Assembly: GCA_937859745.1 (NCBI GenBank)
Contig: CALMAQ010000133.1
Span: 1-35,579, forward strand
Source of the DNA: an uncultured Verrucomicrobiota bacterium
Lineage (GTDB): Bacteria; Verrucomicrobiota; Verrucomicrobiia; Chthoniobacterales; SZAS-18
Direction: 5' to 3'
Length of the DNA stretch: 35,579 nucleotides
Shown: in pieces, positions 1 to 35,579 of the stretch
How the letters are laid out: every line of letters starts with the position of its first letter
Numbering within the stretch: the stretch's first letter is position 1
Notes under the pieces: generated by a model
Seen by the model: the letters and a program-made list of their open reading frames with translations, nothing else
What the model was told of the DNA's origin: nothing
Databases searched by the model: none
Position numbers and translations under genes: made by a program

Positions 1-1
1 C

Positions 2-376
2 CCCGCCGCTCCTCCTGCTCCCCCCTCAAGCAGCGGTGCGCCAAGCAATCCCATCTCTTCGGCGGGCGGCACGCCCGTAGTCATGCCTCCCCAGACGCCA
101 AACCATCCGTGGCGCGCCACCGGCGCGTCAGCGGTGGGAACGCCCCCCGCGCCCGCGACTTCCACGGCATCCACGAGCACCGGCGGCAGCACGATGGCGG
201 GCGGCACGACGGCTGCCGGCTCCCGGGGCGGAGGCCCCTCCGCCGCCGGCAGGAAGAACGTGCCGGCTGCCGGGGGCACCGTGGACACCTCACTCGACGG
301 GGAAGTCGCCCGTATCATCGACTTCGACACCGGCAAACCGATCACGAGTGATTCGCTGCCGAAACCGGGCAACTAA
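2..376 (+). CDS. C-terminal tail of a TrbL-like conjugation protein (5' end outside window)
   Basis: An open frame enters from the left edge and stops at the TAA at 374-376. The visible 124 residues are almost entirely Pro, Ala, Ser, Thr and Gly, with a short ordered end containing FDTGKPITSD. No domain can be recognised. The assignment rests on position: trb operons of the Ti-plasmid type run trbL-trbF-trbG-trbH-trbI, TrbL/VirB6 inner-membrane proteins often carry a long low-complexity C-terminal tail, and a TrbF-like gene follows 31 bp downstream. It could instead be another low-complexity transfer protein. The in-frame ATG at 83 is not a convincing start, because the same composition continues upstream of it. 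Confidence 0.45.
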   Translation, partial: PAAPPAPPSSSGAPSNPISSAGGTPVVMPPQTPNHPWRATGASAVGTPPAPATSTASTSTGGSTMAGGTTAAGSRGGGPSAAGRKNVPAAGGTVDTSLDGEVARIIDFDTGKPITSDSLPKPGN

Positions 377-407
377 CCATTTCGCTCCAAAGTTTTCGTC
401 CCCCATC

Positions 408-1088
408 ATGGACCCTGTTCCTACCGCCACTCTCTACGAACACGAGATCACCGACACGCTGCCGGCGGCACCTGAACCGGCCTTCCGCCGCCGCTCGCTC
501 GATCCCACGAAAATCTTCGTGGATAAGGACCGCACGGCGCTCCTCTGGTTCTTCGTGGCCGTGGCCGGCGTCGGCGTGGCCGTGGCCGAGCCGTTCTTCC
601 TCGTGCCCGTGCTCAAGGCACGTGAGCGCGTCGTGGTCGTCGACCCGAGCAACACGTACTTCGTTTCCCCCACCCTGGAGTTCGAGGAAGCCTCCGCCCT
701 GCACACGGCGCAGGCCCGGCTGGCCGCCGCCGCGTTCCTGGAGCGCAACCCGGAAAGCTTCGACAACAAGGAGCTTCTCCAGCGCCTCTTCGGCAAGACG
801 GCGCTCCAGGCCGCTTACCTACAACAGACCAAGGCGCAGGAAGAATTTCGTGGCAAGCAGATCCACCAGAAGCCCGAGGTGGCCGAGGTGACGATCCTCG
901 AAACCCGCAGCGACTTCGTGCTCTGCCGCGTGCGCGGCCAGCTCATCCGCGCGGGCATCTTCAACGACCGGCCGTTCACGGAGGCGCTGCCCTTCACGCT
1001 TTCCCTCAAGATGCTGCGCAACCCCGACATGCTCTCCAACGCGCGTTTTCCCACCGTGGTCAGCGCCTTCCGCTACGACGAGAAATGA
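408..1088 (+). CDS. trbF: TrbF/VirB8-like conjugal transfer protein
   Basis: This 226-residue protein has the layout of TrbF/VirB8, a bitopic inner-membrane scaffold of conjugative type IV secretion. A short cytoplasmic N-terminus is followed by one membrane helix at about residues 44-66 (LLWFFVAVAGVGVAVAEPFF) and a periplasmic domain of about 155 residues matching the NTF2-like VirB8 fold in size. I chose the ATG at 408; a GTG at 348 would add 20 residues that overlap the previous gene. The stop overlaps the next start (ATGA), so translation is probably coupled to the TrbG-like gene. Sequence similarity in this family is weak, so the call leans on topology and on the TrbG and TrbI neighbours. 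Confidence 0.7.
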   Translation: MDPVPTATLYEHEITDTLPAAPEPAFRRRSLDPTKIFVDKDRTALLWFFVAVAGVGVAVAEPFFLVPVLKARERVVVVDPSNTYFVSPTLEFEEASALHTAQARLAAAAFLERNPESFDNKELLQRLFGKTALQAAYLQQTKAQEEFRGKQIHQKPEVAEVTILETRSDFVLCRVRGQLIRAGIFNDRPFTEALPFTLSLKMLRNPDMLSNARFPTVVSAFRYDEK

Positions 1089-2020
1089 CCCGACGACCCT
1101 TTCCCCTGCTTTTGTGCGTCGCAACCCTGGCGCTTGGCGCCGCTCCCGGCCAGGTCGATGCCGCGCCTGAAAACCCTTCGATCCGTAATTACCCCTTGGA
1201 CGAGTATTCCGTGCAGACGATCCCCGTCTCGCGCGACACGGTGACTACCGTCAGCTTTCCCGGCCCCATCACGGCCATCCAGGGCAGCCGGTTTACGACC
1301 GGCGGCGGGCGACAGGACCTTTTCCAGGTCGATTACAATAAGGGCAGTTACTTTCTGTCCCTGCGCACCCTGGAGCGCGGCGCGCGGGCGAACCTCAACG
1401 TGGTCTGGAACCACAAGACTTACGTGCTCGACGTGGTGGACAGCACGGAGCCGGTGCTCTCGGCCATCTTCGTCTACGGCGGCGTCAAGGGGCGCGCAGC
1501 CTCGCCGGCGGCCGTCACGCCCAACCGGCTTTTGGGCATGATGGACAAAGCGAAATCTTTCCCATTGCTCGCCGCCAACTATCCGCAGGCGGTCGCCGAC
1601 GTGGAAGTGGCCAAGCCCGGCACGCCGACCGACTACCCGCAGTTCGTCGTGACGGTGGACGAGGTGTACCGCTTCCCGCAGGCCGACACGCTCGTCTTCC
1701 GGCTGACCTTCAAGAACAAGACGGCGGAGACCGTCACCTACGCGCCCAATTTGCTCGGCATCCGCGCGGGCGACCTCGTGTACACCAACGCGATCAGCGA
1801 CGCCAGCGGCACCATCCCGCCCAACGGCACCGAGCCGGCTTACATCGCCATCACCGGCACGCCCACCGGCGGACGCAATGACCTGAGCGTCAAGAACCCC
1901 TTCTACGTGGTCGTTTCCTCGCCCGCGCCCGCGCCCTCGCTCTTTCCCGCCCGCAATGACGGCAACGGCAACTCGCGTGGGGACGGCAAATCGGTCGTGG
2001 CTCCGCTGCCGCGTCGATAA
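1085..2020 (+). CDS. trbG: TrbG/VirB9 (CagX family) outer-membrane core complex protein
   Basis: The 311-residue protein begins with a signal peptide (LLLCVATLALGAAPGQVDAA, cleaved near residue 27). An all-beta VirB9/CagX-type region follows, containing SFPGPITAIQGSRFT, VDYNKGSYFLSLRTL and TYVLDVVDSTEPVLSAIFVY. TrbG/VirB9 is periplasmic and links TrbI/VirB10 to the lipoprotein in the outer-membrane core of the secretion channel. The last 35 residues are a Pro/Ala/Asn/Gly-rich tail. The start overlaps the stop of the TrbF-like gene by four bases, which places it in the same operon. TrbI follows after a 35-bp gap. The family is fairly clear, although the central part (about residues 130-280) is divergent. 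Confidence 0.78.
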   Translation: MTRRPFPLLLCVATLALGAAPGQVDAAPENPSIRNYPLDEYSVQTIPVSRDTVTTVSFPGPITAIQGSRFTTGGGRQDLFQVDYNKGSYFLSLRTLERGARANLNVVWNHKTYVLDVVDSTEPVLSAIFVYGGVKGRAASPAAVTPNRLLGMMDKAKSFPLLAANYPQAVADVEVAKPGTPTDYPQFVVTVDEVYRFPQADTLVFRLTFKNKTAETVTYAPNLLGIRAGDLVYTNAISDASGTIPPNGTEPAYIAITGTPTGGRNDLSVKNPFYVVVSSPAPAPSLFPARNDGNGNSRGDGKSVVAPLPRR

Positions 2021-2055
2021 CCTATTAGTCTAATACCCTTCCTTCTTTTTTCGGG

Positions 2056-3228
2056 ATGAACCCGCGCAAGATCGTCGTCTTTTTCAAAACCCCTACGGGC
2101 AAGCTCCTGGGCTTTCTGGTGCTCTTCGGCCTGGGGCTGGCGTTTGCCGGCACGGGTCTCAAATCCTGCCGCCGCGACGCGGGCGAGCTGACCACGCGCA
2201 TCACCAAGGCGACAGGCATTGCCGGCCCGGTCAAAACCACGGAACCCATGGTGCCTTTTGATCCGAAGCCCACGCCGGGACCCGCGCCGAGTCCGATGTC
2301 CGCGCCGGTCGTGGCCGAAGCCACGCCGACACCGACCCCAGGCGCGCAGAAGATGCAGATCCCGCCGCTGTCGTTGTATTACAACGCGCCCCCGGAAGGA
2401 GCCGAGGACGAAACGACGGTGGTCTCGGAAAACTACGCTCCTTTCGGCCGCCTGTTGCAATGCAAGCTGGTCGTCACGGTAGATAGCTCCTCCATCCGCA
2501 CGCCCATCATCGGGCTCGTCACCGAGGACCTCTGGCACGATGGCCGGCTCATCGTGCCCGCCGGCACGGAAATCCACGGCCAGGCGCGGCTTGACCGGAT
2601 GCGCGAGCGCATTGCCTCGGAAGGCGAATGGACGCTGGTTTGGATGAGCGGGCTCGAACTGCCGATTTCCGGGCTGGCGCTCGACCTGGAGAAAAAGACC
2701 GACGGCACCTTCGAGATCACGGACGGCAGCGCCGGACTCAAGGGCGACATCCTGCGCGCCGACAACACGGCGGAACTCAAACTCTTCGCGGCCACATTTC
2801 TCTCTGCCGGTTCGCGTGCGTTTATCAACACGAACGACAACAATCTGCTGGGTGTGCCGGTGGCGCAGGCCACGGCCAAGACGGCGGCGCTCGCGGGTAC
2901 GAGCAGCGTGCTCGACCAATACTCCGCGCAGATCCTCGACTCGATCAACCGAGACGGCGTGTACGTGCGCGTGCCTGCCGGCAAAGCGTTCTACGTGTAC
3001 GTTACCCAGACGCTCGACGTGGGCAAAGCCACGGTCGGCAACGTGGCCGTGGCCAAGCGCGAAGCCGAGGCGCAGCGCCGCGAGAACCAGGGGCTTTCCA
3101 GTGGCGGCTCACGGCGCGGCGAAGGCGCGGCCGGTGAGATCGAGCGCCTGCGCGCCTCGCTCCTCAACGGCGGCGGACTGCCGCGCACCAATACCGGTCC
3201 CACCCTTTCCACAGAACTCTTCCGATGA
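2056..3228 (+). CDS. trbI: TrbI/VirB10-like conjugal transfer protein
   Basis: This 390-residue protein has the canonical VirB10 order. A short cytoplasmic N-terminus is followed by a membrane helix at about residues 17-35 (LLGFLVLFGLGLAFAGTGL), a Pro/Thr/Ala-rich periplasmic linker (about 57-97), and a C-terminal beta-barrel domain (about 130-345). Barrel signatures are DGRLIVPAGTEIHGQARLD, an antenna-like helical stretch near SRAFINTNDNN, and the terminal strand GVYVRVPAGKAFYVYVTQTL. VirB10/TrbI spans both membranes and gates the secretion channel. The tail is polar and Gly/Ser-rich. Its stop overlaps the start of the next gene (ATGA), so they form one operon. In most trb operons the TrbH-like gene lies before trbI; here the lipoprotein gene follows. 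Confidence 0.85.
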   Translation: MNPRKIVVFFKTPTGKLLGFLVLFGLGLAFAGTGLKSCRRDAGELTTRITKATGIAGPVKTTEPMVPFDPKPTPGPAPSPMSAPVVAEATPTPTPGAQKMQIPPLSLYYNAPPEGAEDETTVVSENYAPFGRLLQCKLVVTVDSSSIRTPIIGLVTEDLWHDGRLIVPAGTEIHGQARLDRMRERIASEGEWTLVWMSGLELPISGLALDLEKKTDGTFEITDGSAGLKGDILRADNTAELKLFAATFLSAGSRAFINTNDNNLLGVPVAQATAKTAALAGTSSVLDQYSAQILDSINRDGVYVRVPAGKAFYVYVTQTLDVGKATVGNVAVAKREAEAQRRENQGLSSGGSRRGEGAAGEIERLRASLLNGGGLPRTNTGPTLSTELFR

Positions 3229-3902
3229 AGATTGCCGCTTCGCTCCCGAACTCTTTCCTGTTGTGCTGCGTCTCACTAGCCAGCCTCGCGCTGTTCGGTG
3301 GGTGTGCCTCCCATCCCAAAACGGTGGTGGTGTCCCCACTGCCGCGTGATGTGCCGGGGACCACACTCTCCAGCGACGGCATCGAGAGCGTGCGCTACGC
3401 CGAGAACATCAAGGCGTACCCGGTCAACCGCTATGTCGATCCCGCCAACCGCGGCGTCATGCACGAGGGCCACACCATTTACCGCGTGGAAACCAGTGCG
3501 CGTTGGAATTTGCGTCCCAACCAGCCCGTCGCCGTCCCGCTCGGGCCAACCGTGGCTGTCCGCGGCAACCCGGCGACTCATCCTGGTCCCTTGCCCGGCG
3601 AACTCGCGGCCGAGTTGACGCGCCAGAAGGAGGCGACCCGCACAGTGATCGCGCAGGGCGAACGTCTCGGCGGCAGCATCGACCGACTCCAGGGCGCGCT
3701 CAACCAGACGGCCGCCATGGCGCAGGAGCAGCAAAGGATGCAGGCCGATCTCACCCGGGCGCAGGGACGTATCGAGCAGCTCGAAAAGGAGCGTGTGGAG
3801 CGCACGTCCTCGGGCGGCACCGTGGACTTGCCCGCGACGCCATCGCCCCTGCCCAAGGCAACGGCGGACGGACAGAAGCCTGACAACTTCGAGTCGCCCT
3901 GA
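3225..3902 (+). CDS. TrbH-like lipoprotein with coiled coil
   Basis: The 225-residue protein has a lipoprotein signal peptide ending in LFGGC, with Cys27 as the predicted lipidated residue, so it should sit in the outer membrane. The middle contains short extended segments (NIKAYPVNRYVDPANRGVMH and a Pro/Val-rich stretch near 100-110). Residues of about 120-190 are rich in Gln, Glu, Arg and Ala with heptad spacing (LTRQKEATR, QQRMQADLTRAQGRIEQLEK) and are probably a coiled coil. The last 30 residues are disordered. A lipoprotein is expected in the core complex as the TrbH/VirB7 partner of TrbG, and the ATGA overlap with trbI supports that role. Sequence alone does not prove homology to TrbH. 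Confidence 0.6.
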   Translation: MKIAASLPNSFLLCCVSLASLALFGGCASHPKTVVVSPLPRDVPGTTLSSDGIESVRYAENIKAYPVNRYVDPANRGVMHEGHTIYRVETSARWNLRPNQPVAVPLGPTVAVRGNPATHPGPLPGELAAELTRQKEATRTVIAQGERLGGSIDRLQGALNQTAAMAQEQQRMQADLTRAQGRIEQLEKERVERTSSGGTVDLPATPSPLPKATADGQKPDNFESP

Positions 3903-3974
3903 AATCGGTGCGCAGCGCCAACGCTCTCCTCGTTTTAACCGCAGCCCACACCAGAGACCACGCATCCACCCAAC

Positions 3975-4205
3975 ATGCCCCAAGCCTCCGCACCCGACAC
4001 GATCCAGGTCACTTTCGACCTCGACCGGAAAACTTTCGACGACTTCAAGTCTGCCCGTGATCAGTGGGAGGAATCCTTGGGCATTGTGCCTGACGTGGGC
4101 TGGCTCCTGGCGTTTGCCCTGCAAACAACTGATCCCATCCAGACCATTGAGGTCGCTGACGAGATGGTGCTCGACTACCTGCGCAACCGCATCTCGCTTC
4201 CCTAA
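3975..4205 (+). CDS. small acidic protein of unknown function in the transfer operon
   Basis: This 76-residue protein (start MPQASAPDTIQVTFDLD) is not recognised. It has an N-terminal strand-like segment (IQVTFDLDRKTFDDFKSARDQW) reminiscent of the beta-strand plus helix seen at the start of ribbon-helix-helix-type proteins, followed by an amphipathic helix near the end (ADEMVLDYLRNRI). No signal peptide or membrane helix is visible. It starts 72 bp after the lipoprotein gene and ends 14 bp before the next gene on the same strand, so it is probably co-transcribed with both. A plasmid accessory or regulatory protein is possible, but this is only a guess. Confidence 0.55.
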   Translation: MPQASAPDTIQVTFDLDRKTFDDFKSARDQWEESLGIVPDVGWLLAFALQTTDPIQTIEVADEMVLDYLRNRISLP

Positions 4206-4219
4206 AGAAAACGCCTTCC

Positions 4220-4702
4220 ATGCAACGCAAACCGACCCCCGCGCAGAACGCCTCCGATGCAGACGGTGCCCGTGTCGACGCCGCCGAGACCTCGGGCTCG
4301 AAGTACCGCACCAACCCGCAGGTGGAAGCCGACCTGGCCGACTGGCGCGAGCGCAACCCCAAGCAGGTCGAGTACGTCAAAAGCTTGCCGCGCGAGCGGC
4401 TGGAGAATAGTTATTCTTTGCGGCTCATGCGCGCCGAACGCCAACGCGAGGCGGCGCGCGAAGCCATCGCCAGCCGGTTCATGGCGGACGAACCGCTCCT
4501 GCAAGCCTACATGGTCCGCGCGCAGAAGCTCGCCAGCAAAATGAACCTGGGCGCGGGAGACGAGGCGCAGATCAAGTCGGCGGCGCTCGACCTTTTCCTG
4601 AGCGACCGGCGCAGCAACGCGATTACGGCACGCAAACTCGGTCGCAGCCAGCAGCAAGGCACCGGGGAGAAAACGTCATCGCCGAGCCGGATACGCCCAT
4701 AA
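4220..4702 (+). CDS. small basic helical protein of unknown function
   Basis: The 160-residue protein is predicted to be mostly helical and highly charged, with Arg, Glu and Ala repeats (LRLMRAERQREAAREAIASRF, about residues 68-90). A disordered N-terminus of about 35 residues precedes it, and a Gln/Ser/Lys-rich end follows. There is no membrane segment. The block YRTNPQVEADLADWRERNP looks like an ordered conserved core. I do not recognise the family. It lies 14 bp behind the 76-residue gene, so it is likely the last member of the transfer operon. The next 255 bp contain no gene but hold a structured repeat. Confidence 0.55.
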   Translation: MQRKPTPAQNASDADGARVDAAETSGSKYRTNPQVEADLADWRERNPKQVEYVKSLPRERLENSYSLRLMRAERQREAAREAIASRFMADEPLLQAYMVRAQKLASKMNLGAGDEAQIKSAALDLFLSDRRSNAITARKLGRSQQQGTGEKTSSPSRIRP

Positions 4703-4774
4703 ACGGCGGAGCCGCCGCCAAGAGGGCGGCTTGACAGATAGGTGGCAAGGGGCCAGCCGTTCTTCACAGTCGGC

Positions 4775-4920
4775 CTGCCTTTGGCGTTCAAGGCAACGCC
4801 AATCGCCTTGAGCTTTGTCCGTGCCGGGCTCCGGCGACCGGCAGGCGGCTGCCGCCACTCTCCTGTGAATAACGGGAAGAAAGCCCGCGCAACGGCGCGT
4901 CGCCAAGCCCGGCACAAAGC
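4775..4920 (+). repeat. copy A of a dispersed structured repeat upstream of the DUF72 gene
   Basis: This intergenic stretch is collinear with the reverse complement of 18822-18916. Blocks shared at the same or nearly the same spacing are aatcgcc (4801), an identical 18-mer gctttgtccgtgccgggc (4812-4829), ggcgacc (4833), ctgccgc (4849) and gaataa (4867). A hairpin ggcgtt/aacgcc with a 6-base loop (4783-4800) corresponds to a hairpin of different sequence in the other copy. A second hairpin, ggcag/ctgcc, lies at 4840-4853. Bases 4906-4920 can pair with 4812-4830 apart from a 4-base bulge, giving a long stem. Both copies face the same way relative to the gene behind them. Function unknown. Confidence 0.7.
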
Positions 4921-4957
4921 GACGGACAAAGGTCCGAATGTGGACGAAGTTGCACGC

Positions 4958-5936
4958 ATGAGCGCATGGGCAACCCAGGTCCGTGTCGGCACCGCCTCTT
5001 GGAGCGAGCCGGAGTTCGTCCGCGCCGGCTGGTATCCGCCCGGTTTGGCCGCTGGCCAGCGGCTGGCCGTCTACGCGCGGCACTTCGATCTGGTCGAACT
5101 CAACAGTTCCTTCTACGCGCTGCCGCAGGCCCGGCAGTGCGAGCGGTTGGGTCACCGAAACCTCGCCCGGGTTCCTGTTCGACGCGAAGGTCCACCGGCT
5201 GCTTTCCCGCCACGCGACGCAACCCGACGCACTCCCTGCCGACCTGCGCGACCAGGTAGAAGTCACCGACCGTGGCAACGTCGTGCTCACGCCGATGCTG
5301 GAAGAGGAGATGGTGGGACGTTTGCTCGATGCCGTGGAGCCATTGGAGCGTGCGGGTAAATTGGGAGCGTTGCTGCTGCAACTGACGCCGAGTTTCGCGC
5401 CGTGTGCCTGTGACCTGGGCCAGCTCGAAGACCTCCTGCGCTTGCTCCGGGGCAAGGGGAAAGCCGCGCGTCAGATCATCGTGGAACTACGCCATCGCGG
5501 CTGGCTGGAGGGCGCACGCCGCCAGGACACCGTCGCGTTCTTCCGGGAGCAAGGTGTTGCCTTGGCCAGCATCGACGGTCCCCCGTCGAACGGTCAGAAA
5601 CATCCGACCATCATGCCCACCGTGGACGAGATCACCAACGAGCGGTTGACTTATCTGCGCCTCCACGGACGGGACGCCAAGGCTTATCTCACCGGACGAA
5701 CCGTGGCCGAGAGGTTCCATTACGATTACACCGACGGCGAACTGGATGAGGTTTTGGCGCGGGCCGAGCACTTGGCCGCCGCTTCGGACGCCGTGCACGT
5801 GGTCTTCAACAACAACGCCCGGGACTTCGCGCCGAAGGCGGCCAAGCGGCTGCGTCGCCGGTTGGGACAAGTTGCCGCCGCTCCCAGCCCCGTCCGCAAG
5901 CCCGCCGGTCCACTGAAGCAGGGAATGCTTTTCTAG
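4958..5936 (+). pseudogene. DUF72 (YecE-like) family protein gene with a single-base frameshift
   Basis: The sequence reads as a DUF72 protein (TIM-barrel-like, function unsettled) in two frames. The ATG at 4958 gives the typical start MSAWATQVRVGTASWSEPEF and then YARHFDLVELNSSFYALP. The frame fails near 5147, and homology continues in the next frame with WVTETSPGFLFDAKVHRLL up to the stop at 5934-5936. An extra T in the cggttggg context (5145-5152) explains the shift. The remaining family signatures are intact: IVELRHRGWL, YLRLHGRD, and HVVFNNNARDFAPKAA near the end. The protein ends in QGMLF, similar to the beta-clamp-binding pentapeptide. A true mutation and a sequencing error cannot be separated here. 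Confidence 0.85.
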
Positions 5937-5958
5937 CGGGCCTTCGCCTTGGGAAAAT

Positions 5959-5981
5959 GCACCCAAGTCTGCCGTGGGTGC
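5959..5981. terminator. hairpin between convergent genes, possible terminator
   Basis: The 57-bp gap between the stops of the DUF72 gene and the convergent small gene holds a 7-bp perfect stem, gcaccca/tgggtgc, with a 9-base loop. A competing stem, cttggg/cccaag, lies at 5948-5967. No T-run follows on either strand, so factor-independent termination is not assured. Confidence 0.35.
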
Positions 5982-5993
5982 GATCTTGGCCAA

Positions 5994-6359
5994 TCAGGTT
6001 GCTTTGTCGTCTTGGGCAATCGTCTTCCGGGCCGTCTCCACCAGATCGGAGGCACCACGTTTCTCTAGGAGCAGCGCGAAGGCCTCCAGGCCGAGCTGCT
6101 GGATCGGTTCGCCGGAGTTCTGGAGGAACTGCTGCCACGCCTTCGGCAGATAGGTTTCCACCTTTTCCAGACCGGAGGCTTTGAGCTTTGCGCGGTGGGC
6201 GCGGACGTTCTCCCTCACCTGACTTTTGCGGTCGAGGAGGGAGGTCGGCGGGCGTCCTACCCGTGATTGGGTCGCGGCGTCCTGGCTTGCGGCGACCAAT
6301 GGATTTGGCGCGGGGTCACCCGAAACTTTTTTGCTGGCTGCGCTCTTTTTCGGTTGCAT
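5994..6359 (-). CDS. small probable DNA-binding protein (MazE/ribbon-helix-helix-like)
   Basis: This is a 121-residue basic protein. The first 45 residues are a Lys/Ala/Ser-rich disordered arm. The core VRENVRAHRAKLKASGLEKV followed by ETYLPKAWQQFL resembles the pattern of MazE-like antitoxins and ribbon-helix-helix proteins, in which a basic helix leads into a short strand that contacts DNA. The end is helical (GLEAFALLLEKRGASDLVETARK). It is transcribed away from the DUF932 gene. A 14-bp perfect palindrome begins 4 bp upstream of its ATG, as would suit autoregulation. No toxin partner is adjacent. The family call is a pattern judgement, not a proven homology. Confidence 0.6.
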   Translation of the reverse strand: MQPKKSAASKKVSGDPAPNPLVAASQDAATQSRVGRPPTSLLDRKSQVRENVRAHRAKLKASGLEKVETYLPKAWQQFLQNSGEPIQQLGLEAFALLLEKRGASDLVETARKTIAQDDKAT

Positions 6360-6362
6360 TAT

Positions 6363-6376
6363 GATTACATGTAATC
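6363..6376. promoter_or_regulatory. 14-bp perfect palindrome, candidate operator
   Basis: gattacatgtaatc is its own reverse complement. It sits in the 97-bp AT-rich gap between the divergent small DNA-binding protein (start at 6359) and the DUF932 gene (start at 6457), where regulation of both promoters would be expected. The likely ligand is the product of the adjacent minus-strand gene. This is inferred from position. Confidence 0.55.
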
Positions 6377-6456
6377 TATATTCTTGGGTAGTTTGGTACG
6401 CCGGTCAAGCCGACCGGAGCCGAACCCGAAAAAAGCCTGAATCCAAGCCCAACCAT

Positions 6457-7200
6457 ATGACCAACCTAATGCTCCATTGCGGCGCTTCCAAGATCGAACG
6501 CGGCGCGCTCGCCTCCATCCCGACGCCCCAGCCCACCGAAAGTTGGTTCCCGATCCCGCATACGGCTCTCATCGAACGGGTCGAGCAAACCCTCGCGGCC
6601 ACCAACATGCGCGTCGTCAACCAAGCGCATGGTCTGTCCGCCGATGGCCAGCGCTACTTCGGCCTGCTCGAAGTTGCCAACTGCCAGCAGACGGAGGATT
6701 ACGCCTACGTGCTTGGCCTGCGCAACTCCCACGACAAGCGCTTTCCCGCCGGGCTGGCCGTGGGTGCCAGCGTGTTCGTGTGCGACAACCTCTCCTTTAG
6801 CGGGGAGGTCAAGATCGGCCGCAAACACACTCGCCACCTGGACCGCGACCTGCCGCGGCTGGTTTCGAGCGCGGTTGGCCAACTCGCCGACCGCTGGCAC
6901 GAGCAGGCCCGGCGCATCGCCGCCTACCGCTCGCACGAAATCGGCGACAAGCAGGCCCACGACCTGATCCTGCGCGCCCTAGAAGCGCGGGCCATCACGC
7001 TCACGCAGATCCCGCGCATCCTGACCGAGTGGCGCGCGCCCCGGCACGTGGAATTCCGCGTGGACGGTAAAACCGCGTGGCGGTTCTTCAACGCCGTCAC
7101 CGAGGCCGCCAAGGGCAGCGGGCTTTGGAGCCTGCCGGCGCGCACCCAGGCGCTCCACACCCTGCTCGACACGGAAGTCGGTTTGTTCGGCCGCAACTAA
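6457..7200 (+). CDS. DUF932 phage/plasmid-like protein
   Basis: This 247-residue protein matches the DUF932 (phage/plasmid-like, TIGR03299-type) pattern. It has an early HTALIERVEQTL helix, the block GQRYFGLLEVANC, the segment YAYVLGLRNSHDKRFPAGLAVGASVFVCDNLSFSG, and a C-terminal helical part with LEARAI and WRFFNAVTEAAKG. Family members are common on plasmids and phages, and their biochemical role is not settled. The ATG at 6457 (MTNLMLHCG) is preferred; an upstream in-frame GTG at 6226 would run back through the divergent promoter region and the other gene. A recombination-type gene follows 100 bp downstream, and such pairs are frequent in mobile elements. Confidence 0.8.
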   Translation: MTNLMLHCGASKIERGALASIPTPQPTESWFPIPHTALIERVEQTLAATNMRVVNQAHGLSADGQRYFGLLEVANCQQTEDYAYVLGLRNSHDKRFPAGLAVGASVFVCDNLSFSGEVKIGRKHTRHLDRDLPRLVSSAVGQLADRWHEQARRIAAYRSHEIGDKQAHDLILRALEARAITLTQIPRILTEWRAPRHVEFRVDGKTAWRFFNAVTEAAKGSGLWSLPARTQALHTLLDTEVGLFGRN

Positions 7201-7237
7201 AAAACGCAGCAACCCTAAGCCAAAAGAAAAGAAGCCC

Positions 7238-7258
7238 CCGCGTGTTGAAGCCACGCGG
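7238..7258. other. GC-rich hairpin between the DUF932 and downstream gene
   Basis: A perfect 7-bp stem ccgcgtg/cacgcgg with a 7-base loop, extended by gcc/ggc outside a mismatch, lies 42 bp before the next start. On the minus strand it is followed by a pyrimidine stretch (cttcttttctttt), so it would look like a terminator for minus-strand transcription. No minus-strand gene is close enough to need one. On the plus strand it may be a leader hairpin. Confidence 0.35.
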
Positions 7259-7300
7259 AGGCCCAGATTTACAACACTACCCTCTGACAGATAGCATCCC

Positions 7301-8368
7301 ATGACTAACACCCAGATCGTCCCCGCGCAAACCGACCAGCGCGCCGTCTCGCTCGGCGCATCTCCTGAAACCTCCGCGCTCACCGTCGAGGAGGTTCTCG
7401 GACAGGTGGCCCTCATCCAGCGGATCATGACGGCCGCGATGAAGGAAGGCGAACACTATGGCCGCATTCCCGGCTGCGGTGACAGGCCGACCTTGCTCAA
7501 GCCCGGAGCGGAAAAACTCTGCCTGATCTTCCGGCTGGCTCCCGCCTACGACGTGCAGGAACGCCAACTCGAACGCCGCCACCGTGAGTACCGTGTCACG
7601 GCCACCTTGACGAGCATCACCACGCAGGTTGTCATCGGCCAAGGCGTGGGTTCCTGCTCGACCTTGGAGGGCAAGTACCGATTCCGCGCCAGTGCAGCGG
7701 AGCCTACTGACCGCGCCGTGCCGCGCGCCTACTGGGAAATTCGTCAGGAAGACCCGGTCAAAGCGCAGGAACTGATCGGCGGCAAGGGATTCACGGTCAA
7801 AAAAGTGGATGGGCAAGGTTGGATGATCGCCAAAGGCGGTGAGAAAATGGAGACTGACAATCCCGCCGACAGCTACAACACGGTGCTCAAGATGGCCAAG
7901 AAGCGGGCGCTGGTGGACGCCGTGCTCACGACGACCGCGGCGAGCGACATCTTCACCCAGGATCTGGAGGACATCAGCGCGAACCTCGCCACGATGAAGC
8001 CTGCGGCCGAGGTGCTTCCTTCAGCATCGGCTCACCCCGCGGTGCCTGCGGCGGTCGAACCTTCGTCCACGCGGACGGCCACCGCGCTCGCCGGTGTCTC
8101 GTCTCAACCGACCGACACGACGGACGGTTCCGAAATCCCTGCGATGGATTTTCGCCAGACGCCGATCCACTTCGGCAAAAACTGTGGGCTGGTCCTGGCC
8201 GACCTTTCGCCTCAGCAAATCCATTGGTATGAGAAGGAATGGCTGCCCAAAAAGGAAGCGGAAGGATTGCGCAACGAAGGGGACAAGAGATTGGTTGCCG
8301 GCCTGAAAGCCTACCGCATTTGGCGGGAAGCGGAAAAGGCAGCGGATACCTGTTGTCCTGCAAATTAA
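7301..8368 (+). CDS. phage/plasmid recombination-type protein with FGK...W C-terminal motif
   Basis: The 355-residue protein has an N-terminal region of about 215 residues with a pattern widespread in phage and plasmid genomes: IMTAAMKEGEHYGRIPG, then LLKPGAEKLCLIFRLAP, then a strand-rich part ending in EGKYRFR and a helix with SYNTVLKMAKKRALVDAVL. This resembles proteins found with ssDNA-annealing and recombination genes, but I cannot place it firmly in RecT, Erf or Rad52. A Pro/Ala/Ser/Thr-rich linker (about 225-280) leads to a small end domain, IHFGKNCGLVLADLSPQQIHWY. That matches the FGKxxGxxLxxLxxxxxxWY pattern seen at the ends of exonuclease X-like and phage recombination proteins. It is on the same strand as DUF932. 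Confidence 0.65.
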   Translation: MTNTQIVPAQTDQRAVSLGASPETSALTVEEVLGQVALIQRIMTAAMKEGEHYGRIPGCGDRPTLLKPGAEKLCLIFRLAPAYDVQERQLERRHREYRVTATLTSITTQVVIGQGVGSCSTLEGKYRFRASAAEPTDRAVPRAYWEIRQEDPVKAQELIGGKGFTVKKVDGQGWMIAKGGEKMETDNPADSYNTVLKMAKKRALVDAVLTTTAASDIFTQDLEDISANLATMKPAAEVLPSASAHPAVPAAVEPSSTRTATALAGVSSQPTDTTDGSEIPAMDFRQTPIHFGKNCGLVLADLSPQQIHWYEKEWLPKKEAEGLRNEGDKRLVAGLKAYRIWREAEKAADTCCPAN

Positions 8369-8379
8369 AGAGGCTGTGG

Positions 8380-9078
8380 TTACGATAACAGTCGGGACAG
8401 AAAATTCCGCCAGGCAGGCGTATATGCACCGAGGAAGGTCAGGTGCAGAGCCGCGATGATCAAAACCCCGCCCCAGCCGAAGGCCGGGTGCAAACGGCGT
8501 TGGTGCACCGTGTCGACGCCAATGAGGAGGAGGAGGGCGGCATCCACCGCGAGCAGGATCGATGCGTTGGACGGGAAGAAGCTGACCGGCAGGCGCGGGA
8601 TGACCGAGGGGAGCATGGTGATGATGGTCAGCAGCATCAGGCGTTTGTGGTAGTCGCCGCGGCGACGCCACCACATCGCCCCAGCGACCAGGGCGGCAAA
8701 CAACAACATTTGCATCAACTCCAGACCGGTGATGGTGAGTTGGATCGGAGCAAAGTCGGTCTGGCCGCGCACCTCTCGCATGGAAGCGCGCAGGGTGGTC
8801 GCCGAACCCATCGCCACCACTAACACCGCCCAGCCGACGCCCACGATGCCGAGCCAGCAGTGCCACTGGAGGCGTTTGACGGAGATCAGGGCGGATTGCA
8901 CGACGAGCAACACCACCCACCCGGTCATCACGAGGCCGTGGATGCGCAGCCACATCGCCAGCGTGGGTGCACCGGAAAACGCGGCCAGGTAGAACTGACG
9001 CGCGAACGCCCAGAACACCAGGAGCACAAACAGCAGGCTGCTGCCCAAATACAAGCGGCTGGCTCTAGATTGCTTCAT
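8380..9078 (-). CDS. integral membrane protein, about six helices, unknown function
   Basis: The 232-residue protein is strongly hydrophobic, with about six membrane helices: near residues 9-30, 42-62, 75-95, 112-135, 145-165 and 175-190, and a last segment near 203-220. Histidines recur at helix borders (RIHGLVMTGW, LQWHCWLGIVG, DYHKRLMLL, LHLTFLGAY), an arrangement seen in haem-binding cytochrome-b-like membrane proteins, but haem binding is speculative. The start is the ATG at 9076-9078. It points toward the recombination-type gene (convergent, 11-bp gap). I do not recognise a named family. Confidence 0.7.
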   Translation of the reverse strand: MKQSRASRLYLGSSLLFVLLVFWAFARQFYLAAFSGAPTLAMWLRIHGLVMTGWVVLLVVQSALISVKRLQWHCWLGIVGVGWAVLVVAMGSATTLRASMREVRGQTDFAPIQLTITGLELMQMLLFAALVAGAMWWRRRGDYHKRLMLLTIITMLPSVIPRLPVSFFPSNASILLAVDAALLLLIGVDTVHQRRLHPAFGWGGVLIIAALHLTFLGAYTPAWRNFLSRLLS

Positions 9079-9423
9079 GCCTGGCAGGTCGCAGGCATCC
9101 TACGGACGTAAAAAGAGGCGTCAAGGTGAAGCCTACAAGCCCGAGGTTAGTGCCGACCCAAAGCACAACGCATGGGCGTCCGTTGGACCGCACCATTGGA
9201 GCGACTGTGCATTCAGCCACCAAAACAGATTGCTGCATTCAATCTTGATTGCAGCCGTTCCAAATTGAAGAAATCGATGTACGCAGAGGTAGGTTATCCT
9301 TGAAAACGGCGCTCACAGGCCCATGCTCGCTCCCCGGCTATGCGTGCGAGCAACCCCCCGCAAAATTCCGCGCTTGATTCGGGGTCCCCCGCGCTACAGC
9401 CGTGCATGGTGCGGTCGCGCGTG
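9079..9423. other. intergenic region without a recognisable gene
   Basis: This lies upstream of the membrane-protein gene and before a doubtful plus-strand ORF. It contains weak inverted repeats only, for example gctgca/tgcagc at 9232-9255. It should hold the promoter of the minus-strand membrane-protein gene, but I see no clear -35/-10 pair. Confidence 0.4.
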
Positions 9424-9747
9424 ATGCTCACCAGCATTGAACTCCTCGACCGGGTCGCCGAGATCGAGTGCGCCACCACCCTCAAGGCGAGCCGCAAGCT
9501 TCCCAACGAATTCGACGGCGTGGCCGTTTGCCTGGCGAACTGGGCGGCGATCTACGGCCCCTTCGCCAGCCTGCGGATCTTAAAGGTAGCAGTGCGCGCG
9601 CTGCTGACGCCAGTATGGATGCCTCGCGGCCAACGTCCGCAGACCGGCAAGCTCATGCGCCTCTGGGTCCGCTACAGCGACTACCGTCGGCAGAGACTTC
9701 AGTTTTCCAAGCCCACGCGCCGCAGCTCCGCGCGCATCGCTTCGTAG
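9424..9747 (+). CDS. putative small protein or gene remnant
   Basis: From the ATG at 9424 the frame gives 107 residues starting MLTSIELLDRVAEIECA. The codons up to about 9580 strongly favour G or C at the third position, like real genes in this window. The later part, from about 9585, looks less coding-like. Its 3' end overlaps the end of the minus-strand antitoxin gene by 49 bp. No domain is visible. It may be the 5' part of a decayed gene. Confidence 0.3.
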   Translation: MLTSIELLDRVAEIECATTLKASRKLPNEFDGVAVCLANWAAIYGPFASLRILKVAVRALLTPVWMPRGQRPQTGKLMRLWVRYSDYRRQRLQFSKPTRRSSARIAS

Positions 9748-9914
9748 CTCATGTTGGCCTCGATCCGCAAAGCGCCGACTTTTTCCGGCCGGCCCGAGGC
9801 GAGGTATGCTTCCATCCAGGCCCGCGCCTGCTCATCGCTGACCTCATGCCCTTCGATGGCCATCGACGCTTGCACGGCCCGCATCCGGGCGAGTTGTTCA
9901 TCGGTGAGCGCCAT
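9699..9914 (-). CDS. Fic antitoxin (VbhA-like) with SxxxEG inhibitory motif
   Basis: This 71-residue helical protein carries S17-M-A-I-E21-G22, an exact match to the (S/T)xxxE(G/N) inhibitory motif of Fic antitoxins such as VbhA. In those proteins the Glu pairs with an Arg of the Fic active site and blocks productive ATP binding. The preceding helix (DEQLARMRAVQA) and the following one (SDEQARAWMEAYLASGRP) fit the small three-helix VbhA shape. The start is the ATG at 9912-9914. It is transcribed away from the fic gene with a 34-bp shared gap, whereas the described class I pairs are co-directional with the antitoxin first. The motif plus adjacency make the assignment fairly strong. Confidence 0.78.
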   Translation of the reverse strand: MALTDEQLARMRAVQASMAIEGHEVSDEQARAWMEAYLASGRPEKVGALRIEANMSYEAMRAELRRVGLEN

Positions 9915-9932
9915 CTGAACATTTTATCTGAT

Positions 9933-9949
9933 TTGCTTTGGTGAAGCAA
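9933..9949. promoter_or_regulatory. inverted repeat at the fic start, candidate operator
   Basis: ttgctt/aagcaa arms separated by 5 bases end on the A of the fic start codon and fill half of the 34-bp divergent gap. A bound repressor here would block fic initiation and probably antitoxin transcription. Positional inference only. Confidence 0.4.
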
Positions 9950-10695
9950 TGATCGAAACGCATCGTAGTCGCGCAGAATTCGATTGGGAACGCATCCAGA
10001 AGATTGGCCTGCTACCCGGCGTCAAAACCTTGCGGCAGTACGATGAGCAGGTCTTCAAAGCCCTGACCACGGCCAAAGAGTTCGTGCGGCAGTTCCCGAC
10101 GCTCAACCCATCCGGCGACTACATGCGGATTCTGCACCGCATGGTCTTCCACGAGGTGCATCCCTGGGCGGGAGAAATCCGCCAGCCCGGTCGCCTGCCG
10201 CCGCGGGTGGGCGGCTTCGTCACCTGCGAGCCGGAGCGGCTGGGAACCGAGCTGCGGATGCTGGAGTGCCAGACCGCCGAACTGCTCGCCAAGGCCGATC
10301 GGCAGAGCATTCTGCGCGTCATCGCGTTCCACCACGCCCGCTTCGAAATGCTCCACCCGTTCCTGGATGGCAACGGCCGCGTGGGCCGGCTCCTCGTTGA
10401 ATCCCAGCTCAACGCCAGCGCCTTCGGAACCCGCGAGCGGCCGGAGGTGCCCCGGCAGGAGTATGGCGACGCGCTCCAGACTTCCAGCCGCATCTCCAAC
10501 TTGTTGCCGCTGGTCAACCTCCTGCGTCGGCGCGAGGGTCTCACCAAACTCGACCAGCGCGTGGTGGAAGCACCCTTCTGGCTCGGGCAACAGTTCGACG
10601 AAGAGAAGGGGCTGGCGCTGACGATGGACCAAGAACTCGAACGCTCACGTCGCCTCGTGGCCGGCAGGGTGCGCCAGAGCCAGTGGGCAAGCTGA
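9949..10695 (+). CDS. fic: Fic-domain AMP-transferase (toxin)
   Basis: This 248-residue protein carries the complete Fic signature HPFLDGNGRVGR (residues 136-147), with catalytic His136 and the anion-binding GNGR. Upstream is the family block FHEVHPWAGEIRQPGR, whose VGGF part corresponds to the target-binding flap. Fic enzymes transfer AMP from ATP to a hydroxyl of a target protein. In class I the activity is held back by a separate antitoxin, and the adjacent 71-residue gene has the required motif. The C-terminal helical extension (about 170-248) is usual for free-standing Fic proteins. There is no secretion signal, so an intracellular toxin or regulatory enzyme is likely. Its 3' end overlaps the convergent small gene by 51 bp. 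Confidence 0.92.
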   Translation: MIETHRSRAEFDWERIQKIGLLPGVKTLRQYDEQVFKALTTAKEFVRQFPTLNPSGDYMRILHRMVFHEVHPWAGEIRQPGRLPPRVGGFVTCEPERLGTELRMLECQTAELLAKADRQSILRVIAFHHARFEMLHPFLDGNGRVGRLLVESQLNASAFGTRERPEVPRQEYGDALQTSSRISNLLPLVNLLRRREGLTKLDQRVVEAPFWLGQQFDEEKGLALTMDQELERSRRLVAGRVRQSQWAS

Positions 10696-11070
10696 CATTT
10701 TTCCCGGTGACGTTTTCTGCGCCCCGTCGCCGTCCGCCGCGTGTCCGGCCAGGGGGCTTAGCGCCAATCGCCCTCGCAGCTCGTCCAGACGCTGCTTGTG
10801 CTTGAAGAGGCGGATGCGCTGGACGCGCTCCTCCCGGACCACGAGGTGCCTTTCCATCGCCTGCCAAACCTCGAGTTTGGCCAGGATGGGGCTCTGGTCC
10901 TGACGGGCGTATTTCTTCAGGTCCCGCATGTTGTTGTAGCGGGTAGGCTCCGCCCGGGTGGCGCGTGCTCGCAGGAGCACTCGCATGGTGTACATGATGT
11001 CGCGGGGTGTCTCTGAAAACAGTTCGATCCACTCCTTTCCGTCGATGGTTCTGATTTTACCTGTGCGCAT
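10645..11070 (-). CDS. small basic protein of unknown function, convergent with fic
   Basis: The 141-residue frame starts MRTGKIRTIDGKEWIEL with an ATG at 11068-11070. Its first 100 residues are Arg/Lys-rich and helical (RDIMYTMRVLLRARATRAEP, ERHLVVREERVQRIRLFKHK) and could bind nucleic acid. The last 30 residues look like random translation and overlap the end of fic, so the true gene may have lost its original stop. It is divergent from the XRE regulator across a 262-bp gap with palindromes. The function is not recognised. Confidence 0.5.
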   Translation of the reverse strand: MRTGKIRTIDGKEWIELFSETPRDIMYTMRVLLRARATRAEPTRYNNMRDLKKYARQDQSPILAKLEVWQAMERHLVVREERVQRIRLFKHKQRLDELRGRLALSPLAGHAADGDGAQKTSPGKMSACPLALAHPAGHEAT

Positions 11071-11203
11071 GGCGACGGTACTAAAACGAGCCTTTCCGCC
11101 TCCTCAAATCACCCGTGCTAAACCCGCACATCACACAGACCCGGCCCATTTACTTAGCGATTGTCTGGCAAGTGTTTGGATGGTTCCGGAAAAGTGTGTA
11201 AAT

Positions 11204-11224
11204 GCGCAAAAATCTTTTTTGCGC
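11204..11224. promoter_or_regulatory. gcgcaaaaa/tttttgcgc inverted repeat
   Basis: Nine-base arms with a 3-base centre form a near-perfect palindrome in the AT-rich divergent region between the 141-residue gene and the XRE regulator. It may be an operator. It could also fold as a hairpin, but neither flanking gene needs a terminator there. Confidence 0.4.
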
Positions 11225-11262
11225 CGCTTCTGTCAGCCGCTTCGGAGCCATAGGAACGCAGT

Positions 11263-11275
11263 CTGTTCCAAACAG
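11263..11275. promoter_or_regulatory. ctgtt-cca-aacag inverted repeat with a nearby ttccaaac direct repeat
   Basis: Five-base arms about a 3-base centre lie 58 bp before the XRE start. The octamer ttccaaac within it recurs near 11301. Such paired sites upstream of an XRE gene suggest autoregulation. AT-rich sequence with a possible -10 (tatact) lies between them. Confidence 0.35.
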
Positions 11276-11332
11276 TTATATACTATTCGATTTTTGTTTA
11301 TTCCAAACGCGATGGTGTGGTGGCGGCCATCC

Positions 11333-11638
11333 ATGCCCAAGCCATTTCGTCCGAACAAAAAGGGCAAGCAACCGACCAAGTCGCTTCATACCCCTGCCTA
11401 CGAACGCATCCGCACCTTGATCCGCGAGACCCGCTACGCCGCTGACCTGAGCCAGGAGGAATTGGCGGTGCGCTTGGGGCGCGAGCAGATCTACGTCAGC
11501 CGGTGTGAATCCGGTCTGCGGCGGGTGGATTTACTCGAATGGCTGGAGATCATCGTCGCCTGCAAAGCCAGCCCCCACGAGTTCATCGAAGCGATCTTGC
11601 CGATGGTCGAAATCCCGCGTGAAAACGACGCGAGCTAG
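11333..11638 (+). CDS. XRE-family helix-turn-helix regulator
   Basis: This 101-residue protein has a basic N-terminal arm (PKPFRPNKKGKQ) and then a Cro/C1-type HTH (about residues 23-80). The HTH is recognised from LIRETRYAADLSQEELAVRLGREQIYVSRCESGLRRVDLLEWLEI, read in three short blocks. The turn and recognition-helix residues (SQEELAVRLG, YVSRCESG) fit the family well. The ATG at 11333 is preferred; another in-frame ATG lies at 11312. The upstream palindromes suggest it binds its own promoter. The next gene on this strand is a class D beta-lactamase 138 bp downstream, so a regulatory link is possible but not shown. Confidence 0.85.
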   Translation: MPKPFRPNKKGKQPTKSLHTPAYERIRTLIRETRYAADLSQEELAVRLGREQIYVSRCESGLRRVDLLEWLEIIVACKASPHEFIEAILPMVEIPRENDAS

Positions 11639-11776
11639 AGAACGTTCACAACTCTGTGAATCTGACTTGGGCTCGGGTTCCTGAATACCACCTCAACCGC
11701 GAGCCAAGCTACGAGAGCCGTTCGGCGGCGCTAATCTGCTTGTTTCGCGCCAGCCTCGCCGATAGAAGATCACTTT

Positions 11777-12550
11777 GTGCTTTTCCCCCTTCTGCTGCTG
11801 GCGGCTTTCTTGTTTCCGGTGCCTGCGGACTCCGTCAAAACAGCCTTCCACGGGCGCAATGGTGCGTTTGTGATGGTGGATTGCGCGACGAAAGAGGTTT
11901 TCCGCTACAATCCTCAAGCTTGTCAGGAACAGCAGCCTCCTTGTTCCACCTTCAAAATCTGGAACTCTGCCATCGGGCTGGAGTTGGGCATCCTCTCGAC
12001 TCCCGCCCAGCCTTTCTGGACCTGGGACGGCAAGAAGCGGGAGCGGGAGGAGTGGAACCGCAACCTCACGCTCGGGGAAGCGTTCGCGGTTTCCTGTTAC
12101 CCTGCCTACCAAGTGCTCGCCCGCCAGATCGGCGCGTCGCGGATGCAGACATGGCTGGATAAACTCGGTTACGGGAACCGTGACATTTCTGCCGGGATAG
12201 ACGTGTTTTGGCTGCCTGACGCCGGACGCAAACCTCTCTTGATCTCCCCGGACGAACAGGCCGAGCTGATCCGCAAATTAGTCGATGGAGAACTCCCGCT
12301 TTCCCAGCAAACCCGGGTTGTTCTCAAGGAATTGATGACCTTCAAGAAAACGGACCGGGGCATCCTTTACGGCAAAACCGGCACGGGCGACCTGGCTCCC
12401 CCCGGCGACAGCGTGGCCTGGTACGTTGGCTACGTGGAGTCGGCAGGAAAAATCTTCGCGTTCGCCTGCATGATGAAAGGAAAAGAAATCACGGGTCCCG
12501 ATGTACGGACCATGGTCGAACAGATTCTCTCAGATGACGGCTTGCTTTGA
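11777..12550 (+). CDS. class D (OXA-type) beta-lactamase
   Basis: This 257-residue protein with a signal peptide (LFPLLLLAAFLFPVPA) has the class D set. PCSTFK has nucleophile Ser57 and Lys60, the lysine that is carboxylated in this class. SCY is at 106-108, YGN at 132-134, FWL at about 144-146 (equivalent to the Trp that protects the carboxylated Lys), and KTG at 200-202 is followed by a WYVGYVE strand. The length is normal for OXA enzymes. The usual SxV motif reads SCY here, placing Tyr beside the active-site lysine. The start is a GTG at 11777. The enzyme should hydrolyse beta-lactams in the periplasm. A BlaR-type sensor domain is excluded because no membrane helices follow. Divergent from clinical OXA enzymes as far as can be judged by eye. 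Confidence 0.88.
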   Translation: MLFPLLLLAAFLFPVPADSVKTAFHGRNGAFVMVDCATKEVFRYNPQACQEQQPPCSTFKIWNSAIGLELGILSTPAQPFWTWDGKKREREEWNRNLTLGEAFAVSCYPAYQVLARQIGASRMQTWLDKLGYGNRDISAGIDVFWLPDAGRKPLLISPDEQAELIRKLVDGELPLSQQTRVVLKELMTFKKTDRGILYGKTGTGDLAPPGDSVAWYVGYVESAGKIFAFACMMKGKEITGPDVRTMVEQILSDDGLL

Positions 12551-12656
12551 GGTGGCATGATTCCAAAGATTGTCATTTCCGTTGCCAGAAACAATGATCC
12601 TTTAACCCATCTACACGGCTCTTTTTTGCGTTTGCCCGAAGCCGGAGGGGTGATGC

Positions 12657-13019
12657 ATGATGGACGCCATGACCTGGGAGGAGCTGAGAGACTTGTTGGT
12701 CGAGTTGAGCGAGGAGACCCGCGTTGCCACCACCCACGGGATGGATGCCGTAGCGCTCAACCTCCCGCCGGAGGAGTGGTTCATCTCCCCGCGGTTCACC
12801 AATGCTTTGAGCATCGGCAGATACGAGGGTGACGAGTTGCGGTTGGTGGGCACCGAGCAGATCCCTCTTCCTGAACTGACCGCTGCCTTCCTGCGAGATC
12901 GGGTGGAGCAGGCGATGGCGCGTCAGGTGCGCGGTATGCTCGACCCGGAGGCCGTGGAACTTTTTGCGCGCGAGATGAAAAAGCGGGCCGACGTTCACCG
13001 TGACCACGACCTCGGATAA
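12657..13019 (+). CDS. small acidic protein of unknown function
   Basis: The 120-residue protein begins MMDAMTWEELRDLLVELSEE and has a good Shine-Dalgarno (ggagg) about 10 bases before the ATG at 12657, which is unusual in this window. It consists of an N-terminal helix, a strand-like middle (FTNALSIGRYEGDELRLVGTEQIPL) and a long C-terminal helix (LDPEAVELFAREMKKRADVHR). No membrane segment or known motif is visible. It lies between the beta-lactamase and another unknown gene on the same strand. Confidence 0.55.
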   Translation: MMDAMTWEELRDLLVELSEETRVATTHGMDAVALNLPPEEWFISPRFTNALSIGRYEGDELRLVGTEQIPLPELTAAFLRDRVEQAMARQVRGMLDPEAVELFAREMKKRADVHRDHDLG

Positions 13020-13124
13020 AATCCGGCGTCTCCCCGTCCGGTGACGCTACCGGAGGTGGTCTCGTGGTGTATGCCCGGGTCATTTCGCTTTGCCCAGCTG
13101 GCATGCCCCTCCAAGCTACCGGGC

Positions 13125-13493
13125 ATGGAACGCCGTGGCAGCTTTGAGAAAAACGCGAGTGAGAAAACCTACCAGTTGGGAAAGGCGCGTGATGCCTGGC
13201 GAGAAACCATGCTGGACGTGCGTTTGGACGCAGAGGCATTCGCCCTGCCGTACGCCCACTTGAGCCTCATCAAGTGCGAGGGGGAGCGGTCGGTGATCCT
13301 CACCTTCAGCACGCACCTGGTGAAGATCGAAGGCGAGCGGTTGCGTCCTTTGTACGAGGCTCTGATCGACCACAACGTGCGTTACGTGGTCGCCGCCGGG
13401 ACGCGCCCGCGGGACGCCGGCACGCCGAGCGAACCGATCATCACCTCCATCGACTTCGTGCCGCTAAACCAAGGCGATGGCGGGATGCTGTAA
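13125..13493 (+). CDS. small protein of unknown function, convergent with the methylase-helicase
   Basis: This 122-residue protein (start MERRGSFEKNASEKTYQLGK) is probably a single alpha/beta domain. It has strands ERSVILTFSTHLVKIEGE and VRYVVAAGTR flanking a helix (RLRPLYEALIDHN). The ATG at 13125 is chosen; the longer frame from 13041 has a less coding-like start. It ends 2 bp from the stop of the large minus-strand gene. No family is recognised. Small conserved genes next to DarB-like genes could be accessory, but nothing in the sequence proves it. Confidence 0.55.
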   Translation: MERRGSFEKNASEKTYQLGKARDAWRETMLDVRLDAEAFALPYAHLSLIKCEGERSVILTFSTHLVKIEGERLRPLYEALIDHNVRYVVAAGTRPRDAGTPSEPIITSIDFVPLNQGDGGML

Positions 13494-13495
13494 TT

Positions 13496-16400
13496 CTATG
13501 CCGCCATCGCCGGCCGCAGCGAGGCGGCGTTGCCGATCTGCTCCCCTTGCCTGATCTCTTGGCTGACCGCCTGGGTCGCTGACGTTGCCGTCGTTTCCTC
13601 CGCCGCGCCGTCTTCGCGCTGGGTGCCCGCCTGGTTCTTGGTGAGATCGAGCGCCTCGACGATCTCCTGCTGGCGCGCCGTGGCGGCCATGAGCTTGTCC
13701 TCGTACTCGAAGGCCACGCCGACGTGGCGACCGAGTTCCTCGCGCTTGCGCTGGTGATCGGCGAGTTCCTCCGCGCGTCCCTCCAGACGGCTTTCGATGC
13801 TCTGGAGTTCCCGTTCCATCGAGGCGACCGTGCCGAGCGCGTTCTCGCTGATGTACGCCTCGTGGTCCGCCTTGCCTTGGATGATGACCTTGGCACTGCC
13901 ATCCAGCTTATGGATCGAGAACGGGAACCCACCGATTTCCCCGAGGGGATGGGTCGTGGTAAACGGCCGCATGGACTCCGCGAGGAACACCAGAGCGCGG
14001 CCCGCCTTCACGCGGTCGGTGAAGGTCTCCTTCTTGAGTTTGAGCACGAAGCGGTCGCCCTGGGTCGGCACGCGCGCCGCCAGATCGAGCCGCAGGTTAG
14101 CCATGACCCGCTCGCAATGCTCAATGCTCTCGCCCAGGCTCCTGAGGCGGTAGCGCACCTGGTACTGGCTGTCGAGGTGCTGCTTCTTGAGCCGGGTCAG
14201 CCGCGCGACCTCGGCGTCCACGCCTGCCTTTTCGATCACGAGCGGGTTGCCCGACGCGATGGCCTTGACCTCGGCGTAGGTCAGCGCCGCGGCGTCCACG
14301 TCCTCCGCGCGGCGCACGGCGGCGTCACCGTTCATCACCTGCGCGATGAAGCGGCATTTGTTCTCCAAGGTCTGCCACATGTACGCGTCGAAGCTGCCCT
14401 CCGTCACGTAGCGGTAGATGCTCACGAACTCGTTCTGGTTGCCCTGGCGCACGATGCGGCCCTCGCGCTGCTCGATGTCCGCCGGTCGCCATGGAGCGTC
14501 GAGGTGGTGCAACGCCGCGAGCTTGCGCTGCACGTTGGTGCCCTCCCCCATCTTCGGAGTGCTGCCCAGAAGCACCCGGACCTTTCCTTCACGCACGGCC
14601 TTGAAGAGCGTGTTTTTGGCAGCATCGTCATCGTAGTCTTGGATGAAGGCGATCTCCTCACGGGGCACGCCCCGAGCGACGAGTTTCGCGCGCACGTCGT
14701 CGTAGACGTTGAACTGGCCGCGGCTCCCCGCCGAAGGCGTGGACAAGTCGCAGAAGACCATTTGGGTGCCTTTGGTCGGGGTGGTTTTCTCCCAGATGCG
14801 GTGGACGTTGGCCACTGCCTGGTTGACCTTGGAATCCGGGTTGTCGGGGAGGTGCGGCACCATGAGCCGCAGGTCGAGCGCGGCTTTACGCCCCTCGCTG
14901 GTGATTTTGAGCATGTTGTCCTCGCGCGGATCGACCCGCCCATTCTTGATGTCCTCGGTGCGCGCCACCAGGTTTTCCACGAAACGCTTCAACTCCGGGC
15001 TGGCTGGGGCACTGAGGGTGACCGGCCTGCCTTCTTCGAGCTTCGGCACCGGCAGCTTGAGCATCTCGGCCGTGCGCACGTCGGCCACCTGGCGGAACTG
15101 ACCCATGAGCTCAGGCACGTTGACGAAGCGCGCGAAGCGGGTCTGGAGCCGGTAGCCGCGGCCGTCGGGGCTCAGTTCCATGGAGCTAACGGCTTCCCCG
15201 AACGTGGCCGCCCAGGAATCGAAGTGCTGCATCTGGTTGCGGCGCAACGTGTGCATTTGCAGGTAGCGCTGCATGGTGAACATCTCCGCCATCGTGTTGG
15301 AGATCGGCGTGCCCGTGGCGAACACCACGCCCCCACCCTGATTGCGCTCCTGGATGAACTGCACCTTCAAGAACAGGTCGAACGCGCGTTCGCTGGCAGT
15401 CTGCGGCAGGCCCGCTACGCGGTTCATCTTGGTGACGTAAAACAGGTTCTTGAACTTGTGGGCCTCGTCCATGAAGAGCCGGTCGATACCCAGTTCCTCG
15501 AAGGTGAGCGTGTTGTCCTTGCGGTGGCTGGCGGAGAGGGTTTCCAGCTTGGCCTTGAGCTTCTTCTTGATGCGTTCGAGTTCCTTGACCAGCCGCGTGC
15601 CGCGCTGCGCGCCGCGGTCCTGGCGGATGGCCAGTTCCACCTCGCGGATTTGGCTTTCGATGAAGCGGGTGCGCGAGTCGAAGGACATTGGGATTTTCTC
15701 GAAACTCGCATGGGTGACGATGACCCCGTCCCAGTTGCCCGTGGCGATGCGGCTAAAAAGTTGGGCGCGCTTGGAGGCCTCGAAGTCCTCCTTGCCAGCG
15801 ACCAGGATGTTGGCGGTGGGATAGAGGGTCAGCAGTTCGCTGGCGAACTGTTCGAGCATGTGGTTGGGCACGACGAACATGGGCTTCTGCGCCAGACCCA
15901 GGCGCTTGAGTTCGATGCCGGCGGCGACCATCGTGTAGGTCTTGCCCGCTCCCACGCAGTGGGCCAAGAGCGTGTTGTCGCTCTGGACCACCCGCCAGAT
16001 GCCGTCCTTCTGGTGTGGACGCAGCTGGATCTGCTCGCTGCTAGAGGGCAAGGTCAGATGGCTGCCGTTGAAGACCCGCAGCCGCGTGCTGTTGAACTCC
16101 GCGTTGTACTTGGCCGAGAGCCGTTCGCGCCGCGCATCGTCCTCCCACAACCACGTCTTGAAGCGTTCCTTGATCTTTTCGAGTTTGTCACGGGCGGCTT
16201 CCGTTTCCGGCACGTTGACGACCGGCTTTTCCGTCAGCGGGTCTTTGTCGTAGACCGTGGGCGTCTTGAGGTTGAGCGCGTCCTGGATCAGGTCGAGGGC
16301 GCGGTAGCGCGTGGTGCCCCAGTCCGTCGTGTTGGCGACCGAGGAACGCGCCTCGTAACCCGACTCCACGAACCACGCGCCGACCTGTGGCGCATGGGAG

Positions 16401-18697
16401 ACGGTGATCGCCCCACCGTCTGGCACGATGGCATGGGCGAACTCCTCGATGTCTTTGGGCGGAATCCACACCGCCCCCAAGCGCGCGTCGATCTCGCTGG
16501 CGCTCAGATCCTCGGGTTGCACCGCCTCCAGCGCCACGACGTTTTCCCGGTAGGCGGGGTCGCTCGCCGCCGCGGCCTGCGCGCCGGCAAGTTTCAAGCG
16601 CACGTTGCCGGAGAGGTACTGGTCCTCGGTCTCGTAGGCGTCGCTCTGCGGGTTGCGGTAGAGCAGACTTTTGAGTTCCGGCAGGAACGCTTCGGCAGGC
16701 CGTCCGAGCAAACCCTCCATGTGCCCCAGATCGACGCGGCCCGTGGCGTTGAGGGTGAGCACCAGCGCATCCTGCGCGCTCTCGGCCGCGCGCGGGGCCT
16801 GAGCTTGGTGGATGGTGCGCTCGGTGAAAATGGCGGTCTTGGTCGCCCGCTTGGATTCTTCGTCGTAGTTTTCCAGCGAGCGCAGCAGCGGGAAGTCCGG
16901 GTCCCCGCGGAACGCGCGGGCGTTGGCCAGGTCGTTGACGGGACCGAAGCGCACGATGAACTGGTCGTAGCGCTCGTCCAGGCGACGGCGGGCGAGCAGC
17001 ACGTCGCTTTCGTCCGTGCCGTCGAGCTGAGTGCGTAGGCACTCACGCACGGCATCCCGCAAACGGATCAGCCCGCGGACGCGCCGCGCGCCATCCTCCG
17101 AAAGCTTGGCGACCGGCGTCAGCACGCCGCCCGAGCGGATCGCGATCCGGCCGTCTTCCAAGGTCGTGAAGGCATTCTCCTTGACGTGCTCGGGGGCGAG
17201 AATCGGCTGTTCCGCCGCTCTGACAGCCACACCCGCCGAACTCATGGCCGCTGTCTCGATACGCACTACACCTTCGGGCAAGGAGGCAATGGCCTCGCGC
17301 AAAGCCACCGCCAGATCGCGCCCGTCCGGGGCGAGCGTCGGCTCGTTGGCGCGGTACATCGTGCCGGCGTTGCGCATGGTGCCCAGCATCATGTGCGGGT
17401 TGGCCGCGAAGTATTCGTTGATCTGGAAAGGGACGCCGTCCGCGTTGCGATGCTCAGCCAGGTCCAGCCACGCCGGGCCTTTCGGCCGTTCGCCGATGCC
17501 CAGCCGGCGCAGGAACACGATGTCGGTCGTCACCTCCGTGTTCGCGTTCTGCTTGAAGGCGGTGTTCGGCAGCCGGATGGCTCCCAGGAAATCGGCACGC
17601 TCGGCCAGATAGCCGCGCACGGCAGAGTTGAGCTTGTCCAGAGTGCCTTTCGACGTGATGAACACCACGAGGCCGCCGGGGCGCACCTTCTCCACGCTCT
17701 TGGCGAAGAAATAGTCGTGGATCAGGAAACGGCGGTCAGCCAGTAGCGGGTCGATCGGCCGGTAGTCACCGAAGGGCACGTTGGAGATCGCCAGATCGAA
17801 CGCGCCATCCATCAGGGCGGCGCGCTCGAAGCCTTGGGCACGCACGTCGGCGTCCGGGTAGAGCTTGGCCGCGATGCCGGCGGTCACCGGGTCCAGTTCG
17901 ATGCCGGTGAGCTTGGAGCGCGCGTGCATCTCCTCCGGCATGAGGCCGAAGAAGTGGCCCAGGCCCACGGCGGGTTCGAGTACCCGCCCGCCGGTGAACC
18001 CCAGCCGCTCGACGGCGTCGTACATGGCGCTGACGACCGCCGGAGCCGTGTAATGAGCGTTGAGGGTCGAAGCGCGCGCGGCCTCGTACCGCGCGGGCGT
18101 GAGCAGCCGCTCGATGGTTTGCCGTTCCTCGCGCCAGTCGGAAGCGTCCGGTTCCTGCCAGGAGGCGAACACCTGCGGGATGCCGCCCCAGCCCACGTAG
18201 CGCACGAGCACGCGCTTTTCCTCGTCCGTGGCCGGGCGCGCCTCCCGGTCGAGGAGCCGAGAAAGTTCGATGGCGGCGAAGTTATCGCGCGTCTTCTGCT
18301 TGAGCGAGCCCGAGCCGACGAGGCAGCTCACCTCCGCGTCGAAGCGGAAGTTGGCTGCGTTTAGAGGGCGACGCCCGGCTCCGGCTCCAGGAGAATATAT
18401 TTCTCCCGGGTCAACTCCCACGCCTGCGTCTCCGCCTGCTGCTCCGTCAAGCCCTCCGTCTTGAAGCGGCGGTAAAGCGTTTCCATTTCTTCGATCGTCC
18501 GCTCCTGCGCCTCCAGGAGTGCTTCCTCCAGCTTGCCCTGCGCTTCCAGGCGGCGCACCATCTTGGGCCGGAACTGTCGCCAGTGGCGCTCGGCCATCAA
18601 TCCGTACTGGGTCAAAGAGGTCTCGGTCATACGTGGTGGCTGCTGCCTCCTGCGGGTTGGTCGCAAAATCGAAGAGGTCGAGTTGCCGGTCGGCCAT
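13496..18697 (-). CDS. DarB-like N6-adenine methylase fused to SNF2-type helicase
   Basis: A protein of about 1733 residues with an N-terminal adenine methyltransferase. Motif I is LEPAVGLGHFFGL (about 240-252). The catalytic motif is SNVPFGDY, in the NVPF form typical of this family rather than NPPY. A superfamily 2 helicase follows, with HCVGAGKT (Walker A, about 915), FMDEAHKFKN (about 1075), FATGTPISNTM, GSTPKMGEGTNVQ and QREGRIVRQGN (about 1410). The C-terminus is coiled (REELGRHV region). This order is known from phage P1 DarB, a protein packaged to protect DNA against restriction, and from ICE and plasmid relatives. If the ATG at 18697 is the start, residues 5-9 read QLDLF, a canonical beta-clamp-binding motif. 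However, the next 270 bp overlap a second coding frame, so the real start is uncertain; GTG codons at 18421 and 18331 are alternatives. Confidence 0.88.
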   Translation of the reverse strand: MADRQLDLFDFATNPQEAAATTYDRDLFDPVRIDGRAPLATVPAQDGAPPGSAGQAGGSTPGGAGADDRRNGNALPPLQDGGLDGAAGGDAGVGVDPGEIYSPGAGAGRRPLNAANFRFDAEVSCLVGSGSLKQKTRDNFAAIELSRLLDREARPATDEEKRVLVRYVGWGGIPQVFASWQEPDASDWREERQTIERLLTPARYEAARASTLNAHYTAPAVVSAMYDAVERLGFTGGRVLEPAVGLGHFFGLMPEEMHARSKLTGIELDPVTAGIAAKLYPDADVRAQGFERAALMDGAFDLAISNVPFGDYRPIDPLLADRRFLIHDYFFAKSVEKVRPGGLVVFITSKGTLDKLNSAVRGYLAERADFLGAIRLPNTAFKQNANTEVTTDIVFLRRLGIGERPKGPAWLDLAEHRNADGVPFQINEYFAANPHMMLGTMRNAGTMYRANEPTLAPDGRDLAVALREAIASLPEGVVRIETAAMSSAGVAVRAAEQPILAPEHVKENAFTTLEDGRIAIRSGGVLTPVAKLSEDGARRVRGLIRLRDAVRECLRTQLDGTDESDVLLARRRLDERYDQFIVRFGPVNDLANARAFRGDPDFPLLRSLENYDEESKRATKTAIFTERTIHQAQAPRAAESAQDALVLTLNATGRVDLGHMEGLLGRPAEAFLPELKSLLYRNPQSDAYETEDQYLSGNVRLKLAGAQAAAASDPAYRENVVALEAVQPEDLSASEIDARLGAVWIPPKDIEEFAHAIVPDGGAITVSHAPQVGAWFVESGYEARSSVANTTDWGTTRYRALDLIQDALNLKTPTVYDKDPLTEKPVVNVPETEAARDKLEKIKERFKTWLWEDDARRERLSAKYNAEFNSTRLRVFNGSHLTLPSSSEQIQLRPHQKDGIWRVVQSDNTLLAHCVGAGKTYTMVAAGIELKRLGLAQKPMFVVPNHMLEQFASELLTLYPTANILVAGKEDFEASKRAQLFSRIATGNWDGVIVTHASFEKIPMSFDSRTRFIESQIREVELAIRQDRGAQRGTRLVKELERIKKKLKAKLETLSASHRKDNTLTFEELGIDRLFMDEAHKFKNLFYVTKMNRVAGLPQTASERAFDLFLKVQFIQERNQGGGVVFATGTPISNTMAEMFTMQRYLQMHTLRRNQMQHFDSWAATFGEAVSSMELSPDGRGYRLQTRFARFVNVPELMGQFRQVADVRTAEMLKLPVPKLEEGRPVTLSAPASPELKRFVENLVARTEDIKNGRVDPREDNMLKITSEGRKAALDLRLMVPHLPDNPDSKVNQAVANVHRIWEKTTPTKGTQMVFCDLSTPSAGSRGQFNVYDDVRAKLVARGVPREEIAFIQDYDDDAAKNTLFKAVREGKVRVLLGSTPKMGEGTNVQRKLAALHHLDAPWRPADIEQREGRIVRQGNQNEFVSIYRYVTEGSFDAYMWQTLENKCRFIAQVMNGDAAVRRAEDVDAAALTYAEVKAIASGNPLVIEKAGVDAEVARLTRLKKQHLDSQYQVRYRLRSLGESIEHCERVMANLRLDLAARVPTQGDRFVLKLKKETFTDRVKAGRALVFLAESMRPFTTTHPLGEIGGFPFSIHKLDGSAKVIIQGKADHEAYISENALGTVASMERELQSIESRLEGRAEELADHQRKREELGRHVGVAFEYEDKLMAATARQQEIVEALDLTKNQAGTQREDGAAEETTATSATQAVSQEIRQGEQIGNAASLRPAMAA
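18361..18630 (-). CDS. small TnpV-like helical protein overlapping the methylase-helicase 5' region
   Basis: The 89-residue frame MTETSLTQYGLMAERHWRQF continues with helices rich in Glu, Ala and Leu (LEEALLEAQERTIEEMETLY, TEQQAETQAWELTREKYILL). Its codons nearly all end in G or C, as in genuine genes here. In the same stretch the overlapping large frame has mixed third positions and a Gly/Pro/Ala-rich translation. The opening YGLMAERHW pattern resembles TnpV-type small proteins of mobile elements. I consider this frame translated. How the large gene starts is then an open question: it may begin inside or just after this gene, overlap it, or be translated through coupling or frameshifting. Confidence 0.65.
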   Translation of the reverse strand: MTETSLTQYGLMAERHWRQFRPKMVRRLEAQGKLEEALLEAQERTIEEMETLYRRFKTEGLTEQQAETQAWELTREKYILLEPEPGVAL

Positions 18698-18816
18698 AAT
18701 CATTGAGGAAAACAGCCTTCTCTTCAAGGCCGCAACCGCTAACAGATTTTTGTACACCAATTTTACAGGGGAACGATCTCGCAGCCTCGGAACTCAATGG
18801 ACAAGTAGGACGAGCG

Positions 18817-18931
18817 GCCACTTATTCTTGCAAGGTCGCGGCAGCGCCGTGGTGGTCGCCCGGGCCCGGCACGGACAAAGCCGGGGCGATTCGCGCTTGA
18901 GCGAAAACCAGGGTTGCGGGAAATAAGTGGC
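18817..18931 (-). repeat. copy B of the dispersed structured repeat, bounded by 10-bp inverted repeats
   Basis: Read on the minus strand, 18891-18822 matches 4801-4872 collinearly, including an identical 18-mer (18864-18881). This copy is enclosed by gccacttatt (18817-18826) and its exact complement aataagtggc (18922-18931). The hairpin ttcgc/gcgaa with a 6-base loop (18890-18905) stands where copy A has ggcgtt/aacgcc. It lies about 120-230 bp upstream of the methylase-helicase start, pointing toward it. It may be a leader RNA, a small non-autonomous mobile element or a protein-binding array. Confidence 0.7.
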
Positions 18932-19009
18932 TGCGGGAGGAGGGCGCAGTCGTTCCATGCGTTGGGTTCCGATGACGTATACCTGTCGCAGGACCCAACC
19001 TTCACGTTC

Positions 19010-19291
19010 CTATCGACGTGTGCTCCTGTGACCTTGATAGTACTTAGCTTCTCCCAGCAGCCAAGCCGTCGAGACGTTCAGGCATTTGGCCAGGATGACC
19101 AACTCGTAGTCGGTGACGTGGCGCGCGCCACTCTCGATACGGGATACCGTCGTGCGATAGACGGAAAGACCGGCGAGGCACAGACTTTCGCAAAGTGCCA
19201 CCTGCGAAAGGTTCAAACTCGGTCGTTGTCGGGCCTGCCGCACGCGAACGCCCACAATGTTCTTGACGTTCTGCGGGTTAGGCTTTTCCAC
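19010..19291 (-). CDS. XRE-family regulator with extended loop
   Basis: The 93-residue protein starts at a GTG (19289-19291) and contains a lambda-repressor-like HTH: GVRVRQARQRPSLNLSQVAL, then a longer than usual turn (CESLCLAGLSVYRTTVSRIE), then a typical second half (HVTDYELVILAKCLNVSTAW). The recognition helix is TTVSRIESG. The end, LLGEAKYYQG, is short and basic. It lies 3' of a histidine-kinase fragment and the molybdenum hydroxylase operon on the same strand, with no clear target. The GTG start is the first reasonable one, but upstream sequence is short, so the true start could differ. Confidence 0.75.
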   Translation of the reverse strand: MEKPNPQNVKNIVGVRVRQARQRPSLNLSQVALCESLCLAGLSVYRTTVSRIESGARHVTDYELVILAKCLNVSTAWLLGEAKYYQGHRSTRR

Positions 19292-19447
19292 GCGGCGAAG
19301 AATGAACGGTCGCGATGCAATGGTTTATCGAGCGCCGGGAAGCACTTGGCCAGTAGCGTCGTCCGCAGGCGAGCAACAGTGCTCGCAACTGTGGTCATCT
19401 ACAGGGATAGTTCCGGCTGGAGGGTGGCAGGTCGGCGGCGGAGCAAT

Positions 19448-19531
19448 TTCACGTTGTCCGAAGCCGAGGACCACGTTGAGCGGAGTGCGCAGTTCGTGGC
19501 TCATCCGCGAGAGAAATTCATCAAGACCCGC
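19448..19531 (-). pseudogene. fragment of a histidine kinase dimerisation domain
   Basis: In one minus-strand frame, 19454-19522 encodes DEFLSRMSHELRTPLN and then VVLGFGQ, the phosphoacceptor H-box of HisKA kinases with its His intact. Homology stops immediately on both sides: the frame upstream runs out of the end of the molybdenum-subunit gene, and downstream it becomes Pro/Cys-rich nonsense. It is therefore a remnant of a lost kinase gene. The rest of the 19292-19623 gap shows nothing recognisable. Confidence 0.75.
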
Positions 19532-19623
19532 GACGACGCATACCACCCCCCGTTGGGTCTGCTCCGGGGCAGTCTCCGTTGGCTGGCGGTCGATCATGTT
19601 CCACGGCTGCCCGACGGCAGGAA

Positions 19624-21897
19624 TCAGAGCAGCTTGTCCAACGTGATCGGCAAACTGCGTACCCGCTTGCCCGTCGCGTGCCACACCGCGTTGGCGACCG
19701 CCGACGCCACGCCGACGATGCCGATCTCGCCCATCCCCTTCGCGCCGAGCGCGTTGACGATCTCGTCGTGCTCGGGCACGAAGATCACCTCGATGTCGTG
19801 GATGTCCGCGTTCACCGGCACGTGGTACTCGGCGTAGCTGTGGTTCATGCACCGGCCCAGGCCGTGGTCCATGAGGCCCTCCTCCGCCATCGCCATGCTG
19901 ATGCCCCAGACGATGGCTCCCAGGATCTGCGAGCGGGCCGCCATGGGATTGAGGATGCGTCCGCCCGCAATCGCGCTGACCACCCGGGTGACGTGGATCG
20001 TCCCCAGGTCCTCGTCCACGCTGACCTCCGCGAAGACGGCGGAGTGGGAATAACACCCGTGGGTGGCCCGCTTGATCAATTGAGGCTGCTCGGTCGTGTC
20101 GAGTTCCAGTTTGTCGAGCCCGGCGGCCTCAAGAACCTCGGCGTAGGTGACGCTTTTGACGGGGTCCTTGGTGACGCGGACCTCGCCGTTGACGAAGGTC
20201 ACGTCCGCGAGTTCCGCCCCGCCGAGGGGCCGGCCGTCCATTTTGCCGGCGAGCTTGAAGAGTTTGGCGCGCAACTCCTCGCACACGCTCTTGACCGCCG
20301 AACCCACGCTCGCAACCGTCCACGAGCCGCCTTCCACGGGAGAGTAGACCAGGCTGGAGTCGCCCAGTTCGAAGCTGACGTTCTCCATCGCCACGCCGGA
20401 GAACTCGGCGGCGATCATCGTCATGACCGTGTAGGTGCCCGTACCGATGTCGCTGGTGGCGCTGGAAACCGTCAGCTTTCCATCCGCCGTCAGGACGGCT
20501 TTGACCTCCGCCTTCTGCTGCATCGCCTCCCAGCAACCGGTGGAAACGCCCCAGCCGATGAGGTCGCTGCCCTTACGCAGGGAGCGCGGCTCCAGCGGGC
20601 GGCCCTGCCAGCCGAACCGTTCAGACGCCTGGTCGTAGCAGGCGCGCAGCTCCTTGCTCGAAAAAGGTTTGTCCAGGTTCTGGTCCTTCTCCGCGTAGTT
20701 CTTGCGCCGAAACTCCAGCGGATCCGTTTTTGCCTGATAAGCCAGCTCATCGATGGCGCTCTCGAAAGCGAAGATGCCCGTGGCGGCCCCGGGGGCGCGC
20801 ATACTCTCGGGGCTGGCAACGTCCAGGTTCACCAGCTGGTGGACCAGGGAAACATTCGGGCAGGTGTAGAGCAGCCCCGACCAATTCACCACCGTTTCGA
20901 GGAATTCCTCTTTGCGTGAGGTCTCCTCAAAGGCATGGTGGGTGACGGAATCCAGCAGGCCGTCGCCGTTGGCGGCGAGCTTGATCTGTTGTACCGCCTC
21001 GGGTCGGTGCGAGAAGCTGAACATCTGCTGGCGGGTCATGGACACACGCACGGAATGCTTGAGCGCCGTGGCGGCCATGACCGCGAGGTACAATTCGTAC
21101 GTCGGCCGCAGCCCGGAGCCGAATCCGCCGCCCACGTAGGGCGAGATCACCTGCACGTCTTTTTTTGACAGGCCGAACACGCTGCAAACGTATGCCTGGC
21201 AATTCTGCACCCCCTGGGTCTTCTGGTAAATGGTCAGCTTGCCGTCCTCGCCGTAAACGCAGGTGGAAGCATAACTCTCCATGGGGTTGTGAAATTCGGA
21301 GGGCTGAGAATACTCTGCCTCGACTCTGAAGGCCGCTTTCTCGAAGGCACTCTCCGCGTCACCGCGCGGTTTGGGGGCGGGGGTGTAGCCCCCGCTGTTG
21401 TCGGTGGGCGGATGTGCCGCGGCCTGGTTGGCGTGCAGGTCGGTCTCGTGGGGCTTCTCGTCGTACTCCACCCGGACGAGGGAGGCGGCGAAGCGCGCGA
21501 TCTCGAAGGTTTCACCCACCACCAGGGCAACGGGTTGGGCGCTGTACTGGAGTTCGGCCTGGTAGAGCGGGCGGAAAGGCGAGCCGCCTTTGGACGAGAT
21601 CTGGTCGCGGTGGCTGCGGTCGAGCCACGCGGTCTTCGGCGCGTTCTCGTGGGTGAGCACCTTGAGCACGCCGGGAATGGCCTCAATCTCCGCGGCGTTG
21701 ATGCTCGTGATCGTCCCGCGCGCGACGCCGCTGGAGACGATGACGCCGTAGGCGAGGTTCGGGACGTTGAATTCGGCGGCATATTTCGCCGCGCCGGTGA
21801 CTTTGGCGGGGCCGTCCACGCGGCGGGTGGGTTTGCCGAGATGCTCGGCGGCATCGGTGTTGACCGCGGTTCCAAGGATGGATTTTAGGAGACTCAT
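19624..21897 (-). CDS. paoC: molybdenum-binding subunit of a PaoC/YagR-type aldehyde oxidoreductase
   Basis: This 757-residue subunit belongs to the xanthine dehydrogenase/aldehyde oxidase family. It opens with LGKPTRRVDGPAKVTGAAKY, the usual start of the substrate domain, and contains the cofactor-binding segments PYVGGGFGSGLRP and RAPGAATGIFAFES. Near the end, KGMGEIGIVG carries Glu724, the position of the catalytic Glu that activates the Mo-bound hydroxide. The domain order and length match PaoC, which oxidises aldehydes with molybdopterin cytosine dinucleotide. It is the last gene of a four-gene minus-strand operon. The substrate cannot be read from the sequence. A signal peptide is absent, as expected for this subunit. 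Confidence 0.92.
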   Translation of the reverse strand: MSLLKSILGTAVNTDAAEHLGKPTRRVDGPAKVTGAAKYAAEFNVPNLAYGVIVSSGVARGTITSINAAEIEAIPGVLKVLTHENAPKTAWLDRSHRDQISSKGGSPFRPLYQAELQYSAQPVALVVGETFEIARFAASLVRVEYDEKPHETDLHANQAAAHPPTDNSGGYTPAPKPRGDAESAFEKAAFRVEAEYSQPSEFHNPMESYASTCVYGEDGKLTIYQKTQGVQNCQAYVCSVFGLSKKDVQVISPYVGGGFGSGLRPTYELYLAVMAATALKHSVRVSMTRQQMFSFSHRPEAVQQIKLAANGDGLLDSVTHHAFEETSRKEEFLETVVNWSGLLYTCPNVSLVHQLVNLDVASPESMRAPGAATGIFAFESAIDELAYQAKTDPLEFRRKNYAEKDQNLDKPFSSKELRACYDQASERFGWQGRPLEPRSLRKGSDLIGWGVSTGCWEAMQQKAEVKAVLTADGKLTVSSATSDIGTGTYTVMTMIAAEFSGVAMENVSFELGDSSLVYSPVEGGSWTVASVGSAVKSVCEELRAKLFKLAGKMDGRPLGGAELADVTFVNGEVRVTKDPVKSVTYAEVLEAAGLDKLELDTTEQPQLIKRATHGCYSHSAVFAEVSVDEDLGTIHVTRVVSAIAGGRILNPMAARSQILGAIVWGISMAMAEEGLMDHGLGRCMNHSYAEYHVPVNADIHDIEVIFVPEHDEIVNALGAKGMGEIGIVGVASAVANAVWHATGKRVRSLPITLDKLL

Positions 21898-21929
21898 GAT
21901 AAGAAAGGAGAGAATGTGGGCACCGTGCT

Positions 21930-22958
21930 TCAGGCGTCTGCCGTCTGGCCGTTCACGTCGTGGATCGCCGCCGTGCCTTTGGCGGCGAGGGTCAGCGCGC
22001 GCACGACGGCGCGCTTGCCCAGTTCGATCTTGAACGCGTTGTGCTCGTAGCCCTGCGCGCCCGCAAAGAGCGCCTCGGCGACGGGCAGGAAGCTTTCCTT
22101 CGTCGCGGGTTTGCCGGTCAGCAGCGCCTCGGCCGCCGGCAGACGCCAGGGTTTGTGCGCCACGCCGCCCAGCGCGAGCCGCGTGCTCTTGATCGTGTCG
22201 CCGTCCAGTTCGAGCCCCGCCGCTACGCTCACCAGCGCGAACGCGTAGGAGGCGCGGTCGCGCACCTTCGTGTACACCGAGTGCGCCGCGTAGGGGCTTT
22301 CCGGCAGGTCGATGGACGTGATGAGTTCGTCGGGAGAAAGGGTGTTCTCGATGTGCGGCGTGTTGCTAGGCAGCGTGTGGAACTCCGCGATTGGGATGGA
22401 CCTTTCACCCTGCGGCCCGCTAACGCGGACGACGGCTTCCAGCGCGGCCAGCGCCACGCACATGTCGCTCGGGTGCGTGGCGATGCACTGGGCGCTCGTG
22501 CCCAAGACCCCGCAGACGCGGTTCTGCCCGCGGATGGCCGGGCAGCCGCTGCCGGGCTGGCGTTTGTTGCAGGGCGTGGCCACGTCGTAGAAGTAGTAGC
22601 AGCGCGTGCGCTGGAGCAGGTTGCCGCCGTTGGTGGCCATGTTACGCAACTGCGCCGACGCCCCCGCCAGGATGGCGCGCGAGAGCATGGGGTAACGACG
22701 CTGCACTTCCGGGTGATAAGCGGTGTCCGCGTTCGTGACGAGCGCCCCCAGCCGCAGGCCGCCTCCGGACATAGGTTCGACGGCGGCCAGCGGCAGGCGG
22801 TTGATGTCGATGAGCCGCGCGGGACGGGCGACGTTTTCCTTGAGCAGGTCCACCAGGTTGGTGCCGCCTGCGAGGAACTGGCCGCCGCCGTTGGCCTCGA
22901 CCTTCTCCTTGATGGCGTCCGCGATGCCGGTGGCTCGGGTGTAGGCAAAATTGATCAT
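21930..22958 (-). CDS. paoB: FAD and [4Fe-4S] subunit of the aldehyde oxidoreductase (PaoB/YagS type)
   Basis: This 342-residue subunit has the FAD-binding N-terminus FLAGGTNLVDLLKENVARPA and the second flavin loop NMATNGGNLLQRTRC. It also has the Cys set C120, C130, C139 and C158 (RTRCYYF, PCNKR, SGCPA, QCIATHPSD). This is the extra [4Fe-4S] site that marks PaoB-like and 4-hydroxybenzoyl-CoA-reductase-like flavoproteins and is missing in ordinary xanthine dehydrogenase FAD subunits. The start is the ATG at 22956-22958. Gaps to its neighbours are 29 and 32 bp, so it is operonic. It passes electrons between the [2Fe-2S] subunit and an acceptor. Confidence 0.92.
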   Translation of the reverse strand: MINFAYTRATGIADAIKEKVEANGGGQFLAGGTNLVDLLKENVARPARLIDINRLPLAAVEPMSGGGLRLGALVTNADTAYHPEVQRRYPMLSRAILAGASAQLRNMATNGGNLLQRTRCYYFYDVATPCNKRQPGSGCPAIRGQNRVCGVLGTSAQCIATHPSDMCVALAALEAVVRVSGPQGERSIPIAEFHTLPSNTPHIENTLSPDELITSIDLPESPYAAHSVYTKVRDRASYAFALVSVAAGLELDGDTIKSTRLALGGVAHKPWRLPAAEALLTGKPATKESFLPVAEALFAGAQGYEHNAFKIELGKRAVVRALTLAAKGTAAIHDVNGQTADA

Positions 22959-22987
22959 AGCAATGTGAGGTGGAGGGAAGAAGCGGA

Positions 22988-23506
22988 TCAGACGGAGAGC
23001 CTGGCGCGGGTGGCGTCCATTGCTTTTTCGATGGCGGCAACGATGTTGGGGTAAGCTCCGCAGCGGCAGAGGTTGCCGCTCATGAGTTCGCGGATGTCGT
23101 CGGCGGTCTCGGCGTGGCCCTCGCGGATCATGCCGACGGCCGAGCAGATCTGGCCGGGCGTGCAGTAGCCGCACTGGAAGGCGTCGCAATCCACGAAGGC
23201 CTGCTGCATCGGGTGAAGCTCGGAGCCGGGAGCGGCAAGGCCCTCGATGGTGGTGACCTGCGAACCATCCTTGGCGACGGCCAGCACCAAGCAGGAGTTG
23301 ACGCGCTTGCTGTCGAGCAACACCGTGCAGGCCCCGCACTGGCCATGGTCGCAGCCTTTCTTGGTGCCGGTCAGGTCGAGGTACTCGCGCAGGAGGTCGA
23401 GCAGCGTGGTCCACGGGGCGACTTCCAGATGGCGTTGCTGGCCGTTGATGGTCAGAGTGACGAACTGCGTGGCGGGCGGGCTGGCGTTGGCGGTGGCAAG
23501 GTTCAT
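22988..23506 (-). CDS. paoA: [2Fe-2S] subunit of the aldehyde oxidoreductase (PaoA/YagT type)
   Basis: The 172-residue protein carries both cluster sites of the family: the plant-ferredoxin-like site C52, C57, C60 and C72 (GCDHGQCGACTVLL, NSC), and the helical site C112, C115, C147 and C149 (QCGYCTPGQ, NLCRCGAYPN). The ATG at 23504-23506 gives a short Ala-rich lead of about 14 residues. E. coli PaoA has a Tat signal peptide exporting the complex; none is visible here, even in the longer upstream frame, so this enzyme is probably cytoplasmic. It lies between the XdhC gene and the FAD subunit gene. Confidence 0.93.
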   Translation of the reverse strand: MNLATANASPPATQFVTLTINGQQRHLEVAPWTTLLDLLREYLDLTGTKKGCDHGQCGACTVLLDSKRVNSCLVLAVAKDGSQVTTIEGLAAPGSELHPMQQAFVDCDAFQCGYCTPGQICSAVGMIREGHAETADDIRELMSGNLCRCGAYPNIVAAIEKAMDATRARLSV

Positions 23507-23571
23507 AATCGGGTAACGGACGAGGTGCTTGGCGGCAAAGTGTGTCGTGTCATCGGAGGATTTCGTGAATC

Positions 23572-24801
23572 TCACCTTTCTGCTCCAGAGAAGCGAATCG
23601 ATCCCGCGAGCGCCGGAACGCCTGATGGTAGGAACCTTGAAAGATTGCCGGGATCGCCGTGCAGTGGGGCGTTTCGAAGTTTGAGACTGCCGCCCTGACG
23701 ATGCGCCGCGACCGCCTGGATTTCCGCCACGATGGCGAGCGCAATCTCCTCGGGTGCCTCTGCACCGATGTCCAGGCCCGCCGGTCCGTGGACGCGTGTG
23801 GGGCATCGGCTGCCCTGCCATTCGGCCAAGTCGGAGAGCAGGCGCTCTGTGCGGCCACGTGGGCCGAGGACGCCGATGTAAGCCGCCGAGGACGCCAGCG
23901 CCGTGCGTAAAAATTCCAGGTCGTGAGAATAGTTGTGCGTCATGAGCACAACCGCTTCACCTTGCCTGACAGGCAAGCGGGTGGCGAATTTCTGTGGTGG
24001 ACAAACGACGAGTTCATCCACTTCAGGGAATCGTTCGCGGGTGGCGTAAGCACGGCGGCCATCGACCACCCGGACGCACCAACCGAGTTCCTTGCCCAAC
24101 CGGGCGAGCGGCACGGCGTCCTCGCCCGCTCCACAAATCAGCAGCGAGCGCGGCGGGTACACGGCGTCGATGAAAATTTCGACGCGCCTGCCTTCGAGAT
24201 CATGGTAGGCGTGGAGCGCGGAGCGGCCCTGCTCCAAGACAGTCCGAGCATCGTTGGAAACCGCCGCGATGAGTGCCGGGTCCGTCAGTGTTCCAGCAAG
24301 GTTGCCGGCTTCATCCAGCCATAAGAACTGACCGAGTTCGACCGACGTGGACCCATCCAACGCGCAAACCGTGATGACCGCCCCGGCACGCCGCTCGCGC
24401 AGAGCACAGGCCAAATAGCCGAGCGGGCCCGCGGACGCGGTGGGAGTCAACGGCTGGATCAGAACATGAACAACCCCTCGGCAACCGAGGCCAGATCCCA
24501 GGAGGGTGTCCGCTTCGGCGGTGGTATCGTAGCAGACGCTCACGGCCCGCCCGGTTCTAATGGTTTCGAGAGCGCGTTCGCGGGCGTCGTCTTCCAGGCA
24601 GCCGCCACTGATCGAACCGAGACCAGCCGCGCCGATGGAATCGGCCGGCTGATCGGTCTCGGCCAGCACAAGCATCCGCGCGCCGGGCCTGCGGTAAGTG
24701 CTGCCCGAAGTCTTGAAGACGGTGATCAGTGCAGCCGTGCGGCCGAGGTCGCGGGCTTGCTCACCGGCACGGACGATGGCTTGCAGTTCTTTCGTGGCCA
24801 T
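23572..24801 (-). CDS. xdhC: XdhC/CoxI-family molybdenum cofactor chaperone
   Basis: This 409-residue protein has the N-terminal XdhC/CoxI domain (AALITVFKTSGSTYRRPGAR, GSISGGCLEDD) and the C-terminal Rossmann-like half (SLLICGAGEDAVPLARLGKE, VVLMTHNYSHDLEFLRTAL, YIGVLGPRGRTE). Such proteins bind the modified, sulfurated molybdenum cofactor and insert it into hydroxylases; PaoD does this for PaoABC. It is first in the operon, 65 bp ahead of the [2Fe-2S] gene. The last 50 residues after HRQGGSLKLRN look poorly conserved and may be a read-through extension. The start MATKELQAIVRAGEQARDLG is typical. Confidence 0.9.
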   Translation of the reverse strand: MATKELQAIVRAGEQARDLGRTAALITVFKTSGSTYRRPGARMLVLAETDQPADSIGAAGLGSISGGCLEDDARERALETIRTGRAVSVCYDTTAEADTLLGSGLGCRGVVHVLIQPLTPTASAGPLGYLACALRERRAGAVITVCALDGSTSVELGQFLWLDEAGNLAGTLTDPALIAAVSNDARTVLEQGRSALHAYHDLEGRRVEIFIDAVYPPRSLLICGAGEDAVPLARLGKELGWCVRVVDGRRAYATRERFPEVDELVVCPPQKFATRLPVRQGEAVVLMTHNYSHDLEFLRTALASSAAYIGVLGPRGRTERLLSDLAEWQGSRCPTRVHGPAGLDIGAEAPEEIALAIVAEIQAVAAHRQGGSLKLRNAPLHGDPGNLSRFLPSGVPALAGSIRFSGAER

Positions 24802-25012
24802 GGAGGATAGAAGTTAAGCACCGCAACCGCGTGTTCATCGTTGGAGCGAGCGAGGCTAGGCGTCGTCGGTCAGGTGACGCTTGAGTCCATGCTGGTTCTC
24901 GATCATCGCGGGGGTGCCGAGAAGATGACGACGGGGTTTCAGGTTGTTCCATCGCGCCTCGGAAAGTCATCGGCGCGATGGCGTGTCCTGCCAGGGATCG
25001 GCGTGCAGGCGA

Positions 25013-25705
25013 TCAGGATTTCGTCCCGACCGCAAGTTGCTCCAAGAGAAAGGCCGCCGCAGGCCCGGAGGACGCCGGGTTCTGTCCCGTGATGAGCAGG
25101 CCGTCGTTGACGACGTAAGGTTTCATGTCGCCGGCCTTTGAGTATTCGCCGCCCTTTTCCGTCAACATATCTTCCAGGAGGAACGGGACGACGTCGGTCA
25201 ATTTGACCGATGCTTCCTCGGAGTTGGTGAAGCCCGTGACTTTCTTGCCTGCGACCAGCGGCTTGCCCTCCGGGGTATTGACGTGGCGAAGGGCGGCCGG
25301 CGCGTGGCAAACCAGCGCAACGGGCTTGCCGGCCGCGAGAAAGGACTCGATCAACCGGATCGAGTTGGCGTCCTCGGCGAGATCCCACATAGGGCCGTGT
25401 CCGCCGGAATAGTAGACCGTATCGAAGTCTGTCTGCGAGACCGCGTCCAGTCGTACCGAAGCGGCGAGTTGCGCGTTTGCCGCGGCGTCGGCCTCAAAGC
25501 GGCTGGTGGAGTCGGTCAGGAACTCCGACGCGGTGCTCGCCGGATCGAGCGGGGGCTGTCCTCCCTTGGGTGAGGCCAGCACGACCTCCGCGCCGGCGTC
25601 TTTGAACGTGTAGTAGGGTGCAGCCAGTTCCTCGAACCAATAGCCCGTTTTGCGGCCCGTGTTGCCGAGTTTGTCGTGTGAAGTCAGAACCATCAGTATT
25701 TTCAT
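25013..25705 (-). CDS. DJ-1/PfpI superfamily protein (Hsp31/glyoxalase III-like)
   Basis: The 230-residue protein has the class I glutamine-amidotransferase-like fold of DJ-1. It shows KILMVLTSHDKLGNTGRKTG, the acidic GYWFEELAAPY (Glu25/Glu26), the GGHGPMWDL loop (101-109), and the nucleophile elbow VALVCHAPAAL with Cys133-His134. The long form with the GYWFEE block is that of Hsp31-like proteins, some of which convert methylglyoxal to lactate without glutathione and some of which act on glycated products. There is a good Shine-Dalgarno (aggaga) before the ATG and a strong promoter with an embedded operator. The adjacent NemR-like gene suggests induction by electrophiles. Confidence 0.9.
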   Translation of the reverse strand: MKILMVLTSHDKLGNTGRKTGYWFEELAAPYYTFKDAGAEVVLASPKGGQPPLDPASTASEFLTDSTSRFEADAAANAQLAASVRLDAVSQTDFDTVYYSGGHGPMWDLAEDANSIRLIESFLAAGKPVALVCHAPAALRHVNTPEGKPLVAGKKVTGFTNSEEASVKLTDVVPFLLEDMLTEKGGEYSKAGDMKPYVVNDGLLITGQNPASSGPAAAFLLEQLAVGTKS

Positions 25706-25747
25706 TTTGTTGTTCTCCTGTGAATGTGTTTGAGCGGGCGAGATACG

Positions 25748-25776
25748 ATATTAGACCAGTCGTCTATAAATCGCAA
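25748..25776 (-). promoter_or_regulatory. promoter with embedded NemR-type operator for the DJ-1-like gene
   Basis: On the minus strand, -35 TTGCGA (25776-25771) and -10 TAATAT (25753-25748) are separated by exactly 17 bases. Between them, and overlapping the -10 by two bases, lies tagac-cagtc-gtcta (25752-25766). This inverted repeat resembles the TAGACC-type operators of NemR-like TetR repressors. Binding would block RNA polymerase directly. Confidence 0.75.
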
Positions 25777-25885
25777 CGCCTATTTTTTGGATACCTTTCC
25801 CTACCTAGGTGTGAGGCACGAAGACCAGCGCATTACTTCAAAAAGGTTTGGTTTGCCCGCCTGACGATCACCGTTCCGGCCAGCC

Positions 25886-26509
25886 TTAAAATGCTTCGCC
25901 AGATAGAATCCGCTCCGTCGCCGCAAGGGCGGTGTTGAACGCCGCGCGCTCGTGGGAAATCTTTGACATGACACTCGCGCCCATCCACAGCTCGTAGAGC
26001 GCGTGGGCAGTCGCCTTCGGGCTGGCGATGATCGGGATAGAACCGTCAGATTTGCCTTCTTTGATGACGCGTGCGATCCGCGAGATGATCTCCGAGGTGC
26101 CGTTCTTCAAAGCGAGACGCATCTCCTCCGAGATGTCGGAGACTTCGGCCCCGAGTTTGACCGCCAGACACTTTCCTTCGGGATCGCCGCACTCCTGTTT
26201 CTCTCGCCAGAAAGTCCAGTACGCGACCAAACGCGCCCTGGCGCTCCGGCCCGGGGCCGACAAGTATTTCTCCATCTCGGAAAAATAGCTGGCGAAATAG
26301 TGCTCCAGCAACGCCGTGCCGAAAGCCTCCTTGGACGCGAAATAGTAGTAGAACGACCCCTTGGGCACATCGGCTGTTGCCAGGATCTCGTTCAAACCTA
26401 CGGCTGAAAAGCCTTTGGTTCCCACGATGCGTTCCGCCGTATCGAGGATGTGTGACTTTGTCGTTGCGTTACGGGTGGTGGAGTCAGTGGCGGCCATCGG
26501 GGTGTGCAT
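25886..26509 (-). CDS. TetR-family regulator, NemR-like
   Basis: This 207-residue repressor has an N-terminal HTH (residues about 17-63: SHILDTAERIVGTKGFSAVG, then LNEILATADVPKGSFYYYF) and a ligand domain containing QECGDPEGKCLAVKLGAEVS. Cys107 and Cys114 lie where NemR carries its redox- and electrophile-sensing cysteines. NemR-type regulators release DNA when these thiols are modified by quinones, aldehydes or bleach. It sits directly upstream of the DJ-1-like gene on the same strand (180-bp gap with the operator). A matching half-operator occurs 130 bp before its own start, so autoregulation is likely. The SDR remnant behind it was probably part of the same detoxification cluster. Confidence 0.9.
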   Translation of the reverse strand: MHTPMAATDSTTRNATTKSHILDTAERIVGTKGFSAVGLNEILATADVPKGSFYYYFASKEAFGTALLEHYFASYFSEMEKYLSAPGRSARARLVAYWTFWREKQECGDPEGKCLAVKLGAEVSDISEEMRLALKNGTSEIISRIARVIKEGKSDGSIPIIASPKATAHALYELWMGASVMSKISHERAAFNTALAATERILSGEAF

Positions 26510-26639
26510 TGCTTTCCGTGGGCCTTCCCGGTCCGGGGAGCTCTCGTTCCGCCCTGGTGATTTCCGATTTGTTCATCTCGCGGCGAGGCGTGCCGACCTT
26601 TTGTGTGGCGAAATATTCCGGTAAACTGTGAAGGTACCG

Positions 26640-26649
26640 TAGACCAGTC
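26640..26649. promoter_or_regulatory. operator half-site upstream of the TetR gene
   Basis: tagaccagtc is identical to the left ten bases of the operator at 25752-25761. The right arm is degenerate (cactg instead of gtcta). It lies about 130 bp upstream of the regulator start, in a 260-bp gap holding no gene. Confidence 0.45.
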
Positions 26650-26769
26650 CACTGCTGTTGTCGACTTCGGCTTTGTCGCACAACCGCTCGGTTGTTCGGA
26701 GAGACAAAGTTTTATCGGGTCGCCAGAACCCCCGCCGGTCTTGGGATTTAAAGATCAAGCAGGTGTGGA

Positions 26770-27130
26770 TCAAACCTGGGTCATGCCGCCATTGACGAAG
26801 AGTTCGACGGCGTTGACGAAGGAACTGTCCTCCGAGGCCAGGAACACCACGGCCCGGGCTACCTCGTCCGTCGTGCCCACGCGGCCCAGGGGGATCGCGG
26901 CGATCCCCGCGTCGATGAAGCCTTGCTTCTGTTCTTTGCTCAAACCGAGGCCATCGTAACCGGGCGTCGGCACCATGCCCGGGCTGACGACGTTGACGCG
27001 GATGCCGCGCCCTTTCAGGTCCATGGCCCAGGAGCGCGCCAGGTTACGCACGGCCGCCTTGATCGAGCTATAGATGCTGAAAGCCGGGCTGCCTTTGATG
27101 CTGGTGGTCGAGGCGTTGAGGATGATCATC
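26770..27130 (-). pseudogene. SDR oxidoreductase, C-terminal half only (truncated by Tn3 element)
   Basis: The frame begins exactly at the end of the transposon inverted repeat and encodes the last 120 residues of a short-chain dehydrogenase. Visible are the strand IILNASTTSIKG, the catalytic YSSIK (YxxxK), GRGIRVNVVSPGMVPTPG, and the end VNAVELFVNGGMTQV. The N-terminal NAD(P)-binding GxxxGxG half, about 120-130 residues, is missing and does not reappear on the other side of the transposon. The gene is therefore dead. The fused frame extending to 27369 is transposon sequence, not protein of this family. Confidence 0.9.
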
Positions 27131-27170
27131 GGGGTCCACGTAGAAAACGGACTATAAAGCACGTTAAGGT
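27131..27170. repeat. left terminal inverted repeat of the Tn3-family element
   Basis: Forty bases beginning ggggtccacg; 37 match the complement of 30267-30306. It interrupts the SDR gene. Confidence 0.93.
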
Positions 27171-27285
27171 GATGGGAGGTTGTTTTTCGTCCATCGTCCC
27201 AGGGTTCATCCATCAGCGGTGAGCGGAGCGTTTTCATGGAAGGCCTCCTGTCCAGTTCAGCATCTGCATGAAAGCTGGTAGTCAT

Positions 27286-27301
27286 GCGTCCGTAAGGACG
27301 C
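27286..27301 (+). promoter_or_regulatory. hairpin covering the tnpA ribosome-binding site
   Basis: gcgtcc-gtaa-ggacgc forms a perfect 6-bp stem ending 6 bases before the tnpA ATG at 27308. The only Shine-Dalgarno-like sequence, aagga, lies in its loop and right arm, so the hairpin should limit transposase translation. Confidence 0.5.
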
Positions 27302-27307
27302 TTGACC

Positions 27308-30273
27308 ATGCCCCGCCGTACCATCTTCTCCGACACCGAACTCGCCAGTTTGCTCACCCTGCCCGACACAGAGGCAGAAGCGATCCGCCGCTACACCTTC
27401 AGTGACGCCGACCTTGCGATCATCTCACAACACCGTGGCCCCGCCAACCGCCTGGGCTTCGCCGTACAACTCTGCTACATGCGCTACCCGGGTGTCGTGT
27501 TGGCTGCTGGTGACACGCCGTCGACATCGCTTCTGCGGCTGGTGGCGGCGCAGTTGAAGCTCCCGCCGGAACACTGGGCAGCCTACGGCAAGCGGGAGCA
27601 GACCCGCCGCGAGCACCTCGTCGAACTGCAAACGGTGTTTGGGTTTCGACTGTTCGGCAAGCGACACTACCGCTCCGCCGTGCATGGCCTCGAAGAACTG
27701 GCATGGCAGACCGACAAAGGCATCGTGCTGGCGGGCGCGTTGGTTGAGAGCCTCCGCCAAAGAGCGATCCTACTGCCGACCCCGTCCGTCATTGAGCGCA
27801 TTTGCGCTGAGGCCATCACGCGCGGCAACCGGCGGATCTACCGTGTGCTCAATGAGTCGCTCGTCAACGCGCACCGGCGGCGCTTGGATGGCTTGCTCGA
27901 ACGCAAGGAGGGCAACAAAAAGACGCAGCTTCAATGGGTGCGCCAGTCGCCCGGGCGGCCGAACTCACGTCACATGCTCGAACACATCGAGCGCCTCAAA
28001 TATTTGCAGGCGGTCGATCTCCCGGACGGGATCGGGCGCAGCCTGCACCAAAACCGTCTGCTCAAGCTCGCCGCGAGGGCGGCCAGATGCGTGCGGCTGA
28101 GTTGGCCAAGTTCGAACCGCAACGCCGTTACGCCACGCTGGTTGCCTTGGTGGTCGAAGGTGTCGCTACCGTGACCGACGAGATCGTTGACCTGCACGAT
28201 CGCATCCTGGGTCGGATCTTCAATGCGGCCAAGCAACGTCATCAGCAGCAGTTCCGGAAAGCCGGTAAAGCGATCAATGACAAGGTTCGCTTGTACAGCA
28301 AAATCGGTCGAGCGTTGCTAGAGGCACGGCAGAGCGGCACGGATGCGTTCGCGGCCATCGAATCGGTGATCCCGTGGGAGGCGTTTGTCGCCAGCGTGAC
28401 CGAAGCGCAAACGCTCGCGCCCTCGGACGACTTTGACTACCTGCCCCGGGTGGTGGACAGCCATGCCATGGTGCGCCGCTACGCCCCGGCTTTCTTGGCA
28501 GCCTTGGACTTCAGCGCCGCGCCGGCCGCGCAGGCAGTGCTCGACGCCGTAAGCGCGCTCCGGCTGATGTATGCCAGCAGCTATCGGTTGCTACCGGCAG
28601 ACGCGCCGACAGCCTTCATCAAAAAGCGTTGGGAGAAGCTGGTGTTCACCGTTGGTGGCATCGACGTGCGCTTCTACGAGATCTGCGCGCTGTCGGAACT
28701 TCGCAACGCTCTGCGCTCGGGCGACATCTGGGTGCGTGGCTCGCGTCAGTTCAAGAACTTCGAGGAGTACCTGCTGCCACCGACGAGCTTTACCGTTCTG
28801 CGCCGATCCGGTCCGTGGCCGCTCGCTGTGGCTCCAGACTGCGCCGAGTACCTTCGTGAACGGATGGAACTGCTCAGCCTGAAGCTGGAAACCACCGACG
28901 CCTTGGCGGCAACAAACGATCTGCCCGACGCCATCGTCACCACTTCCGGCTTGAAGATCACCCCGCTGGACGCGGCGGTGCCGGAGGCTGCACAAACGCT
29001 GATCGACCAGTGCGCGGGCCTGCTGCCGCACGTGAAGATCACTGAAGTGCTCCAGGAGGTAGACGGCTGGACGGACTTCACGCAGCATTTTACCCATATC
29101 AAAAGTGGCGAGACGGCTCGGGACAAAACCTTGTTGTTAACCGCCGTCCTCGCGGACGCGGTCAACCTCGGCTTGAGCAAGATGGCGGAGTCGTGCCCCG
29201 GCACGACCCACGCGAAACTCTCGTGGCTACAGGCGTGGTACATCCGTGATGAAACGTACTCGGCGGCGTTGGCAGAACTGGTCAACGCGCAGTTCCGCCA
29301 GCCTTTCGCCGTGCATTGGGGCGAGGGCCTCACTTCTTCCTCGGACGGGCAGCGCTTCAAGGCGGCGAGCCGCGCCGAGAGCACCGGCCACATCAACCCG
29401 AAGTACGGCACGGAACCCGGGCGCATGTTCTACACGCACGTGTCCGACCAGTACGCGCCCTACCATGCCAAGATCGTCAACGTCGGCGTGCGCGATGCGA
29501 CCTACGTGCTCGACGGTCTGCTCTACCACGAGAGTGACCTGCGCATCGAAGAGCACTACACCGACACCGCCGGCTTCACCGACCATGTCTTCGCGCTGAT
29601 GCACCTGCTTGGCTTCCGCTTCGCTCCTCGCATCCGCGACCTTGGCGAGACGAAACTGTACACACCGGCTGACGGCAGGCAGTTCCCGGCGCTTGCCGCG
29701 TTGGTTGGCTCTCCTCTCAACCTCAAGGTGATCCGCGCGCATTGGGACGAAATCCTGCGGCTCGCAGCCTCCATCAAGCAGGGTACGGTCACCGCCTCGT
29801 TGATTCTTCGCAAGCTCGGCAGCTACCCGCGCCAGAACAGCTTGGCCGTCGCCTTGCGAGAACTCGGACGCATCGAACGCACGTTATTCATCCTGGACTG
29901 GCTCCAGAACGTGGAACTGCGCCGGCGCGTCAACGCCGGCCTCAATAAGGGCGAGGCGCGAAACGCACTGGCCCGCGCCGTGTTCTTCAATCGCTTAGGT
30001 GAAATCCGCGACCGCAGCTTTGAGCAACAGCGTCATCGTGCCAGCGGCCTGAACTTGGCGACGGCGGCCATCGTGCTCTGGAACACGGTGTACCTGGAAC
30101 GGGCGGTGCGTGCGTTGCGGCGGCACGATCAGAAGTTGGACGAGGCGCTGTGCAAGCACCTGTCGCCGCTTGGCTGGGAACACATCAACCTGACGGGCGA
30201 CTACGTCTGGAAGCAGAACCGCGTCGTCGGACCGGGAAAATACCGACCGCTTCGACCTCTCCCCATACCTTAA
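27308..30273 (+). pseudogene. tnpA: Tn3-family transposase with a one-base deletion
   Basis: The gene reads as a normal transposase of about 988 residues in two frames. The N-terminal part (MPRRTIFSDTELASLLTLPD, with the DUF4158-like domain) runs to about 28070. There LAREGGQM is expected, but the sequence has ctcgccgcgagg, one C short, and homology continues in the next frame ([20 protein letters not shown]). The catalytic domain is complete: [26 protein letters not shown] and [13 protein letters not shown] supply the D, D and E. Stop at 30271-30273. Unless the base is a sequencing error, the element cannot transpose on its own; frameshifting is not expected, since there is no slippery run. 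Confidence 0.93.
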
Positions 30274-30306
30274 CGTGCTTTATAATCCGTTTTCTACGTC
30301 GGCCCC
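30267..30306. repeat. right terminal inverted repeat of the Tn3-family element
   Basis: Complement of the left repeat with three mismatches. The tnpA stop codon (30271-30273) lies inside it. Confidence 0.93.
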
Positions 30307-30308
30307 TA

Positions 30309-30995
30309 ATGAGCACTGCTGAAGAAACCGTCACCGCCGACCAGCCCACCCGCTTCCCCCATACCCGCGCCGAGGCGTTGCGCGCCTGGGAGGAGTTCCG
30401 TCCGCGGGTCACGGCGTACGCGGACGCGCGCAACGGCGTGCGCCCGGGCCACAGCGCCGTGTCGCGGCTCGCGCCCGCCATCCGCCGCCGGCTGGTCACC
30501 GAGTACTAGCTGATCGCGTCCACCTTGGAAGGCCATCCTTTCTGGCGCGTGGAGAAGTTCGTGCAGGAGATGATGTGGCGGCGCTACTGGAAGAGTTGGC
30601 TGGAACTGCGCCTGGCTGTGTGGAGCGACTACCAGGCCGACGTGGGACAGTTGCGCGGGGAGTTGCGTGGTTATCAAGCCAAACGGCTCAAGGGAATTGA
30701 AGAAGGCCACAGCGGGGTGGAGATCATGGACTACTTCGCGCGCGAACTCTGCGTGGACGGTTACCTGCACAACCACGCGCGCATGTGGTTCGCGGGCTGG
30801 TGGATTCATACTGAAAAGTTGCCGTGGCAGCTCGGGGCCGACTTCTTTTACCGCCACCTGCTCGACGCGGACCCGGCGGCCACGCACGGCGGCCCGCTGG
30901 CATCTCACGCAGGTAAAGAGAATCCTCGCGCGAACGTGACCCAGGTTAAAATCGTAGGAGCAAAGAAATGTCAGATCATGCCAGAGGACCATTGA
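30309..30995 (+). pseudogene. photolyase/cryptochrome-family FAD-binding domain gene with internal stop
   Basis: From the ATG at 30309 the frame gives 66 residues (MSTAEETVTADQPTRFPHTR to RRLVTEY). It hits TAG at 30507-30509 and continues in the same frame with HPFWRVEKFVQEMMWRRYWK, YLHNHARMWFAGWWIHTEKL and FFYRHLLDADPA. These are hallmark blocks of the FAD-binding domain of DNA photolyases and cryptochromes. After DADPA the expected Trp-rich motif (WRW) is not in this frame, so a second lesion near 30880 is likely. Short family members without the antenna domain exist. The gene abuts the right transposon end and is not functional as read. Confidence 0.85.
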
Positions 30996-31320
30996 AGCTG
31001 CCTGTAGAAGAGGTTGAGTTGCCCGCCCTCAATGAGCGCGTGTCGGAGGCTATCTGCTTGGAACATCACCATTCCATCTTGCAATTTGCGATGGCGTTTG
31101 TGGGGTTCAGATAGACCTCGGAGCAGATCGGGCACGTTGCCGCAAGATGGCCGTGGCTCTCGCTGGCTCGGGCGGTAGGTTGGGAGCATCAAAAGCGCGG
31201 CAAAGAATTGGTCCTTGCTCCTTCCTTGCCGCTTCATCGCACAACGGGCAGAGTATCCCAAGGGGATCGAAGTTCCACCCCAATCCTCCAACCCGATGAT
31301 GAACCTAAAAAAACACAACC
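30996..31320. other. gap without a recognisable gene
   Basis: No frame on either strand shows a known motif. A minus-strand frame of 126 residues (30971-31351) is open, but its codon choice and composition (Cys, Arg, Ser) look random. The stretch may be decayed sequence left from the rearrangement beside the transposon. Confidence 0.4.
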
Positions 31321-31560
31321 ATGAGCAAATCCGAAAATGACACCGCGACACAATGGGCTACCGAGTGGCTTTCCGCCGTAGCTGACGGATCGAACACCAT
31401 GAGCCAGCGCAAGCTGTCCTCCATCCAAGAGCGCGGCGGTGGACTCGAGGCGGTCAAAGCCATCGCACAACGGAAAGGCGTTCACCTGCTCATCCTCGAA
31501 GATGACAGAGGCAACGAGTTGATTGCGGCGAGCACCAAGCCATTCATGGTTGTTTGTTGA
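31321..31560 (+). CDS. small protein of unknown function
   Basis: This 79-residue protein (MSKSENDTATQWATEWLSAV) is predicted helical for the first 50 residues, with a strand-like end (KGVHLLILEDDRGNELIAA). Its composition is natural for a soluble protein and it contains no transmembrane segment. It lies 51 bp before the histidine kinase gene on the same strand, so co-transcription is possible. The family is not recognised. Confidence 0.5.
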   Translation: MSKSENDTATQWATEWLSAVADGSNTMSQRKLSSIQERGGGLEAVKAIAQRKGVHLLILEDDRGNELIAASTKPFMVVC

Positions 31561-31611
31561 AGTTTCCTCTTTGTGCGACCGAAACTTCACGCGGCATAGA
31601 CGGTTTGCCCG

Positions 31612-33810
31612 ATGAAAACGCGGCGATCAGAAGGTGAAAGCCGCGTCACCCTGCCCCCGAGGAAATCTGGGCCTATGAGAGCGTTGCGCCCCTCAAATTC
31701 TTGCAAAAGCCGGGGCGACCGTGTTTCGCTGTCGGGCGTGGCAACTTCCGCGCTCACCCCATCTCGCCTGCATTGGCTCGCGCGGATGCCCTTCCGCCGC
31801 AAACTCGCGCTGATCGTCGGCGTCCCAAGCTTGGTGGCGCTGCTGGGCAGCCTGCTGGCGCTGAGCCGGGTGGTCATGAGCTACGACCGCGCGCGCGTGC
31901 TGGAGGAAGCCAACGCTGCGAGCAGCTATTTGATCCAGGCTGCCGCCATCCAGGCCAAGGAACGCGGGTTCACCTCCGCCGCGCTGGCCGACCCCCACGC
32001 CACCGCCGCGCGGCGCATGGTCGAGGAGATGCGGTTGGAGGGAGATCGCCGCTTGGATGCCGCCTTGGGCCAAGCGCAGGGGGCGCTGCGCGGCAATAAG
32101 GTGCTTTCCGCCGCATACGATACCTTGCGGGATACCCTTCGGCAACGTGACCTCAGTCGCGCCGAGGTAGATACCGCCCTCGCGCGCGGACAGCGCGCGG
32201 ACGAAGAATTGGTGCAAGCATGGTTCGATGCGCAAACCCGTCTGATCGGGGCAGAACGCGCGTTCGGCAGCACTCTTTTCCTCGCCCAGAACCCCTATGA
32301 ACTGGTGATCCAGTACAATGGCTCCATCAAAGCCAACGTGTTTGAGGCCAGCGAATTCGCCGGACGCGAACGTGCCCGGATTGGTCGCTTTATCGCCAGC
32401 GGCCGACCGATCTCAGCCGAGGGGCTGGACGAGCTACAACGCTGGCGTGGCGTGGTGGAGGAGAACCTGGCTGCCATCGCCCAACTACGTGCGAACCCCG
32501 CCATGTCTGCCCCGGTGCTCCAGAGCATCGACAACATGGAGACCGTTTTCCTTGGCGACTACCAGAAGGCGCGCACGGCGATCTATCTGGCTTCGGCCCA
32601 CCGGGAACCCTATCCACTGACGACCGATGAGTGGATCGCCCTCTCCACCAAAAGTATCGACAGCATCCTCGCCGTCTCCGAGCGCATCGGCGACGAGGCG
32701 GCCCGTATCTCCCGTGCGCAGGCCGCTTTCAGCCTCGCCAACGTGTTGCTGATCCTCGGGATGATGGGAATGCTCGGGTTGGCCATCGTGGCATCCGTGT
32801 TCGTGGCCCGTCATCTGACGCGGCGGTTGCGGGAACTACGCGCCGCCGCAGAACGAGTTTCGCAAGGCGATTACTCGCAGCCGGTCAGCGAGGCGGACAG
32901 AAAAGACGTTTCCGGGGATGAATTCGCGGAACTGGCCGGAGTGTTCAACACGATGCAGGACCAGGTGGAGCAGAAAGTCGAGGAGCGTACGCGCGAACTC
33001 TCGGCCGCCAACGAGCGATTGGTGGTGCTCAACGCGGAAAAAGACACTTTTCTAGGGATTTGCAGTCACGACCTCAAGAATCCGCTCAGCGGCATCATCG
33101 GTCTGGCGGGCCTGCTCGAAACCGATGCGGAGGACGCCGCTCAGGTGCGTGAACACGCGGCGGACATTCTCAATTCTTCCGAGTTCATGTTTGAACTGGT
33201 GGGTAATCTGCTTGACCTCGGGGCCATCGAACAGGGCCGACTCAACTTGCACCCTGCCCGGATCGACCTCGGCGCGACCATCGACCGGGCGTTGGAATCT
33301 TACCGGCGGCGCGCGGCGGACAAGCAAATCCGGCTGGTATGGTCGGCTCCGCCGCCGACCGCTATCGTGGCAGCGGATGCCAAGGCAGTAGTGCAGGTGG
33401 CGGACAACCTCATTTCCAACGCCGTGAAGTTTACTCCTCTTGGTGGGACGGTCGAAGTCAGCGTCGGAGACGGGGCACTGTCCTCTGGCATGGTGCGCTT
33501 GATCGTGCGCGATACCGGCCCCGGCTTGTCGGCGGCGGACCAAACTCATTTGTTTGAAAAGTACGTCCGGCTTTCGGCACGGGCGACCGCCGGAGAACAT
33601 TCTACCGGCCTGGGGCTATCCATCGTGAAAAAGTTGGTAGAGGCAATGGGTGGCACGGTGTCTTGCGAGAGCACGCTAGGTCGTGGCAGCACGTTCACCG
33701 TGGAACTCCCGGCGGGCGACCTGCCAGGCAATTCTCCAAGTCCTAAAGCGACCGGTGCCCAAATGGCAGAAGGCACGCGAAACCCGGCGCAAGAAGACAG
33801 GCCATCATGA
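31612..33810 (+). CDS. membrane histidine kinase with NIT-type sensor domain
   Basis: This protein of up to 732 residues has a membrane helix at about 64-84 and an all-helical periplasmic region of about 280 residues with QAKERGFTSAALADP, the helix-start pattern of NIT (nitrate/nitrite-sensing) domains. A second membrane helix (about 376-400), HAMP (about 400-450) and a coiled linker (VEQKVEERTRELSAANERL) follow. The HisKA domain has the H-box SHDLKNPLSG (His486), and the HATPase has the N-box NLISNAVKF (about 597), DTGPGL and GLGLSIVKKL. All catalytic boxes are intact. The ATG at 31612 is the furthest start; in-frame ATGs at 31675 and 31786 also precede the first helix. There is no response regulator in the window. 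Nitrate as ligand is a family inference only. Confidence 0.88.
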   Translation: MKTRRSEGESRVTLPPRKSGPMRALRPSNSCKSRGDRVSLSGVATSALTPSRLHWLARMPFRRKLALIVGVPSLVALLGSLLALSRVVMSYDRARVLEEANAASSYLIQAAAIQAKERGFTSAALADPHATAARRMVEEMRLEGDRRLDAALGQAQGALRGNKVLSAAYDTLRDTLRQRDLSRAEVDTALARGQRADEELVQAWFDAQTRLIGAERAFGSTLFLAQNPYELVIQYNGSIKANVFEASEFAGRERARIGRFIASGRPISAEGLDELQRWRGVVEENLAAIAQLRANPAMSAPVLQSIDNMETVFLGDYQKARTAIYLASAHREPYPLTTDEWIALSTKSIDSILAVSERIGDEAARISRAQAAFSLANVLLILGMMGMLGLAIVASVFVARHLTRRLRELRAAAERVSQGDYSQPVSEADRKDVSGDEFAELAGVFNTMQDQVEQKVEERTRELSAANERLVVLNAEKDTFLGICSHDLKNPLSGIIGLAGLLETDAEDAAQVREHAADILNSSEFMFELVGNLLDLGAIEQGRLNLHPARIDLGATIDRALESYRRRAADKQIRLVWSAPPPTAIVAADAKAVVQVADNLISNAVKFTPLGGTVEVSVGDGALSSGMVRLIVRDTGPGLSAADQTHLFEKYVRLSARATAGEHSTGLGLSIVKKLVEAMGGTVSCESTLGRGSTFTVELPAGDLPGNSPSPKATGAQMAEGTRNPAQEDRPS

Positions 33811-34125
33811 GGAACGCAAACGCGACGGCCACCCACGGCGGCCCGGCGCGAGGACGAGAGCAGCAAACGCAGTGGGCGTTGGTCCAAGAAAGCCAGGGGA
33901 CCGAGGATGGCCGCGTGATCTGCTGCTATTCCCAGGAGCAGATAGTAATACCTCGTCATGTAATGTAAGTGCCTTGGTGAAAATGGTTCGTTGATCGTAG
34001 GGTTTCATTGCACCAGAACCATCTGACGAAGGATTACTAAGCGTGGCGGCAAGGGGCAGTGGGGTCCTTTCCCCCGCCTCAAGGGCGCGGGAGTTGCTTC
34101 TTGTGGAGTAGGCTCCCTTCTCTTG
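33811..34125. other. gap between two sensor genes
   Basis: I see no gene in it. A minus-strand frame (33546-33959) overlaps the kinase end but has no recognisable features. The region near 33950-34020 is AT-richer and probably holds the promoter of the following sensor gene. Confidence 0.4.
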
Positions 34126-35579
34126 ATGCAAGCCCCCCTCCCCCTCGACGAACCTACCAGACTCGCCGCGCTCCGGGACTTCCATATCGTCGATACGGAG
34201 CCCGAGATGGCTTTTGACCGGATCGTCAACCTGGCTTGCCGGGTCTTACGCGTGCCCATGGCGGCGGTGTCCCTGGTGAAATGCGACCGCCAATGGTTCA
34301 AGGCTTCGGTAGGCATGGCCTCCGGCGAAGCACCCAGAGTTGTCTTGTTCTGTGCGCACGCCATCCTGGCGGACGACGTGTTCGTGGTGGCGGACGCGAC
34401 GGCAGACCCTCGCTTCGTGGACAATCCCCTCGTGGTGACGGGTGATCGCCTCCGGTTCTACGCGGGTGCTGCCCTCCGAACTCCAGCGGGCCAAGCACTG
34501 GGGGCACTCTGCGTGGCCGACCACCGACCCCGGCGGTTCGGCAAACGCCAGCGCGAGACCTTGAGGGACCTCGCGGCCATGGTGGTCGCCGCGATGACGT
34601 CGCGCGTGCAAAACGAAACGCTCAGGGACTTGCACGCTTCTATCGCCAAGCGGGTGACCGAAGCCACCGAGGACCTCACCCGGACGAACCAGGAGCTTTC
34701 CGCCGTTATCCGGCAGCGCGATCTGGCCGACGAGGAGTCACTGCACAACGAACGGCGTTTTCAGCAGATCTTCGACGAGATGAGCGACGCCGCTTTTCTG
34801 CACGATGCCTGGGGCCGCCTCGTCGACGTGAACTCCCCGGCCTGCACAATGCTCGGCCACACCCGTGAGCACCTGCTCACCATGAACGTCGGCTCGTTCA
34901 TCGCCGACGGGGTGCCGGAGGAATTGCACCGGGTGTGGCGGGAGATCCCGCCCGGCGAGGCATGGACCGTCGAAGCGCGGCATCGGCGCAAGGATGGCAG
35001 CATTTTCCCTGCCGAAGTACGTCTCTGCGCGCTGGAGACCTCCGAGGGCCGCCGCATCCTTGGTCTGGCGCGCGACACAACCGAGCGGACCCGGCATCAC
35101 GAGTTGCTGGCCAACCGCGCCCGGCAGCAACAGGTCATCTCGCACCTGGGCCTGAAAGCTCTGCGCGACACCGCTTCCCAAGGGGAGGACGGACTCAACA
35201 CCCTTCTGGCCGAGGCGATCAACCTCGTGTGCCAGACTCTGGAAACAGACATCGGCAACGTGGTGGAATGCATGGCCGAACCGGGACGTTATCGCTGGCG
35301 CGCGACCTACGGCTGGCAGCCGAGCGCGCTCGGAGCCGTCGTCGATTTGGGTGACGACGTTGATTCCATGGCGCATTACACGCTGGCCAATGCTCCCGTG
35401 GTCACCAACGATCTGCACGAGGAGAGTCGTTTCGAGGCACCCGCTTCGATGTTGCAGTTGGGCGTGAGGAGCAGGGTGGCCACCGTTATCTACACCGAAG
35501 GCAAGCTGCCCTTCGGGATAATAAGCGCGTACAGCCGTAGCCACCACAACATAACGGCGGACGAGGTCACCTTGCTGCA
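34126..35579 (+). CDS. GAF-PAS-GAF sensor protein, probably a hybrid kinase (3' end outside window)
   Basis: From the ATG at 34126, 484 codons run without a stop to the window end. Residues of about 20-165 form a GAF domain (FDRIVNLACRVLRVPMAAVS, AHAILADDVFVVADAT, GALCVADHRPR). A coiled segment (KRVTEATEDLTRTNQEL) leads to a PAS domain (about 207-325: FQQIFDEMSDAAFLHDAWGR, EARHRRKDGS, GLARDTTERTRHHELL). A second GAF starts at about 345 (LLAEAINLVCQTLETDIGNV). No membrane helix is visible, so it senses in the cytoplasm. Such arrangements usually end in a histidine kinase or a GGDEF domain, which is not in view. It follows the NIT kinase on the same strand. Confidence 0.85.
   Translation, partial: MQAPLPLDEPTRLAALRDFHIVDTEPEMAFDRIVNLACRVLRVPMAAVSLVKCDRQWFKASVGMASGEAPRVVLFCAHAILADDVFVVADATADPRFVDNPLVVTGDRLRFYAGAALRTPAGQALGALCVADHRPRRFGKRQRETLRDLAAMVVAAMTSRVQNETLRDLHASIAKRVTEATEDLTRTNQELSAVIRQRDLADEESLHNERRFQQIFDEMSDAAFLHDAWGRLVDVNSPACTMLGHTREHLLTMNVGSFIADGVPEELHRVWREIPPGEAWTVEARHRRKDGSIFPAEVRLCALETSEGRRILGLARDTTERTRHHELLANRARQQQVISHLGLKALRDTASQGEDGLNTLLAEAINLVCQTLETDIGNVVECMAEPGRYRWRATYGWQPSALGAVVDLGDDVDSMAHYTLANAPVVTNDLHEESRFEAPASMLQLGVRSRVATVIYTEGKLPFGIISAYSRSHHNITADEVTLL

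Follow-up and report, generated by a model that had tools for sequence, protein, structure and literature searches.

The window analysed in this study, a stretch of 35,579 nt from an uncultured Verrucomicrobiota bacterium, carries two copies of a repeat that belongs to an apparently undescribed and uncatalogued family of multibranched structured repeats of about 100-124 nt, confined, as sampled, to one order of Verrucomicrobiota. The family has one conserved fold upheld by compensatory change, and its members are discrete units dispersed to non-orthologous sites, with homology ending at the outer stem P1. They occupy sites within or next to mobile elements that are unrelated to one another, often shortly after the stop codon of a gene. 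Among the explanations considered, we favour a mobile repeat that is non-autonomous, depends on its structure and hitchhikes on genes of mobile genetic elements (MGEs) at their 3' ends, and give it about an even chance of being correct.

Copies of the repeat in the window

The full unit of copy 1 occupies positions 4757-4875 on the forward strand (119 nt) and scores 94.5 bits under covariance model R1, built from seven copies with both window copies included, and 78.0 bits under model R3. Copy 2, with the ends CCACTTATT and AATAAGTGG, lies at 18818-18930 on the reverse strand (113 nt; 105.9 bits under R1 and 98.8 bits under R3). The corresponding R3 E-values of about 3e-18 and 8e-24 apply to copies that are both within the training set of that model; unrelated sites of the window reach at most 13 bits. 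An 18-mer common to both copies (GCTTTGTCCGTGCCGGGC; 4812-4829 forward and 18864-18881 reverse) and its flanking blocks were located where an earlier note on this DNA had placed them. The repeat proposed there is real, but its extent had been drawn too small: the intervals 4775-4920 and 18822-18891 are replaced by 4757-4875 and 18818-18930, and past 4875 nothing of the element core is present but a degenerate fragment in inverted orientation. This fragment, directly after copy 1 (4899-4934, reverse strand; matches of 17-18 and 13 bp, 89-92%), scores 12.3 bits under R3, which is below threshold as a model match. Taken alone, the shared 18-mer is barely unusual in a GC-rich window of 35 kb: when the window was resampled 40 times under a first-order Markov model, 2 resamples contained an inverted exact match of at least 18. 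The full-length similarity of both window copies is beyond chance. Copy 1 comes after a conjugation region (TrbI), and copy 2 adjoins a 1754-aa helicase/methylase-like protein. By their geometry, the two inverted copies might be the ends of a 14-kb mobile element.

Several other features were met in the window. The region to the left of copy 1 (1-4702) is conjugation-like, with a TrbI domain at 2056-3228 and Fic, DUF932 and penicillin-binding-like genes, and looks like part of a conjugative element. The 1754-aa protein (13496-18760) shows ResIII/SNF2/helicase-C and weak methyltransferase similarity; its matches to DISARM DrmD and to BrxHI-type helicases are partial and fall far short of the curated cut-offs. 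A second dispersed repeat of about 65 bp (19453-19520) has matches of 83-87% at seven places in two congeners, G001 and G002. A pair of 48-bp inverted repeats (27131-27178 and 30259-30306; 88% complementary, core AAAACGGACTATAAAGCACGTTAAGGT) flanks an open reading frame at 27934/28087-30273.

Conserved fold and covariation

The consensus fold consists of an outer stem P1 of about 15 pairs and an inner stem P2 of 7 pairs, all seven with double changes across the family, which encloses the helices P3 (5-9 pairs) and P4 (about 10 pairs, a 5-nt bulge, then 3 pairs closing a loop of 3-4 nt); a small P5, predicted in copy 1, is located on the 3' side, between the 3' strands of P2 and P1. In copy 1, on the forward strand throughout, P1 is formed by 4757-4769 and 4863-4875 in 5+7 pairs (CCGTT.TTCACAG / CTGTGAA.AACGG) and P2 by GCCTGCC at 4773-4779 with GGCAGGC at 4840-4846. 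P3 follows as a hairpin at 4781-4802 (TTGGCGTT / AACGCCAA), P4 as a hairpin at 4803-4837 with a conserved bulge TTTGT (4814-4818) and the triloop TGC (4822-4824), which reads GCA on the complement strand, and the predicted P5 as a small hairpin at 4847-4856. Most of the shared 18-mer sits within P4. The lowest-energy fold predicted for copy 1 has P1-P5 on both strands and with both RNA and DNA parameters, with DNA z-scores of -5.3 and -6.3; for copy 2 the DNA z-scores are -2.1 on the strand read in the earlier note and -3.7 on the complement.

In the alignment A3, made by sequence alone, 29 of 40 pairs showed changes on both sides, and the covariation score was 0.466 vs 0.187 in shuffled and at most 0.108 in slid controls, the fold being somewhat favoured in this comparison by its definition after the A3 sequences had been looked at. 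The alignment A5, with 30 copies fitted to R2, a covariance model with corrected structure, showed double changes in 33 of 40 pairs; these amounted to 258 cells vs 86 in shuffles, a level of covariation reached by none of 500 shuffles. Pairing in A5 was 91.2% vs at most 47% when slid. Compensatory differences in P1, P3 and P4 also distinguish copies L065 of G002 and L068 of G000, the genome of the window, whose flanks are homologous over the 28 bp preceding and the 8 bp following the element and in further upstream blocks. The variable hairpin of the earlier note (ggcgtt/aacgcc vs ttcgc/gcgaa) corresponds to helix P3, which covaries across the family and differs most between the two window copies, and the selection on structure suspected there gains support from many further copies and strong compensatory change. 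The letters changed but the shape was retained, so it is the shape that appears to be functional.

Template-switch correction is known for imperfect palindromes, and the covariation might in principle be a mutational by-product of DNA palindromes, in which template switching matches the arms and no structure is selected. The perfect P3 hairpins of some copies would agree with such a process. We consider it highly unlikely, however, as asymmetric features persist (the 5-nt bulge of P4, the internal loop of P2 and a bulged T in P1), letters of the loops are conserved, and the nested long-range pairs of P2 covary too.

Distribution of the family

A pattern search revealed more copies in G000, the 401-contig assembly to which the window belongs. 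Covariance models applied to this and to related genomes, as the earlier note had proposed, found further copies with covarying stems. R1 recovered nine further copies outside its training set in three genomes of the genus, and its matches at E up to 1 numbered 8 in G000, 2 in G001 and 7 in G002; the weakest match of G000 (L074, 21.6 bits) was not counted as a member, which gives 7-8 copies in this genome, and L075 (15.9 bits) was likewise treated as a non-member. The R1 search gave no convincing match in other genera of the same family. Of 213 genomes from 45 genera of the order scanned with R2, 17 had matches; they belong to 8 genera, the seven further ones carrying single or few copies each. 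R3, applied to 388 genomes sampled evenly across the phylum, matched in G000 only. The genomes are mostly fragmented MAGs, and the copy and genome counts are lower bounds because the large scans scored 9-17 candidates per genome. Element length across the family is about 99-124 nt, and copy number is low, from 1 to 8 per genome.

No Rfam family matched above its gathering score, and plasmid and phage records contained no match to the element. A first pattern search of viral contigs found nothing; a site met with a second pattern (L164) has flanks without the element and was judged by eye to be a chance match. A literature search at the level of titles and abstracts found no description of the element.

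Boundaries and genomic context

In four pairwise comparisons (L056/L058, L056/L062, L061/L058 and L061/L062) the match spans the element and stops within about one base outside it, and for GACTTG-ended copies at non-orthologous sites the similarity stops at the element edges. No conserved sequence was seen outside P1, the flanks showing a tendency to CC before and TC(G) after the element, and no direct repeats or target-site duplication were visible at the edges of 30 copies. Genome G057 has two inverted doublets, with their 3' sides facing and about 70-90 bp apart; copies are otherwise solo. The idea of an intergenic dispersed, mobile-like unit, raised for the window copies, is thus borne out by further copies with sharp homology edges at the outer stem.

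The surroundings of the copies include several types of mobile elements. In genome G059 an IS3-family element (L121, 701-2208), delimited by the points at which several further copies in that genome start or break off, carries the repeat at 2003-2111, between the transposase stop at 1966 and the right end and about 100 bp inside the latter; other copies of this IS have lost the folded unit partially or completely (L153, L154 and L162). At L129 and L131 the repeat lies after the stop of an IS481-like transposase (27.1 bits, below cut-off) and about 10 bp inside the right end, with matching inverted IS ends, read from the sequence, outside the folded unit. The element starts 12-37 bp after transposase stops. 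At three loci of G002 homology begins at the 5' edge of the element and runs into a unit coding an RHH-like protein, an HTH-like reading frame and a tyrosine recombinase, of which the element forms the exact left edge. In G000 (C80) and G002 (C202) the repeat follows, by 10 and 18 bp, a mobC-like gene beside MobA/MobL, and these MobA/MobL genes are the only PF03389 matches of the two genomes. PIN/VapC-like, Gp49/HigB-like, AbiEii, PD-(D/E)XK, topoisomerase and integrase genes were found near other copies, toxin-antitoxin and Trb conjugation genes close to some, and an IS200-like reading frame, identified by eye, 1.8 kb from the copy of L129; some neighbour gene names were read by eye from the sequence. 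The association with MGEs carries no p-value because there is no background rate of MGE genes for such genomes.

These positions might also be explained if the repeat were a functional end part of certain MGEs, i.e., a transposition or transfer signal or an insulator close to the right end, acquired by unrelated elements via recombination. The placement of copies inside the right ends of the IS3 and IS481-like elements and at the left edge of the recombinase element would suit such a role, but solo copies are common and IS copies with the unit deleted exist. Since these IS copies lost the unit by deletion, it may be dispensable, and we regard an end-part role as improbable. An IS-borne copy may simply be part of that IS.

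Two further sequences were observed near element loci. A dispersed repeat of about 330-430 bp (L076 6811-7238, L077 and L078) stands upstream of two copies of the element; at a third it is inverted and 2.3 kb away. A related IS3 element in G057 (L156, C11, 1600-1760) carries, at the corresponding place after its transposase stop, a different imperfect palindrome that may be distantly related to the element.

Gene orientation and strand preference

Gene orientation was assessed for 28 copies with a predicted gene, called by a simple gene caller, within 600 bp on the 3' side. The 3'-side gene was on the same strand in 14 cases and on the opposite strand in 14, an even split that is incompatible with a shared leader role and with it the leader RNA proposed earlier. 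A leader RNA or a protein-binding site common to the DUF72 and methylase-helicase genes is accordingly extremely improbable: both window copies do stand before same-strand genes, but these genes are unrelated, and they are incidental neighbours of the repeat. The 5'-side gene ended towards the element in 20 of the 28 copies (8 opposite), which suggests insertion or retention after stop codons.

The same preference would be expected of a structured non-coding RNA or a 3'-UTR module that MGEs carry to protect or control their own transcripts, e.g., as a bidirectional exonuclease block, a terminator or a protein-binding hairpin. With this would also agree the short distances to the preceding genes (12-37 bp after transposase and 10-18 bp after mobC-like stops), the fold predicted on both strands, and the multibranched architecture with its conserved bulge and loop, which resembles many RNA families. 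The polarity of the element varies, however, being sense after transposases and antisense after mobC-like genes; the window copies have no U-run or promoter-like site; and the few G.U pairs, the lack of conservation beyond P1 and of an Rfam match also count against an RNA. We therefore treat this explanation as a realistic one that is nonetheless less probable than not to hold. An intrinsic terminator was rejected, as no U-run follows the stems at the window copies.

The strand read in the earlier note contains 39 A.C cells vs 18 G.U cells, and A.C on this strand equals G.U on the complement. The complement was predicted to fold more stably, as DNA and as RNA, in all four copies tried. Its P4 loop is GNA in about three quarters of the copies and GNNA in a few; loops of both types stabilise DNA hairpins. 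The share of G.U pairs is low on either strand (1.6-3.5%), which leans to DNA. A choice of strand from the G.U and A.C counts is informative, short of decisive; the bias is modest, owes part of its size to inheritance among related copies, and agrees equally with RNA. Hence the complement is a likelier candidate for the folded strand than the strand read earlier, and single-stranded DNA is somewhat more likely than RNA to be the folded form.

Relation to known repeats

One of the closest analogies is offered by the attC sites of integrons, which are about 60-140 bp long and are recognised as a folded strand. Like attC, the element is a folding site beside single genes, toxin-antitoxin genes included, with structure conserved more than sequence, and its length and hairpin character are similar. 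Integron integrases above the curated cut-off occurred in 8 of 17 element-bearing vs 0 of 14 control genomes, a comparison that has no base rate from element-free members of the order. Yet the fold is multibranched, core sites of the form RYYYAAC ... GTTRRRY were found at the ends of 0 of 30 copies on either strand, and the copies form no tandem cassette array beside intI, being solo or in inverted doublets. No copy shares a contig with an above-cut-off integrase, and the true attC array of G002 (ends GCCTAAC...GTTAGGC) differs in sequence and is unmatched by R3. With these true attCs of the same genus as control, identity with attC was rejected, and an attC site, or a relative recombined by the integron integrase, is a very improbable explanation. 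The element may still act like attC in being recognised by shape. The G002 array itself (L167 8973-12384, C229) is a genuine integron array, with at least seven attC sites and an integron integrase close by.

Like the element, REP, BIME and REPIN sequences are palindromic units dispersed between genes and close to gene 3' ends, which occur singly and as inverted doublets, the latter seen in G057. REPs (PMC3733652) are 20-40 bp long, bear the tag GTAG or CGTC at one foot and are linked to RAYT (Y1) transposases. They are single hairpins, usually in many copies, whereas the element is multibranched and present in 1-8 copies. CGTC occurs one base further on after the element in few copies only, and no REP-type tag was seen. 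REP identity was rejected on the length of 99-124 nt and the missing GTAG/CGTC tag.

MITE-like repeats such as ERIC and NEMIS resemble the element in being about 100-150 bp long, palindromic, dispersed and free of open reading frames. Unlike them, its termini are conserved by pairing more than by sequence, and no target-site duplication was seen at its edges. P1 amounts to a terminal inverted repeat, and among the insertion sequences met in this analysis no parent with those ends came up. Insertion sequences that target attC sites or palindromes are known (the IS1111-attC group and IS1397), and they too give an IS next to a palindromic element; here, in contrast, the element lies inside the IS ends and not at the point of IS insertion.

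Proposed mechanism and significance

Beyond the fold and the distribution of the family, which are shown here, we infer that the repeat is mobile and that one of its strands is recognised. In the favoured explanation, a structure-dependent hitchhiking repeat, it would be a non-autonomous selfish or hitchhiking element tolerated only in places after stop codons. It would spread by riding insertion sequences, mobilisable and conjugative elements, and moves of its own are also probable. A single strand exposed during transfer, transposition or replication would fold and be recognised by a putative trans-acting protein. No partner enzyme and no gene common to all element loci was found, the tyrosine recombinase occurring in one genome only. 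We suggest tentatively, as a rather unlikely prospect, that the family represents a new class, either a structure-recognised single-strand recombination or transfer site or an MGE-borne non-coding RNA, which unrelated mobile elements share and which a putative dedicated trans-acting protein would serve.

Large covarying folds outside Rfam that recur on unrelated mobile elements are rare. If single-stranded DNA is the form in which the fold is read, the family would supply a signal for recombination or transfer that differs from attC and REP; if the form is RNA, several mobile elements would have taken up a non-coding RNA. The consensus fold and the covariance models make the element directly testable in a little-studied phylum.
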